Source of the DNA: Acidobacteriota bacterium
GTDB lineage: Bacteria > Acidobacteriota > Blastocatellia > Pyrinomonadales > Pyrinomonadaceae
Direction of reading: 5' to 3'
Assembly: GCA_025463135.1 (NCBI GenBank)
Contig: JAOAPY010000051.1
Location: 124,001-188,000, forward strand
Length of the DNA stretch: 64,000 nucleotides
Part shown: piece after piece, positions 1-64,000 of the stretch
Numbering within the stretch: the stretch's first letter is position 1
How the letters are laid out: each line of letters starts with the position of its first letter
Notes under the pieces: model-generated
What the model was told of the DNA's origin: nothing
The model's input: only the letters and a program-made list of their open reading frames with translations
Databases searched by the model: none
Made by a program: the position numbers and the translations under genes

Positions 1-2
1 TC

Positions 3-968
3 GGCGCCATTCGCTCTGTGCAGCACGAAGTCAGAGCGGCCGAGCGCGAGATCGATAGCTTCACCGAAAGAGTCACGAAAAAGCGGATCAAACTCGAGGA
101 TCAGAAAGAATACAAACGTCGCATCTCCACCGCCCGGAAACGATTGGCGGCAACCGAAGACGATCATAATGTGGGACCAGTCGAGATCAAACGCTCGCTG
201 GTATCGATCACTATCGGCGAACAGCAGACCGGCCAGGCGAAACGCGAGTTGGTCGAAGCCAATCTGCGGCTGGTGGTATCGATTGCCAAGAAATACACGA
301 ATCGCGGTTTGCAGTTTTTGGATCTTATTCAGGAAGGCAATATCGGCTTGATGAAGGCCGTCGATAAGTTTGAATGGCGACGCGGCTATAAGTTTTCCAC
401 TTACGCAACCTGGTGGATTCGCCAGGCCATCACGCGCGCGATCGCCGACCAGGCGCGCACCATTCGCATCCCGGTCCATATGATCGAGACCATTAACAAA
501 CTAATTCGCACCTCGCGCTCGCTGGTACAGGAGCTGGGTCGGGAACCAACCAGCGAAGAGATTGCCAAAAAGATGGACATTCCCGTGTCCAAGGTTCGCA
601 AAGTCTTGAAGATCGCCCAGGAACCAATCTCGCTGGAAACACCAATCGGCGAAGAAGAGGATTCCCATCTGGGCGACTTTATCGAAGACCGTTCAATTTT
701 GAATCCGGCCGATGCAGTCGTCGCTTCAAATCTGCGCGAGATTACGGACGAAGTGCTGGCAACACTGACGCCGCGCGAAGAGAAGGTTATCAAAATGCGT
801 TTTGGCCTGGGAACAACTGGTTCAGAGCACACGCTCGAAGAAGTGGGCCAGCACTTTGCCGTTACGCGTGAAAGAATTCGCCAGATCGAAGCCAAGGCAT
901 TGCGGAAACTGCGGCATCCCTCACGATCCCGAAAGCTTAAAGCATTCCTCGACAGCACTCAGCACTAA
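3..968 (+). CDS. rpoD: Primary sigma factor RpoD, 5' end cut by window
   Basis: Housekeeping sigma-70 factor that directs RNA polymerase to -10/-35 promoters. The frame is open to the left edge, so the N-terminus (regions 1.1/1.2) lies outside the window; the GTG at 18 is merely the first possible start inside it. Counting from that GTG, region 2 is about residues 75-150 ([20 protein letters not shown], then the [10 protein letters not shown] -10 recognition helix), region 3 about 155-235, and region 4 about 248-311 with the helix-turn-helix [18 protein letters not shown]. These are RpoD-type rather than ECF signatures. The stop is followed within 10 bases by a palindromic repeat pair, and the next gene is convergent. 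Confidence 0.96.
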
Positions 969-977
969 GCCAACGAC

Positions 978-1067
978 GTCCGAAAAACTTCAGTTTGTCG
1001 ATCATCTCTGGCCTTCACTTATCTTGAATGGAGACTGGCGCCAACGACCAACTGAAGTTTGTCGGAC
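978..1067. repeat. REPIN-like pair of family A palindromes
   Basis: Two imperfect copies of the palindrome CGACAAACT-TC-AGTTTGTCG face each other. The left copy starts GTCC (978-981) and the right copy ends GGAC (1064-1067), so the 90-base unit has inverted ends. Both copies carry one stem substitution. It sits between convergent genes (rpoD and the 1087-1500 gene), where the hairpins may also act on mRNA 3' ends. Larger arrays of the same family lie at 30615-30962 and 44835-45103. Confidence 0.85.
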
Positions 1068-1086
1068 ATTCATCGGGCATCCTGCC

Positions 1087-1500
1087 CTATTTAACAGTGA
1101 GAAAGGCTGTGCTTCTCGCGGTGTGATCGAATTCGTACTCGTACGTGTATCCAAAAAACTCGATGGGCCTCGTATATTCAACTCTGACAGCCATACGATT
1201 GTCCTGCTGAGTCGGAGTAATCTTTGCATCGGCGGGAATGTTGAATTCGACAAGACTCTTTTTGAGCTGGTCCGTGATCCAGGTTATGGGATACCCCTGA
1301 GTTGCGGCCACATCGGCATCGTGCTGCATCAGGTCCTTAAAACGCATAGCATCAAACTGCACCGGAATAAACATGTAGCCCGCGTAGGCCGTTAGGCCCA
1401 GCACCACAACCACAATCAGGAACTTAAGACGAGAGCCGCCATGTTCCCCTCGTCTTGCTTGCCATCTATCCAGGGATCTCTGATTCATAAATTGCTCCAT
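1087..1500 (-). CDS. Small single-pass membrane protein, unknown function
   Basis: A 137-residue protein with a short basic N-terminus, one predicted transmembrane helix (about residues 25-47, FLIVVVVLGLTAYAGYMFIP) and a roughly 90-residue soluble tail ending in aromatic/beta-type sequence (RPIEFFGYTYEYEFDH). The tail would face outside. I do not recognise a named family. It is the last gene of a run with the M3-like gene and aroB, 12 bases after the aroB stop, so it is probably co-transcribed. An alternative ATG at residue 5 would shorten it slightly. Confidence 0.75.
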   Translation of the reverse strand: MEQFMNQRSLDRWQARRGEHGGSRLKFLIVVVVLGLTAYAGYMFIPVQFDAMRFKDLMQHDADVAATQGYPITWITDQLKKSLVEFNIPADAKITPTQQDNRMAVRVEYTRPIEFFGYTYEYEFDHTARSTAFLTVK

Positions 1501-1512
1501 AAGAGTGCACCT

Positions 1513-2652
1513 TCAATCTCGGTTCTTCAGTACTGCGCGCAGTGAGGCAAGCAAAAAGTCGGGCGGGATATCCTGGCTGCTCACAATACGCGCTCTGCCG
1601 ATTCGCTCCAGCAACACCCAATGAATGTTACCGCCTACGCTTTTTTTGTCCCGCCCAATCGCCTCAATAATTCTTTCCTGGTTCAGATCTCCCGCCGACG
1701 GGAGCGGTCCGCAGCGTCGCACCGCCTGCCGCAATAATTCTAACTCCGAAGACTTGAGCAAGCCCAGAAGTTTCGACATTTCACCTGCGACCAGCATGCC
1801 ATAACCAACCGCTTCTCCGTGCCGAAAGCGCCGATATCCGGTGGTGACTTCCAAAGCGTGCCCAACTGTATGACCAAAGTTGAGTATGCGGCGCGAGCGC
1901 CGATCAGTGCGCCCAAAAGCTTCCCGTTCGTCGCCCTTAACGACTGCAGCTTTAAAAGTACATTGCGCCGCGATCAAAGATTCCAGCTTTTTTCCGCGAC
2001 CGGCGGCTGGTCGCCGGCTGAGCAGGTCAAGATATTCGAAAGTTTGCTGGAACAACGGGCGAGAACCAACCGCGCCGTTCTTTACCATTTCGCAGTGACC
2101 TGCAGTGAGTTCCCGGGCCGGCAAAGTCTCCAGCGTGCTGGTGTCAATAACAACGCCGCCGGGCTGATGAAATGCGCCCACCAGATTTTTTCCGCTGGGG
2201 AGGTTTACTCCGGTCTTACCCCCGACGGATGAATCGATTTGTGCCAGCAATGTTGTCGGGACTTGAAAGTAAGGAACCCCGCGCAGGTACGCAGCGGCTG
2301 CAAAGCCGGCCACGTCCCCGATCACTCCACCACCGAGTGCAAGCACAGCATCGTTGCGCTCCAAACCGGTTTCGCTAAGGAAAGTCAACGCCTTTCCGAG
2401 TGTGTTCAATGACTTGAAACGCTCGCCATCCCCGAGCAGCAAATGCGATACGAGAAAATCATTGCCCTGCAGACTTTCAACCGCACTGCCGCCATATAGA
2501 TCAAAGACTCGTCGATTAGAAATAACCGCCACGCGCCGAGCTCGCGGCAGACACCGGCGGACTTCCTGACCAAGCGAACGCAGCAGGCCTGATCCAATTT
2601 TGATCTCGTAGGCCTGGATCGGGGAGGCAAGACTGACTCGTACTTTTTCCAC
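1513..2652 (-). CDS. aroB: 3-dehydroquinate synthase
   Basis: Second step of the shikimate pathway: converts DAHP to 3-dehydroquinate with NAD+ and a divalent metal (Zn/Co). Cytoplasmic, 379 residues, close to the usual 360. Visible signatures are the NAD-binding stretch LALGGGVIGDVAGFAAA (about 105-120), VPTTLLAQIDSSVGGKTGVN (131-150), and the metal ligands in AGHCEMVKNG, FGHTVGHALE and RHGEAVGYGM. The start is GTG; a GGAG Shine-Dalgarno lies inside the last codons of the upstream M3-like gene, whose stop is only 3 bases away, so translation is probably coupled. Confidence 0.97.
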   Translation of the reverse strand: MEKVRVSLASPIQAYEIKIGSGLLRSLGQEVRRCLPRARRVAVISNRRVFDLYGGSAVESLQGNDFLVSHLLLGDGERFKSLNTLGKALTFLSETGLERNDAVLALGGGVIGDVAGFAAAAYLRGVPYFQVPTTLLAQIDSSVGGKTGVNLPSGKNLVGAFHQPGGVVIDTSTLETLPARELTAGHCEMVKNGAVGSRPLFQQTFEYLDLLSRRPAAGRGKKLESLIAAQCTFKAAVVKGDEREAFGRTDRRSRRILNFGHTVGHALEVTTGYRRFRHGEAVGYGMLVAGEMSKLLGLLKSSELELLRQAVRRCGPLPSAGDLNQERIIEAIGRDKKSVGGNIHWVLLERIGRARIVSSQDIPPDFLLASLRAVLKNRD

Positions 2653-2655
2653 GTA

Positions 2656-4173
2656 TCAAGCTCCACTCAAAGTCATATTGATCGTCTCCGCCAGTAGATC
2701 GAAGCTAAGCTCACCAAAGCCTATCAATGACGCCAACTCTTCAACTGAGTATTGTGAGGCAGTGCTCCACAAATCGATCAGTTCGTCGCCGGCTTTGCGT
2801 GACGCCCACCAGCGATGGCCATATCGCACCCGTAAGTATTCGCGTAACCCAAAGGAAAACGCCAGCGCGCGCAATTGACAGCCGGGTTGTAATCCATTCT
2901 CCAGGTTGAGCAGGAATGGTTCGGGCCGCTGCAAAAAAGAAGTAGCCCGTTCGTACAAGTCTACATAAGTTGCTTGCATTTGCTCTGGTGACAGAAGCTC
3001 ATCACTAAGACTCGGCTCAAACAGCACGCCCGCGCAAAGACTGCGCAGGTCCAGCGACATTTGCATTGCGACGTCTGTCGCGATCGCGCCCGCCCGAGTG
3101 CTTTCAATCTCCGGCAGGAATTCCAGGGACCATTTCGGATCAAGGGCAAGGTACTTGAATAAATATCCGAAAGCATCCGCTGTGGCAGAATCGGGTGAAG
3201 TAACAAACTCCGGATGGCGTTGGGCCAGCTCTTTAGAACACCACGCGTAGTGCTGCGCTTTTCCCAACTGTTGCTGACCGTTCAGGAATTCCATCGCTCC
3301 ATCGCTCAGCATAACCGCCAGCCTGACATCTTCGGGCGGTCGCACTGGAAAGCAAGCAGCCGCTGGTTTTCTTGAGGACCGTGGTTCAATGTCGATCTGC
3401 AGGTTCGACTGCCGGCCTATGTGGATTCCCATTCCCCTCATGGTTTCCGCGTACAGGCGCAGGAGATCCTTCGCCGGCAAATATCTATCGAGCCAGGACG
3501 CCGCGGTAAAGTAGGGCAGGTCCGCATAGTCCAGGTCGCGAAGCCTTCCCTCCGGGAGTTCGCGGGCAACCCGTTTCGTTAATGCGGATTTGTAGGCTGA
3601 CTCAGTTTGTTCCAGCAGCGAACGCGCGGCCCGCTGCACGTCATCCATTTTCGTGTCGCCGGCCTTAAACATCAGATCGTAGTAGGACGCGAATCCCAGC
3701 GCGCGGGCAGAATTATTGACCAATGCCAGGCGGTTGAGGCGCAGCTCATCACACTCTGCAATGGCATCAATCCAACGGGCGCCCAACTCAAGGCGTTGAG
3801 GCTTTGGTTCCTTTGCCAATCGGACTGCTACCTGTTCAAGTTTAAGATCTTCACCTCTCCATTGGATGGCTGTCGCTGCTTCACAACGCGCGAGTTCTTC
3901 AGTCACTTCGCGGACCCGCGCCTCGACAAACCAATTTTGCGCGGTCCCCAGCAGTCGCTGCAAAGCCCTGGTTTCCGTTCCAGAATCAGCTGGTCTCGAC
4001 TCCAGGAGTTTCTTTAACTCATTGATAGATTCCAGGGAAAACAAATCGCTGTAACGATCGAAGATCTCGTGGTCAGTGACTTGTGAAGTCAGGCCGACGT
4101 GCTGTCGATAGCGGGCGAGCTCGCGAGACGAATTATATGAGGCGAATTGGTCCCGATACTCGCTGATATTCAT
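2656..4173 (-). CDS. M3-like (oligopeptidase-fold) protein without zinc motif
   Basis: A 505-residue, mostly helical protein whose layout resembles the thimet oligopeptidase/carboxypeptidase M3 (or M2/M32) fold: long N-terminal helical part, SARALGFASYYDLMFKAGD near residue 160, and a C-terminal segment with the R-Y-G-x-R-W-W motif. Where M3 enzymes carry HExxH this protein has KAQHYAWCSKEL, so the catalytic zinc site appears lost and the protein may be a pseudo-peptidase. It leads the aroB operon with a 3-base gap to aroB. Assignment to M3 is by overall resemblance and should be treated as tentative; membership of a conserved uncharacterised acidobacterial family is the alternative. Confidence 0.7.
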   Translation of the reverse strand: MNISEYRDQFASYNSSRELARYRQHVGLTSQVTDHEIFDRYSDLFSLESINELKKLLESRPADSGTETRALQRLLGTAQNWFVEARVREVTEELARCEAATAIQWRGEDLKLEQVAVRLAKEPKPQRLELGARWIDAIAECDELRLNRLALVNNSARALGFASYYDLMFKAGDTKMDDVQRAARSLLEQTESAYKSALTKRVARELPEGRLRDLDYADLPYFTAASWLDRYLPAKDLLRLYAETMRGMGIHIGRQSNLQIDIEPRSSRKPAAACFPVRPPEDVRLAVMLSDGAMEFLNGQQQLGKAQHYAWCSKELAQRHPEFVTSPDSATADAFGYLFKYLALDPKWSLEFLPEIESTRAGAIATDVAMQMSLDLRSLCAGVLFEPSLSDELLSPEQMQATYVDLYERATSFLQRPEPFLLNLENGLQPGCQLRALAFSFGLREYLRVRYGHRWWASRKAGDELIDLWSTASQYSVEELASLIGFGELSFDLLAETINMTLSGA

Positions 4174-4324
4174 TCTTGATGAAGCAGGGCATTGAATTAT
4201 TTATGGAGCTCAAATTGTAGCACGCAGCAGCTGTTTGGAAGGTAGTCTCGTTCCCCTCTACGCGAGCGGAGAGGAGTTAGGGGAGGGGTGGGCCCTGCGC
4301 CGGCACGAGAACGATCAGGCACCC

Positions 4325-4369
4325 TAAAAAAGCGAACGGGCGCAAGCGTGGGAGTGCTCGCGCCCGTTC
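4325..4369 (-). terminator. Intrinsic terminator downstream of glmM
   Basis: A 10-base-pair perfect stem (GAACGGGCGC at 4334-4343 with GCGCCCGTTC at 4360-4369) is followed on the minus strand by GCTTTTTT. It faces transcripts coming from glmM, about 250 bases downstream of the glmM stop, and directly follows the structured RNA at 4370-4448. Confidence 0.85.
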
Positions 4370-4448
4370 ATATTCGTGGTCACTGTCCTCACCCCAGCAA
4401 CCACTTGAGACGGAGGATTCACCAACCGTCTCTCTTGCCCCGAAATAT
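4370..4448 (-). ncRNA. Putative structured RNA (three-way junction) in glmM 3' region
   Basis: Reading the minus strand, a closing helix (ATATT-t-CG at 4448-4441 with CGAATAT at 4376-4370) encloses two hairpins: GAGACGG/CCGTCTC (4432-4407) and GTGGT-tg-CTG/CAG-tg-ACCAC (4404-4376), the latter with a symmetric internal loop. The terminator hairpin abuts the junction. I see no plausible coding frame. It could be a 3'UTR-derived small RNA or a long-lived mRNA end; I could not match it to a known RNA class. Confidence 0.5.
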
Positions 4449-4622
4449 ACCTCGCAATGCTCGTGCCGTGCAAGAATAAAGTCGACCACGATTATTGGTC
4501 ATACGGTTTTGCAGAGCTTCATCATTACGAGCTAAAGGCGAGCTGAAAAATAACCGCGACCGCTCACCAAATGATGTAATTTTTATAGTCGGACCAATGT
4601 AGATATTTCATTGCCTGACTGC

Positions 4623-5987
4623 TCAAGTCGAACCAATCTCGTCTTTGATGGCCGCGGCTAGTCTGTTCGCGTAAGCCTCAATCTCATTTTGATTCTGACC
4701 TTCAATCATCACGCGCGCCAACGACTCCGTACCTGAGTAACGAAGCAATAAACGTCCCCGGTCGCCAAGCTCCGCTTCGATCTCGCGCGCCATAATTCGC
4801 ACTCTTTCCATTTCGTCGAAGGGCTTCTTCTCAGTCACTCGTATGTTTACAAGTATTTGAGGGTAACGATCAAAGCCTTCTGTCAGCTCGTGAAGGTTCT
4901 TATTTCCTTCATCCGCCATCGCCCGCAGCAGGCAGAGCGTTGTGATTAGGCCATCGCCGGCCAAACTTAAATCGGGAAAGATCAGATGGCCCGACTGCTC
5001 TCCCCCAAGAGTTGCTCCTGAGGTAAGTAATTCTTCCAGGACATACTTATCGCCGACGTCTTTGCGCACCATTTCTACGCCCTGCGAACGCAAGGCGATT
5101 TCCAGGCCAATATTGCTCATCACAGTCGCCACGACCATTCCGTGTTTGAGCAACCCCTGCGCGTTGAGGTGCTTTGCCAGCGCCCACATAGTCGCATCGC
5201 CATCGATGAAATTCCCTTTGGCGTCCACGAACAGCGCCCGGTCTGCATCGCCGTCAAAAGCGACGCCAAGATCCGCGCGTTCGGCCAGGACCCTTTGCTG
5301 TAATCCTTCGATATGGAGCGAGCCGCAATCTAAATTGATGTTGCGTCCGTCCGGCTGGTTGTTAATAGCGATCACGCTCGCACCCAGGCGCGTAAACAGT
5401 TCCGGCGCAATCGTCGACGCTGCACCGTTCGCGCAATCGATAACCATTGTCAGGTTGTTTAGTGACAGTCCCTGAGCAATTTCATCGACAAGAAAATCCA
5501 GATACCGCGCGCGCAGCTGATTTGCCTCGCTGCCTTCAGTTGCCGGAGGTTCTGATCTTACATCGGGCCGATCCTTTGCCCTGTTGATGTCAGCCTCGAT
5601 CATTCGCTCGATAGAATCTTCGAGCTTCTTTCCGGAGGGCGAAAAGATTTTCACGCCGTTGTCTTGATACGGATTGTGAGAGGCGCTGATGACAACGCCC
5701 GCATCCGCGGGCAACGTACGAGCCAGAAATGCTACCCCCGGAGTAGTGATCACGCCTGCGGATTTGCATTCGGCGCCCGCATCCCGGGCGCCCTCGATGA
5801 AGGCCTGCTCTATCCAGGCGCCCGATTCTCGAGTGTCTCGACCGATCACGATCAACGGAGCGCGATCAGCGCGTTGCTGGTGCAGATGCGCAGCCAATGA
5901 TGATCCGAGCACCCGCACCGTTGTCTCATCCAGGGGAAACTCACCCGCATGGCCGCGGATTCCATCTGTGCCGAATAGTTTTCCCAT
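4623..5987 (-). CDS. glmM: Phosphoglucosamine mutase
   Basis: Interconverts glucosamine-6-phosphate and glucosamine-1-phosphate on the route to UDP-GlcNAc for peptidoglycan and lipopolysaccharide. 454 residues, normal for the family. N-terminus MGKLFGTDGIRG, phospho-serine loop ISASHNP with the catalytic serine at about 103, Mg-binding loop DGDADRALF near 245, sugar-binding GGEQSGH, and phosphate-binding LLRYSGTESLARVM near the C-terminus. It is the third gene of cdaA-ybbR-glmM, 16 bases after ybbR. This order is conserved in many bacteria, and CdaA/CdaR are known to contact GlmM in Firmicutes. Confidence 0.97.
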   Translation of the reverse strand: MGKLFGTDGIRGHAGEFPLDETTVRVLGSSLAAHLHQQRADRAPLIVIGRDTRESGAWIEQAFIEGARDAGAECKSAGVITTPGVAFLARTLPADAGVVISASHNPYQDNGVKIFSPSGKKLEDSIERMIEADINRAKDRPDVRSEPPATEGSEANQLRARYLDFLVDEIAQGLSLNNLTMVIDCANGAASTIAPELFTRLGASVIAINNQPDGRNINLDCGSLHIEGLQQRVLAERADLGVAFDGDADRALFVDAKGNFIDGDATMWALAKHLNAQGLLKHGMVVATVMSNIGLEIALRSQGVEMVRKDVGDKYVLEELLTSGATLGGEQSGHLIFPDLSLAGDGLITTLCLLRAMADEGNKNLHELTEGFDRYPQILVNIRVTEKKPFDEMERVRIMAREIEAELGDRGRLLLRYSGTESLARVMIEGQNQNEIEAYANRLAAAIKDEIGST

Positions 5988-6003
5988 TGATAGAACGGAG
6001 GAC

Positions 6004-6993
6004 TTATTTACTTGCAGGTAGAAATTTTGAGGGCTTGATAGAAACTATTCTTACTTTCCCATGCAGGGCGGGCGGTAACTCCAGCGTGAATGAATTCCTG
6101 CTCTCCGGCGTAAACTCGCCGGCACCATCAGCCACCACCAGATGAATTTGATCAGAACGCAACTGGGTAAAAACCCAGGCCGGAGCCGACAAAATTAAGT
6201 TAGCCGCGGAAGGACGCAACTTCACGCCGGCAGGTGATTGCACGGGGACATCATCGAAAGTTTTCACAACGGCCCGCTCGCCAATTTCCACGTGCACCTG
6301 CACGAGTCCATCAGGAATATCCACCTTCTGATCTGGAACGTCGACGGCTACCTGATTCAAATCGAAGCTGCTCGTCTTGGCGTCCAGCAAAATCGATTCG
6401 GTGGCTGCCTGTTTAATGCCATTGACGATGCCGGCCGGCCCTCTCACTCTCACCTTGGCCGGATTAGCAACGGCAGAGTAGACCTCATAGCCTTCCGGCA
6501 GATTGCCTTCGAATTTCAGGGTGACTTCGACCTGACGCTCGACTATGGGTTCGAGGCGGACCGTAACGATGGCAGGCTGAAACCCAATCATGCTTACGCC
6601 TTCGGGCAGCTCAAGTTTCACGCGATCGCGGGAAAGTCTGATCACCCGATCACCGGTGGCATGATCGCCAACCACAACCGTGGCCAACAACTCCAGCGGA
6701 TTGATCTGCGCCAGTTCATCGTTACTGCCGGTCAAGGTGATGTCAACTCTACTGGGAGGGTCGTTGCTGATTGCCATGTCGTCGGCGTGAATAAAACCAA
6801 GCTGAACGCCGGTGATGCGCTTGGTCATGGGCTTTCTTTGACCTGTCACGGCAAACCAGAGCACCAGCGTGATACTCAGCGCCAGCAGTTTTGTCTTCAG
6901 GTCTTCGACAAAGATCTTACGCAGCCAGCGCTCAAGGATGCCCGGCGGTTGCGGCGGCTCGTACTGAAGATCGTCTGTATCCTGAATCGGCAT
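6004..6993 (-). CDS. YbbR-domain protein (CdaR-like)
   Basis: Membrane-anchored regulator candidate for the diadenylate cyclase next door. 329 residues: a cytoplasmic N-terminus, one transmembrane helix (about 33-52, LKTKLLALSITLVLWFAVTG), then extracytoplasmic YbbR-type beta repeats (for instance VEVTLKFEGNLPEGYEVYSAVANP and similar stretches). The conserved cdaA-ybbR-glmM context supports a CdaR-like role; whether it activates or inhibits c-di-AMP synthesis cannot be told from sequence. A roughly 100-base spacer separates it from cdaA. Confidence 0.9.
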   Translation of the reverse strand: MPIQDTDDLQYEPPQPPGILERWLRKIFVEDLKTKLLALSITLVLWFAVTGQRKPMTKRITGVQLGFIHADDMAISNDPPSRVDITLTGSNDELAQINPLELLATVVVGDHATGDRVIRLSRDRVKLELPEGVSMIGFQPAIVTVRLEPIVERQVEVTLKFEGNLPEGYEVYSAVANPAKVRVRGPAGIVNGIKQAATESILLDAKTSSFDLNQVAVDVPDQKVDIPDGLVQVHVEIGERAVVKTFDDVPVQSPAGVKLRPSAANLILSAPAWVFTQLRSDQIHLVVADGAGEFTPESRNSFTLELPPALHGKVRIVSIKPSKFLPASK

Positions 6994-7093
6994 AGTTGTG
7001 ATTTTCAGATTTCAGAATGAGGCGTGCAAATTTGAAAACTCAAGACTCCTGGAATCTCAGATCAATCCGCAGTCAGCGTTCACCAATCGAGGT

Positions 7094-7942
7094 CTACATG
7101 GAAGCAATTTCCTCGGTTTCTGTTTCCGCATCCGCCAGCTTGTCCCGCGCTTTCTTTGGCGCGACCTCCAACGCCTGAAAGATCGCGGCGCGCAGCTTCG
7201 TCGCGTCGAGGCCGCGCTTGATGTGCCCTTCCTGTACAAAGGAAATCAAGCCCGTCTCTTCCGAAACGACCACGGCCACCGCATCGGTATCTTCGGTGAC
7301 GCCAATGGCCGCGCGGTGACGCGTACCCAGATCTTTTGAGAGCCGCGGATTAAGCGTTAGCGGCAGGAAACACGAGGCGGCGGCAATGCGATGCCGCTGG
7401 ATCACTACGGCGCCGTCATGTAGGGGCGCCGCAGGATTAAAGATACTCACCAGCAAGTCATAGCTGAGTTCAGCATTGAGCTTCACGCCACCATCGCTCA
7501 AATTCTTCAAGCCCACGTTGCGTTCGATCACAATCAGGGCTCCAGTCTTCACTGAAGCAAGCGTGGTCGCCGCAAGTACGATTTCGTCATAAACACCCTC
7601 GCCGAATTGACCGTGATGCCGGCGCGCCAAGGGCAGACGAAAGCGGTTTCCAAAAGTTGTCAGCGCCTGGCGAATTTCTGATTGGAAAAGGACGATAATG
7701 GCAAAGCCGATATAGAGCAGGGCGCCACTCAGCACAAATTCGAGCGTGGCCAGATCTTCTTTGCGGGAAAACCAGCGGAGGAATGCTAAGGCGGCGATAC
7801 CGGCTGCCATGGGAGCAGCGCGTGTTCCCCTAACAAGCTTCAAAACTCCATACACCAGCAGGAAGACCAGAACGATGTCCGCGATGTTGCGCGGCTCAGC
7901 GAGTCTTCTGAGGAATTCGGTGTATGGTAGTGCCAGCAGCAT
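7094..7942 (-). CDS. cdaA: Membrane diadenylate cyclase CdaA
   Basis: Makes cyclic di-AMP from two ATP. 282 residues: hydrophobic N-terminal segments (about 20-88) anchor it in the membrane, followed by a cytoplasmic DAC domain (about 95-235) with the diagnostic PLHDGAVVI (DGA at 176-178) and GTRHRAAIG (RHR at 208-210) motifs. First gene of cdaA-ybbR-glmM, linking the second messenger to cell-wall precursor supply. The C-terminal 40 residues are acidic/charged and probably flexible. Confidence 0.96.
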   Translation of the reverse strand: MLLALPYTEFLRRLAEPRNIADIVLVFLLVYGVLKLVRGTRAAPMAAGIAALAFLRWFSRKEDLATLEFVLSGALLYIGFAIIVLFQSEIRQALTTFGNRFRLPLARRHHGQFGEGVYDEIVLAATTLASVKTGALIVIERNVGLKNLSDGGVKLNAELSYDLLVSIFNPAAPLHDGAVVIQRHRIAAASCFLPLTLNPRLSKDLGTRHRAAIGVTEDTDAVAVVVSEETGLISFVQEGHIKRGLDATKLRAAIFQALEVAPKKARDKLADAETETEEIASM

Positions 7943-8253
7943 CGTTTAGAGTTGGACTGATTTGCGATTTGCGATCCAGACCTTGCAATTGAATCGCTCC
8001 AATCGACAATCGAAATCCTGACCTGCCTACTAAGCTCATTTGGTTAATTGGTTAAAGTTTTCCGCCGTCATTGAGCAGAAAAGCAGTGCCGCTCGTCCGC
8101 GGCTTTGCGATTCGCTCTCACCGACATACTGACGATTCCAGGAACAGGAAACTATAGCTCGGCTCGGATTATCGCGAAAAAACTCGCCGCTGGCAATGGT
8201 TTGCTCGACATGATGGTAGCAGCGGACGGATTATTGGTGGTATTCGATAAAGC
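7943..8253. other. Intergenic stretch, no gene seen
   Basis: Between the cdaA start and the hip-pair terminator. It should hold the cdaA promoter (cdaA reads leftward). I see no convincing coding frame, RNA gene or large repeat; the part next to cdaA carries short GCGATTTGCGAT-type direct repeats. Confidence 0.5.
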
Positions 8254-8293
8254 GGAAAGAGCCGTGACGTAATCATACGGCACGGCCCTTTCC
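8254..8293 (-). terminator. Hairpin terminator after the hip-like pair
   Basis: GGAAAG-a-GCCGTG pairs with CACGGC-c-CTTTCC (one mismatch, 14-base loop). On the minus strand it lies 21 bases past the end of the 8315-8716 gene and is followed by GCTTTAT, a weak U-run. Confidence 0.6.
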
Positions 8294-8314
8294 TTGTGAA
8301 CATAACCGCTATAG

Positions 8315-8716
8315 TTATGCGGCAAGCGTCAATTCAAAGGGGTTAGCAATTGTCCGCATCCCAAATCGCTTGAGCAATTTTATCGCGTCATCCTCTTCGA
8401 TTTTTTCACGCTTGAGAATGGCTTCAACCTCAGGTTGTTCAAAGCTCGGTATTCGCATTGCAAAAAACTGCCACAAATCCCTGCTCTGATAGGTTGTGTC
8501 CAGATCTGGAAACTCAACTAAAGGGCGCAGGCTCTCGTGCTGCCTGAACTCCCTTGAGTATTCAAACTGCCAGACGCCGTCTTCGACGGTCAAAGTCCCT
8601 ACAAGCAAATCTGCATACTTGAGAAGGAATGTTGCGTGTACCCCTGGCGGCGCATACACGTGCGTGCGGATGCCGAGCCAGTCTCTTGCTACATCTATAT
8701 ATTTCTTAATTGGCAT
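8315..8716 (-). CDS. HipA N-terminal-domain-like small protein (HipS-like)
   Basis: 133 residues resembling the HipA N-terminal subdomain 1: LLVGTLTVEDGVWQFEYSRE, then LRPLVEFPD and DLWQFFAMRIPS, matching the family pattern (short beta pair, F-x-Y, L/F-P, FF..R/L-P). In single-chain HipA this domain is fused in front of the kinase; here it is a separate gene whose start overlaps the end of the kinase gene by 11 bases, with GGGGAGG about 9 bases upstream. By analogy with HipS of HipBST it may neutralise the kinase. In HipBST the order is hipB-hipS-hipT; here the kinase comes first and no HipB-like HTH gene is visible. Confidence 0.7.
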   Translation of the reverse strand: MPIKKYIDVARDWLGIRTHVYAPPGVHATFLLKYADLLVGTLTVEDGVWQFEYSREFRQHESLRPLVEFPDLDTTYQSRDLWQFFAMRIPSFEQPEVEAILKREKIEEDDAIKLLKRFGMRTIANPFELTLAA

Positions 8717-9761
8717 CTTTCATATCCTCCCCTTCCTTGAAATTTTTAATGGCCGAGCATAACAATTGCTGGCGCAACCGCAGACATCTCTTAATAAGTT
8801 CAAGGCGATTGGCACTCATCAACAGCCTAAATTCCTTATCGACAATTAAGATGCTCTTCTCAAGTGCGTCGTTTCTTAGGAATTTTTCAATATTTTGGCG
8901 GTATCCCTCGAAACCCTTCCAGATTAAGCCTATTAAACGAAAAAAATCAACTCTTGGTTCGCCATCCCATCCGAGAGGCGGATTGCATTTCCCGATATAC
9001 CCCTCAAGTAATGGTCGTTTATCGCGCAAAACTCTACCAACATATTCTTCGCTACTATTCCAAAACAAGGCGCGTGCCGTGTCGTAGACAGGCGAAAAAC
9101 GCGGTGAACGGTCTTTCCTCATCGGCACAATAACGCCCCAGTTGTACGGATGACGGTCATTATGTCCGATTAAGGCATCAAACGCCAACATCTCGACAAA
9201 TCCGCGTACAATCGGTGTTTCATGGTCAGGAAAAGCATTACGAATAGCCTCGCAAGTCATTTGAAAACTGAAATACTCGCGCTCGATCTTCTTTTCTGCC
9301 AGTTCCAGATATTCTTCCTTTCCTAAGCACCGCTCGAAAATCTCCGCACCGTGTGTTAATTGCTCTGAATGTCTACGCAAAAAATACTTACTCATAAACC
9401 GCACCTGCCCATCAATCAGCCGTAGCTTAGAATCCGCAATTCTCAAGCGGTAGGTTTGTCCTATCCTCGTAATCAATTGTTCTGTTATGGATTCATTTGG
9501 ATAAAACTTCGAGCCAACCTTAGCAATATAGCTTTCTCTTCGCTGTCTTCGGCTGCGATGTCCATACCGATATTCGTGGTCTGTTGTAAAATCTTTTGGG
9601 GCGTCTCCCATCACAGAAAGGAAAGACACTTTTTCGAGCTCACACCTTCGTAGGGCCGGAACTACTTCCGGCCAGTCAATCTGATAGTCAGCATAGACTT
9701 TTATTGCCTTTTCGGAATTCTCTTTTATTCTGAGTGACGAGATTCGGAGATTTCGGCGCAT
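8706..9761 (-). CDS. HipA-like serine/threonine kinase lacking the N-terminal domain (HipT-like)
   Basis: 351 residues with the HipA kinase core: ATP-binding lysine in YIAKVGSK (about 81), catalytic loop LAFDALIGHNDRHPYNWGV (HNDRH 200-204), and metal-binding aspartate in FSPVYDTA (227). Such kinases phosphorylate tRNA synthetases or other targets and arrest growth; the target here is unknown. I chose the ATG at 9761 over a TTG at 9800 because the TTG lies inside a good -35 box and the promoter's -10 ends 10 bases before the ATG, implying a nearly leaderless transcript. The split arrangement and the following HipS-like gene suggest a toxin-antitoxin pair. Confidence 0.8.
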   Translation of the reverse strand: MRRNLRISSLRIKENSEKAIKVYADYQIDWPEVVPALRRCELEKVSFLSVMGDAPKDFTTDHEYRYGHRSRRQRRESYIAKVGSKFYPNESITEQLITRIGQTYRLRIADSKLRLIDGQVRFMSKYFLRRHSEQLTHGAEIFERCLGKEEYLELAEKKIEREYFSFQMTCEAIRNAFPDHETPIVRGFVEMLAFDALIGHNDRHPYNWGVIVPMRKDRSPRFSPVYDTARALFWNSSEEYVGRVLRDKRPLLEGYIGKCNPPLGWDGEPRVDFFRLIGLIWKGFEGYRQNIEKFLRNDALEKSILIVDKEFRLLMSANRLELIKRCLRLRQQLLCSAIKNFKEGEDMKDAN

Positions 9762-9771
9762 TGGCCAAGTT

Positions 9772-9800
9772 AGTATAGATGAATGTCGGTGGGGTTTCAA
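9772..9800 (-). promoter_or_regulatory. Sigma-70 promoter of the hip-like pair
   Basis: TTGAAA (9800-9795), 17-base spacer, TATACT (9777-9772). Transcription would begin about 3-5 bases before the ATG at 9761, so the mRNA would be essentially leaderless. Confidence 0.7.
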
Positions 9801-9919
9801 AAATCAAGCAGTTCAGAAACACAAGAAATAAGACATTCCCCTCAACTTATGGTCCAAACGGGGTGAAAACTGCCTTAGTCGACCACGTTGTTACGACGGG
9901 ATGGGTGCCAGCGAACGTC

Positions 9920-11101
9920 TTACTGCCGGAACAAAGATGGTGCAGGGGGCGAGGATTTGGGACGTCGTTTCCGCGTGGCTCGCAGCGTACCGTTTTGTAG
10001 AAAACCTACCAGTTCTCCTTTTTCATCCACCACCGCCAGGGCACCGACTCCATTGGTTTGCATCAGCCCGCGTGCATCCTCAAGCATCGCGTTGGGGACT
10101 ACAAACATTTCCGGACTAATCGGTCGCATGACGTCACGCGCGCGTTTTTCTCGCCAACGCTCGCGCGGCAGGGCCTTCAGATCCTGAAGCGCAAGTATTC
10201 CGTGCAGGCGCCGGTCGCGGGCCACGGGAAAACTGGACTGCCGATGCAGCGGAAGAATGGTGTCGATGAAATGACTGATCAGCACATCAGGTTCAAGCGC
10301 AAAAGGAGGAGACATGGCATCGGCAACAGTGGCCAGTCTTAGGTTGCGCCCTTGTCGCACCACACTCAAAGCGGAATCCAACAGGAAAAGGCCGACCAGC
10401 ACGGACCACAGTCCCATAAAATAAGCGCGAAAGTTCGGCGCCACCGCCATGTAAACTCCGAAGAGAATCAAGACAGCTGAGACCAGTACGCCGCAGATAC
10501 CAGCCATCCTCGTGGCTTCGGCCATGTTTCCACTGCGCCGCCAAAGCAGCGCCCGCAAGACACGACCGCCATCGAGCGGATAACCAGGGAACAAATTGAA
10601 AATCGCCAGCAGCAAATTGCCGGCGGCCACCAGGAAGAAAACCGTCACCGTGGTTTGATAACCACCCAGCGACGCAATCTGGGCGCCGAGGAATGCCAGC
10701 ACCGCGAAAAGGAAACTCGCCGCTGGTCCAGCGACAGCGATCCTAAACTCAGCTTTAGGATTCTCTGGCTGGGTCTTCAAGCGAGCCAGGCCGCCGAACG
10801 GGTGAAGTACGATCTCTTCGATCTCAATACCTTCAGCCCGGGCCATCAGCGCGTGGGAGAGCTCATGTCCGAAGACCGACAAGAAGAGTGCAGCTGTTGT
10901 GATGATCCCCAGCGTCCAGGCGGTGAGCGCATCGACGGGAGGCAATATCATGCCGGCCACCTGGATCGGATGATTATGTAGATTGCTCGCGACCAGCCAC
11001 ACGCTTAGCGCAAAGACGGCAAACCAACGATAGTCGATGCGCACCGGAATACCGTAAACGCGTGCGACTGTGATCTTGCGCTTGTAGAAGCTGACGCTCA
11101 T
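9920..11101 (-). CDS. M50 site-2-protease-like metallopeptidase with CBS domains
   Basis: Intramembrane zinc protease of the SpoIVFB-like group. Numbered from the ATG at 11101: several transmembrane helices, zinc motif HELSH (79-83) and the second motif NLFPGYPLDGGRVLRAL that supplies the third ligand, then a soluble tail with two CBS-type segments (DAMSPPFALEPDVLIS... and DVMRPISPEMFVVP...). CBS pairs often sense adenine nucleotides. About 393 residues. An in-frame start 90 bases upstream would add a basic, non-conserved tail; the MSVSFYKRK start fits the family better. Substrates are unknown; proteases of this class release anti-sigma or transcription factors from membranes. Confidence 0.93.
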   Translation of the reverse strand: MSVSFYKRKITVARVYGIPVRIDYRWFAVFALSVWLVASNLHNHPIQVAGMILPPVDALTAWTLGIITTAALFLSVFGHELSHALMARAEGIEIEEIVLHPFGGLARLKTQPENPKAEFRIAVAGPAASFLFAVLAFLGAQIASLGGYQTTVTVFFLVAAGNLLLAIFNLFPGYPLDGGRVLRALLWRRSGNMAEATRMAGICGVLVSAVLILFGVYMAVAPNFRAYFMGLWSVLVGLFLLDSALSVVRQGRNLRLATVADAMSPPFALEPDVLISHFIDTILPLHRQSSFPVARDRRLHGILALQDLKALPRERWREKRARDVMRPISPEMFVVPNAMLEDARGLMQTNGVGALAVVDEKGELVGFLQNGTLRATRKRRPKSSPPAPSLFRQ

Positions 11102-11250
11102 TCGAGGATGCCCATAGTCTGGCCTCACAGCTCCGAAGCTTTGCATGATTCGTTTAGAAAGGGCACCACTGTCCCAACGTCTGGCGGACAAGTCCGCTCT
11201 CTCTAAACTGAAGGGTCTAATAATTTACGCTACCAGCGAAAACGGCTTCT

Positions 11251-12357
11251 CTATTCTTCAAAGACCATGGCGTCGGGCTCCAGCAGCAAGTGCGGCTCAG
11301 TGCGCGCCACGCGCCTGAGTAACAGAGGCTCATCGAACATCTGCGAAAGGCCGCGGACGATGGCAAAGCGCGGCGCGTCCGCAACACGGATCGTCAGATC
11401 CAGTTCCTTTTGCAGATAGGGTCCCAGGCCATCAAGCAGCGCGCCACCCCCGGTGAGAATTACACCACGATCATAGATATCGCCGGACACTTCCGGCGGT
11501 AAATCAGTCAACGTCGTTCGCACTTCTTCGGCTATCCGGCGAACAATTGGCTGCGTGACCTGGTAAACTTCGGCGGCCGTCACATCCACCGCGCCCGGCG
11601 CCCCAGTTTGAACGTCGCGTCCACGTACATTGACTTTTTGTTGGGTATCTCTTGGCTCGATTGCTGAACTTAGTTCGAGCTTTAGCCGCTCAGCCGTGGA
11701 AACTCCGATCGTGAGGCCGCGATGGCGACGCACAAAATCCATAATAGCCGCGTCAATATCAGAGCTGCCGAGCCGTTCGGCCCGCGAGCTGATGATCGAT
11801 CCGCTGATAATCGTGGCCACATTCGTGGTGTTACCGCCGATGTCGACGACGGCAGCAGCGGTTGCATCATCCACTGGTACGCCGGCCCCCACTGCCGCTG
11901 CCAACCCCTCTTCGACCATGTAAACGCGCCCGATGTGCGCTTCTTCGGCAGCTGTCAACAAGGCCCGCTGTTCGACCTGAGTTACACCCGACAAGACACT
12001 CATGATTGCCCGGCGGCTGACGTGCGAGATGCCGCTGCGCGCTTCCTTAACGAAATGGTCGAGCATTGCGCGGGTCCGTTCAAAGTCAGCTACCACTCCG
12101 TCGATGAGGGGAGCAATGACGGTTACATCTCGCGCTTCCCGCCCCTGCATCTTGCGCGCTTCATTTCCGACGGCAATCACTTCGCCGCTGATCTTGTTGA
12201 CGGCGATTACCGATGGTTCGTCAACGATCACCCCCCGACCTCGCACTGCAATGATGGTGCTCGCCGATCCCATATCGATCGCCATGGAATCGGAAACCAG
12301 ATTGCGCAAAGCCGCCAGCCCCAGGAATGACGCAGTTTTTCTTCTTAGGAATGACAT
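11251..12357 (-). CDS. mreB: MreB/Mbl-type actin-like protein
   Basis: Bacterial actin that guides side-wall peptidoglycan synthesis. 368 residues; phosphate-1 loop AIDMGSASTIIAV (26-38), VVDIGGNTTNVATI (phosphate 2), and ILTGGGALLDGLG (adenosine pocket). The sequence is fairly divergent from canonical MreB (typical is about 345 residues), and no mreC/mreD follow, so it may be a second paralogue. The FHA-GAF-cyclase gene lies about 110 bases upstream on the same strand and could share a transcript. Confidence 0.9.
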   Translation of the reverse strand: MSFLRRKTASFLGLAALRNLVSDSMAIDMGSASTIIAVRGRGVIVDEPSVIAVNKISGEVIAVGNEARKMQGREARDVTVIAPLIDGVVADFERTRAMLDHFVKEARSGISHVSRRAIMSVLSGVTQVEQRALLTAAEEAHIGRVYMVEEGLAAAVGAGVPVDDATAAAVVDIGGNTTNVATIISGSIISSRAERLGSSDIDAAIMDFVRRHRGLTIGVSTAERLKLELSSAIEPRDTQQKVNVRGRDVQTGAPGAVDVTAAEVYQVTQPIVRRIAEEVRTTLTDLPPEVSGDIYDRGVILTGGGALLDGLGPYLQKELDLTIRVADAPRFAIVRGLSQMFDEPLLLRRVARTEPHLLLEPDAMVFEE

Positions 12358-12466
12358 GGATCTTTAAAGCTACGGGAGAAAATGTGGCAGGCCCGTGCTA
12401 TGTCGTTAGGAACTTTCACACCGGAACCCACGGACGGGGACGCCCGGGCCACACTTTTTCTGTTGT

Positions 12467-14164
12467 TCACACTGATGACACTTCCTTGTTCGACCCTGAA
12501 CTCGATAGAGCGCCACTCGACTTTTGCCAGTCAACCTCCCATAAGACCACTGGCTGTTGCCTGTTCTTCACATTGATCGGTTCGCGCGTTTTGAGTTTGT
12601 AGCGGCCGCGTGACAATTTGGCGGTGGCATCGCTGATGAGAATCTCTCCGCCTTTGGAATTTGATTCCAAACGCGAAGCTGTATTCACTACATCGCCGAT
12701 GGCCGTGTACTCCGATCGCCGCTCTGACCCGATGTAACCCACGGTCGCTTCACCGGTGTGCAAACCGATGCCGACACCAATTTCCGGCAATCCCTCGTCT
12801 CGCAATTCCTGATTGATACCGATGATCCGTCGTTGCATGGCCACCGCTGCATTGACCGCATTTGCGGCGTCCTGTGGCGTGGTCGTAGGTGCGCCGAACA
12901 AGGCCATCAAGCCATCGCCCAAATACTTATCGAGAGTCCCGCCATGGGCAAAAATAATGTCCGTCATGGCCGAGAAGTAGCGGTTGAGCAGATTGACGAT
13001 TTTCTCTGGCGGCGCATGCTCAGAGATGCGCGTAAAGCCGCGAATGTCAGCAAAGAGCACGGTTATTGTCTGATTGACGCCGCCCAACTTGAACGAGTCC
13101 GGATTCTCGAGCATTTGCTTTACGACATACTCGGGAAGAAAACGACTATAGTTCGCTCGCGCTACTTCTTCGCGCGCCAGCCGTTCGTGGGCGCGCGCGT
13201 TCTCGACGGCGATCGCCGTTTGCGCCGCAACCGCGCTGATCAGCTCCAGGTCATCGGGTTTGAACGACGCGAATGGATCCAGCCGGTCCGCATAAAGCGC
13301 TCCGTGCACTCGCGTCTCAGAGACCAGTGGGGCGCAAATCGTCGAGCGGACTCCCTGCGAAACAATTGAATCGACTCCGGCAAACTGCTCGTCGGCGGCG
13401 GCATCCTGCGACAGCAGGGCCACGCGATCCTTCATGACCTTCCGGGTGATGGTCCGGCCAATCGTCAGCCGGCGGGCGTGCGCTTCGAGTTTTTCGTCTC
13501 GCGCCCGTGTCGCAATGGGCGTAAGTTTCACGTCTTCCAGATTGTCTGAGTTGGTTACATCCGCCAGCAACGCGACCACTCGATCGGCCGGCGTCGATCG
13601 GAAAATAATGTCCGTGGCTTTCGCGAAAATCGCATTCAGGTCAAAGACTGAGCCGAGCGTTTTGCTCATCTCGTAGAGCGCCGCGAGAATATTTGCTTTT
13701 CGCTGCAGCGCCTCGAGCACTTTGTCCCGTGCCGGCCCTACATCGGGTTTTGAGCGCAGCATGGTGCTCATTACGTCGTTGGCGGAAATCAGCAGCTGGG
13801 TGTGGCCCAGTGGTTTGTCGTCATAGCGAACATCGGTCCGTTCCTCAGCCTGCTGTTCAAAGCGCAACGTGCTGGCCCCGATGGTTACCCGATCGCCATT
13901 CTTCAAAGGTTGTTCGTAACGGGGCTCGCCATTGATGAAGACTTTATTCGCACTCCTTTTGAGCTGACCGTTAATGATCGCACCGTCGATCATGATAAAC
14001 GAGCCATCATCGCCGGAGTTGACGTGGGCGTGATAACGAGAGGCGCGGGGGTCATCCAGCACCACTACATTGTCCGGCGCGCGCCCAATCGTGCACGAAG
14101 CCTGCGGCGCCAGAACGAACTCCCATTGGCGTCCGCTCGCATCTGTAATTTTGAGAAGTGCCAT
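12467..14164 (-). CDS. FHA-GAF class III adenylate cyclase
   Basis: 565-residue cytoplasmic signalling protein. FHA domain about residues 22-103 (SCTIGRAPDN, ASRYHAHV), GAF domain about 160-325, and a class III cyclase catalytic domain about 360-550. Metal-binding aspartates are D373 (LFADIRGF) and D417 (LGDGLMALFG); K413 and D491 are the pair that selects adenine over guanine; N494 and R498 supply the transition-state residues (DVVNTASRLE). It is therefore predicted to be a fully active adenylate cyclase with phospho-peptide and small-ligand or dimer inputs. Located next to mreB. Confidence 0.94.
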   Translation of the reverse strand: MALLKITDASGRQWEFVLAPQASCTIGRAPDNVVVLDDPRASRYHAHVNSGDDGSFIMIDGAIINGQLKRSANKVFINGEPRYEQPLKNGDRVTIGASTLRFEQQAEERTDVRYDDKPLGHTQLLISANDVMSTMLRSKPDVGPARDKVLEALQRKANILAALYEMSKTLGSVFDLNAIFAKATDIIFRSTPADRVVALLADVTNSDNLEDVKLTPIATRARDEKLEAHARRLTIGRTITRKVMKDRVALLSQDAAADEQFAGVDSIVSQGVRSTICAPLVSETRVHGALYADRLDPFASFKPDDLELISAVAAQTAIAVENARAHERLAREEVARANYSRFLPEYVVKQMLENPDSFKLGGVNQTITVLFADIRGFTRISEHAPPEKIVNLLNRYFSAMTDIIFAHGGTLDKYLGDGLMALFGAPTTTPQDAANAVNAAVAMQRRIIGINQELRDEGLPEIGVGIGLHTGEATVGYIGSERRSEYTAIGDVVNTASRLESNSKGGEILISDATAKLSRGRYKLKTREPINVKNRQQPVVLWEVDWQKSSGALSSSGSNKEVSSV

Positions 14165-14807
14165 GAAGAAACAGAAGCTGGTCCGGTTTCGGCCACCTTT
14201 TCCTGCGCGTCAGCCCTGCTGACCCAATCCACTCGGCCGAAATAATTCTACAACAACCCGCGTTTGATCCTAGCAGTACACCGTTAAGCTGACAACTAAC
14301 CTCCAATACGAGCTTCATGGTAGTTTCGCTACTTATGCGATCAGCGAAATTTATTTGCGCGGGCGAAATCAAAACAAAATTTTTCTTTCCCACACGGGCA
14401 GCGGCGTTGGATTGGACGCAGCTCGGAGTTTCGAAAGGGGAATTTCCTGGCCGATTCAAAAACGAACTTTACGTCGGTATTCTTCCATCCAGCGGGCTTT
14501 CACTCAATGTTATTCCGTTCTGCGCAGCCGGCTCTTGCGCCAGCCGGCAGCCTTTTGAGCGATTGTTGGTGTGGTCATCGACGACGAATCGCTCAGCACG
14601 AAAGGCGGCATTGTCAAGGTCGCCCTTTGCTCTTCTTTTCACTTGTTGTCTCCGACCTTACAAAGCCTTGACGCTTAAGAAGAGCCCTTGCTAGACTCAA
14701 TTCACAGTCTAATTGAATCGACGCAAGCTGCGTCCAAACAAGGGGTTCCCCCCAGACCCGCGCGTGCGGCGCAGTCTGATTTTTGCAAATTCGATGGAGG
14801 TGCTGTG
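14165..14807. other. Divergent intergenic region cyclase/carD
   Basis: A 640-base spacer between the leftward cyclase gene and the rightward carD gene. Apart from a candidate carD promoter (14668-14697) and a short inverted repeat just after it (TCAATT/AATTGA, 14697-14716) I see nothing convincing. Open frames here lack family resemblance and ribosome binding sites. Confidence 0.45.
14668..14697 (+). promoter_or_regulatory. Candidate carD promoter
   Basis: TTGACG (14668-14673), 18-base spacer, TAGACT (14692-14697). It would give a leader of about 100 bases before the GTG start of carD. Confidence 0.4.
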
Positions 14808-15353
14808 GTGGGCTTTAGAATCGGCCAAAAGGTCGTATATCCAAATCACGGGATCGGAACCATCGAGCAGATTGAACAGAAGCAAATAGGCGCAACCCTG
14901 CTGCCCTTTTATACGCTTCGTCTTGCTGCTAACAACTCGCTGGTACTTGTTCCGGTCCCCAATGCTTCAGAAGTTGGCCTTCGCGCCCCAATCTCTTCGG
15001 GTGAGTGTGAACTGCTCCTCAAGACCCTGGCAGATGATTTCTCGTCCCCCGCGAATGATTGGAAAGATCGCTTTAAGGATTTCTCAGAAAAGATGCGCAC
15101 CGGCGACATCTTTGAAGTGGCAAATGTGCTCAAACATCTTACCTACTTGAGTCACACCAAACCACTGTCGTTTCGCGAGCAGCGCATGCTCGAGCGCTCC
15201 CGCTACCTTGTGATTTCCGAACTGGCTGCGGTTTGCCGCCAGCCAGAGTGCAACGTCACTCCCCGGGTTGAAGATGCCCTGGCGCGCGCTTGTGTAAAAC
15301 ACAATAAGCGCCCGGCCAAGGTCACTGCCGCCGGGGCCGTTGCGGGTCACTGA
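14808..15353 (+). CDS. CarD-family transcription regulator
   Basis: RNA polymerase-binding regulator that stabilises open promoter complexes, often at rRNA promoters. 181 residues from the GTG at 14808, chosen because GGAGGT ends 6 bases upstream and because the protein then begins MGFRIGQKVVYPNHGIGTIEQI, the canonical CarD N-terminus. The RNAP-interaction Tudor-like domain spans about 1-60, followed by a helical DNA-binding domain (LKHLTYLSHTKPLSFREQRMLERSRYLVISELA). A GTG directly upstream (14805) is the alternative start. Single-gene unit. Confidence 0.92.
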   Translation: MGFRIGQKVVYPNHGIGTIEQIEQKQIGATLLPFYTLRLAANNSLVLVPVPNASEVGLRAPISSGECELLLKTLADDFSSPANDWKDRFKDFSEKMRTGDIFEVANVLKHLTYLSHTKPLSFREQRMLERSRYLVISELAAVCRQPECNVTPRVEDALARACVKHNKRPAKVTAAGAVAGH

Positions 15354-15523
15354 ACGGAAATCGTTTCGGTTCTGGACGTAACTCTAACAAGTCAGTCATT
15401 CCCTCGCGCAGGCCAGCTCCGCGAAGCTCCTACGTGTGTGCGCCGACTCGGTGTGTTCATGCCGAGAATGCCCGCATGGTATGATTTGTGCGGATTCTGG
15501 CTTTTCTTCTCCTCCCTGTTTAA

Positions 15524-16969
15524 GTGATGATCGAACCTGACAGTTATTGCGCTGCCGTTCAGTCCGTAGGACTCGTTCTGGGCGAATCGATGTCCCTCAC
15601 GGGCATCTCTCTAAAACTTCTTGCCGTGCTCGCGCTGGTCGCGGCGAATGGTTATTTCGTGACGGCAGAGTTTGCTCTCGTTTCCGTGCGCCGCACCAAA
15701 CTCGAAGCGCGCGCGGCATCCGGCAGCAAGCAGGCACGCGCGGCGCTTGTACTGCTCGACAATCCCACCCTGCTGATCTCGGCTACGCAACTGGGAGTTA
15801 CGCTGGCATCGCTGGCTCTGGGCTGGGCCGGTGAACCCACAATCGCGGGACTGCTGGAACCCCTGGCATCGATGATCGCCCCGACCGGACGGGCCGCGGC
15901 GATCGCGCACGTAATCGCAATCGTGATTGCGTTTTCCGCCATCACCTTTCTGCATATCGTCCTGGGCGAATTGATGCCGAAAATGGTCGCCCTGGAAAGG
16001 GCGGAAAGTGTGGCCCTGGTCTGTGCCCGGCCGCTGCAACTCTTCGCCACTGCCTTTCAATCACCACTGTGGCTCTTCAACACCACGGGTAACTACCTGG
16101 GTCGTTTACTGGGCCTGAATTCGACCCTTGAGCATGCGTCTGTTTACACGGAAGCCGAACTAAGACAGCTGGTTGATATCGCGCGCGACCAGGGTCACCT
16201 GCGCGCTGAAGAGCGACGTTTGATCCATCGCGTTTTCGAGTTTTCCGACACGCTTGTGCGCGAGGCAATGATACCGCGCACGGCCATGGCCGCGATTCCC
16301 AACGATTGTTCACTCGAACAAATAACCGAAGCTTTTGGTAAACATCGCTACTCTCGCTTGCCTGTTTATCGCGATTCGCTGGACGATGTCGTCGGCTTCA
16401 TCCATAGCAAAGACGTCATGCCCTACATTGTAAAGCCCGAGCAATTCCGGCTCGAGGAAGTAATGCAACCGCCGCTTTTTCTTCCCGATACGGCACGACT
16501 TGAAGACGTCCTGCGGCAGATGCAAAAGGCAAAAGTGCACTTTGCTTTCGTGGTCGATGAACATGGGGGCTTGGAAGGCATCATCACGCTGGAAGATCTG
16601 CTCGAAGAGATCGTGGGTGAGATTTCAGATGAACACGACGAAGAAGTGCGCGAACAAATCCAGCCGCTCGGGCCACGCAAGTATCTATTGGATGGCGGCC
16701 TGGCAGTGCGCGATCTGAATCGTAAACTCAAACTGGCCGTGCCTGAATCGGACAAGTACACGACCATAGGGGGCTTTCTAATGACGGTCGCGGGCCACGT
16801 GCTCAAGCCCGGAGAGCTGGTTCCATACAACGATCATCTGTTTCGTGTTGAGCGAGTTGAGCGCCGCCGCGTGATGCGCGTCTCGCTGGAACTGCCGGAG
16901 CGGAAGGAAGAATCAGAAGCGAATGCGTCTGCGTCGGCCTCATCCGCCGTGGCGGAATCGCGACGCTAA
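15524..16969 (+). CDS. CNNM/CorC (HlyC) family membrane protein
   Basis: 481 residues. N-terminal DUF21/CNNM transmembrane domain (about 25-200; VTAEFALVSVRRTKLE, ISATQLGVTLASLALGW, VLGELMPKMVALERAE), a cytoplasmic CBS pair (about 215-345; VREAMIPRTAM, SRLPVYRDSLDDVVGFIHSKD, HGGLEGIITLEDLLEEIVGEI) and the CorC_HlyC C-terminal domain (about 365-445). Family members are linked to Mg2+ or other ion homeostasis; the haemolysin name is historical. The GTG/ATG at 15524 could be replaced by an ATG at 15590 (MSLTGISLK), which removes a poorly conserved N-terminus. The tail after 450 is low-complexity (S/A/E). Confidence 0.93.
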   Translation: MMIEPDSYCAAVQSVGLVLGESMSLTGISLKLLAVLALVAANGYFVTAEFALVSVRRTKLEARAASGSKQARAALVLLDNPTLLISATQLGVTLASLALGWAGEPTIAGLLEPLASMIAPTGRAAAIAHVIAIVIAFSAITFLHIVLGELMPKMVALERAESVALVCARPLQLFATAFQSPLWLFNTTGNYLGRLLGLNSTLEHASVYTEAELRQLVDIARDQGHLRAEERRLIHRVFEFSDTLVREAMIPRTAMAAIPNDCSLEQITEAFGKHRYSRLPVYRDSLDDVVGFIHSKDVMPYIVKPEQFRLEEVMQPPLFLPDTARLEDVLRQMQKAKVHFAFVVDEHGGLEGIITLEDLLEEIVGEISDEHDEEVREQIQPLGPRKYLLDGGLAVRDLNRKLKLAVPESDKYTTIGGFLMTVAGHVLKPGELVPYNDHLFRVERVERRRVMRVSLELPERKEESEANASASASSAVAESRR

Positions 16970-17067
16970 GATGGGTTCTTAAGCAACATGAAAATCCAGC
17001 TTTACCGCGGCAGCGGCCGTTGATAAATCGTGTGACTTGGGTTTCAATTGCACGAAAGAGGTGAACT

Positions 17068-17265
17068 ATGGGAACTCCCGCACAAAACGTCATTGCTACA
17101 TTCGACCAATTGCCGGACACTGAAAAGAAGGAAGTCGCGGCAGCTATTTTACGGCGCACGCTGCAAGTCGAATTTCCACCTCTCTCTGACGACGAACTCG
17201 TCCTGGGCGCAGAGCAAATATTCTCGGAGCTTGATCGGAGAGAGGCAGAGGATGCCCGATCCTAA
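17068..17265 (+). CDS. Putative antitoxin of MazF-like toxin
   Basis: 65-residue acidic helical protein resembling short addiction-module antitoxins (QLPDTEKKEVAAAILRR, then LSDDELVLGAEQIFSELDRREAEDA). Shine-Dalgarno AGAGGTG precedes the ATG. Its end overlaps the toxin start by 14 bases, the usual arrangement for coupled antitoxin-toxin pairs. No obvious DNA-binding fold is visible. Confidence 0.75.
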   Translation: MGTPAQNVIATFDQLPDTEKKEVAAAILRRTLQVEFPPLSDDELVLGAEQIFSELDRREAEDARS

Positions 17266-17566
17266 TCGTGGTGAAGTCTGGCTGGTTGACTTGGGCTATG
17301 CGGCAAAAGTTCGCCCCTGCTTGGTGTTGAGCATTCCGGCTGCCGACGAAGATAGAGCTTTAACTACATTAGTTCCACACACAACCAGTACGCGTGCTTC
17401 AAGGTTCGAGGTTGTTGTTAAGGTCCCGTTCTTGAGGGAAGGAGCCTTTGACGCGCAAAATCTGGTGACCATTCCACACGCAAAGCTGATTCGCAAGTTG
17501 GGAACATTGCAGTCCGGACAACTTTCTTCCGTTGAAGGCGTGGTTCGCTTTTGGCTCGGTCTATAA
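17252..17566 (+). CDS. MazF/PemK-type endoribonuclease toxin
   Basis: 104-residue toxin with the MazF fold signature: RGEVWLVDLGYAAKVRPCLVLS at the N-terminus (R-G-E/D-V-W and the K-x-R-P-x-L-V-L motif of the active site), VPHTTSTRASRFEVVV in the middle and VTIPHAKLIRKLGTL near the end. Family members cleave mRNA at short motifs. The ATG at 17252 is preceded by GAGGCAGAGG inside the antitoxin gene; upstream in-frame sequence only shadows the antitoxin. Confidence 0.88.
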   Translation: MPDPNRGEVWLVDLGYAAKVRPCLVLSIPAADEDRALTTLVPHTTSTRASRFEVVVKVPFLREGAFDAQNLVTIPHAKLIRKLGTLQSGQLSSVEGVVRFWLGL

Positions 17567-18940
<1,374 letters not shown>

Positions 18941-18945
18941 TCTTT

Positions 18946-19060
18946 CCCGCAGAGACGCAATGCTCGCAAGGGGAACCACAGCCGCGAGTACCTCGACCGA
19001 GCAGCGTTTCTGTTATTTTCCTTTGCACCTTTGCACCTTTGCGCCTTTGCGGAAAAATCT
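18946..19060. repeat. Decayed inverted repeat of the CTTTGCG/CGCAAAG type
   Basis: The left arm CCCGCAGAGACGCAATGC and the right arm CCTTTGCACCTTTGCGCC plus TTTGCGG are imperfect inverted partners. A much better preserved copy lies at 43149-43233, and a single arm lies inside the cupin gene (about 43800-43836). It fills the eno-GNAT gap. Confidence 0.55.
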
Positions 19061-19072
19061 CTTACCACCACG

Positions 19073-19558
19073 ATGACGACGACAACCGAATGGCATCGCG
19101 ACGATTACTCGATCAGCACCGATCGGGCAAACCTCGACGTCGCGCTAATCCACCAGTACTTGTCCACCTCGACCTACTGGGCCACCGGCCGGAAGATCCA
19201 GGTCGTGCAACGCTCCATCGATAACTCTTTTTGCTTTGGTCTGTACAAGGTTGAGGCTGAAGGCAATCGCCGGCAGGTTGGTTTTGCGCGCGTAGTAACC
19301 GACTATGCCACGTTTGCCTGGCTGGCAGATGTTTTTATTCTTGAAGCGCACCGCGGTCGGGGTTTGGGGAAATGGCTGAGTGAGGTAATCATCTCCCATC
19401 CGGACTTACAAGGCTTTCGCCGCTGGGTCCTGGCGACAAAAGACGCGCATGAGCTCTACAGGCGAGTGGGTTTTCGTGAACTCCACCGCCCGGAACGCTG
19501 GATGGAGCGACCGGATCCGAATATGCAGGAGAACCCTGATTACTGGCACGTGACTTAG
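19073..19558 (+). CDS. GNAT-family N-acetyltransferase
   Basis: 161 residues from the ATG at 19073. Acetyl-CoA binding motif A is clear: LADVFILEAHRGRGLGKWL (R-G-x-G-L/K), followed by motif B-like WVLATKDAHELYRRVGFREL. The ending ERWMERPDP is common in one uncharacterised GNAT subgroup. The substrate is unknown. It follows eno after a decayed repeat and precedes a zinc-ribbon gene by 18 bases. Confidence 0.88.
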   Translation: MTTTTEWHRDDYSISTDRANLDVALIHQYLSTSTYWATGRKIQVVQRSIDNSFCFGLYKVEAEGNRRQVGFARVVTDYATFAWLADVFILEAHRGRGLGKWLSEVIISHPDLQGFRRWVLATKDAHELYRRVGFRELHRPERWMERPDPNMQENPDYWHVT

Positions 19559-19576
19559 CTACAGGGATCGAGCTCG

Positions 19577-19804
19577 ATGATTTCATTCTTCTTCATCATC
19601 GGTACGAACTTTTTCAGCTGGGGCTCGGAACCTTTGCCGGCCCAGATGCGTTGTGGCCATTGCGGCACCGTCGGAAATTTCATAAAGAAAACCGGCATGC
19701 GTTTCATTACGCTTTTCTTCATCGTCCCGATCGTGCCCATCAGCGGCGTAAAGAATATGATGCAGTGTCAAACGTGCGGCACGAAATATCACACCAACCC
19801 TTGA
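19577..19804 (+). CDS. Small zinc-ribbon protein (zinc_ribbon_15-like)
   Basis: 75 residues beginning MISFFFIIGTNFFSWG, typical of a small family with the pattern FFIIGT ... CxxC ... TLFFIPxxP ... CxxC. The two zinc knuckles are MRCGHCG and MQCQTCGTKY, separated by a hydrophobic stretch (FITLFFIVPIVPIS). Function is unknown. It is squeezed between the GNAT gene and gpmI and is probably co-transcribed with them. Confidence 0.75.
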   Translation: MISFFFIIGTNFFSWGSEPLPAQMRCGHCGTVGNFIKKTGMRFITLFFIVPIVPISGVKNMMQCQTCGTKYHTNP

Positions 19805-19815
19805 GCCAAAGCAAA

Positions 19816-21369
<1,554 letters not shown>

Positions 21370-21379
21370 TTATCGGAAG

Positions 21380-22411
21380 GTGAGTTTCAATCCGCAGAAC
21401 ATCCTTGTCATTGACTTCGGCCAGCTTGGCGACGTAGTGCTCAGCTTACCGGCGCTGCGCGCGATTCGCGAACGGTTTCCCCAGGCAAAAATCACTGTGG
21501 CGGTCGGCAAGCCCGGCGCCGAGGTCGTCAACCTTTCCGGATACACCAGCACCACGCTGGTAGTGGATCGCGTCGCTTTACGCGATGGACCAAAGTTGGT
21601 TTCGCTGGGGAAGATTCTGAACTTCGTGAAAAAAGTGAGGCAGCAGAAGTTTGATTTCGTAATCGACCTGCACAGTTTGTCCGAGACGAATCTGCTTGGC
21701 TTTCTCTCCGGCGCACCAAAACGCCTTTACTCACGCCGGCCCGGACGCTCGCTCGATTTTCTTGGCAACTTTAGTCCGCGTCCTCCGGTTGAGAATGATC
21801 ATCGCACGCGACATCTAATCGATCGTTACCTGGACGTTCTGGGTCCGCTGGGAGTGACCAACGCCGAACGCCGCCCGCGTTTGCCAACTCGATCGAGCGA
21901 CGACAACTTCATCGACAAACTGCTGAAAAAAGAAAAAGCCGACGCCGGCTCACCTTTGATCGGACTGTTTCCGGGGGCCGGCCACAACAGCCGGCGTTGG
22001 CCGCTGGAAAAGTTTGCCGAACTCGCGGAGTATCTGGTGCGCAATGATGGCGTCCGCCCCATCGTGTTTGCCGGACCAGAGGAGCGCCCTCTCATCCCGC
22101 AAATGAAAAGGTTGTTTCCCAAATCGACTATCATTCTTGACAAGCTGACGATCCCACAGCTGGCGGCGGCGCAGGCGCGTTTGGCGGTGTTGGTGTCTAA
22201 CGATACAGGTCCGATGCATATTGCCGCGGCGGTCGGTACGCCGGTGGTCCTGCTGCTGGATCGACGCGCGCCGGAAAGCTATATTCCACTGGGTGATCAA
22301 CACCGCGTTATCTATAGCAGTACCATTTCTGAAATAACCCTTGATGAGGTTTACGCGGTAACGCGGGCTTTGCTCGCGGGCGGACGCACGGCGAGTTTGT
22401 TCGCGAGTTGA
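21380..22411 (+). CDS. Glycosyltransferase family 9 (heptosyltransferase-like)
   Basis: 343 residues of the ADP-heptose:LPS heptosyltransferase superfamily, acting at the inner face of the inner membrane on lipopolysaccharide core or other glycans. N-terminal half FGQLGDVVLSLPALRAIRERFP; C-terminal nucleotide-sugar site with LFPGAGHNSRRWPLEKFAEL, PIVFAGPEERPL and VSNDTGPMHIAAAVGTPVV. GTG start immediately after a GGAAG sequence, an unusually tight spacing, but no better start exists. It follows gpmI by 10 bases. Confidence 0.9.
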   Translation: MSFNPQNILVIDFGQLGDVVLSLPALRAIRERFPQAKITVAVGKPGAEVVNLSGYTSTTLVVDRVALRDGPKLVSLGKILNFVKKVRQQKFDFVIDLHSLSETNLLGFLSGAPKRLYSRRPGRSLDFLGNFSPRPPVENDHRTRHLIDRYLDVLGPLGVTNAERRPRLPTRSSDDNFIDKLLKKEKADAGSPLIGLFPGAGHNSRRWPLEKFAELAEYLVRNDGVRPIVFAGPEERPLIPQMKRLFPKSTIILDKLTIPQLAAAQARLAVLVSNDTGPMHIAAAVGTPVVLLLDRRAPESYIPLGDQHRVIYSSTISEITLDEVYAVTRALLAGGRTASLFAS

Positions 22412-22429
22412 AAAATCGCGGTAACGAAA

Positions 22430-24088
22430 ATGAAGCAGAGCCACTTACTAAATCGCTGGTTGGCGGCTCTGACATTCACCGTCGTATTGATCGTCGCCAT
22501 CGTGATAAGCGCAGGCGCTTTTCGCTCTCGCCCAACCTCCCCATCTCAAGGTCACGAACCTGATCAAGAAACAGCCCGCTTCGCAACGACGAATGAAAAG
22601 GAAGTCAGCGCGAGTGCGGCATCTTCCAGCGACGCCGAGCTTGCACTCCAAATTAATCAGACAATCGATACCAGTAATTTCACATCCGCGCGCTGGGGAG
22701 TTTGTGTAATCTCGTTGCGGAATGGGCGCGTGCTTTATGCGCGCAATGCGGACAAACTCTTCACTCCGGCTTCCAATATGAAGATTTACACGACGGCGAT
22801 CGCGCTCGATCAACTGGGCGCAAGCTATCGTTGGCGTACATCCGTCTATGCAAAGGCACCGGCGGGGGTTGACGGCGTTATTAGCGGCGACCTGACTCTG
22901 TACGGTCGCGGCGCTCCGGATCTCAGCTCCCGGCCCGGCAAAGAAGCGCCGGCCTCGCTGGTCCAACTGGCCGAGTCGTTGTATCAACGCGGCGTGCGTC
23001 ATATCAACGGCAACGTGGTCGGTGATGAAAGTTACTTTCGCGGCGAACCCTGGGGCGATGGCTGGCAGTGGAATGATATTCAATGGTATTTCGGGGCCGA
23101 ACCCAGCGCGCTTTCGATTGACGATAATGAAGTCGATGTCGAGATCAAACCATCGGCTGCCGCCAATCAGCCACCGGTTGCGCGGCTTAGCAGCGAGCAG
23201 CCCGATCTAAAACTTACCAGTGATATTGATCTCACAAAATCCGGAGAGCCAATGACGGTGGGCATCCATCGCGGCTTGTCGGACAACAACTTCCATGTTT
23301 GGGGCGAGTTTCCTGCGGGTAGCAGGAGCTTTGGCGCGCGGCTCTCTATTCACGATCCGGCGCGGCTGGCAGCCGGTCTTTTCATCGCTGCCTTGCAGGC
23401 GCGCGGCATTACCGTCGCGGGTGAAATACGCACGCGAGACTTTCGCACGGCGCAGAGTCAACGTTTCAATCCTTCGCAAGCCAACGAACTCACCTATGTC
23501 TTGAGTCGGCCGTTGGACGAGATTGTGCGGGCCACCAACAAAGAAAGCATTAATCTCAATGCCGAGTTAATCCTGCGGACACTGGGCCGGGAACGCGGTG
23601 ATCAGGCTCCTGATGCCGATCCACACCGGACCCACGAACGAGGTGATGACGAAGCGGGACTGGCAGTAGTCCGGCAGTGGCTGGACCGTAAGGCCATTAC
23701 GACAAAGAACCTTGCCCTCCATGATGGCTCTGGCCTTTCACGACTTGATCTGGTAACTCCGGAAACGACGGCGAGACTCTTACAGGCAACAACACAAACT
23801 GCCACGGCTGCGATATTTCGCGCTTCCCTCCCCGTAGCCGGGACAGACGGGACGCTTCGTGGCCGCCTGCGTTCATATAAAGATCGGGTTTGGGCCAAGA
23901 CCGGTTCGCTCACCTACGACAACTCGCTTTCCGGGTATCTGGCCACCGCGGACGGCACCGAACTCGCGTTTTCAATCATGTGCAATGACCAGACCAGCCG
24001 AGCCGGCAGCATCCAGCTAATAGACAAGATTGTCGAGACTCTTGCTAACTATTCACCAGGTAAACCTCCAAAAGCCCCCAAAAGTTAG
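22430..24088 (+). CDS. dacB: D-alanyl-D-alanine carboxypeptidase/endopeptidase (PBP4, S13)
   Basis: Periplasmic peptidoglycan hydrolase of peptidase family S13. 552 residues: N-terminal signal anchor (about 9-30), low-complexity linker, then the penicillin-binding fold with the three active-site motifs: SxxK as PASNMK (S115, K118), SxN as KESINLNAE, and KTG as AKTGSLTYDNSLSGYL. The large insert between SxxK and SxN is typical of PBP4. It starts 18 bases after the GT9 gene and probably shares its transcript. Confidence 0.94.
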   Translation: MKQSHLLNRWLAALTFTVVLIVAIVISAGAFRSRPTSPSQGHEPDQETARFATTNEKEVSASAASSSDAELALQINQTIDTSNFTSARWGVCVISLRNGRVLYARNADKLFTPASNMKIYTTAIALDQLGASYRWRTSVYAKAPAGVDGVISGDLTLYGRGAPDLSSRPGKEAPASLVQLAESLYQRGVRHINGNVVGDESYFRGEPWGDGWQWNDIQWYFGAEPSALSIDDNEVDVEIKPSAAANQPPVARLSSEQPDLKLTSDIDLTKSGEPMTVGIHRGLSDNNFHVWGEFPAGSRSFGARLSIHDPARLAAGLFIAALQARGITVAGEIRTRDFRTAQSQRFNPSQANELTYVLSRPLDEIVRATNKESINLNAELILRTLGRERGDQAPDADPHRTHERGDDEAGLAVVRQWLDRKAITTKNLALHDGSGLSRLDLVTPETTARLLQATTQTATAAIFRASLPVAGTDGTLRGRLRSYKDRVWAKTGSLTYDNSLSGYLATADGTELAFSIMCNDQTSRAGSIQLIDKIVETLANYSPGKPPKAPKS

Positions 24089-24262
24089 AGTTTTGAGCCC
24101 GAGACGTTCAATGTTTAGTGTAGACAAACCGTGTTCAACGCGGTAACATGCCTTTGCCGCCTATCGCGGCTGTTCGTTCCTCCGCCTTAAGGGGAACTCC
24201 TCACGCCAAAAAATCCTTTATGTGTCCCGAGAATCCCTCTCGTAAAGACAGGAGAACTGAGT

Positions 24263-25429
24263 ATGTTAAAGCCGAAATTCCCTGCCAGCTTGATGCTGTT
24301 AGTACTTAGCGTTCTGGTATTCCACTCCGGCGCTTCGGCGCAGAATAATCTCACCGCCAAAGCAAACAGCGTTCAGCCGGTGGCCCCCGCCGTTGAAAGT
24401 GACCGCCTAAAAGACGGTCTAGCTGGTCCGGTGCGTCGGGTACGCACGGAAGTCGCGAAACTCTCGATGGCCAACGGCAAGCCGGTTGAAGATAAGCATG
24501 TGGTGCTCGAGACGGCGTCGTACGATATCAAGGGTGGCAAGACTGAGAATCAGTACTTTCCTGTCGCCGGATCCACGCTGACCGGCAAGGAAGTCTATAA
24601 GTATGACGAAAAGGGAAACATCAGCGAGATGACTCTACTCAACAGTGATGGTTCGCTGTTGGGCAAGGAAGTCTACAAGTACGACTACGACTCTGTCGGT
24701 AATTGGACCAGGATGACAACCTCGGTAGCAGTCGTCGAGGGTGGAAAGGTTACTTTCGAACCCAGCGAAGTTACCTATCGATCGATCATGTACTACCTGG
24801 ACGAGAACATGTTAAAGATGGCCCAGCCGGTTGCCTCATCGATCAATGCCGAGGCCAACGCAGCAGCGCCGAAGCCGGCAAAGGTTGAAAGCAAACCGCA
24901 GCCTGACTCTCCTTCAGAAAACAAGTCTCAAGCGGTTAACAAACCCGCCGGAAACCAGGTGGCTGCCGCGAGTAACAAAACCGCTCTGATGCTTCCCTCT
25001 GTCAACAGCACGACGAGCAAATCCAATGCTGGTAATTCGAGTGTGCTGGCAAGCAACAACGCTGCGCCCACTTCCGCAAAGGGAACCGTGGTTGAACTCG
25101 AATCCGCACCACCGCCAGCCGTTCCGTCGCCGAAACCGTTACTAAAGCCTGTCTCCGGCGGTGTCCTCAATGGTAAGGCAGTTACGCTGCCCACTCCTAC
25201 TTATCCGGACGCCGCCAGGCGAATGCGCACCGGCGGTCTGGTCACAATCGAAGTAGTGGTGGATGAAAACGGAAAAGTAATTTCCGCCCAGGCCACCAGT
25301 GGCCCGGCCATCCTTCGTGACGTGGCCCTGCAGGCCGCACTCAAGGCCAGGTTCTCGCCAACTATGCTTTCCGGCCAGCCGGTGAAAGTCACCGGCGTGA
25401 TTAATTACAAATTCTCCCTGTCTCAGTAA
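24263..25429 (+). CDS. Secreted TonB-C-domain protein with YD-like repeats
   Basis: 388 residues: signal peptide (about 1-26, ending SGASA-QNN), two related segments KEVYKYDEKGNISEMTLLN and KEVYKYDYDSVGNWTRM that look like YD/RHS-type beta repeats, a long S/A/N/K/P-rich linker, and a C-terminal TonB domain (TPTYPDAARRMRTGGLVTIEVVVDENGKVISAQ, ending VKVTGVINYKFSLS). It has no ExbB/D partners here. Such TonB-C proteins are numerous in this type of genome and need not energise a transporter. Good ribosome site AGGAGAA. Confidence 0.85.
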   Translation: MLKPKFPASLMLLVLSVLVFHSGASAQNNLTAKANSVQPVAPAVESDRLKDGLAGPVRRVRTEVAKLSMANGKPVEDKHVVLETASYDIKGGKTENQYFPVAGSTLTGKEVYKYDEKGNISEMTLLNSDGSLLGKEVYKYDYDSVGNWTRMTTSVAVVEGGKVTFEPSEVTYRSIMYYLDENMLKMAQPVASSINAEANAAAPKPAKVESKPQPDSPSENKSQAVNKPAGNQVAAASNKTALMLPSVNSTTSKSNAGNSSVLASNNAAPTSAKGTVVELESAPPPAVPSPKPLLKPVSGGVLNGKAVTLPTPTYPDAARRMRTGGLVTIEVVVDENGKVISAQATSGPAILRDVALQAALKARFSPTMLSGQPVKVTGVINYKFSLSQ

Positions 25430-25516
25430 TCGCCAACCGGAGTCGCACTCGGGGCGCTCGTTCCCGGTGCGTCTCCTTCATCCCCGATTGACTCTTCGAC
25501 TCAAAAGGATCAGACC

Positions 25517-26485
25517 ATGGCACTAACAGGACACCTTAGCGACCTCTCGCTTTCGGAATTGATCGAATTTTTCTGCAATCAGCGCAAGACCGGCTGCCTC
25601 AACGTTCTTTACCCACAGGGGCACGGTTCTTTTTACCTGCAAACCGGATCCGTCGTGGATGCGAAGATTGGTGTGCTGCGGGGAATTGACGCCGTCTACT
25701 ACGCGTTGACCTTGCCCAATGCGGCATTCGAGTTCAAGAGCTCGGCGGAAACTCCCGAGCGAACCATCAACCAGCCCTGGACGCAGGTGGTCCTCGAAGG
25801 CCTCAGGCGATTGGATGAAGGAATTACGCCAACTGACGCTTTCCCAGACGGCCCACTACCAGATGAGAGCGCCGAAGTAATGCCCGGCAGTCAGAGTGAA
25901 GTTTCCCAATCGCGAAATGCCGCAGTTGGTGTTCCTTCTTTTCTGGCAGCGCCTGGCTCAAGTTCTGTAGGCAGCAGAAAACCATTGATCGCCGGCGCCG
26001 TCGCAGTGGCAATTCTTGCCAGTGTAGTAGTAATTGGAGTGCCGGCCGGATGGTATCGACGGAATAAGCCTGTGGTGACCGCACCTCAGAACGTCGAGGT
26101 CGCTGCGGCAGTGCAGCCAGTAGCTAACCCTGCTCCGGCTGACACCTCGCCTACTTCTCCGGTGGTGGATACACATGCTGCCGAAGCAGCCGCACTGGCG
26201 GCAAAGCACCAGCGTGAAAAAGAGCGAGCCAAAGTCCGCGAAGCCAACTCTGCAGCCGAGAGCGCCGCAGCACATCCAGGCGCCACCGTCACACCGCCGA
26301 CTGCGAGCAACAATCCTGAAAGCAAACCCGGACCAAAGAAAGTAACTGTCCAGGTTAGCTATGACGAGTCGGGCCGTGTGACCCAGGCTTCAGGCGCGGA
26401 TCCCACCGCGGTCCGCATTGCGAGGCAGAGGCACTTTCCTCCAGGCAAAGCAGGATCGGCGAGTATCACAATCTCGATGAACTGA
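25517..26485 (+). CDS. DUF4388 protein with membrane anchor and truncated TonB-C-like tail
   Basis: 322 residues. The N-terminal DUF4388 (PATAN-like) domain, about 1-100, reads GHLSDLSLSELIEFFCNQRKTGCLNV and GSFYLQTGSVVDAKIG; this domain is found in bacterial signalling and gliding proteins. A transmembrane helix follows at about 155-178 (LIAGAVAVAILASVVVIGVPAGW), then an A/P-rich linker and a short tail KKVTVQVSYDESGRVTQASG that matches only the beginning of a TonB-C domain. The N-terminal domain would be cytoplasmic. It stands 87 bases after the TonB-C gene on the same strand. Confidence 0.82.
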   Translation: MALTGHLSDLSLSELIEFFCNQRKTGCLNVLYPQGHGSFYLQTGSVVDAKIGVLRGIDAVYYALTLPNAAFEFKSSAETPERTINQPWTQVVLEGLRRLDEGITPTDAFPDGPLPDESAEVMPGSQSEVSQSRNAAVGVPSFLAAPGSSSVGSRKPLIAGAVAVAILASVVVIGVPAGWYRRNKPVVTAPQNVEVAAAVQPVANPAPADTSPTSPVVDTHAAEAAALAAKHQREKERAKVREANSAAESAAAHPGATVTPPTASNNPESKPGPKKVTVQVSYDESGRVTQASGADPTAVRIARQRHFPPGKAGSASITISMN

Positions 26486-26489
26486 AGAA

Positions 26490-26728
26490 GCGGAAAGAGC
26501 AAAGAGGTAAGGGCAAAGAGCTGTTCAGCGCCTCTTCGCCCTTCGCTCTTTGCTCTTTGCCCTTGCCCTCTGCCCTTCGCTCTTCGCTCTTCGCCCTTCG
26601 CCCTTCGCTCTTTGCCCTTGCCCTCTGCCCTTTGCCCTTCGCTCTTTGCTCTTCGCCCTTCGCCCTTCGCTCTTTGCTCTTCGCCCTTTGCTCTTCGCCC
26701 TTCGCTCTTTGCTCTTTGCCCTTCGCCC
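26490..26728. repeat. Heptamer tandem tract with inverted arm
   Basis: From about 26522 to 26728 the plus strand is built from degenerate 7-base units TTYGCYC (TTCGCCC, TTCGCTC, TTTGCTC, TTTGCCC), about 28 copies with a few slips such as CCTTGCCCTCTG. At 26490-26516 the opposite-strand version (GAAAGAGCAAAGAGG, AGGGCAAAGAGC) appears, so the start can fold back. It lies between two convergent genes and ends at the stop codon of the M20 gene. Frames through it give only R-A-K-G/S-E-E-Q-type repeats and are not believed. Confidence 0.85.
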
Positions 26729-27979
26729 CTACTCTTTTCCCAAGCCAACCATTCCCAACATCACCAGCAGCACCCGTTGCAGTCCCAACTCTCGCCCACG
26801 TGGATCGTACCACTCATCAAGCGTGTGAGAATTGCCGGAGGTGCCGCCCGCGCCCAGTGTGATGGCGGGAATGCCCAGCGAGATGGGAATATTTGAGTCG
26901 GTTGACGCCTGGTCCATGATGGGAGTATTGCCGAGGCTGCGCGTAGCCTCAGCCGCGATTTCGACGATTAAAGAAGTAGGTGAGGTTTCGCCACCGGGGC
27001 GGTCCCCTATGAGTTGTAGATCGGCTTCGAGGGGTAACCCTCCCCTTCGACTGCTGCGATTCTCATCATCCGCCGCTTCACAGACCGCGCGACGAAAGAA
27101 AGCATCAAGGCGCAGCAATTCCGCACTTGAAGCCGAGCGCAAGTCCACATCCATGCCGGCTTCCTGGGGAATCACATTCACGCCGGCACCACCCTCGATT
27201 CGCCCGACGTTAAATGTCGTACGCGGATCCCGCGGAGCCGGATACGAAATTAGTCTGGCGATGGCGCGACCTATTGCATGCACTGGATTTGCCGTTCCGA
27301 AATCGCCCCATGAATGTCCGCCTCTGCCGGCAAAACGGACTCGATACCGGCGTGAAGCAAGCGCCGCGTTGGTTATGCGATCGACGCCCGGTCCATCCAG
27401 ACTCAGAAAGGCACTGATCTGTTTGGCCCACTGTCCCCCGCTGAACAGGTGACGCACCCCCCGCAGGTTGCCTTCTCCTTCTTCACCCACCGTGCCAACA
27501 AAAAGAAGCGAACCCTCAGTCGTAATACGCTCGCTTTGCAGTGCGCGATTCAAAGCCATCAGAGCGGCCAGCCCGCAGCCATCATCCGACACACCAGGGG
27601 CCAGCAATCTGCTTCCCTCCGTCCTCACGGTGGAATCTGTTTCAGGTGGGAATACTGTATCCAGATGTGCGGTTACAGCCAGCAGCGGCGTTAGCGAGCG
27701 CCCTTTACGCAAAGCTATACAGTTGCCTTCTTCGTCAATGGCAGCCTCAGCGAGGCCATCGGCTCGAAGTCTTTCGCAAAGGTAGTGTGCACGTTCCTGT
27801 TCACCGAAAGGAGGCGCAGGAATCGAACAAATACCTATGTGCTCTTCGGTAATTTCTTCAGCGTGTTCGGCGAAAAATTCAAGAGCACGCCGCACAATAT
27901 CGGTTTGCCCCAGTTCCTGAACAATGTGTTTCGCTGTTTGAGTTGAAGTAGAAGACATCCGATGTGGGAGCGAAGACAT
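26729..27979 (-). CDS. M20-family metallopeptidase (PepT/dipeptidase-like)
   Basis: Dinuclear zinc exopeptidase, 416 residues, cytoplasmic. Motifs: AVTAHLDTVFP (first zinc ligand with catalytic Asp), APGVSDDGCGLAALMA (bridging Asp), FVGTVGEEGEGNLRG (general-base Glu and ligand), DLRSASSAELLRLD, and C-terminal GAGGTSGNSHTLDEWYD (last His). A lid/dimerisation domain occupies roughly 200-310. Two ATGs, 27979 and 27958, are possible. The leuA-like gene is upstream on the same strand with a 127-base gap. Confidence 0.92.
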   Translation of the reverse strand: MSSLPHRMSSTSTQTAKHIVQELGQTDIVRRALEFFAEHAEEITEEHIGICSIPAPPFGEQERAHYLCERLRADGLAEAAIDEEGNCIALRKGRSLTPLLAVTAHLDTVFPPETDSTVRTEGSRLLAPGVSDDGCGLAALMALNRALQSERITTEGSLLFVGTVGEEGEGNLRGVRHLFSGGQWAKQISAFLSLDGPGVDRITNAALASRRYRVRFAGRGGHSWGDFGTANPVHAIGRAIARLISYPAPRDPRTTFNVGRIEGGAGVNVIPQEAGMDVDLRSASSAELLRLDAFFRRAVCEAADDENRSSRRGGLPLEADLQLIGDRPGGETSPTSLIVEIAAEATRSLGNTPIMDQASTDSNIPISLGIPAITLGAGGTSGNSHTLDEWYDPRGRELGLQRVLLVMLGMVGLGKE

Positions 27980-28106
27980 TCCTTGTCAGTGAATCTCAGC
28001 GTCCGGAAAAAATTCAAGATGCGTGGGAGGCTGCTTTACCATCACAATTCCAGATGCGAATCGAATGAAATCAAGGTTGAAATGAACCCACTCCAGAAAT
28101 TAACGT

Positions 28107-29336
28107 TTACACCAATTGCCGAATGTCGTCTTCAGCCATTACGCCTGATGACTCCTTGGCGCGTTGATAGATGCGATTGACGCGTTCATCACTGGGTTCA
28201 AAGCCGCGTTTCTCCAGCCAGTAAATCACATTCGATTTGCCGCTCATGGGACCAATCTCGATTAGCTGCTCCAGGCCGAAAATTCCAGCCGGCACTCCTG
28301 AATAAACCATGTCGGCCAGTTGTCGATCGCCTTTTCGATAACTCTTGATTACGGCTGCCGCATGCACGCCGGTAGCCGTGCGAAAAGCATCGCGGCCGAA
28401 AACAGGATAGTTGTATGGGATGGACCAGCCGCAGGCCTCGGCTGCCACTTTACAGTACTCGCCCAGTCGTGACACATCGTTATCAATCCAGCCCATCAGT
28501 TTGAAATTCACCAGCAGCTGGTCCATGGGTGCATTGCCGACCCGCTCGCCCATTCCCAGTGCTGAACCGTGAACCTGATCGGCGCCGCCCTCGATCGCGG
28601 CTATGGAATTGATTACACCCAGGCCGCGGTCCTGGTGTCCGTGCCAATCCAGGCGCACGTTTCCGCCCTGTTCTTCAATAATTTTTTTAACAAACCTGAC
28701 CACCGCGCGCGCTCCATCCGGAGTGGAATGGCCCACCGTGTCACACACACATACGGCGCGCGCGCCGCAACGAATCGCCGCGGTATAAAGCGCGCGAATT
28801 GTTTCCGGCTGGGCGCGGGTCGTGTCCTCAGTCACGTACATCACTGGAAGACCTTCGCCTACCGCAAACGACACCGCGTCTTCAGTGATCTTCAGCAACT
28901 GGTCCAGGGTCCAGCCTTCAGCAAAAAAGCGAATGGAAGACGAACCGATGAAAGTGCACGCTTCGATGGGGATGCCGGCCCGCTGCGAGATTTCAACGAT
29001 GGGAGTAATGTCGTTACGGTGGGTGCGAGCCGCGCAGTTGGGACGAATTTTAAGTTTCTTTTCGCCGATTTCGCGCGCCAGGCGTTCCACTCCGGCTGCA
29101 TGGGTGCCGCCCGCTCCCGGTAAGCCAATATCCGCTGTATCTATATTCAAGGCTTCCATCAAGTGCAGCAACGCGATCTTCTTCTCGACTGTTGGTTCGC
29201 AGACCGAAGGCGATTGCAGACCGTCACGCAGCGTCTCATCGTCGAAGCCGATGTGCCGGTTCGGCGCCGGCAGCGCCGGTGCAACCGTGTTCCAGTCGTA
29301 GACCAAGTCTCCACGCGACAATTCTTCCTGCGACAA
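28107..29336 (-). CDS. LeuA/HMGL-family enzyme (2-isopropylmalate synthase-like), no regulatory domain
   Basis: About 409 residues. A TIM-barrel DRE-TIM acyltransferase/lyase: FDDETLRDGLQSP at the barrel start (catalytic D-E-T-x-R-D-G), IGLPGAGG, CVCDTVGHSTPDGA, metal-binding HGHQDRGLGVINSIAAIEGGA and GMGERVGNAPMDQLLV. The LeuA C-terminal leucine-binding domain is absent; instead there is a roughly 100-residue communication-type tail. It could be an isopropylmalate, homocitrate or citramalate synthase, and the sequence alone does not decide. I prefer the TTG at 29336, 6 bases after GGAGGT, over the TTG at 29342 that touches it. Confidence 0.85.
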   Translation of the reverse strand: MSQEELSRGDLVYDWNTVAPALPAPNRHIGFDDETLRDGLQSPSVCEPTVEKKIALLHLMEALNIDTADIGLPGAGGTHAAGVERLAREIGEKKLKIRPNCAARTHRNDITPIVEISQRAGIPIEACTFIGSSSIRFFAEGWTLDQLLKITEDAVSFAVGEGLPVMYVTEDTTRAQPETIRALYTAAIRCGARAVCVCDTVGHSTPDGARAVVRFVKKIIEEQGGNVRLDWHGHQDRGLGVINSIAAIEGGADQVHGSALGMGERVGNAPMDQLLVNFKLMGWIDNDVSRLGEYCKVAAEACGWSIPYNYPVFGRDAFRTATGVHAAAVIKSYRKGDRQLADMVYSGVPAGIFGLEQLIEIGPMSGKSNVIYWLEKRGFEPSDERVNRIYQRAKESSGVMAEDDIRQLV

Positions 29337-29342
29337 AGCCAA

Positions 29343-29993
29343 ACCTCCAGCGGGTAAACCCTTGACAGCGATCCGTTCAACCGCGTTCGATTACAACAAC
29401 CGCCGAATTGAAAGTCAAGAAATGGAGGTGCGGATGACGACGTGTGAAGCGGCCTTCATTTTATGCTGGGAGGCGACCCCAGTGGCGAGTAGCTCGCCCC
29501 CTGTCGGCGCTGAAGACCGAGCCAAAAATTACCATCAACCACGGGTTGTTCTTCGTAATTCCCACCGAGAAGAGTTCCAAATGTGACGCCAACCAAAGCG
29601 ATTTCTATCTGTACTACCAGACTTTCAAATCTCCGGACGGTAAAAAGTTCCGGCTGCAAACGAAGAGTGATAACAAAAGGACGCCGGAATTTGAGAATGC
29701 GTTTTTGAACCAGTTGTTCGAGAATCCGATCGTAGCAGATCTGCTATCCAGCCAGGATGCCTCCTGTGGCGCCGCGGGCTTTGGCAAGGGCAACGGTTCG
29801 GAGGAACCACCAGCATAATGATAGGTGGACAGAGAGCGTAAAGTGATTTTTCACAAAGCGACGCGAACATCGCGGCCGCCGCAAGGCAACAAAACTCAGC
29901 AGTGCTTTTGACGTGCCGCAATGTCCTGTTATAGCCTCTCAGGTTTTAGAGAATGGGGTATTGCTGTCCGCTAGTTAAGCGTACCGAGAGGGA
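29343..29993. other. Intergenic region with one doubtful small gene
   Basis: Contains the upstream region of the leftward leuA-like gene and one weak candidate gene (29444-29818). A short palindrome GGCGAG-TAG-CTCGCC lies at about 29483-29497. The stretch 29819-29993 shows no gene or clear repeat. Confidence 0.4.
29444..29818 (+). CDS. Hypothetical protein, uncertain
   Basis: A 124-codon frame from GTG. The N-terminal third runs through a palindromic, repeat-like stretch (about 29483-29497) and looks unnatural. The C-terminal part (ITINHGLFFVIPTEK, FYLYYQTFKSPDGKKFRLQTKSD, FENAFLNQLFENP) reads like real protein. It may be a small secreted or cytosolic protein with a later start, or the tail of a decayed gene. 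No family recognised. GGAGGTG at 29425-29431 would fit an ATG at 29434 in another frame better than this GTG. Confidence 0.3.
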   Translation: MKRPSFYAGRRPQWRVARPLSALKTEPKITINHGLFFVIPTEKSSKCDANQSDFYLYYQTFKSPDGKKFRLQTKSDNKRTPEFENAFLNQLFENPIVADLLSSQDASCGAAGFGKGNGSEEPPA

Positions 29994-30605
29994 TTGCGCC
30001 CTGGATGTGCAATCACTTTCCAGTTGCAGAAAAAGATTCAAACTATTGCCCTCGGTTCCGATCGCGCGTCGAAGATCATGGCGGTGCGTGGCGCGATTGC
30101 GCGCGTCGCTACAATTGATCCGACATGGGCGGAGGCGAAACTCGTGGCGCGTCCGGTGACGATTAGTGCGCCGGCCATGCCTTTGACGGACTGGGAGTTG
30201 ATGTCGGGTGCACGCGAAAGAGCGCTGGCTGTGCGGGACGTGCTGGCCGGTGAGAGGCTAAGTGCGGATTTGTACCTGGGGCTGGAGGGTGGCTTTCACT
30301 CGATTTCCATCGAGGGTGAATGGCATACTTTTCTGCGTGGCTGGGTCTATGTAACAAATGGTGAGCGAGGAAGTTTTGGAGCGACGCCCTCAATCACTGT
30401 TCCCGAGTCAATCAAGAACAGCGTCATCGAAGGCAAGCGCGAGTTGGGAATAGTCATAGACGAATTCGCGGGCTCGCGCGACGTGCGCAGCCGCCAGGGA
30501 GCGTGGGGCGTGCTGTCTCGGGATCTTGTTACGCGGAGTTTGAGTTTTGAACTGGCGCTAATCGCGGCCTTTGCTCCGTTCTACAATCCGGAGATGTATG
30601 CATGA
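29994..30605 (+). CDS. YjjX/DUF84-type inosine/xanthosine triphosphatase
   Basis: House-cleaning NTPase that removes non-canonical purine NTPs (ITP/XTP). 203 residues. Family pattern visible: IALGSDRASKIMAVRGAIAR near the start (G-S-x-x-x-x-K-x-x-A-V), GARERALAVRD, DLYLGLEGGFHSI (G-L-E-G-G), WVYVTNGERGSFG, ITVPESIKNSVIEGKRELGIVID and GAWGVLSRDLVTRSLSFELALIAAFAPF. TTG start at 29994 with GAGAGG 3 bases upstream; a second TTG at 30024 is possible. Confidence 0.82.
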   Translation: MRPGCAITFQLQKKIQTIALGSDRASKIMAVRGAIARVATIDPTWAEAKLVARPVTISAPAMPLTDWELMSGARERALAVRDVLAGERLSADLYLGLEGGFHSISIEGEWHTFLRGWVYVTNGERGSFGATPSITVPESIKNSVIEGKRELGIVIDEFAGSRDVRSRQGAWGVLSRDLVTRSLSFELALIAAFAPFYNPEMYA

Positions 30606-30614
30606 AGCAACTAA

Positions 30615-30962
30615 GTCCGACAAACTTCAGTTTGTCGCCGAGTCACGCCAGGAATGTGCACCGGCCAGCTATAATCGAGCGGAGAATGTTAAGAGAGTGA
30701 CGACAAACTGAAGTTTGTCGGACAATGTTCAGTTTGTCGGTCACGTCAGGAATGTGCACCGGCCAGCTATAATCGCGCGGAGAATGTTAAGAGAGTAACG
30801 ACAAACTGAAGTTTGTCGGACCATGTTCAGTTTGTCGCTGAGTCACGCCAGGAAGTGTGCACCGGCCAGCTATAATCGCAGGGAGAATTTTAAGAGAGTG
30901 ACGACAAACTGAAGTTTGTCGGACCATGTTCAGTTTGTCGGACAATATTCAGTTTGTCGGAC
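30615..30962. repeat. Tandem array of family A palindromes with TATAAT units
   Basis: Opens with GTCC-GACAAACTTCAGTTTGTC (30615 on) and closes with ...GTCGGAC (30962). Inside are three tandem units of about 98-120 bases starting at 30642, 30740 and 30842. Each holds GTGCACCGGCCAGC-TATAAT (TATAAT at 30670, 30768, 30871), then GGAGAAT, then a complete palindrome CGACAAACT-GA-AGTTTGTCG and one or two half palindromes TTCAGTTTGTCGG. The tdk start is 16 bases past the end. No -35 hexamer sits 16-18 bases before the TATAAT boxes. Confidence 0.9.
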
Positions 30963-30977
30963 AGCATAAGGATGATA

Positions 30978-31592
30978 ATGGAAGAACGTTTTGCACAAGC
31001 CGATCACGAACCGACATTTCACCAGCGAGCCAGTGCGGGCTGGATCGAAGTCATTGCCGGGTCGATGTTTTCGGGAAAATCTGAAGAGTTAATTCGACGC
31101 CTGCGCCGCGCCAAGATCGCACGCCAGAAGGTCCAGGTCTTTAAACCTGAGATCGATTCGCGCTATTCAGAAAACCACATCGTCTCGCACTCTGAGATGC
31201 GCCACGAATCGTCGGCCGTGCAGAGCGCCGGTCAAATCCAGGCGCTGGTTGAAGCCGATACCGAAGTAGTCGGCATTGATGAAGGACAATTCTTTGATAA
31301 TGAACTCGTGGGCGTAGTCAATGAGCTGGCGCGCCGAGGCTTGCGCGTCATCGTGGCCGGCCTGGACCAGGATTACACAGGCAAGCCCTGGGAACCGATG
31401 CCTCAACTGCTGGCCGTTGCCGAATACATCACAAAGACGCACGCCATCTGCATGAAGTGCGGCCAGCCGGCTAACTACTCACAACGCACCTTCGAATCCG
31501 AAGAACGCGTGGCCGTCGGCGCTTCCGACATGTACGAAGCCCGCTGTCGTCGCTGCTTCGTTCCGCATGCCGACGCACCCACCAAAGTTTAG
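30978..31592 (+). CDS. tdk: Thymidine kinase (TK1 type)
   Basis: Salvage enzyme: thymidine + ATP to dTMP. 204 residues. P-loop [18 protein letters not shown] (about 26-43), Mg/catalytic loop [28 protein letters not shown], the zinc knuckles CMKCGQPAN and [10 protein letters not shown], and the substrate lasso YSQRTF...[16 protein letters not shown]. The ATG at 30978 is 5 bases after AAGGA; an ATG at 30972 overlaps that site. The N-terminal 20 residues are an extra lead-in. It lies directly behind the palindrome array, which may carry its promoter. Confidence 0.95.
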
Positions 31593-31711
31593 GAAGCTCG
31601 ATAGATGTCACTGCCTTGCGCCGTGGCATCTAAATAGGTTTTTGACGCAGGCTCTTCGGCGCCGGTATCAGTTGCGGTCCTGTATCTGGTTGGGAGCTAC
31701 AAGTAAGAATC

Positions 31712-32542
31712 CTAGTGCAGGACGAGAAAGCGATAAGAGGGCAAATCCTCTTGTTTTCCATCAGGCCCCAGGCCCGTGACTTTCAATGAATAATTCCCCG
31801 GCGCGAGCAATCTGGCGGGAGTCTTAACAGCAATAAACTTCGTGCCGGCCTCACTTGTTGATCTGAGACCGTCCGTTCGCCATACCTCTGATCCATCATC
31901 CGCAAAAAGCATCGCGCGATAGGTCTGATAATCGTCTCGGCGCAGCTCCAATTTCAATTCCAGGGTACCAGTGCCCGTGGGAATGCTGATTTTCTTTTCA
32001 CTCTCGCCGCCACGAGTGATTCCCGGTGTCAACATCACAGCATAGACAGTACCGGGCTCCTCCGCAGATCGATTCCTCAGCTTCTGCAACGCGAGCCAGG
32101 AGACGGTTCCAATAATCAGCACGAGCGCGGCGGCCAATGAATATGAGAGGATTGGATTTTCGCTGGGGAGGAATATTGAGTACCACGGCTTCGGTGGCGG
32201 TTTGGGGACAGTGCGCGTTTCCTCGGAGGCATTTTCGCGCAGCGGATCTTCATTGGGAAGCGGTTTGGCAACGCTGACATACTTATTGAAAGCCCGCCCA
32301 AAACGCACTTTACCCTGTCGTTCAGGCGTCAGCATAAAGTGGTTTTCAAAACTCTCTCGCTCAGATTCAGAAAGTTCACCGCTGAGGTACTGGTCAATCA
32401 GTTCGTCTTCGGCAATCAGCAATTCGTCATAAAATTCGCTCTCGGTCACCAATCGCTCTTCGAAAGAAGATTGATCCTCGGGCCGCGCTTGTCCGAGGAG
32501 ATATTGCATAATTAATTCCTGTTGTTTTGTTTCTGCTTTCAA
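31712..32542 (-). CDS. Membrane anti-sigma-like protein
   Basis: 276 residues. Cytosolic N-terminus about 1-115 with the pattern LIMQYLLGQARPEDQSSFEERL, ELIDQYLSGELSESERESFENHF (helical anti-sigma-like domain without a CxxC zinc site), one transmembrane helix at 131-153, and an extracytoplasmic beta-rich domain (LELKLELRRDDYQTYRAMLF, LLAPGNYSLKVTGLGPDGK). It is encoded 59 bases after the ECF sigma gene on the same strand, the normal place for its partner. Start is TTG 32542 or ATG 32509; the latter has AGGA 7 bases upstream but cuts into the conserved LIMQYLLG motif. Confidence 0.75.
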   Translation of the reverse strand: MKAETKQQELIMQYLLGQARPEDQSSFEERLVTESEFYDELLIAEDELIDQYLSGELSESERESFENHFMLTPERQGKVRFGRAFNKYVSVAKPLPNEDPLRENASEETRTVPKPPPKPWYSIFLPSENPILSYSLAAALVLIIGTVSWLALQKLRNRSAEEPGTVYAVMLTPGITRGGESEKKISIPTGTGTLELKLELRRDDYQTYRAMLFADDGSEVWRTDGLRSTSEAGTKFIAVKTPARLLAPGNYSLKVTGLGPDGKQEDLPSYRFLVLH

Positions 32543-32601
32543 GAGTGGCCACTTCCCGCGAAACTCTATCTATTCATAATGCGCGTTTGCTTCAGCCTAT
32601 T

Positions 32602-33156
32602 TCATGCCGGCGCCTGATCAAGACAACTTTTCACGCATTCCTGAAGAGCAGTGCGGATGCGATGAGCCCTTATTCGCAGGGCATTCAGTGCGATCCCGTA
32701 CTGTTCGGCCAATTTCTTTCGATGGTCAATTTTCGCCCTTTTCTCTCCCCGATAGTATTCCAGGACAAGCTTGCGGTGGGCCGGTGCTTGCTGCTTCATA
32801 CACTGCTCAAGGCAGGCGTACTCTCGCTCTATCTCCTCTGAAGGGCCAGCAGTGGGAGGAGGCGGCGGCGGCGTACGCTTCCTCAGATATTCCATGTACA
32901 CCTTGTTTGCGACCGCGTAAAAATAGGGGGCACGCGGCCCAACAAAGTGGTCCTTAATCTCTTTGATTTTATTGGCGACCCGATTGATGGTCTCGTCGGC
33001 AAGATCCTCGGGTTCGTGACAGTTGCGGCAAGTAAAAAGTTTGATGAGACGACGGCGAATATCTTCATAGTCCTGGCCGGCTTGCTCGCGATCCGCGTTG
33101 AGCCAGGACAAAAGTTCTTCAAACAGTTCCTGAGTTAGGATCCAATCTTTTTTCAT
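32602..33156 (-). CDS. ECF-type RNA polymerase sigma factor
   Basis: 184 residues: sigma-2 about 28-95 (DIRRRLIKLFTCRNCHEPEDLADETINRVANKI, APYFYAVANKVYMEYLRKR), a proline-rich linker (PPPPPP), and sigma-4 about 122-172 (HRKLVLEYYRGEKRAKIDHRKKLAEQYGIALNALRIRAHRIR, a helix-turn-helix). The FTCRNCHEPEDLADETI wording marks a subgroup often encoded next to CHAT genes. No good Shine-Dalgarno; two strong hairpins (33170-33223) lie in the 72-base gap after the CHAT gene. Partner of the downstream anti-sigma protein. Confidence 0.88.
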   Translation of the reverse strand: MKKDWILTQELFEELLSWLNADREQAGQDYEDIRRRLIKLFTCRNCHEPEDLADETINRVANKIKEIKDHFVGPRAPYFYAVANKVYMEYLRKRTPPPPPPTAGPSEEIEREYACLEQCMKQQAPAHRKLVLEYYRGEKRAKIDHRKKLAEQYGIALNALRIRAHRIRTALQECVKSCLDQAPA

Positions 33157-33169
33157 GGGGGCGTTATGG

Positions 33170-33223
33170 CGAAGGCTGGCCTTCGAGCGAGACCGGATGC
33201 CGCGGTTCTTGCCTCCGCGGCAT
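33170..33223 (-). promoter_or_regulatory. Two hairpins between CHAT gene and sigma gene
   Basis: CGAAGGC/GCCTTCG (33170-33185, 2-base loop) and ATGCCGCGG/CCGCGGCAT (33197-33223, 9-base loop), both perfect. They fill the whole 72-base spacer and leave no Shine-Dalgarno for the sigma gene. They could act as an mRNA processing or attenuation site, or be a REPIN-like insert. No U-run, so not a standard terminator. Confidence 0.55.
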
Positions 33224-33228
33224 TGTAC

Positions 33229-36090
33229 CTAAAGATTTCTTCTACGTCTTCGCCATAACACCAAAATCACCGATAAAGACAGAACCAACCCCGCGCTGCT
33301 TACTACGGCAAGCTTAACTGCGGGCGTTGGTTGATAGCTGTTGTGACCCCGTGCGGCATACTGTCCCTGAATAACGAACCCGGCCCAGTAATATGGTTCC
33401 TGCCAACGCTTCTCCTGACGCATGGCCAGCTGAGCTTCACGCAGCGCGGCCGCCGGTGATAATCCCTTTTCAAACAGCCCCACATAAAAATTCTTCATCA
33501 ACGCCGCTGTCGCTTCGTCGTCTACTTTCCAAAGCGAGGCGACAACTCCCGAGGCTCCCGCGTACATAAAGCCACGCGTTAATCCAATTAACCCTTCACC
33601 TTTTACGTCTTTACCCAGTCCGGTTTGGCAGGCGCTAAGCACTACGAGATCGACAGGCAGCTTAAGGTTGTAAATGTCGTGCAAGCGCAGGAACCCGTCC
33701 TGCCGTTGTCCTTTTGCATCGACCAGCGAAAGGATGATGCCTGATAAGTCCGGATGTTCATTGTCGAGCAGCGCGTGCGTCGCAAAGTGCACCACGCGAT
33801 AGCGACCCAGATCCGAGCCCATGGCAGTAGCTCGGCTGGCATCAAAGCCTACGGCCTTGAAACCAGTGCGCCAGGGGATTACAGACATTATGGCGTCGGC
33901 TTCTTCGCGCGAGGAGAAAAGGCGAGGAGGTGTCTCACTGCCGGTCACTCCTACATCATCCCATGCCCGCGTTACTTCACTATTGGGAGACGCGGCGGCA
34001 GCGGCCTGCAATGATCCCGTGTTGTTTGATTTGATTCGCGAATCAGCGATGTCAAAGACCGGATCCGCCAGGATGGCCACACTCTTTGACGCCGGTTTTC
34101 GATTCGCGGATTCGCTTAAGACCAACGCCAACGCTGAGGCTGACGGCTCGGAAATAATTTCGTGATCCAAAATGAGCGCCCGTTCTTCAACTGCGAGGGC
34201 ATTCGCCGGCGACCCGGCAGCGTTGCCATTGGCCGGCATGACCAGGGCCTGGAAGGGAATGTATTGCAATGCGCCATCCGCCACAATTAAGAGACGTCTG
34301 GTTCCCAGCTTATCAGCGACCGGCGCGAGTAGGGTTTTGCTCAACGCACTTATCTGCGATGACACTTGCCCCTGGGCCTCAAGGGTGCGCGCTCGCGCCT
34401 GCTCAAAGCCCTCGCCCGGTCTTGGTTGGGGCGCTGTTAGTAAATTATAGAGCTGTCGCACGGCAGCTTCGATTTGCGCGCGACCCGGAAGTTCGTAGCT
34501 CGAGAAGCCAGTGTGTGTCACCGCCCAAACGTAACTCTTATCGACCCCCAGACTGTATTCGAGGAGCATCGTTTGATCGTCAGTGAGGACCTGCGCTTGT
34601 ATTTGCTGCAAGCTTAGAGTGGTGGGGCTTGTAATTCGCTCATAGGCCGGGTACCGCTGGCGGATGGTGTCCGTGACCTGCTTGTACTCGCGTTCCAACT
34701 GTGCCAGTTCAGACTCCAACGCATCGAGTTCTTCTTTCTTGTACTGCGTTGACAGGAGTGCGACTTTGGAATCTTCCTTAACGCGGAGCGACTGGCGCAG
34801 CGTCTTTTCCTGTTCGGCCAATTGGGGATCAAGACCAGCGATAAGGTTCGTTTGCGTCGCGCGCAACAATTCTCTGAGTGATCGCGCATGGGACAGCTCA
34901 TTGGTTTCGAAGGCAAGTATATCCAAGCCTTGTTGTGGCTGGGATTGGTGCTTACGCATTAAGCATTCGATGTATGCTGCGTAGCGCTCGTGTACGCTGG
35001 CTGAAAAAGCTGTGGTTAGATCCCGGCTGGTAGAAACGCGCCGAATGTTCTCGGTTTCTTCAATTGATTGACGTAAGTGGTTTTCAGCGCGATCAATTTG
35101 GCCACCTTGCAAATCCAATCGACCCAGCGAGTAATGAATTGCCGCTTGGTTGAGCTGATCCGAGAGCGCTTGAAAAGCAATCAGAGAGTCCTCGTAATAT
35201 TTTCGCGCCAGCTCCGGCTGGCCCTGATGTTGATAAACCTGGCCTAATAAAGCGCGCGAACGGGCCGCCTCCTGAGGATTTCCAACCCGTTCATAGATCG
35301 GGATGGCGGACTGCAGATGTTGTATCGCGGCGGCATATTCACCTAGCGAACTGTAGACGCGACCGAGATCCTCGTGAGACTCGGCTGCGTCGAGGCTTTG
35401 AGGCTCAAAGCTCTCCAGGGCCTGCTGCAAATACGTTAGCGCTTCGCTGAAGTCTCCCAACAAGAAATAGGTATTTCCCAGATCGATCATCATCCGCTTG
35501 TCGTCGCGTTCATCCGGCGTCTGGCGATAGTATTCCTGAGCGCGGCGAAATTGGATCAATCCCTTATCCGGCGATCCGCTCTCATTAAAAATCACGCCGA
35601 GCGCGTCTGCAATCTGTCCCATCGGAGTTGCGTCTTGTTCGCTAAGGAAGCTCTGGGCCTGGGTTAGAAGAGAGATTGCCGATGACCATTCGCCTTTACG
35701 GACTTCAATAAACCCCAACATTATTAGCGTCGTTGCCTGCTGCTTAGTGTCATTGAGCTCGCGCCACAGTACCAGGGTCCGCTCGTAATTCTGGGTTGCT
35801 TCTAAAAGATCGCTCTGGACCAAATAACAGCGGGCAATCTGGGCATATGTCTGCGCGATTCCGGCTTTGTCGCCAGTAAGTTGCCAAAGGGCGAGGGCCT
35901 CTTGCGCAGTCTCCAACGCAAGATGATGATTAACATAATTCTGTTGTTGGCTAAGGGACAGCAATTCCTGGGCGTGTTGAAGGTTCGGTGGGCTGTTGAC
36001 GCGCGCCTTTTCCTGATCGGGTGCCTGAGCAATCACAGTTAGCCATGTCAACAAGATCAGCACGATGAGAAAATTGAGTCGTTTGCTCAC
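33229..36090 (-). CDS. TPR-CHAT (caspase-fold) protease, membrane-anchored
   Basis: 953 residues. N-terminal signal (LNFLIVLILLTWLTVIAQA), tetratricopeptide repeats about 40-380 (IAQTYAQIARCYL, DLGRVYSSLGEYAAAIQHLQSA, ALLGQVYQHQGQPELARKYYEDSL), a helical linker, and a C-terminal CHAT domain about 600-910. The clan CD dyad is intact: His772 in HFATHA and Cys821 in LSACQTG, with GEGLIGLTRGFMYAGASGVVASLW behind it. A C-terminal transmembrane helix (about 925-948) ends in WRRRRRNL, so the protease would face the extracytoplasmic side. GTG start with GGGAA upstream. Second in the C11-CHAT-sigma-anti-sigma run. Confidence 0.92.
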   Translation of the reverse strand: MSKRLNFLIVLILLTWLTVIAQAPDQEKARVNSPPNLQHAQELLSLSQQQNYVNHHLALETAQEALALWQLTGDKAGIAQTYAQIARCYLVQSDLLEATQNYERTLVLWRELNDTKQQATTLIMLGFIEVRKGEWSSAISLLTQAQSFLSEQDATPMGQIADALGVIFNESGSPDKGLIQFRRAQEYYRQTPDERDDKRMMIDLGNTYFLLGDFSEALTYLQQALESFEPQSLDAAESHEDLGRVYSSLGEYAAAIQHLQSAIPIYERVGNPQEAARSRALLGQVYQHQGQPELARKYYEDSLIAFQALSDQLNQAAIHYSLGRLDLQGGQIDRAENHLRQSIEETENIRRVSTSRDLTTAFSASVHERYAAYIECLMRKHQSQPQQGLDILAFETNELSHARSLRELLRATQTNLIAGLDPQLAEQEKTLRQSLRVKEDSKVALLSTQYKKEELDALESELAQLEREYKQVTDTIRQRYPAYERITSPTTLSLQQIQAQVLTDDQTMLLEYSLGVDKSYVWAVTHTGFSSYELPGRAQIEAAVRQLYNLLTAPQPRPGEGFEQARARTLEAQGQVSSQISALSKTLLAPVADKLGTRRLLIVADGALQYIPFQALVMPANGNAAGSPANALAVEERALILDHEIISEPSASALALVLSESANRKPASKSVAILADPVFDIADSRIKSNNTGSLQAAAAASPNSEVTRAWDDVGVTGSETPPRLFSSREEADAIMSVIPWRTGFKAVGFDASRATAMGSDLGRYRVVHFATHALLDNEHPDLSGIILSLVDAKGQRQDGFLRLHDIYNLKLPVDLVVLSACQTGLGKDVKGEGLIGLTRGFMYAGASGVVASLWKVDDEATAALMKNFYVGLFEKGLSPAAALREAQLAMRQEKRWQEPYYWAGFVIQGQYAARGHNSYQPTPAVKLAVVSSAGLVLSLSVILVLWRRRRRNL

Positions 36091-36214
36091 GAAAGATTCC
36101 CGCCGTGATTAACTGACAGCCGGACGGTTACCGGTAAAGAGAACGCCCAATCTGTCTCGGAGGCTTGCCACCTGATCGAAGCATGGCAAACCCCCGTAGA
36201 TGTGGTCGGCGTAC

Positions 36215-38011
36215 TCAAAAATTGAAGAAGAGTGGGGATGGATCCTCCCGGGGACCCCCTTTTGCCTGTTCCAATCGAGGCCGAGTATCGTGGGGAAAAT
36301 TCTTAACCGAACCGCAAGTACACGTTCCTCCCATAGGGTCGCGCGGTCCTACTTGACCCATAGGATCGCGTGGTCCGGTTTTGCCCGGATCGTTGCTGGC
36401 CAGCGTACCCGGCGCTCCTGAACTACCGCTCGAATTGAACATGATTGCCGCCATATCCTCCTGCAACTGTTCCTTCGGTGTCTGTGTAAACGCCGGCACT
36501 CTAGTGTCTGGCTCAGACCTGCGGCTCTGGCGCATGGTGCCCGCAAAATACGTCTTCAGAAAATCAAGCCATTTCGTCTTCTTTTGAAATTGATAGCAAT
36601 TGTAGTCGGCCATTATTGGTTTTTCTTCCGAGGGCTCGGCCCAGGGAAAGTACACAGATAAGCCGTGCGCGTATTGTGACGCCGGTCCTACAAATCGCGC
36701 CATGGTTACCAACTGTTGCGGGTGGCTGGAATCCTCTGGCCGCAAAGCATCCATAACACGGCCAGCGGCTGCTTGAATCGCGCCCATGTTGCCAATGGTC
36801 TTTCCCAATTCATTACAATAGCTATCAAGGCAGAGACAGAAGTCATACAAATCGGTGTAATTTTCTTGCCAGTAACTCTGAGACTTCCAGTGAGCGAGAA
36901 GAATACAATCCTTCACGAGCGGATTGACTCCGGGATCCAAGCCGTTCATGAGCTCTGTCGAAAGATCCGCGACGGCATTTTCCGCGGCGCTAACTCTTTC
37001 AGTACTCAACTCGCACAAGCACAGATCGGCCGAGTAGCCGGCGAGAATAAAGTCGGTGCAATTGTGGATAATGTAGGCGAAGATTTGCTTCAGTGTTTCT
37101 TTGACATCGATTTTGGTTTTGGCCTTTAGATCATTGAAGACGCGAATCAAAATCGAAAGATATGGCCAACTTCCAACAAAAGACTCCCCTTGAGAAGCCA
37201 GCATGAAGTTTGCCGTACCCTGGAGCTCTGAAGCGATCTCCAGACTGCTCATCGAACAGCTGTGAAAGCTAACCAGGTCGAATTGGGCATCCCGAACATT
37301 CTTATTATTTTTGAATTTTCTCAGTACCCTGCCCAGGTGACGCAGGGTCAATGAGTGGATGGCAGCGTGTTCGTCATACATAAACACGTCATCTCCCACG
37401 ATCTGGCCGTGTCCGATGACGAAAAGCATGTAGTGGTTTGCCGGATATTCATTGGCACAGAATTCCAGAAATTTGCCGAGCGATTTCTCTGGACCGGCCG
37501 GCTCGCTCTGGTCATCGCAAAGATCGACCTCCGGTTTTGTGGCTGAGTCCTGCAACTCGCTTTCAAGTCGAGACTGAAGTTCTCCAGCGGGTTGGACTAC
37601 ATTAATCTCAATATCGGTGTCTGGTAAGTCGGGCGGCGTGGGAACGGTCAAAGCAGTTCCCCGTTTAAGCATCAGGCTCTGTATCACGTCCCTGATAGGC
37701 TTGCCATTTCTGTCCGTCTGGTCACGCCACAGCTTATCAAGCATGAGGTTCCTGACGAACGGATCATTCTGTTTAAAACCGATTTCGGATTCACCCGGAT
37801 TTTCCAATTTGTCGATAGCATTGACATCAAAAATGTGGGAGGGCGTTCCTGGTGTTTGTGGATCAAAGTAAGCCAACACACTGGCCCGAGGGTGATATCC
37901 AGCGTTCTTCAGTGCCTTCAAATGTGAAACAATTCCGGGCGCCAACGGATTGTCGCTGGCAAAATAGAACATCAAAGTCCACTCTCGTTGATTGTCTGCA
38001 TTATCTGCCAT
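36215..38011 (-). CDS. Clostripain-family (C11) cysteine protease
   Basis: 598 residues, no signal peptide, so cytosolic unless exported otherwise. C11 features: WTLMFYFASDNPL near the start, catalytic His201 in YMLFVIGHGQ and Cys252 in DLVSFHSCSMSSLEIASEL, then FMLASQGESFVGSWPY. The N-terminal 190 residues contain an acidic spacer (SATKPEVDLCDDQSEPAGPEK). The C-terminus is unusual: TGPRDPMGQVGPRDPMGGTC, a duplicated nonapeptide, then a CTCG. ATG 38011 is chosen because AAGGAG lies 9 bases upstream; an upstream in-frame GTG is 12 codons earlier. First gene of the protease/sigma cluster. Confidence 0.9.
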   Translation of the reverse strand: MADNADNQREWTLMFYFASDNPLAPGIVSHLKALKNAGYHPRASVLAYFDPQTPGTPSHIFDVNAIDKLENPGESEIGFKQNDPFVRNLMLDKLWRDQTDRNGKPIRDVIQSLMLKRGTALTVPTPPDLPDTDIEINVVQPAGELQSRLESELQDSATKPEVDLCDDQSEPAGPEKSLGKFLEFCANEYPANHYMLFVIGHGQIVGDDVFMYDEHAAIHSLTLRHLGRVLRKFKNNKNVRDAQFDLVSFHSCSMSSLEIASELQGTANFMLASQGESFVGSWPYLSILIRVFNDLKAKTKIDVKETLKQIFAYIIHNCTDFILAGYSADLCLCELSTERVSAAENAVADLSTELMNGLDPGVNPLVKDCILLAHWKSQSYWQENYTDLYDFCLCLDSYCNELGKTIGNMGAIQAAAGRVMDALRPEDSSHPQQLVTMARFVGPASQYAHGLSVYFPWAEPSEEKPIMADYNCYQFQKKTKWLDFLKTYFAGTMRQSRRSEPDTRVPAFTQTPKEQLQEDMAAIMFNSSGSSGAPGTLASNDPGKTGPRDPMGQVGPRDPMGGTCTCGSVKNFPHDTRPRLEQAKGGPREDPSPLFFNF

Positions 38012-38461
38012 GGTTAGATTCTCCTTCGGGGCGTTCATTGACATCACCCTTGCAAAAGATTCTCTTCCTTATTGAAGGTAACCAGACAAAGGTGGCGTTA
38101 TAGCTATGAAGTATTCAGAGGACTGGGACTGCTAATACTGTCTTAGGGGCAACAGGCTATTCTGTGGCCCCTCTGCTGTCAACAAGAAAAATCGACAAGA
38201 AAAATCGACTGACCTTGTTCATAAACCGAATTCGAGAATTCCGAGCATTCCTCACTTCCGTTGTGTTCAAGTCCTTCCGACCGTAATGCGTAAATCACTG
38301 AAAGCGTTTCCGCCAAAGCGTGGAGGGTCAGCACTGGTCATATCCTCAAGGCCGGCTTCTCTCGTCAAAATACTGGCTCCCAGCGTGACTGCAAGGTAAA
38401 ATCCTCAGTCCTTTCGTTACCTTGCTGACCGCGTCTCAGTTAGTGGACCAGTTACTTATCT
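38012..38461. other. Divergent intergenic region C11 protease / hydrolase
   Basis: Upstream region for both divergent genes. It contains a hairpin (38145-38172), a short tandem duplication of AAGAAAAATCGAC near 38184-38209 and a 16-base palindrome around CGAATTCGAGAATTCCG (near 38226). No coding frame or consensus promoter convinced me. Confidence 0.5.
38145..38172. promoter_or_regulatory. Perfect hairpin in the C11 protease upstream region
   Basis: AGGGGC-aa-CAG pairs with CTG-tg-GCCCCT around a 6-base loop. It lies about 130 bases before the C11 start and could be in its leader, but has no U-run and no recognised class. Confidence 0.4.
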
Positions 38462-40144
38462 ATGATCACAATCAAATCATTCGATGGCGCAGAGTTTGAC
38501 GGCTATCTCGCGTTGCCCGACGGCGGTTATGGGCCGGGCATCGTGTTGTTGCAGGAAATCTTTGGTGTCAATGAGTCAATGCGCACAGTGGCTGATTGGT
38601 ATGCAGCACGCGGCTTTGTAGTCGTATGTCCAGATCTGTTCTGGCGGCAGGAACCTGGAGTACAACTTACCGATCACACCGAAGCGGATTTGCAGAAGGC
38701 GTTCGCGCTTTACGCGGGGTTGGATGAAGCCAAAGCCGTCGACGACTCGGCGGCGGCGCTGGAGTTGCTGCGCCGCCATCCGGCATGCAACGGCAAGGTT
38801 GGAGCGCTGGGTTTTTGCCTGGGCGGCAATCTCGCCTATCTTTTGGCTGTTCGCTATCAACCTGATTGCGCGGTTGGTTATTACGGAGTCAGTATCGAAA
38901 AGAGTCTGGCCGAAGCCCCGAACCTCAGCTCGCCACTCATGCTGCACATCGCCGGCAAGGATAAATATTGCCCACCGGCAGCGCAGGCACAGATTCATCA
39001 AGCTCTCGGTGCCGATGCGTTGGTGACCATTCATGATTATCCCGAGCAGGATCACGCGTTTGGCCGGCGAGGCGGTGAACACTATGACGCGGCGGCGGCT
39101 GAGCTCGCCCATCTTAGAACTTTGGAGTTCTTTGTGCGACATCTCGTTGGAAGTGGACGGGCCGACGCGCAAACGCGTCTGTCCGATATTTGGGACGAGC
39201 ATGTCAAATACGAGTTTGCCACTCGCGATACAGAGGACACTTTGCGGACCATGGTGCCTGATGCTTATGTGAATCACGTGCCCGTGATGACCGGAGGCGT
39301 GGGCCATGAACAATTGCGCGAGTTCTATTCACGGCGATTCATTCCGCAAATGCCGCCGGACACTTCGATGACTCCTGTGTCGCGCACCATCGGTGTGGAT
39401 CAAGTAGTCGACGAAATGGTTTTTGAATTCACGCACACAGTGAAAATGGATTGGATGTTGCCCGGTGTCGAGCCAACGGGAAAGCATGTCAAGGTGCCGC
39501 TGGTCGTGATCGTTCATTTTCGCGACGGCAAGCTGGCACATGAGCATATTTACTGGGACCAGGCTTCGGTACTGGTGCAGCTTGGTTTGATCGATCAGGC
39601 ACGGTTACCAGTTGCCGGCGTCGCCAGTGCCGAGAAGGTTTTGGATCCCAGCCTGCCGGCGAATGAAGGGGTTTATGTGAAGTTAATGTATAAGTGTCAA
39701 AATAAAGAAATAGACATTAGTGATCTCACAAACAAACTTGTTGAAGAAGAGTTTGTTCGTCTTAATCGAGCGTATGAGTTTCACCTCGACTTTGGATTGA
39801 AGGCAGTTGCTTTCTTCTATGCGGCTGTTGGCGGTGTGCTTTCCATCTACTTTGGTAAGAGTGAAAAGTCCTGGGCAGTGACTTGGATCTTGTTGGGAAT
39901 TCCAACAATCATGAGTGCCATATTGTGTTACTACTTTTTTCATGGGGTTTGTTTATGGCGCGTGCATACGGCTTACATGAAAAAGCTTGCGGACAGACTT
40001 AAAATTACACAGCTACCTAACTTTGACCTCTTGAGCAGACTTCTCAGGGCTTTCGGCTTTGTATTTCTAATTACCTGCCTTGCTTTCACGATGTTTTTGC
40101 TCATTCCCGGAATCACCTGGTTATATCGGGTGATCTGGCAGTGA
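38462..40144 (+). CDS. Dienelactone hydrolase - SnoaL-like - membrane tail fusion
   Basis: 560 residues in three parts. (1) Dienelactone hydrolase, about 1-232, with the Cys-Asp-His triad C119 (LGFCLGG), D167 (AGKDKYCPP) and H198 (QDHAFGR). (2) A SnoaL/NTF2-like ester cyclase-type domain, about 240-398 (LREFYSRRFIPQMPPDTSMTPVSRTIG, HFRDGKLAHEHIYWDQASVL). (3) From about residue 404 a different protein: a charged stretch, then three or four transmembrane segments (AVAFFYAAVGGVLSIYF, WILLGIPTIMSAILCYYFF, AFGFVFLITCLAFTMFLLIP). The last 150 codons are visibly AT-richer than the rest. Parts 1 and 2 are commonly fused; part 3 is not, and suggests a recent gene fusion. Confidence 0.85.
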   Translation: MITIKSFDGAEFDGYLALPDGGYGPGIVLLQEIFGVNESMRTVADWYAARGFVVVCPDLFWRQEPGVQLTDHTEADLQKAFALYAGLDEAKAVDDSAAALELLRRHPACNGKVGALGFCLGGNLAYLLAVRYQPDCAVGYYGVSIEKSLAEAPNLSSPLMLHIAGKDKYCPPAAQAQIHQALGADALVTIHDYPEQDHAFGRRGGEHYDAAAAELAHLRTLEFFVRHLVGSGRADAQTRLSDIWDEHVKYEFATRDTEDTLRTMVPDAYVNHVPVMTGGVGHEQLREFYSRRFIPQMPPDTSMTPVSRTIGVDQVVDEMVFEFTHTVKMDWMLPGVEPTGKHVKVPLVVIVHFRDGKLAHEHIYWDQASVLVQLGLIDQARLPVAGVASAEKVLDPSLPANEGVYVKLMYKCQNKEIDISDLTNKLVEEEFVRLNRAYEFHLDFGLKAVAFFYAAVGGVLSIYFGKSEKSWAVTWILLGIPTIMSAILCYYFFHGVCLWRVHTAYMKKLADRLKITQLPNFDLLSRLLRAFGFVFLITCLAFTMFLLIPGITWLYRVIWQ

Positions 40145-40260
40145 TTTGATTCGCGTGGGTTCACAGGCGTTTGGAGCTCAGATTTAGCTTCCAGTTGCAG
40201 TCCCCACTCAAGCTAAAGTCTTACACCCAAACCCACAAACCTGATGGCATCGAAGCCAAG

Positions 40261-41670
40261 ATGAATGAAGACATTCGAAAGAAGGAAGCCCCCGCGGGCA
40301 CAATCGTCGGTCGCTTGCGGCGCGATCTGGGCACGGTTGAGTCCTATGCCGCGCTCATCGGTATTTTGATCGGCGCCGGAATTTTTAAAGTCACGAGCGA
40401 AGCCGGCGCCATCACCGGCCCGAGCGTGATTCTCAGTTACATCCTGTTGATGCCGGCGATTCTCGCGACCTCCGTTCCTTATGCAGCCTTTATTTCCACG
40501 CCGCTCGGACGTGAGCCGGGCGGTGAATACCTGCACATCTCGCGCACACTGGGCGGCTATGCCACGGCTTACATTGGGTCCTGGTTGAAAATAATTGCCT
40601 ACGTGGGCGCGGGCGCTTATCTGGCGAGCGCACTCGCGGACTACTTAATCGAATTCAGTGGTCGACAGGTCAGCAGCGAGGTTCATCAGGCCCTGGCGGT
40701 CGGCAGCCTGCTTTTCTTTTATGTGGTCCATGTCATCGGTGTCCGTTGGTTTGGGCGCATTCAGGTTGGCATGTGCGTTCTGCTCGGCCTCTCCATATTA
40801 GTGCTGGTCGTCCCCGGCCTCTTCAAAATTCATCCGGCCAACTATCGCCCGTTCCTGACGCACGGACTAAAGGGCCTGGCAGCGAGCCTGGTACCGCTCT
40901 TCTTTTCTTACGCGGGATTTGAATCTTTGGCGCAGACCGCCGGAGAAACAAAGGACAGCACGCGGCGTTTGCCGATGGTCTTTCTACGAGGCATAAGCCT
41001 GACGGCGTTAATTTTTGTGCTGATGTCGCTGGTAGCGTTTGGCGTGTTGCCGGGCAGCCAGTTGCAGACGAGTCGGGCGCCCATGACCGAGGTGGCGGCG
41101 ACGTATTTGCCATGGGGCGCGGCCAGTTTTGTCACACTGGGAGCCATCATGGCGATTACGACGTCACTGAATCCAACGTTGATTGTTCCTTCGCGTCTGG
41201 CGCTGATATTTGTCGAAGATCGATTGGCGCCGGCGTGGCTGGGCTATGTCAATCCCCGCACGGCGACACCGGTGCGCGCTTTGACATTGACGGCGGCGGC
41301 GTGTCTGGTGCTTTTGCTGAGCCGGCAGCTTTCGCTGGCGCTGAACATTGCGGTCTTTGCGCTAATCCTGCTCTACTTCATCCACAGCCTGGTGTTTCTG
41401 ATGCTGCCGCGGTGGAACCCGCAACTGAACAAAGAAATTACAATCGGCTTACCAGTTGGGCTGCAGAGGGGCGCGGCGTTATTGTCGGTGCTCGCCATGG
41501 GTGGACTGCTCGTGGTCCAGATCATTCAGGACATTCAAACGCTGGGTAACACAACGTTGCGAGAGAGGATCGGCAAGCATTCATTAACCAGCCTCGAGCT
41601 CATTGTGGTGTGGAGTGCAATCGGCGCGGTGCTCTATGCCCTGGCCCGGCGGCGCAGGTCTGCAAAGTAG
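40261..41670 (+). CDS. APC-superfamily amino acid permease
   Basis: 469 residues from ATG 40261, about 12 transmembrane helices. Opening signature LGTVESYAALIGILIGAGIFKVTSEAGAITGPSVILSYILL (unwound helix 1 motif G-I-G-x-G-I-F variant), EYLHISRTLGGYATAYIGSWL, SLVPLFFSYAGFESLAQTAGETKDSTRRLP (helix 6 region), and PSRLALIFVEDRLAPAWLGYVNPRTATPVRA. Transports amino acids or polyamines; substrate not predictable. An upstream in-frame start adds 30 unlike residues. Confidence 0.92.
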   Translation: MNEDIRKKEAPAGTIVGRLRRDLGTVESYAALIGILIGAGIFKVTSEAGAITGPSVILSYILLMPAILATSVPYAAFISTPLGREPGGEYLHISRTLGGYATAYIGSWLKIIAYVGAGAYLASALADYLIEFSGRQVSSEVHQALAVGSLLFFYVVHVIGVRWFGRIQVGMCVLLGLSILVLVVPGLFKIHPANYRPFLTHGLKGLAASLVPLFFSYAGFESLAQTAGETKDSTRRLPMVFLRGISLTALIFVLMSLVAFGVLPGSQLQTSRAPMTEVAATYLPWGAASFVTLGAIMAITTSLNPTLIVPSRLALIFVEDRLAPAWLGYVNPRTATPVRALTLTAAACLVLLLSRQLSLALNIAVFALILLYFIHSLVFLMLPRWNPQLNKEITIGLPVGLQRGAALLSVLAMGGLLVVQIIQDIQTLGNTTLRERIGKHSLTSLELIVVWSAIGAVLYALARRRRSAK

Positions 41671-41721
41671 CGCAGACTCCTTCGAAGCTTTTAGTTGCGC
41701 CTGTTGTCGTCGTTCACGCAA

Positions 41722-42876
41722 ATGTCAGAAACAATTCCTAATCGCCGTCGTGAAGAATTCCCTACTCTGGCTGCCGGCATTCATTTGCTCAGCCACAGTC
41801 TGGGGCCAATGCCGCGGGCCTCACGCGATTCCATGCTCGCCTACTGCGACGCGTGGGAACATCACACCAGCGAGGATGCCTGGGCCCATGCCTGGTGGGA
41901 ATTGTCACAACGCGTCGGTGATCGCCTGGCGCGCATAATTGGCGGGGCGCCGGGTTCAGTCCAGATTCAACCGAATGCTTCCATCGCGCTGGGCAGCGTC
42001 GCCTCGTGTTTTGATTTCGCTGCCGCCAGGCGCAACAAGGTCGTCACCTCCGCCCTGGATTTTCCTTCGATGGAATACATCTGGGAAGCGCAGGCGTCGT
42101 TGGGGGCGAAGATCGAAATAGTGTCCTCTCCTGACGGCGTGATCGTGCCGCTGGAAAAGATCCTCGCTGCCATTGACGAGACAACGGCGCTGGTGGCGCT
42201 TTCGCATACATCGTTTCGCAGCTCGTATCGAGTCGATGCCACAGCAATTGTGGAACGCGCGCATCGCGTCGGGGCGCTGGTCCTTTTGGACATTTATCAA
42301 TCAGCGGGCGCCGTTGAGCTGGACGCTGACGGTTGGGGCGTGGATTTTCTGATTGGCGGCACGATCAAATGGCTGTGCGGTGGTCCAGCCTGCGGCTATC
42401 TGTATGTCCGGCCGGATCTGCAAAAGGATCTGAGACCGCGGCTGACGGGATGGGTAGCGCATAACGCACCATTCGAGTTCGCGGCTTCGCCGATGCGCTA
42501 TGCGGGATCGGTGCGCCGCTTCGCGCAGGGCACTCCGAGTATCCCCGCCCTTTATTCCGCTTTGCCGGGCCTGCAAATCATTGAAGAGGTCGGCGTGGAG
42601 ACAATCGCGCGCGAATCGCGCCGCCGCACTGAATGGATGATCGAGTTTGCGCTGGAGCGAGGCTGGACAATAAACACTCCCCGCAACATCAATGAACGAG
42701 GCGGCTCAGTGATGATTGCGGTCGAAGATGGACCAGCAATGGTGGAACGTCTGGGGGAACGAAAGGTCTTTGTCGACTGCCGCCCCGGCGTCGGTCTGCG
42801 CATCTCACCGCATTTCTTCAACACCGATGAAGAGGTGCACGAAGCGCTGCGCACACTCGCCCAGCTGCTGAGATAA
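41722..42876 (+). CDS. Class V aminotransferase (kynureninase-like)
   Basis: 384 residues, PLP-dependent fold type I. The PLP lysine is in FLIGGTIKWLCGGPACGYLYV; the cofactor aspartate motif is LVLLDIYQSAGAVELDADGWGVD. N-terminal HLLSHSLGPMPRASRDSMLAYCDAWEHH and substrate region TGWVAHNAPFEFA resemble kynureninase and related cysteine-desulfurase-like enzymes. Without kynA or other pathway genes nearby, the true substrate is open. ATG 41722 is preferred over 41695. It follows the permease by 51 bases and may be co-transcribed, suggesting uptake and breakdown of one amino acid. Confidence 0.88.
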   Translation: MSETIPNRRREEFPTLAAGIHLLSHSLGPMPRASRDSMLAYCDAWEHHTSEDAWAHAWWELSQRVGDRLARIIGGAPGSVQIQPNASIALGSVASCFDFAAARRNKVVTSALDFPSMEYIWEAQASLGAKIEIVSSPDGVIVPLEKILAAIDETTALVALSHTSFRSSYRVDATAIVERAHRVGALVLLDIYQSAGAVELDADGWGVDFLIGGTIKWLCGGPACGYLYVRPDLQKDLRPRLTGWVAHNAPFEFAASPMRYAGSVRRFAQGTPSIPALYSALPGLQIIEEVGVETIARESRRRTEWMIEFALERGWTINTPRNINERGGSVMIAVEDGPAMVERLGERKVFVDCRPGVGLRISPHFFNTDEEVHEALRTLAQLLR

Positions 42877-43148
42877 GAAAATACCCATTGAATTATTTGT
42901 GTAGGATTTAGGCTGTAAACCGAAATTCGTATTAGGTTTGCTCGCCCTTATTGCTGATTCTGGAGTGGTAGGGCGGAAACAACACCTACTCAGCTCAGGG
43001 TTTCTTCTTCTACTTTCTAATGAGCTCTAAAGCAGATTTACTGGGGAACCTATCCACAGAATTCAATGCCTGCCGCTCCAGGCTGATGGATTTACTCATC
43101 GGTTATAGCGCAAGACTTGATGCAAGTGAGTCAAGTTTTGAATCGGGC
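42877..43148. other. Intergenic stretch between convergent genes, left part
   Basis: No gene seen. The right part of this gap is the large inverted repeat listed next; a 77-codon frame through it is judged spurious. Confidence 0.5.
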
Positions 43149-43233
43149 TTTCTTTGCGTGCTTTGCGCTTTCGCGGGAAATTTTTTGTCGCCATTGAAGA
43201 GCCTCCCGCAAAGACGCAAAGCACGCAAAGAAA
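43149..43233. repeat. 30-bp inverted repeat, CTTTGCG family
   Basis: Left arm 43149-43178 starting TTTCTTTGCGTGCTTTGCGC and right arm 43204-43233 starting TCCCGCAAAGACGCAAAGCA are near-perfect inverted partners (a few mismatches in the middle), with a 25-base loop. It lies between the convergent aminotransferase and cupin genes, so it could end transcripts from both sides. No U-run. Confidence 0.85.
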
Positions 43234-43254
43234 AAGGCTCCAGCTCCAGGTAGG

Positions 43255-44085
43255 TCAGACGTCATATCGCTCACCCGGACTGCCCGCAGGATAGAAAACG
43301 CCCAAGAGCCTCAGCTCATCCTCTCCAGTATTTTCAACGCAGTGCGTCTGGCCCTTTGGCAGATAAACACAAGCACCAGCGGCGATTGGCGTGCTCGTTT
43401 CACCGGCCCAAATGCGACCTTCGCCGCGCAGAATGAACAGCACCTCTTCGTAATTGTGAAAATGATCGGGCGCGCGGCCGGGCGGGATGGAACCGACGAA
43501 TTGCGTAACTTGCGTGCTGCCGACTTCATCGTCAATGAGCACGCGGTACCAGCGATCGGCGGTGGGTTGGGCCCGTCGATCAGCCAGACGTACGATCGCC
43601 GGCGGCGGCGGAGTTGCGGAAAGTGGAGCTGTTACGGCTTCAACTATCTCAGATGTTGACGAGTCTGAGTCAGGACATTGCGAACTGATGAGCACGAGTG
43701 GTTCAGGACCCGGATTTTCCACGGTGAGTGTTTGGCCGGGTCGCAGGTAGATACCAGTCTGGGCTGAGACTGCAAAGGGCCAGCCGTCGATGAAGATGTT
43801 TGCTCTTGGCACCTTTGCGCCTTTGCGTGAAATGTCGTTTTCTTTCTCGACAACGACATTCGTCTCAGAATCGTCGACGCTTTCCAGGACATACAGGATC
43901 TCGTCGCAGCGATCGTTCCTCATCCCCGGCGAAAGGCCGGGCGCAAATTCGAGCAGTCGTAATGAAATGGCCTGCGCCCCGGTGGCCCGATTGATCTGGG
44001 GCCAGACGCGCAACGTACCGTGCTCCGCGGGCACACCTTCGTGCCTGCCGGTGACGCGACAACCGCCTTCGAGATTCACAGCCAT
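43255..44085 (-). CDS. Bicupin protein with in-frame repeat insertion
   Basis: 276 residues, two cupin barrels. The C-terminal cupin (about 185-270) has intact metal ligands: PGRAPDHFHNYEEVLFILRGEG (H, H, E) and LPKGQTHCVENTG (H). The N-terminal cupin (about 20-145) has GMRNDRCDEILYVLE in place of HxH, so it is probably metal-free. Residues about 84-96 (NDISRKGAKVPR) are the translation of a CGCAAAGGCGCAAAGG repeat of the same family as 43149-43233, apparently an in-frame insertion in a loop. Substrate unknown; many such proteins are dioxygenases or sugar-binding. Confidence 0.85.
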   Translation of the reverse strand: MAVNLEGGCRVTGRHEGVPAEHGTLRVWPQINRATGAQAISLRLLEFAPGLSPGMRNDRCDEILYVLESVDDSETNVVVEKENDISRKGAKVPRANIFIDGWPFAVSAQTGIYLRPGQTLTVENPGPEPLVLISSQCPDSDSSTSEIVEAVTAPLSATPPPPAIVRLADRRAQPTADRWYRVLIDDEVGSTQVTQFVGSIPPGRAPDHFHNYEEVLFILRGEGRIWAGETSTPIAAGACVYLPKGQTHCVENTGEDELRLLGVFYPAGSPGERYDV

Positions 44086-44129
44086 ACACGTGATTGTAAC
44101 TTAGGTGCGACGCGAACAGGCGCTTTAGC

Positions 44130-44789
44130 TTACGGCTCTCGCTTCAGATGATGCGTCGTGTGTTCGGTGACGGACGATCCGCGCAGATCGGCTTTGGCAA
44201 GATCGGAAGTGGTGGGCGAGCGAAAGTCAGGGCGCTCAGCCGCGGGCCGTAACTGCGGTGGAGCGTATCCCGAGTCCAGCAGATTTTGCGTGCGCGCGTC
44301 GGGCGACTTATCTTTTAACTCGGTGCGCGGTTTCGTGAAGAGCATGCCGTTAAGCACCAGTCCCAGGCCAATGGCAAATGCAACCACTCCGAGTCCGGCA
44401 AAAAACATCGCCAGGGGGAGTGCATCCGGATCCGGAGAGTGCCGAACAACGGTGAGCATGAAACTGACAAGCAGCGTTACGCCCAGGCCGCTTGCGGCAG
44501 TGATAACTCCCGCGCGCATCCGGCGCAGACGTTTCTCTTCCGGCGATTCCAGGAATTTTTCGATTTGGGGCAGGACATCTTCGGCGATGCGCTTGAGATC
44601 GCGAGAGTCCTCGACTTCGCGAATCTTCTCAGCGAACACGCGCCCGATCTCTTCGCGCGCGGTCACCGCCGACGCAGTGACTGAGTCGGGTCGTTCCAGG
44701 CTGACGCGCACCGACCCCAGGTCAGTGCCGCAGGCGCGGCAGTACTGGCTCTTCTGGCGTTCTTCGGAACCGCAACCGGGACAATACAT
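44130..44789 (-). CDS. Zinc-ribbon membrane protein
   Basis: 219 residues: N-terminal double zinc knuckle MYCPGCGSEERQKSQYCRAC (CxxC...CxxC), a helical stretch about 45-95, two transmembrane helices (about 96-117 and 127-149), and a polar tail with DLAKADLRGSSVTEHTTHHLKREP. A common design of uncharacterised bacterial proteins; no specific role can be assigned. The family A array at 44835 begins just upstream of its start, so its promoter lies in or beyond repeat DNA. Confidence 0.8.
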   Translation of the reverse strand: MYCPGCGSEERQKSQYCRACGTDLGSVRVSLERPDSVTASAVTAREEIGRVFAEKIREVEDSRDLKRIAEDVLPQIEKFLESPEEKRLRRMRAGVITAASGLGVTLLVSFMLTVVRHSPDPDALPLAMFFAGLGVVAFAIGLGLVLNGMLFTKPRTELKDKSPDARTQNLLDSGYAPPQLRPAAERPDFRSPTTSDLAKADLRGSSVTEHTTHHLKREP

Positions 44790-44834
44790 AGTGCTGGGTT
44801 ATACGGACAGGTTAGTAAGCGTGTTCGAACAAAT

Positions 44835-45103
44835 GTCCGACAAACTTCAGTTTGTCGTCGTCTGTGACACCACAATCGTTGAACGAATCCCAGGTTAGCG
44901 ACAAACTTCAGTTTGTCGTCCACTGTGACACCACAATCGTTGAACGAATCCCAGGTTAGCGACAAACTGAAGTTTGTCGTCGTCTGTGACACCACAGTCG
45001 TTGAACGAATCCCAGGTAGCGACAAACTTCAGTTTGTCGTCGACCGTGACACCACAAGCGTTGAACGAATCCCAGGTTAGCGACAAACTGAAGTTTGTCG
45101 GAC
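44835..45103. repeat. Five-copy family A palindrome array, 61-bp period
   Basis: Five perfect 20-base palindromes CGACAAACT-NN-AGTTTGTCG start at 44838, 44899, 44960, 45020 and 45081. The 2-base loop reads TC, TC, GA, TC, GA, so some copies are flipped. The 41-base spacers are nearly identical (TGTGACACCACAATCGTTGA...) and contain a small CGTT-g-AACG palindrome. The outer ends carry GTCC and GGAC like other members. Identical spacers exclude CRISPR. It separates the zinc-ribbon and DUF427 genes. Confidence 0.92.
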
Positions 45104-45104
45104 T

Positions 45105-45386
45105 TTACTGTTCCACCGTCACGCCGCGCCAGAAGGCAATGCGATCCTTGATCTCGGCGGCGGCGGGTTTGGGATCGGGATAATACCAGGCCGCGTCCCT
45201 GTTCACGTTGCCGTCGACGACCACATCGTAATAGCTGGCCTCGCCTTTCCAGGGACAGGTCGTATGCGTGCTGCTCTTTTGAAAATACTGCTCACTGATT
45301 GCATCTGCGGGAAAGTAATGATTGCCTTCGACAACTACGGTGTTGTCGCTTTCCGCGAGGACGGTATTGTGCCAGTTTGCCTTCAT
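45105..45386 (-). CDS. DUF427 protein
   Basis: 93 residues with the family wording: NTVLAESDNTVVVEGNHYFP, TTCPWKGEASYYDVVVDG and AAWYYPDPKPAAAEIKDRIAFWRGVTV. Small beta-tent-like fold, often annotated as nucleotidyltransferase-related, real function unknown. Its stop codon touches the palindrome array, so the first array hairpin may define the mRNA 3' end. Confidence 0.92.
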   Translation of the reverse strand: MKANWHNTVLAESDNTVVVEGNHYFPADAISEQYFQKSSTHTTCPWKGEASYYDVVVDGNVNRDAAWYYPDPKPAAAEIKDRIAFWRGVTVEQ

Positions 45387-45615
45387 CTAACCCTTCCTTG
45401 TTCAGCTTAACGATTTGGTTGGTTAATACACTAGAGGAAAGCGAACAGGCTCGCTACCTCAACTAACTTTTCAATTCTGTTTAGAAAGACTTGTTCGACA
45501 ACCGCGCGCAATTGTCTTTCTACAAATTGAACCTAGCGCACGCGAGGCGCACAAGTGCGCGTTCTAAACGGTAGTGAATTAGGGGTACGCTTCAAAACGG
45601 AACTCGCGTCGTCGG

Positions 45616-45894
45616 TCACCCGCCGCTGACCGCCGGCAAGATAGTAATCTCGTCCCCGTCTTTGAGCGGCGTGGCCAGCGCTTGTTGCTGACGAACGTTG
45701 TCGCTGTTGACAAAGATGTTGACGTGTTGCCGGACCTTACCCTGTTCGTTCACTACCCGATCGCGCAAACCTACGTGCAGCTGCCATAAACTGCTGAGCG
45801 CTTCGGCGACGGTTGCGGGTGAACCAGCGAGCGTGATCTGGCGACGCCGGCCGGTGAACTCCGTCAGAAAGCCGGTGATGTTAATGATAATCAT
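45616..45894 (-). CDS. MoaD/ThiS-like ubiquitin-fold sulfur carrier
   Basis: 92 residues of the beta-grasp fold ending in the diagnostic Gly-Gly (LPAVSGG) that is thiocarboxylated in MoaD/ThiS. Core lines: IINITGFLTEFTGRRRQITLAG, HVNIFVNSDNVR and LKDGDEITILPAV. It overlaps the YCII gene by 4 bases and lies close to a BNR-repeat gene; MoaD-like carriers paired with BNR proteins recur in many genomes. No moaE/thiF is nearby, so it may serve another thiolation pathway. Confidence 0.88.
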   Translation of the reverse strand: MIIINITGFLTEFTGRRRQITLAGSPATVAEALSSLWQLHVGLRDRVVNEQGKVRQHVNIFVNSDNVRQQQALATPLKDGDEITILPAVSGG

Positions 45895-46589
45895 GGCAGA
45901 ACACCTTCCGGCACCTGCCAGGGATGAAGGTCAAGAGCAAGACGTCCGGCTTTTACTGCCGGGTCGGTCTCGGTCAACACCTTTGCCTCAGCCAGACTGT
46001 CGACGCGAAAGACAAAAATTCCGCGCAACTGTCCATCGTCCCCAAACGGACCCGCTACCACCAGTTTTTTCATCTGGGCCAGGCGATAGATATTTGCGAG
46101 ATGTGCTTTTTGCAGTTCTTCCGTGGCGGCTGTTTTTTCCGGAGTCCATGCAGGTCCGCGCCTCAGAAAAGCAAGATAAGCAGTCGTCATTTTGATCGGT
46201 GACGAAGCTTTTTTCATGACATCTTCCGACCACCAGGGATGCATTTCCGCTATCAGATGTCCCGACGCCACCGCCGGGTCAGCATTGGCCCAGGCCTTGG
46301 CGTCGTCAGCCGAGGGGGCGCGAAATATGTAGATACCTCGTATCTCGCCATCGTCGGTTAAGGGACCGGCGATAATCGCCTGGCCTGACTGCAACAGTGA
46401 CAGGGCGCGTTCCATATGCGCCTGATGCATTAGTTCGGTCTCTTTGGTGCGGGTGTCGCTCCACTTTGGACCTTTCTTCAGCAAAGCCATGTGGAACTCG
46501 ACCATCTTTGAGGGAGGCTCGGTCTTCTGTTGAAAAACAGCAGAGGCGAAAAGGTTAAGCGAAAGAAGTAGGGAAAGAATAAGACTCAT
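45891..46589 (-). CDS. Exported protein with two YCII-related domains
   Basis: 232 residues: a short signal peptide (LILSLLLSLNLFASAVF) then two copies of a YCII/ferredoxin-like dimeric alpha-beta barrel domain, about 28-125 (MALLKKGPKWSD...IIAGPLTDDGEIRGIYIFRA) and about 135-228 (LAFLRRGPAWTP...VVAGPFGDDGQLRGIFVFRV). Each keeps the characteristic aspartate in G-P-x-x-D-D-G. Role unknown; the duplication within one chain is neat. Translation is coupled to the MoaD-like gene. Confidence 0.82.
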   Translation of the reverse strand: MSLILSLLLSLNLFASAVFQQKTEPPSKMVEFHMALLKKGPKWSDTRTKETELMHQAHMERALSLLQSGQAIIAGPLTDDGEIRGIYIFRAPSADDAKAWANADPAVASGHLIAEMHPWWSEDVMKKASSPIKMTTAYLAFLRRGPAWTPEKTAATEELQKAHLANIYRLAQMKKLVVAGPFGDDGQLRGIFVFRVDSLAEAKVLTETDPAVKAGRLALDLHPWQVPEGVLP

Positions 46590-46604
46590 GAAAGGGCCTC
46601 TCTA

Positions 46605-46637
46605 TTGAATACCCCCAGCGGCAGCTGGGGTATTCAA
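46605..46637. repeat. Strong palindrome TTGAATACCCC...GGGGTATTCAA
   Basis: An 11-base-pair stem TTGAATACCCC/GGGGTATTCAA extended by AGC/GCT after one bulged C, with a 4-base loop. It lies between the BNR gene and the YCII gene. It looks like another dispersed palindrome or a transcript boundary; no U-run. Confidence 0.7.
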
Positions 46638-46687
46638 ACCCGGTAATCTGAAATTGAAGCTCGACACCAACAGTTACTAATCCAGCA

Positions 46688-47815
46688 CTACGCAATCGTC
46701 GCGGTTTTCACACACGCGATCGGCGGCAACCCTTCTTCAATAGTCTGCCATGATTCACCAGTATTATTGGAGCCGAAGAGTTTGCCACTCCTGGTGCCAA
46801 AATATAGTCCCATCGGATCTCCTTTATCGCCGGTCAGGCCATCGCGCAAAACGGTCTCGAAAGCATTCTCCTGGGGCAGACCATTAGTTAACGGTTCCCA
46901 TGAATCACCGGCGTTGCGCGTACGATAGACCCTCAGCCTGGCTTCCGGAGTGCAACGAAACTCATCCGACTCCAGCGGCACGATGAACACCATGTTCGGA
47001 TCTTTATTGTCTATCTCCATGGCAAAACCAAAATCCGACGGCACACCATTGGCGATATCACTCCACGAATCGCCGGCATCGTCTGAGCGATAAAGACCCC
47101 AGTGGTTCTGGAGAAACATTCTGTCGGAGCTCGACGGGTGGCTCACGATCTTGTGCACGCATTGGCCGAACTCCGGATATTGCTGGCCCTCTGGCAGGAA
47201 CTGAGCGCGCACGCCAATGTTACGCGCTTGCCAGTTGGCGCCGCCATCGTCCGTGCGATATACACCACCGGTCGAGATCGCGATGTGCATTCTCTTACTG
47301 TTTGCGGGGTCCGGCAGGATCGTGTGCAGACATAATCCGCCGCCACCCGGCTGCCACTGCGGGCGATGCGGATGATCGTAGAGTCCTTTATCAAGCGCCC
47401 ACGTAGCGCCCGCATCAGTTGATTTGAAGAGCGCGGCCGGTTCGACACCGCAATACAGCGTGTCCGGTTCGTCTTCGTGCCCAAGTGTGATTTGCCAGAT
47501 TTGCTTGACGGAAGCATCGGCATCTTCCGGAAACCTGATATGGTACGCTTCGGGCTCGCTCCAGGTTGCGCCAAAGTCATCTGAGGAACTCAAATAGGAT
47601 CCCCAGAAAGAACTGTTTACCGCGGCCCACAATCGAGTGCGTCCATTGCGGTCATCATAGGCAAAAGCATAGATCGCTTTACCGGGAAAGTATGGGCCAC
47701 CGACTTCCCAGGTTGTGCGTGCGCCGTCCGCGCGAATAATGAACGCACCTTTCATGGTGCCGACCAGTAACACGACGTCGCCGGACTTTGGGGTGATATT
47801 TTTAGGGGCTGGCAT
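46688..47815 (-). CDS. BNR/sialidase-type beta-propeller protein
   Basis: 375 residues with repeated Asp-box-type motifs: SSDDFGATWSEP, STDAGATWALD, TDDGGANWQAR, SDDAGDSWSDIA, TRNAGDSWEPL and NNTGESWQTI, forming a multi-bladed propeller. No signal peptide. Usually annotated exo-alpha-sialidase or glycosyl hydrolase, but sialidase catalytic residues are not evident, so a scaffold or unknown enzyme is equally possible. It stands upstream of the YCII/MoaD-like pair on the same strand. Confidence 0.85.
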   Translation of the reverse strand: MPAPKNITPKSGDVVLLVGTMKGAFIIRADGARTTWEVGGPYFPGKAIYAFAYDDRNGRTRLWAAVNSSFWGSYLSSSDDFGATWSEPEAYHIRFPEDADASVKQIWQITLGHEDEPDTLYCGVEPAALFKSTDAGATWALDKGLYDHPHRPQWQPGGGGLCLHTILPDPANSKRMHIAISTGGVYRTDDGGANWQARNIGVRAQFLPEGQQYPEFGQCVHKIVSHPSSSDRMFLQNHWGLYRSDDAGDSWSDIANGVPSDFGFAMEIDNKDPNMVFIVPLESDEFRCTPEARLRVYRTRNAGDSWEPLTNGLPQENAFETVLRDGLTGDKGDPMGLYFGTRSGKLFGSNNTGESWQTIEEGLPPIACVKTATIA

Positions 47816-47889
47816 TGGGACTCCTTTTTTTTAGATGTGATACCTGGTGCGTAGTTCTTTGTTCTCTAAGCCCTTCGCTCTTTGCTCAT

Positions 47890-49830
47890 TTACTGTGGGC
47901 GGCGCACAAATCCACGACCGCCGAACGCATTGTTGAATCCACCAACTTGCGGCACACCCATTACGTTGCGCACGATCATCAACCGTACCAGCAGACGTGG
48001 CTCTACCAGTTGAAACTTATTTGCTGAAGTTTCCGCCCGTTCAAAATCCAACTTGGCCAGCCGCGCGAGTTCCTGTCCATAGCGAGTCACCATACTGCCG
48101 AGTTCGCTCCCGCTTTCCAACGGCAGCTCGCCATCCTTAAAAATATTTACTTCAAAGCCACTCAATACGGCAGCCGCCGATAAAAGTTCGTTGAGCTGAT
48201 TAATTCCCGGATCGAGCACTTCAAAACTCCGTGCTGTTTCGACAGTTGCGAAGGCCTCGGCTACTTTCAACTGCTGATCAAGTTGGCGGTAATCAGTTGC
48301 GTGGCGATTGCTCAAACGCTGCGCTTCGCCAAGCAGCTTGAGGGCAAGCTTCTTGTCGTCTGTTTGGGCGTCGGCCTTCTGAACCTTGCCCGCCATCTGC
48401 AGCAGCAAGTCAATGCGCTCGTCGTCGGAATGCAGCGCTGCGAGTGCCTGGCGCAGTTGGTCCATATTATCCGCTTCGACTCTGCCGGCGATCAGTCTTA
48501 AGTCCACCTTCTGCAACACGACGTCGCGCGTGCTGCCATCGAGGTGATCGTTGGCGATTTGCCGGGCACGATCAGCGTTGCCCTCATCCAGCGCCTTGAG
48601 CGCTGCCTGTTGATAAAGTCGATCCTGGACTTGTTGAGGGGCGGCGGGTGCTGCTGACAGCAGCATGTCAGACGTTCCCTGCCGCATCAAGTTGCCGAGT
48701 TGGTTGTATCCCGCCTGCGGATTGCCGGCGCCAATTTCGGTCAGCTTTTGTCTTACCGCGGTAGCCTTTAACGGGACGTACTGATCGATTTGTGGTAACA
48801 GTCCCTGTAAACCAAACAGCAATCGGCGGGCGTTGCTTTGTTCGATCTGCGCGTCAGTCGGCGCGCTTTGGTCGTTAGTAAGTCCGCCGGGACCGCGGCC
48901 GCGAGAATTCCCGCCTCGCTGATTGCCACCGCGCTGAGCATCAGCACCTTGTCGCGTAGCCCGCAAGGCAGCATCAATCACCGTACCCATCAGATCCGTA
49001 AAAGCAGACTGGCTCAGTACCGGGCCGATACTGCTGACTCGGGTTTGACTTGTGGACGCGGAATCACTCTTCAATCCGTTGTCGGCCGCGCGCGGACCTG
49101 GTTGCAGTAAAGTCAGGGCCAAGCCTCCGGCCTCAGTGTTGACGAGCATATTCGCGGCTTGCAAGCGGCTCAATACCTTTTCACTGAGTTGCGCAAACGC
49201 TTCCTTGTCCTTCACTTGAAGTTCGCTCAAGACTCGCGGCAACGTGTAGGGAAACTGATCTTTCGCAAGTGCCTCTTCAGCTTTTTGCACCGCCAGTTTC
49301 GGATCGAGTGTGGCGACTTGTGCCAGCAGGCTGTGTTCCAACATCAAGTCGGCGTTGCCTCGTCTCGAATCCGAATCAGCTGCCGGAGACCGGGTAGCGG
49401 CCACAATTTGGTAAGCCAGCGATGCATCATGCTGCGCCGCCGTCATTACCAACTCCTGCCGCATCTGCAGCGCCCACCGCCGCGAGTTGGGGTCAGTGCT
49501 ATGCATCATTTCAGCCACGCCGTCAGAGGCCAGCGAAAACATCGAACGCGCCCGTGCCTCATTGCGCTGCCAAAGCAGATCCCCGGCGGCGATTTGTACG
49601 CGAATCCGATTTTCAGGCAGCTTGAGCATCTGCACTTCGCCGACGATCTGTTCGAGCAAAACCGCAGCTTTGTTTTCCAGGACTTCTTTTTCTTTCTGCT
49701 TTTGTTCTTCTGTTTGCGTCGTGGTGTCAGTCGTGGGGGCCGGCAGCGTCTGGGCGTTCAGAACAGCTGCTCCGCTGAAAACGGCAATTACCAAAATGGA
49801 AATGAAAGCTGAGACTCTAGGCTTTAGCAT
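47890..49830 (-). CDS. Large exported alpha-helical protein, unknown
   Basis: 646 residues: signal peptide (about 5-26), a Thr/Gln/Lys-rich acidic coil, then a long alpha-helical body rich in Ala/Leu/Gln that looks like degenerate TPR or HEAT-type repeats (LEQIVGEVQMLKLPENRIRVQIAAGDLLW; LDEGNADRARQIANDHL; AEAFATVETARSFEVLD). A low-complexity Gly/Arg island (QRGGNQRGGNSRGRGPGG) lies at about 298-315. No known family recognised; likely a lineage-specific periplasmic protein. A short TTCGCTC/TTTGCTC fragment lies just after its stop, as in the 26.5-kb tract. Confidence 0.75.
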   Translation of the reverse strand: MLKPRVSAFISILVIAVFSGAAVLNAQTLPAPTTDTTTQTEEQKQKEKEVLENKAAVLLEQIVGEVQMLKLPENRIRVQIAAGDLLWQRNEARARSMFSLASDGVAEMMHSTDPNSRRWALQMRQELVMTAAQHDASLAYQIVAATRSPAADSDSRRGNADLMLEHSLLAQVATLDPKLAVQKAEEALAKDQFPYTLPRVLSELQVKDKEAFAQLSEKVLSRLQAANMLVNTEAGGLALTLLQPGPRAADNGLKSDSASTSQTRVSSIGPVLSQSAFTDLMGTVIDAALRATRQGADAQRGGNQRGGNSRGRGPGGLTNDQSAPTDAQIEQSNARRLLFGLQGLLPQIDQYVPLKATAVRQKLTEIGAGNPQAGYNQLGNLMRQGTSDMLLSAAPAAPQQVQDRLYQQAALKALDEGNADRARQIANDHLDGSTRDVVLQKVDLRLIAGRVEADNMDQLRQALAALHSDDERIDLLLQMAGKVQKADAQTDDKKLALKLLGEAQRLSNRHATDYRQLDQQLKVAEAFATVETARSFEVLDPGINQLNELLSAAAVLSGFEVNIFKDGELPLESGSELGSMVTRYGQELARLAKLDFERAETSANKFQLVEPRLLVRLMIVRNVMGVPQVGGFNNAFGGRGFVRRPQ

Positions 49831-49911
49831 GGCTTACCTCTTTTGAGAACGTTGACGGGAGAAGCGTTTGATTTCCCAAATAGTAGCTTAGTTGCTTCGA
49901 TCAAGGCGAAT

Positions 49912-49991
49912 GTACAGCAGGCTGCCAGCCTGCAGTTGTTGCGTGATCGAGCACCAACGACATGATCAGCAGGCTGGCAGGCCTGCTGTAC
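49912..49991. repeat. REPIN-like 80-bp element with GTACAGCAGGC ends
   Basis: Left end GTACAGCAGGCTGCCAGCCT (hairpin GCAGGCTG-c-CAGCCTGC) and right end ...GCAGGCCTGCTGTAC are inverted copies (one indel), separated by about 36 bases. It lies between the lhr stop and the 47890-49830 gene. Confidence 0.85.
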
Positions 49992-49995
49992 CTGA

Positions 49996-52900
49996 TTAAG
50001 CGCGGCGACTGAGGTACGAACGCAGCACGGGCGGCGTGGCCTTGCGGAGCAATGCGGCCTTGGCTTGCCATTCCAGTGTGCGACTCATTTCAACCAGGAA
50101 GCGCGTCTCACCCGACTCCAGCGCGGCCACTGGTGCGCCGTCGCTGTAAAGGACACGATTTGCAGCATGGGCAGTGACGCGAGGCCCGGGCGTAATGATC
50201 CCGGCCAGGTTGAGCGGATCGGCGGCGCTAACGGAAATCATGTTTCCCTTTTCCGGCGCGCGCCGAATAGAGCGGACCAGCGCGACTGCTTCAGGTAGGG
50301 CAAACTGTTCGCCGGAAATGCCCGCGACAAAACGGCCGCCGCGAATCTCGCCGCGCGCTTCGAGCCGATGATAGACACGCAGCAGATCGCGCCACGGTAA
50401 GGCGATGCCTTCGCGTTCCAGCAGGCGCTTGAAGACGACGCCGTACCGTTGCAGCAGGATGCGGGCAACGGCTTCTTTTGTTTCGGCGGGAATTGTGGAA
50501 GAAGCTTGCCAGCGGCTGTAAGTTGGAACTGGTTTCGTTAGCGAAGAGCTGATGGAAAGTTCAGCCGGCAAAATGCCTGCGCTCCCGGGGAGGATGGACC
50601 AACGACCGGCGCTGGCCATGTCGTAAACCGGTTGGCGATGTTTGTGCCGTGCGGCCGCGCGTGTTTTGCGACTCGCCGGAGTCAGTAACGCGCGGAGTCC
50701 GGTAAAGCTGTCGGACGTAATCAATCCATAAGCCACCAACTCAGCAAGCGCGTCTTCTACCTGGCTGCGCAGTAACCTGGTGCTTTCGACAATGTCGTGA
50801 AAGAACGAAGCACCGCGCGTCCGCAGAAAGCTATGGACAACCTCGGTGGTAGTAGAAAAATTGACTTCCTCCAACGACGGCCGCGGAAAAACCGAATTCC
50901 AAACTGACAGATTCTTTCGTCGCACAATCGCAATCGGAGTGGTGCGCACGGGACCGGATCCGCGGGACTTTTCGGGTCCGTTCTTTGGCGCTGCCAGCGG
51001 AGTCAGCCGCGCCCACATGACTTCGCCTGACAAACACAGGGCATCCAACCAGACCGGATCGTATTCGAGCAGACGGCTGGGCAACAGTTCACCTTCCCAG
51101 GCTGCGGCGGGTGCTTCGAATCCTTCCAATTGTTCCAGCACGACACGCAGACTGTCAGGTCCCTCGATCTGATGATCGGGCGCGACCTTTTGCCAGGCCA
51201 GCAGGAAACGAATAAAGTCCGCGCTGGAGACCGGCTCAATTTCCTGACGCAACCGGTTCAGCGTGTAGCTGTGAATGCGAGCCAGTAAACGGCGCGCGCA
51301 CCACTCCGTACCATGCGCATTGTTCGTGAAGCTGCCGCGAATCACAAAGCCTTCGACTTCCAACTTGAGTAGCGCGGCTTCGATGTCTCGGGATGATAAC
51401 CCAAGTGAGAGCGCCAGAGTCTCTGCGGTAACCGGACCCAAACCCTCGAGACGGCCGCGCACCAACTCGACCAGCGCGTCTTCGAAAGACCATGTCGTTT
51501 GCGCGAAGCTTTCAGGTGCGGTGATGACCGGGTGAAGCCAAGCCGACGGAAAAACTGCCTGCAACTGCGGTAGGCGCTCGGCCGCAACCCATAATGCTGC
51601 CGCTTCGGTCTGCAGCACAGCAGCTCGTCGATCACTCTGCAACTGAGCAAAGAAATCCTGCCACTCAGTGCCTTCGCTTGCCGTCAGGAAACCCAACTCC
51701 ACCAGCGCGTCGTGCAGTTCGTCAGGATTTTGCGCCTCCGGCCATACTTCCTCGCGCACGCGCTCAATCGCGGCGGGATCCAGCTTGCCAATGTCCGCGG
51801 CCTTTTCCGGATCCAGCCAACGCCTTTGGAACACCGCGCGCGTCCGCCGCTCTTCCAGTGGCGCATCGTCAAGGTAAGCGTAGGGACGCGCATTCAGAAT
51901 CTCAGCGGCCAGCGGCGACGCCTCGATCATGTCTCGCGCGATGAGATTTCGTTCGTTGCGCTCAATTGATTGCAGCAGCGATTGGAGCCCTTCGATATCC
52001 ATCGCTTCTTCCAAACAATCTTTCACTGTTTGCGCCACTAACGGATGCCCGGGAATCTCGCGCGGGCCGCCTCCAAGATTCTCGACACAGGCCACCTGAT
52101 CCGGAAAGACCGCGGTCAAGAGATCTTCCGCATCCATTCGCTGTAGCTGCGCCGGGATCTTTTTGCCGCCACGACGACGCAGTACGGCCAGCGCACGCGT
52201 CACATTCCAGCGCCAGCGGATGTTCCACATCGGGGCATCGAGGAGCGCCTGACATAACAACTCGCGCACGGTCTTTGAATTCAAATAGTGAAAGACATCG
52301 CTGAGCGGAAAACTGTGCGTGGGACCAAGTGATAAGACAATTGCGTCCTCGGTAGCTGCTGCCTGCAATTCAAAGTTGAACTGGCGGCAGAAACGTTTGC
52401 GCAAAGCCAGACCCCAGGCACGATTCAAGCGACTGCCAAACGGTGCGTGGATGATCAACTGCATACTGCCGCTGTCGTCAAAGAAACGCTCGAGGACGAT
52501 ATTTTGCTGGGTGGGCATAACACCGAGAGCAATCTTCGAAGCCGCGAGATATTCGACGATCTGCTCGGCGGCAGAACGAGAGATGCCGACCTCGTCAGTT
52601 AAGTAGCGCAGACTCGAGTCTGTGTTGATAGAGACCTTCGCTTCTTCCGGATATTGGGCGGCCTCTTTGTCAGGAGTCTGGGATGGGTCGTCACTCAGAC
52701 TGAAGTCTGAGCTACTTACTGAAACGCGTGCGGCTACGTCTTCGCGCAAACGCGAGACTGCCGCGGAAAGCTCGGGTGTGCGTGCGGGCGCTTCACCCAG
52801 CCAAAATGGAATGGACGGCGGCTGACCATGCGCATCCTCGACTCGCACCTTGCCCTGCTCGACCCGCAACACCCGCCAGGAAGTATTGCCCAGCTGAAAA

Positions 52901-54669
52901 ATGTCGCCCTGCAAACTCTCAATGGCAAAGTCTTCGTTGACGCTGCCGATGACCAGCCCGCCCGGCTCGAGCACCACTGCATAGTCGGCCGTATCCGGAA
53001 TCGCACCACCGGACGTAATTGCCGCCAGACGGGCGCCGCGCCGACCACGCAATCGATGATTTACCGCGTCGTGATGCAAGTAAGCCGAGCGCCGGCCGCG
53101 TTTCGTCGCGAACCCTTCGGCCAGCATTCTTACGACTTCGTCAAAGTCAGTGCGCTCGAGGTTCCGATACGGATAAGCACCGCGAACCATGGCAAACAAG
53201 TCGTCTTCGACCCACTCTTCGGCGGCGACCGCGGCCACGATCTGCTGTGCGAGAATGTCGAGTGGCTGCTGCGGAATAGTCACCTGGTCCAGCTCGCCAC
53301 GGCGCACCGAATCAATCAAAGCGGCGCACTCAACCAATTCATCGCGCGACAGCGGGAAGATTCTGCCTTTGGGAAAGCCTTCAACCGTGTGATTCGAGCG
53401 CCCCACCCGTTGCAGAAAGCTGGCAATCGAACGCGTGGAAGCAAGTTGGCAAACGAGATTGACATCGCCAATGTCGATACCCAGCTCCAATGAAGCCGTC
53501 GCAACCAACGCGCTCAACTCGCCGGCCTTCAAGCGCAGCTCGGCCGCCAAACGCTGTTCGCGCGCCAGGCTGCCGTGATGCGCGGCGATATTTTCGTCGC
53601 CGATGCGCTCACCCAGATGTCGCGCAACTCGTTCTGCCAGACGGCGCGTGTTGACGAAAATAAGCGTGGTGTGATGTTCGCGGATCAGTTGGGCGAGGCG
53701 ATCGTAGACTTCGTCCCAGACTTCGCCGGACATCACCGCCTGCAAAGGCGAGTCGGGTACTTCAATCGCCAGATCGAGCCGGCGCACATGGCCGCTGTCA
53801 ACAATCGTGCAATTGGGCGTGCCGTCGGCTTTCAGATTAGCCGTGCCGACCAGGAAGCGCGCGACTTCCTCGATGGGACGCTGGGTCGCCGATAAACCGA
53901 TGCGGACCAGAGTGGGGCGTGGGGTGGGGGGAGAGAAGTCAGGCTGCGGATTAGCGGTCTCTATTTTGAGGTTTCGCGTTTCGGATTTCGCTTCCAAGCC
54001 AATCAGCTTCCCCTGTCGCGCGTCTCGTTCGCCAGCGAACGCGCCGGCTGATTGCTGATTACTGTTGACTGATTGCTCGTCTGCATGCTGAGCGGCGAGG
54101 TGTTCGAGTCGTTCGATCGATAGGGCCAGGTGCGAGCCGCGCTTGTCGCCGACCAGCGCGTGAATTTCGTCGACAATCAATGTGCGCGCGGTGCGCAACA
54201 TGCGGCGGCCGCCTTCGCTGGTTAAAAGAATGTAAAGCGATTCCGGCGTGGTGACGCAAATGTGCGGTGGCCGCTTGATCATCGCGGTCCGTTCCGCTGC
54301 CGGTGTGTCGCCGGTGCGCACAAGCGTGCGAATGTTTACCGGAGGCAATCCGAGCGCCAGCAATTCGCGCTCGATCCCTTCCAGCGGCTTTTGCAAGTTG
54401 ATTTGAATGTCGTTGCTTAGCGCCTTGAGCGGAGAGACATAGATGACGTGCGTCGTGTCATCGAGCTTGTCCTCGAGACCAAGGCGGACGAGGTCGTCAA
54501 TGGCGGCGAGAAAAGCGGCGAGCGTCTTACCGGAACCGGTTGGCGCTGCGATCAGAGTGTTCTGGTGGTTCTTGATCGCCGGCCAGGCCTGTTCCTGGGG
54601 CAGCGTGGCGCCGGGAAACTGTTTCGCAAACCAGTTAGCTACCGCTGGATGAAAAAGACTCGAATTCAT
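49996..54669 (-). CDS. lhr: Lhr-family ATP-dependent DNA helicase
   Basis: Very large (1557 residues from ATG 54669) 3'-5' superfamily 2 helicase used in DNA repair. Walker [21 protein letters not shown], Walker B with [17 protein letters not shown], motif [13 protein letters not shown], motif IV-VI with [35 protein letters not shown] and QRVGRSNHT, then the Lhr winged-helix/core ([20 protein letters not shown]). Three lineage-specific inserts are apparent. The first, about 57 residues before motif III, is Q/S/N-rich and repeat-like. The second (52595-52722) is a palindrome-ended element. The third, around 50540-50580, encodes SAGILPAE. All keep the frame. Start at [10 protein letters not shown] is preferred. 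Confidence 0.93.
52595..52722. mobile_element. MITE/REPIN-like element inserted in frame within lhr
   Basis: Inverted ends: AAGTAGCGCAGACT (52601-52614) against AAGTAGCTCAGACT read from the other side (52717-52704), 13 of 14 bases alike; similarity extends outward to TCAGT/ACTGA. Each end is itself a hairpin: CAGACTCGAGTCTG (52609-52622) and CTCAGACT-GA-AGTCTGAG (52694-52711). GTAG precedes each palindrome, as in REP sequences used by RAYT transposases. The core of 117 bases equals 39 codons, so lhr stays open. Confidence 0.85.
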
Positions 54670-54782
54670 GGGTTCGAGCATTATACAATCGTCGCGTGAT
54701 TTTGCACAGGTGAAACATTGGCCACCCCACGCAACGCACTGATGATCTTGCTGGCCGGAAAGAGGCGTGGCAAAATCAACCC

Positions 54783-54998
54783 ATGGAAGTTGTATTTAGT
54801 GTCGCACCGGAAACCGAGGGGGCTTCGTTGCCGAATGTCTTCCCACGACATCTTCACACAAGCTGACGACTGGGAAGAGCTGCGAAGAAACATTCAGGAG
54901 GCAGTCGCCGCCTACTTCTTCGACCAGCCGAAAGCCTGAAAAGATCCGGCTTCACCCGGCTTCACTTAGTACGCCATGAAGTGTTGGCCTGTGCATGA
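54783..54998 (+). pseudogene. Broken hicB-like antitoxin gene
   Basis: Pieces of a HicB/short antitoxin-type protein in three frames: [13 protein letters not shown] (54783 on), then SHDIFTQADDWEELRRNIQEAVAAYFFDQPK, then EKIRLH and finally RLHLVRHEVLACA ending at the TGA at 54996-54998. Breaks: a shift at the G run near 54819, an extra G at about 54933, and a 10-base tandem duplication CCGGCTTCAC (54956-54975). Joined, the pieces give the normal 70-75-residue family layout. The G-run break could be a sequencing error, but the duplication argues for real decay. Confidence 0.6.
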
Positions 54999-55015
54999 AA
55001 CTGTCTCGCGATGTC
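54995..55015 (+). pseudogene. hicA start stub
   Basis: ATGA overlap with the broken hicB: ATG AAA CTG TCT CGC GAT GTC gives MKLSRDV, which matches the usual HicA beginning MKLPRDx. After seven codons similarity stops where the DUF2461 gene begins (ATG at 55011), as if a deletion removed the toxin body. Short, so tentative. Confidence 0.4.
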
Positions 55016-55760
55016 AAAGTCTATTCATTTCACTCCGGAATTTTTCAAGTTCCTGAGCCAGCTCAAGCGGCACAACAACCGCGAATGGTTCCTGAAAAAT
55101 AAGCACAGGTACGAGCAGGACGTGCGCGACCCGTTTCTGAAATTCATCGAGGACTTTGGTCCGCGTCTTCACAAGATCAGTCCGCACTTTATTGCCGATT
55201 CGCGGCGCAGCGGCGGGTCACTACTGCGCATTTATCGCGACATGCGTTTTCGTCCCGATGGCGATCCCTATCAAACAAAAGCGGCGGCACGATTTCCGCA
55301 CGTGGCCTGGAAACAGACGACGGCGCCCGGGTTCTATCTTCACCTTGAACCCGGCAGCTCATTTTTCGCCGGCGGTTTGTGGCGGCCTGATCCGGAACCG
55401 CGTAATGCCATCAGAGAGGCCATCGTCAACGAGCCGGCAGCATGGAAGAAGGCGGTGAGCGGCAGGAAATTCAAGGCCGCGGGCGGGCTCTCTGGCGACG
55501 TAATGCAGCGTATGCCGCCCGGTTACGATCCCGATCATCCGCTGGCCGAAGATTTGAAGCGCAAAGATTTCATAACCGCTGCATCTTTCACCGATCAGCA
55601 GGTTTGCGCATCTGATTTCCTCGATCGCATTACGACTACGGTCGAAGCCGTTGCGCCCTTTATGGAATTCCTGACACGCGCGTTGAAATTGCCATGGGCC
55701 AGTTCAGATCCGGCGGCGACTCGCGACCCATTAAATGTTGTTGAGCCTCGACTCGAGTAA
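55011..55760 (+). CDS. DUF2461 (TIGR02453) family protein
   Basis: 249 residues. Family signatures: HFTPEFFKFLSQLKRHNNREWFLKNKHRYE, LLRIYRDMRFRPDGDPYQTKAAARFPH, PGFYLHLEPGSSFFAGGLWRPDPEPRNAIREAI, and RKDFITAASFTDQQV. Cytosolic, function unknown. The start ATG falls inside the hicA stub, so the present 5' end may be a deletion junction; no Shine-Dalgarno is seen. Confidence 0.9.
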   Translation: MSKSIHFTPEFFKFLSQLKRHNNREWFLKNKHRYEQDVRDPFLKFIEDFGPRLHKISPHFIADSRRSGGSLLRIYRDMRFRPDGDPYQTKAAARFPHVAWKQTTAPGFYLHLEPGSSFFAGGLWRPDPEPRNAIREAIVNEPAAWKKAVSGRKFKAAGGLSGDVMQRMPPGYDPDHPLAEDLKRKDFITAASFTDQQVCASDFLDRITTTVEAVAPFMEFLTRALKLPWASSDPAATRDPLNVVEPRLE

Positions 55761-55829
55761 TCTTAGACATTCCTACCGCAGCCTCAGCCCGGTGACCACG
55801 CAGCCCCCTGGCAAATGGATTCGTTGTTT

Positions 55830-55885
55830 TTACGCCAAAGGCGTTGGCTAATTCCAGCCCAGGGTAACACCCCTGTGTATACCGA
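55830..55885. repeat. Dispersed hairpin pair near egtB 3' end
   Basis: ACGCC-AAA-GGCGT hairpin (about 55835-55847) followed by CCAGCCCAGGGTAACACCCC, a second imperfect hairpin. The wording resembles repeats seen widely in environmental genomes. It lies between convergent DUF2461 and egtB. Confidence 0.4.
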
Positions 55886-55910
55886 CAGTTGGGAGCACCA
55901 AAAACCTGCG

Positions 55911-57386
55911 TTACAGATCCTTCGCACAGCGGAACCCGGACGTCATCCAGCGCTCATGCGTGTGAAAGAAATTTCGGTAGGTTGAGCGGATGTGAAGCTG
56001 CGGCGTTGCGAACGAGCCGCCGCGGAGGACTTTCTGATTGACGAACCATTTGTCGTTGTATTCGTCGAACTCGGATTTGAAGCCCGGATAGGGAACGTAA
56101 TCAGAGGTCGTCCACTCCCAGACGTCCCCAATCATCTGGTGGCAGCCGTGAGCATTCTGGCCGGTGGGATAGGCGCCGATGGGAGCCACCGTCCAAAGAC
56201 CATTCTCGAAAAGATTGGCGGTCGCAAGATCAGGCGCGCTGTCGCCCCAGGGAAACTCGCGCCGCTCTCCTTCGTAGGGGCGGACCTGCGTGTCCGCCCT
56301 TTGGATCATTAGCTCCTCGTTGCGACTCTCACCGCTCGCGGCTTTTTCCCATTCAGCCTCGGTCGGCAAACGCTTTCCAGCCCACTTGGAAAACGCTGAT
56401 GCTTCGAAAAAGCTTACGTGACAAACAGGTTCGTTGGCTTTGCTGGTTGCCGGGTGCAGGCCGGTGAAGTCACGAATCATCCACTGACCGTCGTGCATTT
56501 CCCAATAGAGCGGCGCGGTCCATTGATCGCGGTTAACAACCTCCCAGCCTTCGGAAAACCACCAGCGAAAGTTTTGATAGCCGCCGTCGCGCATGAATTC
56601 AAGATAGTCACCGTTGCTGGTGAGGGCACGGTCGAGGGCAAAGTCTTGCAGGAAAACCTGGTGCGCGGGTTTTTCGTTGTCGAAAGCGAAGTCGTAGTTA
56701 GGAGTGACCTGCGCTGTGGCATGCGCATCTTGCGCATGTGTTGTCGCCAAAGAAGCTTTTTGGGCAACGATCATGGGCGGGACGCCCATGCCACTATCAT
56801 AACCAAGCCAAAACAACCCACCTTCGATGTCCGCCATTCCTGAAACACTTACTAAAGATTCAGGCGCGGGCTGAAGCGGAGCAGCGAACTGATCACACAA
56901 TAAATGCTTGATGTCGTAGACGAGCAGTTCCTGATGCTGCATCTCGTGCTCGAGGCCCAGCCGTACCAGTGACAGCACAGTTTCCCGTTGCCGATGACCG
57001 TGGACTGTTTCCAGAAAGCTCAGCATCTGCTCGTCAATGTGCGTGCGATAGGCGACGGTGTCCCTGACGGTCGGTCGTGAACGAGTGCCGCGCCTGGGTC
57101 GCGCTATTCGTTCGCCGAATCCCTCGTAGTACGAGTTGAAGTAAAACAGATATTCTTCAGAATAGATTTTGTAGCCGGGTTGGTGTGCCTGCAACAGCGT
57201 TTCAAAAAACCATGATGTGTGGCCAATGTGCCAGCGCGGCGGGCTCATGAACTCCGCGGTTTGAATCACGTAGTCTTCGATTTCCAGCGGCGCGACGATT
57301 TGCATCGTGCGCGCGCGGACCGTTTTATAGAGTTCTATGATTGAAAGTGCCTTCGATGTTTTTGCTTGCCGAATTGAAGAGGTCAT
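55911..57386 (-). CDS. EgtB-like sulfoxide synthase (DinB + FGE-sulfatase fold)
   Basis: Iron-dependent C-S bond-forming enzyme of ergothioneine-type synthesis. 491 residues. DinB-like N-terminal part with iron ligands in [12 protein letters not shown] (H53/H56) and [11 protein letters not shown] (H147, H151); C-terminal formylglycine-generating-enzyme fold from about 180 ([67 protein letters not shown]). Two inserts, about residues 195-228 and 365-385, are translated palindromic elements (56716-56794 and 56274-56299) and keep the frame. No egtD is visible nearby, so the exact thiol product is open. Confidence 0.88.
56274..56299. repeat. GTAG-preceded REP palindrome inside egtB
   Basis: GTAG followed by GGGCGGAC-ctgcgt-GTCCGCCC (8-bp perfect stem). 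Translated on the minus strand it gives [11 protein letters not shown], absent from a normal EgtB at this point. Confidence 0.75.
56716..56794. mobile_element. 79-bp MITE/REPIN-like element inside egtB
   Basis: Terminal inverted repeats GTGGCATG (56716-56723) and CATGCCAC (56787-56794). Each end is a hairpin: CATGCGCA-tct-TGCGCATG (56720-56738) and CATGGGCG-gga-CGCCCATG (56773-56791). The middle contains GTTGTCGCC/GGGCAAC-type symmetry. It encodes SGMGVPPM...HAQDAHAT in the egtB frame. Confidence 0.85.
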
Positions 57387-57473
57387 GGTCTTTCCTGATT
57401 ACTCTGAAAACGAAGGCTCGCTCGGGCAAGATGCAGCGCGTAGCGGCGAAATATTTATAGAACGACGGCTAAA

Positions 57474-57695
57474 CTAAATCGTAGCTCCTAATTTTCCAGG
57501 CGTAATTTCGTAGTTGGGAGTTTCACGCGTAAAGATTTCCGCAAAGAGTAATGAAAACGTAAATGCTACATAAAAATTTTCAGCGCTAACTTCTGTTAGA
57601 TGGCTCAACTGAGCGTGAATGCTATCGAATACAGGTACGTCATCAAGCGAATGTTCATCAACCCGTGTTTTCTCTTGCTTCTGTTTTTTTTTCAT
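57474..57695 (-). CDS. Small hypothetical protein
   Basis: 73 residues, lysine-rich start (MKKKQKQEKTR), acidic middle and SAENFYVAFTFSLLFAEIFTRE, possibly one amphipathic or membrane helix. No family recognised and only a weak GGCGGG upstream. It sits between selD and egtB on the same strand, with 24 bases after the selD stop. Could be real or chance. Confidence 0.4.
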   Translation of the reverse strand: MKKKQKQEKTRVDEHSLDDVPVFDSIHAQLSHLTEVSAENFYVAFTFSLLFAEIFTRETPNYEITPGKLGATI

Positions 57696-57719
57696 TAAGA
57701 AAATCCCGCCGGATAACTG

Positions 57720-58754
57720 TTACTTATCGACCACGATTGAATGCCCTGCCCGTTCAGCAACGCGTCCAATCATTCGAGCGTTTGGGTAGTTTTCTTTCAA
57801 GCGATCGAGCAAGTCATGCGAGCGATCCGCTGCAATCGCAATCAACATCCCACCGGCGGTTTGCGGGTCGTAGAACAACTTGCGCAGATTTTCGTCCACT
57901 GACTCGGCAATCTCGATATCCTCACCCACATAAGCTCGGTTCGTCTTGTCACCACTGGTGAGCATACCGGCTGCGGCTAACTCCAGCGCGCCGTCGAGCA
58001 AAGGCACGGAACCGGGTTCAATCAATATGGTGACGTTGCTGGCCCGGGCCATCTCCCAGGCGTGGCCCAGCAGGGAAAAGCCGGTGACGTCGGTTGCGCC
58101 CTCGACGCCGAAGTCGCGCATTGCCTCGGCGGCGTACTTGCCCGCCGCCAACATTGTGGCGACTGATGCCGCGGCAACTTCCGCACTGGCTTTGCCAAAC
58201 TTTATTCCAGTGGAGATTACGCCGGTGCCGATTGGCTTCGTAAGAATGATTAGGTCTCCCGGACGCGCGCCGGCATTGGTAGCGATCTTTGCCGGATCGA
58301 TTATGCCGGTCACCGAGTAGCCAAACATGATCTGTTCGTTGTCGACACTGTGACCGCCGATCAAGGTGACGCCGTATTTGTTCAAAGTCTCGAGCCCGCC
58401 GCGCATGATCTCGGCCAGAATAGCCGGGTCAACCCCCTTCTTCGGGAAGCACGTAATCGCCAACGCGGTCAGCGGTGTCCCCGCCATCGCCCAGACATCG
58501 TTGATGGAGTTAAGCGCGGCGATGCGACCGTAATCGTACGGGTCATCCACAATCGGCGTGAAAAAATCGACAGTTTGCACGATCGCGAGGTCGTCGCGCA
58601 GTCGATACACTCCGGCGTCGTCGGCTTTATCAAAACCAACCATCACATTTCCATCAAAAGGCTGTTGGGGTAGCCCGCTCAAAACCTGAGCGAGTATGCT
58701 GGGATCGAGCTTAGCCGCTCAACCAGAGCACGAAACCATTTCAGTCAGTCGCAT
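57720..58754 (-). CDS. selD: Selenide, water dikinase, selenocysteine-containing
   Basis: Makes selenophosphate from selenide and ATP for selenocysteine and selenouridine synthesis. 344 residues with an in-frame UGA at codon 12: [19 protein letters not shown], exactly the catalytic Cys/Sec position of SelD (GUAAKL). After it come [59 protein letters not shown], and [17 protein letters not shown] 58754 has AGGAG 8 bases upstream; a start after the UGA would remove the active site. Length then equals the family norm. Requires selB/selC elsewhere. Confidence 0.95.
58687..58721 (-). promoter_or_regulatory. Candidate bacterial SECIS in selD
   Basis: TGAGCG, which includes the UGA (58721-58716), pairs with CGCTCA (58692-58687); inner GCT/AGC can extend the stem. 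The position directly behind the UGA is right for a bacterial SECIS; loop details were not tested. Confidence 0.5.
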
Positions 58755-58794
58755 GAACGGTTCTCCTTTCCTTTTGCAATAGGCAGAGCAAATG

Positions 58795-58823
58795 TTCGCA
58801 GAGCGTCGCACCGGCGCTATACT
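58795..58823 (+). promoter_or_regulatory. Candidate promoter for the 58874 hydrolase
   Basis: TTCGCA (58795-58800), 17-base spacer, TATACT (58818-58823), about 50 bases before the ATG. The -35 box is weak. Confidence 0.45.
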
Positions 58824-58873
58824 ATTGTCAATCATTACCGCTGGCCCACTTTGAAGCACTGGAGGAATTACTT

Positions 58874-59854
58874 ATGCGAGCCGCGCTTCGTCTTTCGCTG
58901 ATGATTCTAATGACCACCATTGTCGCTTTAAGCGCCGCGCCCGTGCGCTCGCAGGACGCCGAAATGCTCCGGCACTTTGATTACGACGCCAAGGCACCCC
59001 TCGGTATCAAGGACCTCGGCGTCGAGCATCGCGGTGGCACAGCTATCTATGACATCGCTTACGCGAGTCCCAAGGGCGGTGAAGTCCCGGCGTACCTCGT
59101 GGTGCCGACGGGAAGGGGCCCGTTTGCGGCGGTAATCTGGGGGCACTGGTATTGGAGCAATTCGCCCGCTCGAAACCGCACGGAGTTTCTTGAGGAAGCA
59201 GTGGCCCTGGCCCCGAGCGGAGTGATTTCACTGTTGACCGACGGTCCCATTGCGCGTCCCGGGCACGTCGAGAACGAAGACCCTCTAAATGATCAGCGAA
59301 TGCTGGACCTGGTGCAGCAGATAGTGGACATGCGACGCGGCGTCGACCTGTTGCTCGCCAGAAGGGACGTTGATCCGAAACGAATTGCTTACGTTGGCCA
59401 CAGTTATAACGCGACGGTGGGCGGTTTTCTTAGTGGGATTGACCGCAGGTTCAAGGCTTTTGTGCTGATGGCCGGCGGCTTGTCCGATGAAGTCGCCCTG
59501 AAGACTCCGGAATTCCAGGCGTACCGCCAGAAGATAGGCGCAGAGAGATTCGACGTCTTCCAAAAGAAGTATTATTGGACTGATCCAGGTAAATATGTGA
59601 GCCATGCAGCGCCCGCCTTCGTTTTCCTGCAGTTCGCGACCCAGGAAAACTTTCTGAACGCTGACCGGGCCAGGCAGTTTGAAGCAATCGTAAGTCAGCC
59701 CAGGCGATTCAAGCTTTATGACGCACCGCATGCTTTGAATGCTGAGGCGCGCCGCGATCGCCTGGGCTTTCTTGCCGAGCAACTTAAACTCAAACCCTTG
59801 CCGTCCGCGGCGATTGCAAGTATTCCGGAACTGTTCCAGCCGCCGAACCAGTAG
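58874..59854 (+). CDS. Exported alpha/beta hydrolase (dienelactone hydrolase-like)
   Basis: 326 residues. Signal peptide about 1-26 (MILMTTIVALSAAPVRSQDA). Alpha/beta hydrolase with FAAVIWGHWYW (oxyanion region), nucleophile serine in IAYVGHSYNATVGGF, and the catalytic histidine in LYDAPHALNAEAR. An acidic residue is expected near FLQFATQENFL, but the usual aspartate is not obvious. Periplasmic esterase or lipase; substrate unknown. GGAGGA precedes the ATG by 6 bases. Confidence 0.85.
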   Translation: MRAALRLSLMILMTTIVALSAAPVRSQDAEMLRHFDYDAKAPLGIKDLGVEHRGGTAIYDIAYASPKGGEVPAYLVVPTGRGPFAAVIWGHWYWSNSPARNRTEFLEEAVALAPSGVISLLTDGPIARPGHVENEDPLNDQRMLDLVQQIVDMRRGVDLLLARRDVDPKRIAYVGHSYNATVGGFLSGIDRRFKAFVLMAGGLSDEVALKTPEFQAYRQKIGAERFDVFQKKYYWTDPGKYVSHAAPAFVFLQFATQENFLNADRARQFEAIVSQPRRFKLYDAPHALNAEARRDRLGFLAEQLKLKPLPSAAIASIPELFQPPNQ

Positions 59855-59904
59855 GAAACCGGGCATCCGATTTGTAGGTCTTGGCCGTTGAGCAACTTGT
59901 GCGG

Positions 59905-60465
59905 CTATTTGGTGAAGAAATCCGCGACCGAGCATTGGAAGCCGGGGAGTACCGGCGAAGTAATTTCGTCGCTATCGCGCATGATAGCCGCAAGCTCAAG
60001 GGTTGCGTCCTGCAATCGATAAACCTCAACCGCGCGATTGTCAGAATCTACAATCCAATATTCCTTGACGCCATGCTTGCCATACAGCTGGCGCTTTGCG
60101 ACACGATCGCGGGCAAGGTTGTCCCGTCCCCGCGAAAGAATTTCGATTACCAGCTCGGGCGCGGCCCCAAGACGCTCGTTGGCGATGATCTCGGCGCCTC
60201 GCTCGTGCGTAAAGAAAACCACATCGGGAATTACGCCGCTATACATGCCAAAAACCACGCCGGGCGTGGCGATGATTTCGCCAATCGGGTTTGTGTCCAA
60301 ATAGCGTTGAAAAGCCTTGAAGATGTTTCCAAAGACTCGTTGATGCGGCAGGCCGGGTGCGCGCGACACAAAGAGTTCTCCTTCGATAACTTCATAGCGG
60401 TTGCCGTCCTCGGGCATTGCATCGAGGTCGTCAACAGTCATGAGTGGTTCGATTCTGGCTGACAT
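59905..60465 (-). CDS. Uma2-family (DUF820) PD-(D/E)xK nuclease-fold protein
   Basis: 186 residues. Family core: MTVDDLDAMPEDGNRYEVIEGELFVS, PDVVFFTHER, then APELVIEILSRGRDN and KRQLYGKHGVKEYWIVDSDNRAVEVYRL. These give the PD-(D/E)xK catalytic set: D in IPDVVFF, E in LVIEILS and K shortly after. Such genes are very numerous in some phyla; biological role unknown. Convergent with the hydrolase gene, 50-base gap. Confidence 0.93.
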   Translation of the reverse strand: MSARIEPLMTVDDLDAMPEDGNRYEVIEGELFVSRAPGLPHQRVFGNIFKAFQRYLDTNPIGEIIATPGVVFGMYSGVIPDVVFFTHERGAEIIANERLGAAPELVIEILSRGRDNLARDRVAKRQLYGKHGVKEYWIVDSDNRAVEVYRLQDATLELAAIMRDSDEITSPVLPGFQCSVADFFTK

Positions 60466-60560
60466 ATAGAACTCCGGTGGTGAGCGTGGGGCTATCTTAC
60501 AACATTCCTGCGGCGCGGGAATAGGTTCGGAAGGGCTTGGCTTAGCAGAGAAGAGCGGAG

Positions 60561-60944
60561 TTACTTAGCGATCATTTGCGCAAAAGAAACCGGCAATCCG
60601 TCCGGATCCATGCATACAGCGAGCTTGATGCCCTCGCCTTCCCTTTGGGTAGGCGGCATGACAAAGGTGATGCCCTTTGCTTGTAATTCTGCGAAGGTCT
60701 TGTCCAGATCTTCAACGTTGAAACCGATTGAGCAAGTGCCTGCCTGCTTCGAAGGATCGCCGCTCGCTGAATGTTCCTGGCGCACCCCGCCCCCATGAAG
60801 CGCGAGCGTAGTTGCTCCCGTCTGAAACTCAGTCCAATCGGGCGACTGAAATTTCAAGGGTATCCCGAGTTTGTCGCGATAGAACTCTACTGAACGATCC
60901 ATATCGGAGACTATGATCATCGTGTAGTCGATTTGGGTAAACAT
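60561..60944 (-). CDS. VOC-superfamily (glyoxalase-like) protein
   Basis: 127 residues with paired beta-alpha-beta-beta-beta units: DYTMIIVSDMDRSVEFYRDKLGIPLKF and GFNVEDLDKTFAELQAKGITFVMPPT, ending MDPDGLPVSFAQ. Possible metal ligands: H50 in LALHGGG and D115-type ending. Substrate unknown; could be glyoxalase, bleomycin-resistance or dioxygenase-like. The EVE-domain gene lies upstream on the same strand, 26 bases away. Confidence 0.9.
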   Translation of the reverse strand: MFTQIDYTMIIVSDMDRSVEFYRDKLGIPLKFQSPDWTEFQTGATTLALHGGGVRQEHSASGDPSKQAGTCSIGFNVEDLDKTFAELQAKGITFVMPPTQREGEGIKLAVCMDPDGLPVSFAQMIAK

Positions 60945-60970
60945 CTTGCTTCATGCTCCTATACGAGTCT

Positions 60971-61411
60971 TTACTTCCGACCCTTCCTGGGTTTGCCCAT
61001 GCTCACAATCGCATCGAATTCGTCTTTTGTTAGCGGCATTACAGAAAGCTGCGACTGACGAATCAGCGGCAGCCCGCTCAGCCGTTCATCATAACGGATT
61101 GCCGCCAGGGGAACCGGCGCATCAAAGGGCTTTACCGGTTTCAAATCAACCGCCACCCATTGCGGATCGTCGGCCGTAGGATCAGCATAAGCCGGCTTAT
61201 GAACTTCTGCTATGCCCACCACTGACTTCTCTTTGCCCGAATGATAAAAGAGGACGCTGTCGCCCGTCTTCATCTCGCGTAAATTGTTACGCGCCTGATA
61301 ATTTCGCACACCAGTCCAATCCGTCTTGCCATCGCGCACGAAATCTTCCCATGAATAGGTTTCCGGTTCCTGCTTAACCATCCAATAATTGTTTTGCTTC
61401 TTTGGCTTCAT
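60971..61411 (-). CDS. EVE-domain protein
   Basis: 146 residues matching the EVE (thymocyte nuclear protein 1) domain: YWMVKQEPETYSWEDFV, TDWTGVRNYQARNNLREMK, GDSVLFYHSGKEKSVVGIAEV, and LIRQSQLSVMPLTKDEFDAI. EVE domains are PUA-like folds that bind modified bases in DNA or RNA; the bacterial role is not settled. Probably co-transcribed with the VOC gene. Confidence 0.95.
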   Translation of the reverse strand: MKPKKQNNYWMVKQEPETYSWEDFVRDGKTDWTGVRNYQARNNLREMKTGDSVLFYHSGKEKSVVGIAEVHKPAYADPTADDPQWVAVDLKPVKPFDAPVPLAAIRYDERLSGLPLIRQSQLSVMPLTKDEFDAIVSMGKPRKGRK

Positions 61412-61505
61412 TATTTTCGCTTGGATTTGCTCAGTTATCCGGCTCGGCTTAGAATGCCGACAAGTTTAATACCAAATCAGCCTGGCTGGTTCACAGGAGA
61501 ATACG

Positions 61506-61964
61506 ATGATCAAAGAGGGAAGCACAGCGCCAGCTTTCAAAACCACAGATGCGGAAGGACAATCGGTCAGCTTAAAAGATTTTCGTGGCCAAAAAGTAGC
61601 TCTGTATTTCTATCCCAAAGATGATACACCCGGCTGCACCAAAGAGGCGTGTTCCTTCCGCGATGCTTTCGAGGATTTCAAAAAAGCGGACATCAAAGTG
61701 CTGGGAATTTCAACGGACAATGAAGCTTCGCACAAGAAGTTCACGAAGAAGTTTGCTTTGCCTTTCACCCTGCTGACCGATACCGACCATGCAATTGCGG
61801 ATAACTACGGTACCTACGGTCAGAAAAAGTTCATGGGAAGAACTTACATGGGCGTTCATCGCAAGACTTTCCTGATCGACGAAAAAGGCAAGATCAAACG
61901 AATCTTCGAGAAAGTTAAGCCCGACGAACACGCGCGCGAAGTCCTCGAGGCATTCAATTCCTAA
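61506..61964 (+). CDS. bcp: Thioredoxin-dependent peroxiredoxin (BCP type)
   Basis: Reduces H2O2 and organic peroxides using thioredoxin. 152 residues. Peroxidatic Cys44 and resolving Cys49 in KDDTPGCTKEACSFRD, with VALYFYPKDD before and VLGISTDNEASHKKF after; R in GVHRKTFLIDEKGK completes the site. AGGAGA precedes the ATG by 6 bases. Confidence 0.96.
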   Translation: MIKEGSTAPAFKTTDAEGQSVSLKDFRGQKVALYFYPKDDTPGCTKEACSFRDAFEDFKKADIKVLGISTDNEASHKKFTKKFALPFTLLTDTDHAIADNYGTYGQKKFMGRTYMGVHRKTFLIDEKGKIKRIFEKVKPDEHAREVLEAFNS

Positions 61965-61991
61965 GCGGCCTGGCTTTACGTCGCGATGATG

Positions 61992-62630
61992 TTAAGCGGC
62001 GACCCAGCCCGGAGCTCTTTCCGGCTCGCCTTCGCTCTTCTTGCCCGGCATCAAGTCCTGCACGGCGCTAAAGGAACTCGGTACATCGCGTTTTCGGGAT
62101 GGCAACGTTTGGCTTTCACGGTTTGGGGCCGGCCGTTCCTGTCGATAGAGCAGTTCGGGCGATGGTTGGTTGATAAGGTAAACACGATTGTTATCAATGA
62201 CCTCGGTTCTTATCTCGCGAGTCCAGAGCAAAAGATTGGCCAGCGCGTCGCCAATTTCATCTTTGCCCAGCTTCGTTCCCTGGGCAATCTCTTTCTGGGT
62301 ACGTGCTCCGTTCTTAATCGCCTCGCGCACTCGTTCCGCCGGAGTCATTTTACTGACCTGGCGCACAACGTATTGACGCCGAGCAGTTGACACGCCGGTA
62401 GCTTCCTCATTGACGCCCGTATCGATTTTTTCCGACACGTATTGATGTCGAACTGACTTGTACGCCTTAAACGCACGGCGACTCTCGCTGACCTTCTTGC
62501 GAATGCAACTCTTGCAATACAGATTGCGACCATCTTTGCGTGCGCGACAGACTCCATATTCCGTGAGTGGTAAGTCTTCAGAGCAAATCGGACACGGTTT
62601 TGTAACTATGGGTTGAACGGGTTCCATCAT
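61992..62630 (-). CDS. Zinc-finger and winged-helix-like protein, unknown
   Basis: 212 residues. N-terminal zinc knuckles CPICSEDLPL and CKSCIRKK separated by VCRARKDGRNLY, a layout seen in phage and bacterial zinc-finger proteins. In the middle, MTPAERVREAIKNGARTQKEIAQGTKLGKDEIGDALANLLLW reads like a winged-helix or sigma-4-like DNA-binding segment. The tail is polar and proline-rich. A DNA-binding role is inferred; target unknown. Confidence 0.75.
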   Translation of the reverse strand: MMEPVQPIVTKPCPICSEDLPLTEYGVCRARKDGRNLYCKSCIRKKVSESRRAFKAYKSVRHQYVSEKIDTGVNEEATGVSTARRQYVVRQVSKMTPAERVREAIKNGARTQKEIAQGTKLGKDEIGDALANLLLWTREIRTEVIDNNRVYLINQPSPELLYRQERPAPNRESQTLPSRKRDVPSSFSAVQDLMPGKKSEGEPERAPGWVAA

Positions 62631-63514
62631 TTCAGTACTCCGTTAGCCTCAAATTTCGTAATGAACTTGAGTGCGAGTTGGTAAAAAGAAAACACTTCCC
62701 CTCGGGCCGGGGACTCGCAGCCTCCGGTCCGCACCTGCTCTTACTGAGATGATTGGTTGGCGGAGAAGCTCCGGACTATCCGGAGAGACCGCCTTGAGAT
62801 TGACCCGGCGCAGCTTTTCAATTCCCACAAAGTGCGCTCGTCTGTATCGGATTTGCAGTCAAGGGTTCGGGGCTACATGCGAGAAATTTATTATGAGAGC
62901 TTTGCACCCAAAACTAAAAACCGCGATTCAGACAACCTTCGTTTTCAATTCTTCCTTTTCAATCATCACTCATCAGCGAGGGGATCGGGATTATAGTTAT
63001 CGACGAACTTTTTGCAACTACTTTCTTTCATCATGATGGTCCATAGATGCATTCATTGAATTTCTTGTCAGACTAATTTTCATAATCGGATTTTTCGCAA
63101 CGCAAACATTTCTGCGATGGGAAGATATGTCGTCGCATCAAGACACGTATGAAGCTCTTCTCGCAATGAGACATCGTCATCGAACGATTTTTCTGACTTC
63201 AGAAATCGCTGCAAAAGCGTGTTCTTTTCGTTTAGCGAGAAAGCGTTCGCCGTATGTTTGGCGCAACAGGTTCCGCAAGCACAGCGCTGGTCCCACCATT
63301 AGTGGGCTTCAATGCGAATTGGATTTTTCGAGAGCGAAAACTTGATTTGATTCTTGTGCGCAATCTTGAGCAACAAGATCAGCCATTGTCCTATTTCCAA
63401 ACTTTTTGTGCGACAGGAGTGAAGACCAATTTTCTTTGCCTGGCCGTGACCTCGCCTAAGTTTGCATCAATACTTCACTGCAGGCGTTGACCCTAATCGG
63501 AATCCTTCACGCAT
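62631..63514. other. Gene-poor stretch
   Basis: About 880 bases. Several frames of 70-120 codons exist on the plus strand (for example near 62671-63036 and 63254-63490), but none shows family resemblance, composition like its neighbours, or a good ribosome site. The right half is AT-richer. It could be a decayed gene or a long regulatory region. I see no repeat. Confidence 0.45.
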
Positions 63515-63934
63515 TCAGTGCCGCAGTCTCGTGCGATCCTGCAAACGATAAACAAACTTCAGACCCGACCAGACATCGTTGACGGCACATACCTTTACAT
63601 CAACCAGACCGGCGCTAAGTCCAATGTGCCGTACGATATTTTCTGAAAGATCGGTAACTACGCTGGATACTTTCTTAGGCCACGACACCCATAACATGCC
63701 GGTGGCTGCCAGCGTCTCGGATGTCTTGCCGAAGTGCCTTTCTAAACTTGCCGCGGATTTAGTGAACAGCAATACAAAGTCCATCGGCAGTCGAGGTCGT
63801 TCCAATACGCGAACGTTCGCCGGCAGCGGGCCCAGGTCGCCGGCAAGGCCAGCCGGCGCGCCGAGGAACGCAACCCGAAAGCCTTCCTTGATTCCCAGTT
63901 TCTTTATCAGCGGTGTTCCCGAATAACCTGCCAT
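63515..63934 (-). CDS. DUF3052 family protein
   Basis: 139 residues. Family beginning AGYSGTPLIKKLGIKEGFRVAFLGAP, middle MDFVLLFTKSAASLERHF, and conserved LWVSWPKKVSSVVTDLSENIVRHIGLSAGLVDVKVCAVNDVWSGLKFVYRL. Function unknown. ATG 63934 is chosen, with AAGGA 7 bases upstream; an in-frame TTG at 63955 lies in a palindrome remnant. Confidence 0.92.
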   Translation of the reverse strand: MAGYSGTPLIKKLGIKEGFRVAFLGAPAGLAGDLGPLPANVRVLERPRLPMDFVLLFTKSAASLERHFGKTSETLAATGMLWVSWPKKVSSVVTDLSENIVRHIGLSAGLVDVKVCAVNDVWSGLKFVYRLQDRTRLRH

Positions 63935-63949
63935 ATTCGATCCTTTATC

Positions 63950-63965
63950 CGACAAACTTCAGAGC
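63950..63965. repeat. Half family A palindrome
   Basis: CCGACAAACTTCAG followed by unrelated sequence: the left arm and loop of the family A palindrome without the right arm, just upstream of the DUF3052 gene. Confidence 0.55.
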
Positions 63966-64000
63966 CTCTTGCAAAACTCCGGGTCCAGCGCGAGCGCGAG

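Follow-up and report, generated by a model that had tools for sequence, protein, structure and literature searches.

The Qrr RNAs of Vibrio are multi-copy, sigma-54-dependent RNAs of about 110 nt, with three to four hairpins and a terminator. Decoy RNAs of the CsrB/RsmZ type repeat a purine-rich motif in their hairpin loops. The enterobacterial GlmY and GlmZ have overlapping sigma-70 and sigma-54 promoters with QseF/GlrR as activator (PMC4098024). Structured non-coding RNAs from Acidobacteria include the Acido-1 and Acido-Lenti-1 motifs (RF01686 and RF01687; PMC2864571). Here, we analysed a locus behind glmM in a 64-kb stretch of an Acidobacteriota genome, hereafter the window. Positions 4442 to 4326 of the minus strand likely encode an independent small RNA (sRNA) of about 117 nt, which would be controlled by sigma-54 and an activator and would act in trans through the loop of its second hairpin (H2). 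The structure is conserved, a sigma-54 -24/-12 element is located at a fixed spacing, a dyad lies further upstream, and paralogous copies exist.

Similar to Qrr, several paralogous sRNAs with -24/-12 promoters occur within one Blastocatellia genome, with four sigma-54 copies in bin_180 (L166, L183, L189, L224) and three in RBC074 (L204, L205, L216). The Qrr RNAs belong to a different lineage though and share no sequence or Rfam match with the Blastocatellia RNA, of which some copies differ in the order of their hairpins and carry sigma-70-like promoters. The likeness to GlmY and GlmZ consists of a similar kind of promoter, the presence of several hairpins, and RapZ being encoded in the window's genome. 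In contrast to GlmY and GlmZ, the Blastocatellia RNA has neither an Rfam match nor detected glmS complementarity, is linked to glmM or aroB, and has permuted paralogs and a different upstream dyad. A purine-rich loop motif common to several Blastocatellia RNAs is reminiscent of CsrB/RsmZ, yet each RNA carries one loop motif rather than many and CsrA is missing from the genome. The whole window is without a match above the gathering score in Rfam 15. Weaker Rfam 15 matches of the RNA and its relatives were all unrelated and sub-threshold, with no bacterial sRNA family spanning the whole RNA, and the RF01686 and RF01687 models did not match the RNA even at E-values up to 10. By the tests made, the RNA belongs to neither the GlmY/GlmZ nor the Qrr family. 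A literature search with subscription papers largely outside its coverage found no earlier description of the Blastocatellia RNA.

Hairpins, covariation and the closing helix

The RNA type of the window (class I) consists of three successive hairpins, the last one doubling as terminator. Hairpin H1 (4407-4432, minus strand, as all features below) has a GAGACGG stem, an internal loop and an inner GG-UGAAU-CC, with two-sided changes at 7/7 pairs of its helices 1 and 2. Hairpin H2 (4376-4404) presents the loop GGGUGAGGA on a 10-bp stem with two-sided changes at eight of the ten pairs, and is the shared, nearly invariant module. Hairpin H3 (4333-4370) combines the terminator stem with the C-rich loop ACUCCCAC, and all 12 pairs show two-sided changes. 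It is followed by a run of six Ts (4326-4331), which marks an intrinsic terminator. The region 4325-4448 folds at -60.9 kcal/mol (z = -5.7), and none of 200 shuffles folded equally well. The covariance model R1 matches the RNA at 4440-4325 with 116.6 bits.

Covariation among 78 distinct relatives strongly favors the hairpins. Standard pairs occupy 97.8% of the cells, two-sided changes are found at 27 of the 29 stem pairs, and 0/500 shuffles reached any of the measures, in an alignment fitted to a covariance model that itself favors the structure. Sliding the partner columns by 1-3 positions abolished the covariation signal among these relatives. The identical three hairpins, with 15 compensatory pairs, emerged when 25 sequences were aligned independently with MAFFT. 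The H2 loop is identical in 77/81 loops, a value partly inflated by seeding the first searches on that loop, although the loop varies little among model-based matches too. Two further interpretations were rejected. Loop-loop kissing between H2 and H3 was not better than with shuffled loops (mean z +0.26), and a 15-codon frame in the window RNA was, by inspection, broken in L012 and missing in other copies.

A closing helix, which would turn the hairpins into a three-way junction, is not conserved in this form. The predicted helix GGGGC/GCUUU is paired in just 51% of cells, and 10/78 relatives form each of the four pairs tested. An alternative helix, AUAUU/GAAUAU, would recruit the TATATT box of the promoter, which precedes the likely start, and just 24/73 copies could form a matching helix. 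A closing helix with junction is predicted for the shorter class II paralogs only. The three-way junction of the preliminary description is thus abandoned for the window copy. The remaining layout, with two hairpins (one bearing an internal loop) and a terminator on the glmM strand, stands and is placed at 175-298 nt beyond the glmM stop (4623). Similarly, the originally proposed span of 4325-4448 contains the RNA at about 4442-4326, but part of the span is promoter (TATATT box). The preliminary description had also proposed a stable small RNA and made it depend on compensatory changes in relatives. Such changes are present at 27/29 pairs, and the small RNA is further supported by the conserved promoter and terminator as well as by stand-alone paralogs.

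Predicted promoters and the upstream dyad

A sigma-54 -24/-12 element, CGGCAC-GAGCA-TTGC, is located at 4454-4468 and is the only match to the motif in the window, with 1.2 expected. The -24 part starts with CGGCAC, the ideal being TGGCAC. After merging identical stretches, the motif [CT]GGC[AC][CT]-N5-TTGC is found upstream of 64/133 distinct copies, compared to at most 1 in 200 mononucleotide shuffling rounds; genome collections overlap, hence these and the following copy counts are not fully independent. The distance from the motif to a conserved GGGGCAA is 12 nt in 61/63 cases, so that a sigma-54 transcript would be expected to begin at the base directly preceding GGGG. The probable ends of the RNA lie near 4442 for the 5' end, as predicted from the spacing to the -12 element, and near 4326 for the 3' end, as predicted from the T run.

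The sigma-54 element overlaps a sigma-70-like promoter at 4444-4473, consisting of TTGCAC (4473-4468, a weak -35), a spacer of 18 nt and TATATT (4449-4444). A TATANT box was found in 72/133 copies, and 35/133 carry both the sigma-54 motif and the box. The overlap with a TATATT-containing promoter is the arrangement of the Pyrinomonadaceae. Families f3, f7 and f9 have a near-perfect sigma-54 element with no TATA-like box seen, and in some genera and many relatives the sigma-70-like promoter alone remains. We rejected RpoN loss as the cause of sigma-54 element loss since RpoN is nearly universal in the class (150/162 genomes), and it is encoded in the window's genome.

An enhancer-like dyad, TATAAAAATTACA (consensus TGTAA-N3-TTACA), lies at 4575-4587, 119 bp upstream of the -24 element, and is a putative site of a sigma-54 activator. 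With at most one mismatch, the consensus occurs in 35/69 sigma-54 copies against 0.4 in shuffles, identical stretches being merged here too. The dyads are mostly located 105-145 bp upstream, with clusters near 110, 120, 131 and 142 bp that are spaced by about one helical turn. Upstream distances of this kind are usual for the binding sites of sigma-54 activators. The window dyad has one mismatch and is the sole such site in the 64 kb, with 0.58 expected, so alone it is not significant. The locus hence shows a -24/-12 element at fixed distance, an upstream dyad and RpoN in the genome, as in a sigma-54 transcription unit, with the window copy one base off in each element. Matches to a TGTC-N10-GACA (GlrR-type) dyad were absent upstream, as were TGCAC-type and other classical dyads. 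No activator gene was found adjoining the RNA, and the named loci carry no activator signature. We suggest that an activator of the response-regulator type would bind the dyad and switch on sigma-54 transcription. The overlapping sigma-70 promoter could provide basal expression in Pyrinomonadaceae.

Neighboring genes and distribution in Blastocatellia

The RNA follows glmM (4623-5987) on the same strand, and glmM is the upstream same-strand neighbor in 57/72 copies tested. The first-found copies are mostly located just behind glmM, with a median of 236 nt from the glmM end to the loop. The gene is part of a dacA-ybbR-glmM cluster (4623-7942, minus strand) encoding a c-di-AMP synthase, a YbbR protein and a phosphoglucosamine mutase. 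Further along the same strand, a split HipA-like pair (8315-9800) consists of an ORF for the HipA N-terminal domain and an ORF for the C-terminal kinase-like domain. Downstream of the RNA, a 505-aa ORF (2656-4173) matches neither a Pfam family above cut-off nor any PDB entry. A first impression of this ORF as M3-like was unsupported by these searches. The ORF accompanies the RNA across the class, also outside the family. In other families of the class, the conserved neighbors are the 505-aa ORF and aroB, with glmM not adjoining. The adjacency of glmM is probably inherited synteny.

The RNA could in principle be nothing else than the glmM terminator with extra hairpins, given the shared strand, the short median distance and the strong H3. 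The conserved promoter intervening between glmM and the RNA, the paralogs far from glmM and the conservation of loops and non-terminator hairpins make such a reading extremely unlikely. A second possibility is a functional analogue of GlmY/GlmZ controlling glmS and the amino-sugar supply, for which the adjacency to glmM within the family and the presence of RapZ could be invoked. We consider this very unlikely, as glmM is not next to the RNA in other families, no Rfam match to GlmY/GlmZ exists, and the dyad differs from TGTC-N10-GACA, the arrangement of GlrR sites. Furthermore, in 17 genomes the complementarity of the glmS leaders to the RNA loops does not exceed that of shuffles (mean z -0.14 for H2 and 0.09 for H3), and targeting of glmS was rejected on these grounds. 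The preliminary description had linked the RNA to control of the UDP-GlcNAc pathway, a link that is not supported, glmM proximity being synteny within one family and the glmS leaders lacking excess complementarity. Its suggestion that a 3' end here carries a ligand-binding element is likewise unsupported given the RNA's own promoter and the copies in other families without glmM alongside.

The main locus has a same-strand gene close downstream, either aroB, starting about 100-340 nt past the loop, or the 505-aa gene, starting about 125-570 nt past it. Together with the strong H3 terminator of the window, this would fit a cis-acting 5' leader or attenuator of aroB or the 505-aa ORF, in which a ligand or protein switches the terminator. 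The downstream gene varies among relatives though, several relatives (L015-L018) have a second terminator ahead of aroB, and no alternative antiterminator was found. A convergent gene follows the class II paralogs L002 and L003 as well as the class I paralogs L293, L294, L299 and L301, the ORFs near some paralogs, including the latter four, being unannotated and called by a simple longest-frame rule. We therefore regard a leader function as distinctly unlikely. In family f7, the upstream neighbor is divergent, which precludes an origin of the RNA by 3'-end processing in that family. Stand-alone paralogs with a convergent downstream gene and the divergent upstream gene in f7 thus favor action in trans over a role as leader or an origin from a processed transcript end.

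The named genomes place the hosts in the Acidobacteriota, class Blastocatellia, and mostly in the Pyrinomonadaceae. The 16-mer GCTGGGGTGAGGACAG was found exactly in 71/119 genomes of the family covering 27/29 genera, with the reversed control matching none of the listed genomes. The covariance model R1 recovered the RNA in 78/119 family genomes and all 29 genera, and three further families of the class contain weaker but clear members. Genomes of genus g22 in the same family (about 40 species; G044-G084) encode RpoN and Hfq, but the RNA is not detected in most of them, which indicates that the RNA is not essential; the large-scale model searches were strictly filtered, and absence as in g22 may partly reflect divergence. 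The cultured Pyrinomonas methylaliphatogenes K22 carries a copy (L206, 556-437 on the minus strand).

Paralogous copies and possible modes of action

The number of copies per genome reaches about 10. When the intergenic region was searched against the window's own genome, the H2 hairpin was recovered at two other places, both compact units in which a TTGAC/TAGAAT promoter is followed by two hairpins, the first of H2 type, and a terminator. Eight of the 13 occurrences of the H2-loop 10-mer in this genome sit in such hairpins, amid differing companion hairpins. The order H1-H2-H3 is found in the window copy, a variant at C21 bears an extra hairpin, and the order H2-H1'-terminator is found at C28 and C51. 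Additional arrangements were judged by eye and are leads rather than an established superfamily. The own-genome locus L280 (C51:249900-250300, minus strand) is ordered H1'-H3-H2, with the GGGUGAGGA hairpin and eight Ts forming the terminator. A separate sRNA-like unit conserved in several genera combines a GGTGAACG-type hairpin with C-rich loop, a GGGUGAGGA hairpin and a terminator (L270 +194, L271 +194, L272 +194, L276 +194, and L285 -209 at C25:54132 in the own genome). At L281 and L282 (own genome, C51:3128 and C28:116315), the GGGUGAGGA loop lies in similar longer conserved stretches, TCTGGCACGGCCTCC...CCAGTGCCGACGGGCCG. A Blastocatellia sRNA superfamily defined by the GGGUGAGGA loop is possible if somewhat doubtful. 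In the own genome, such a superfamily would comprise eight or more RNA-like loci with unrelated stems, companion hairpins added, lost or reordered, control by sigma-54 with an activator or by sigma-70, and one common reading partner.

The sRNA would probably act in trans via its H2 loop GGGUGAGGA, which is exposed and invariant and is also displayed by sister RNAs of the genome. Base-pairing with mRNAs is a candidate mechanism, with Hfq encoded in 153/162 genomes of the class. GGUGAGGA and the H3 loop are candidate stretches for pairing with target sites. The complement of the H2-loop 10-mer is not enriched in the own genome (13 occurrences vs 16 for the reversed control), hence extended pairing through the H2 loop is unsupported. 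Alternatively, the shared H2 loop could bind an RNA-binding protein, and the copies could jointly sequester it as CsrB does with CsrA. In favor of a decoy, the H2 loop is much more conserved than the stems, eight or more RNA-like loci within one genome have the loop in common but differ in the other hairpins, and the H2 stem retains its G-U pair in 76/78 rows. Titration of CsrA itself was rejected since CsrA is missing from the own genome and from 148/162 class genomes (present in 14/162). GGA motifs number just one or two per RNA, with one in the H2 loop and sometimes one in H1, rather than the multiple motifs of CsrB/RsmZ, and there is no candidate protein. We hence consider a decoy unlikely, and of the two mechanisms, base-pairing with mRNAs is slightly favored over protein titration.

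Regulatory RNAs of the Acidobacteriota, abundant bacteria of soils, are almost undescribed. The arrangement resembles the sigma-54-driven GlmY/GlmZ and Qrr sRNAs but occurs in a distant phylum. The shared and reordered hairpin modules provide a way to see the working part of an sRNA. Strong covariation, a cultured host and predictions of both a testable promoter and an activator site allow the regulator, targets and partner of the family to be searched for directly.
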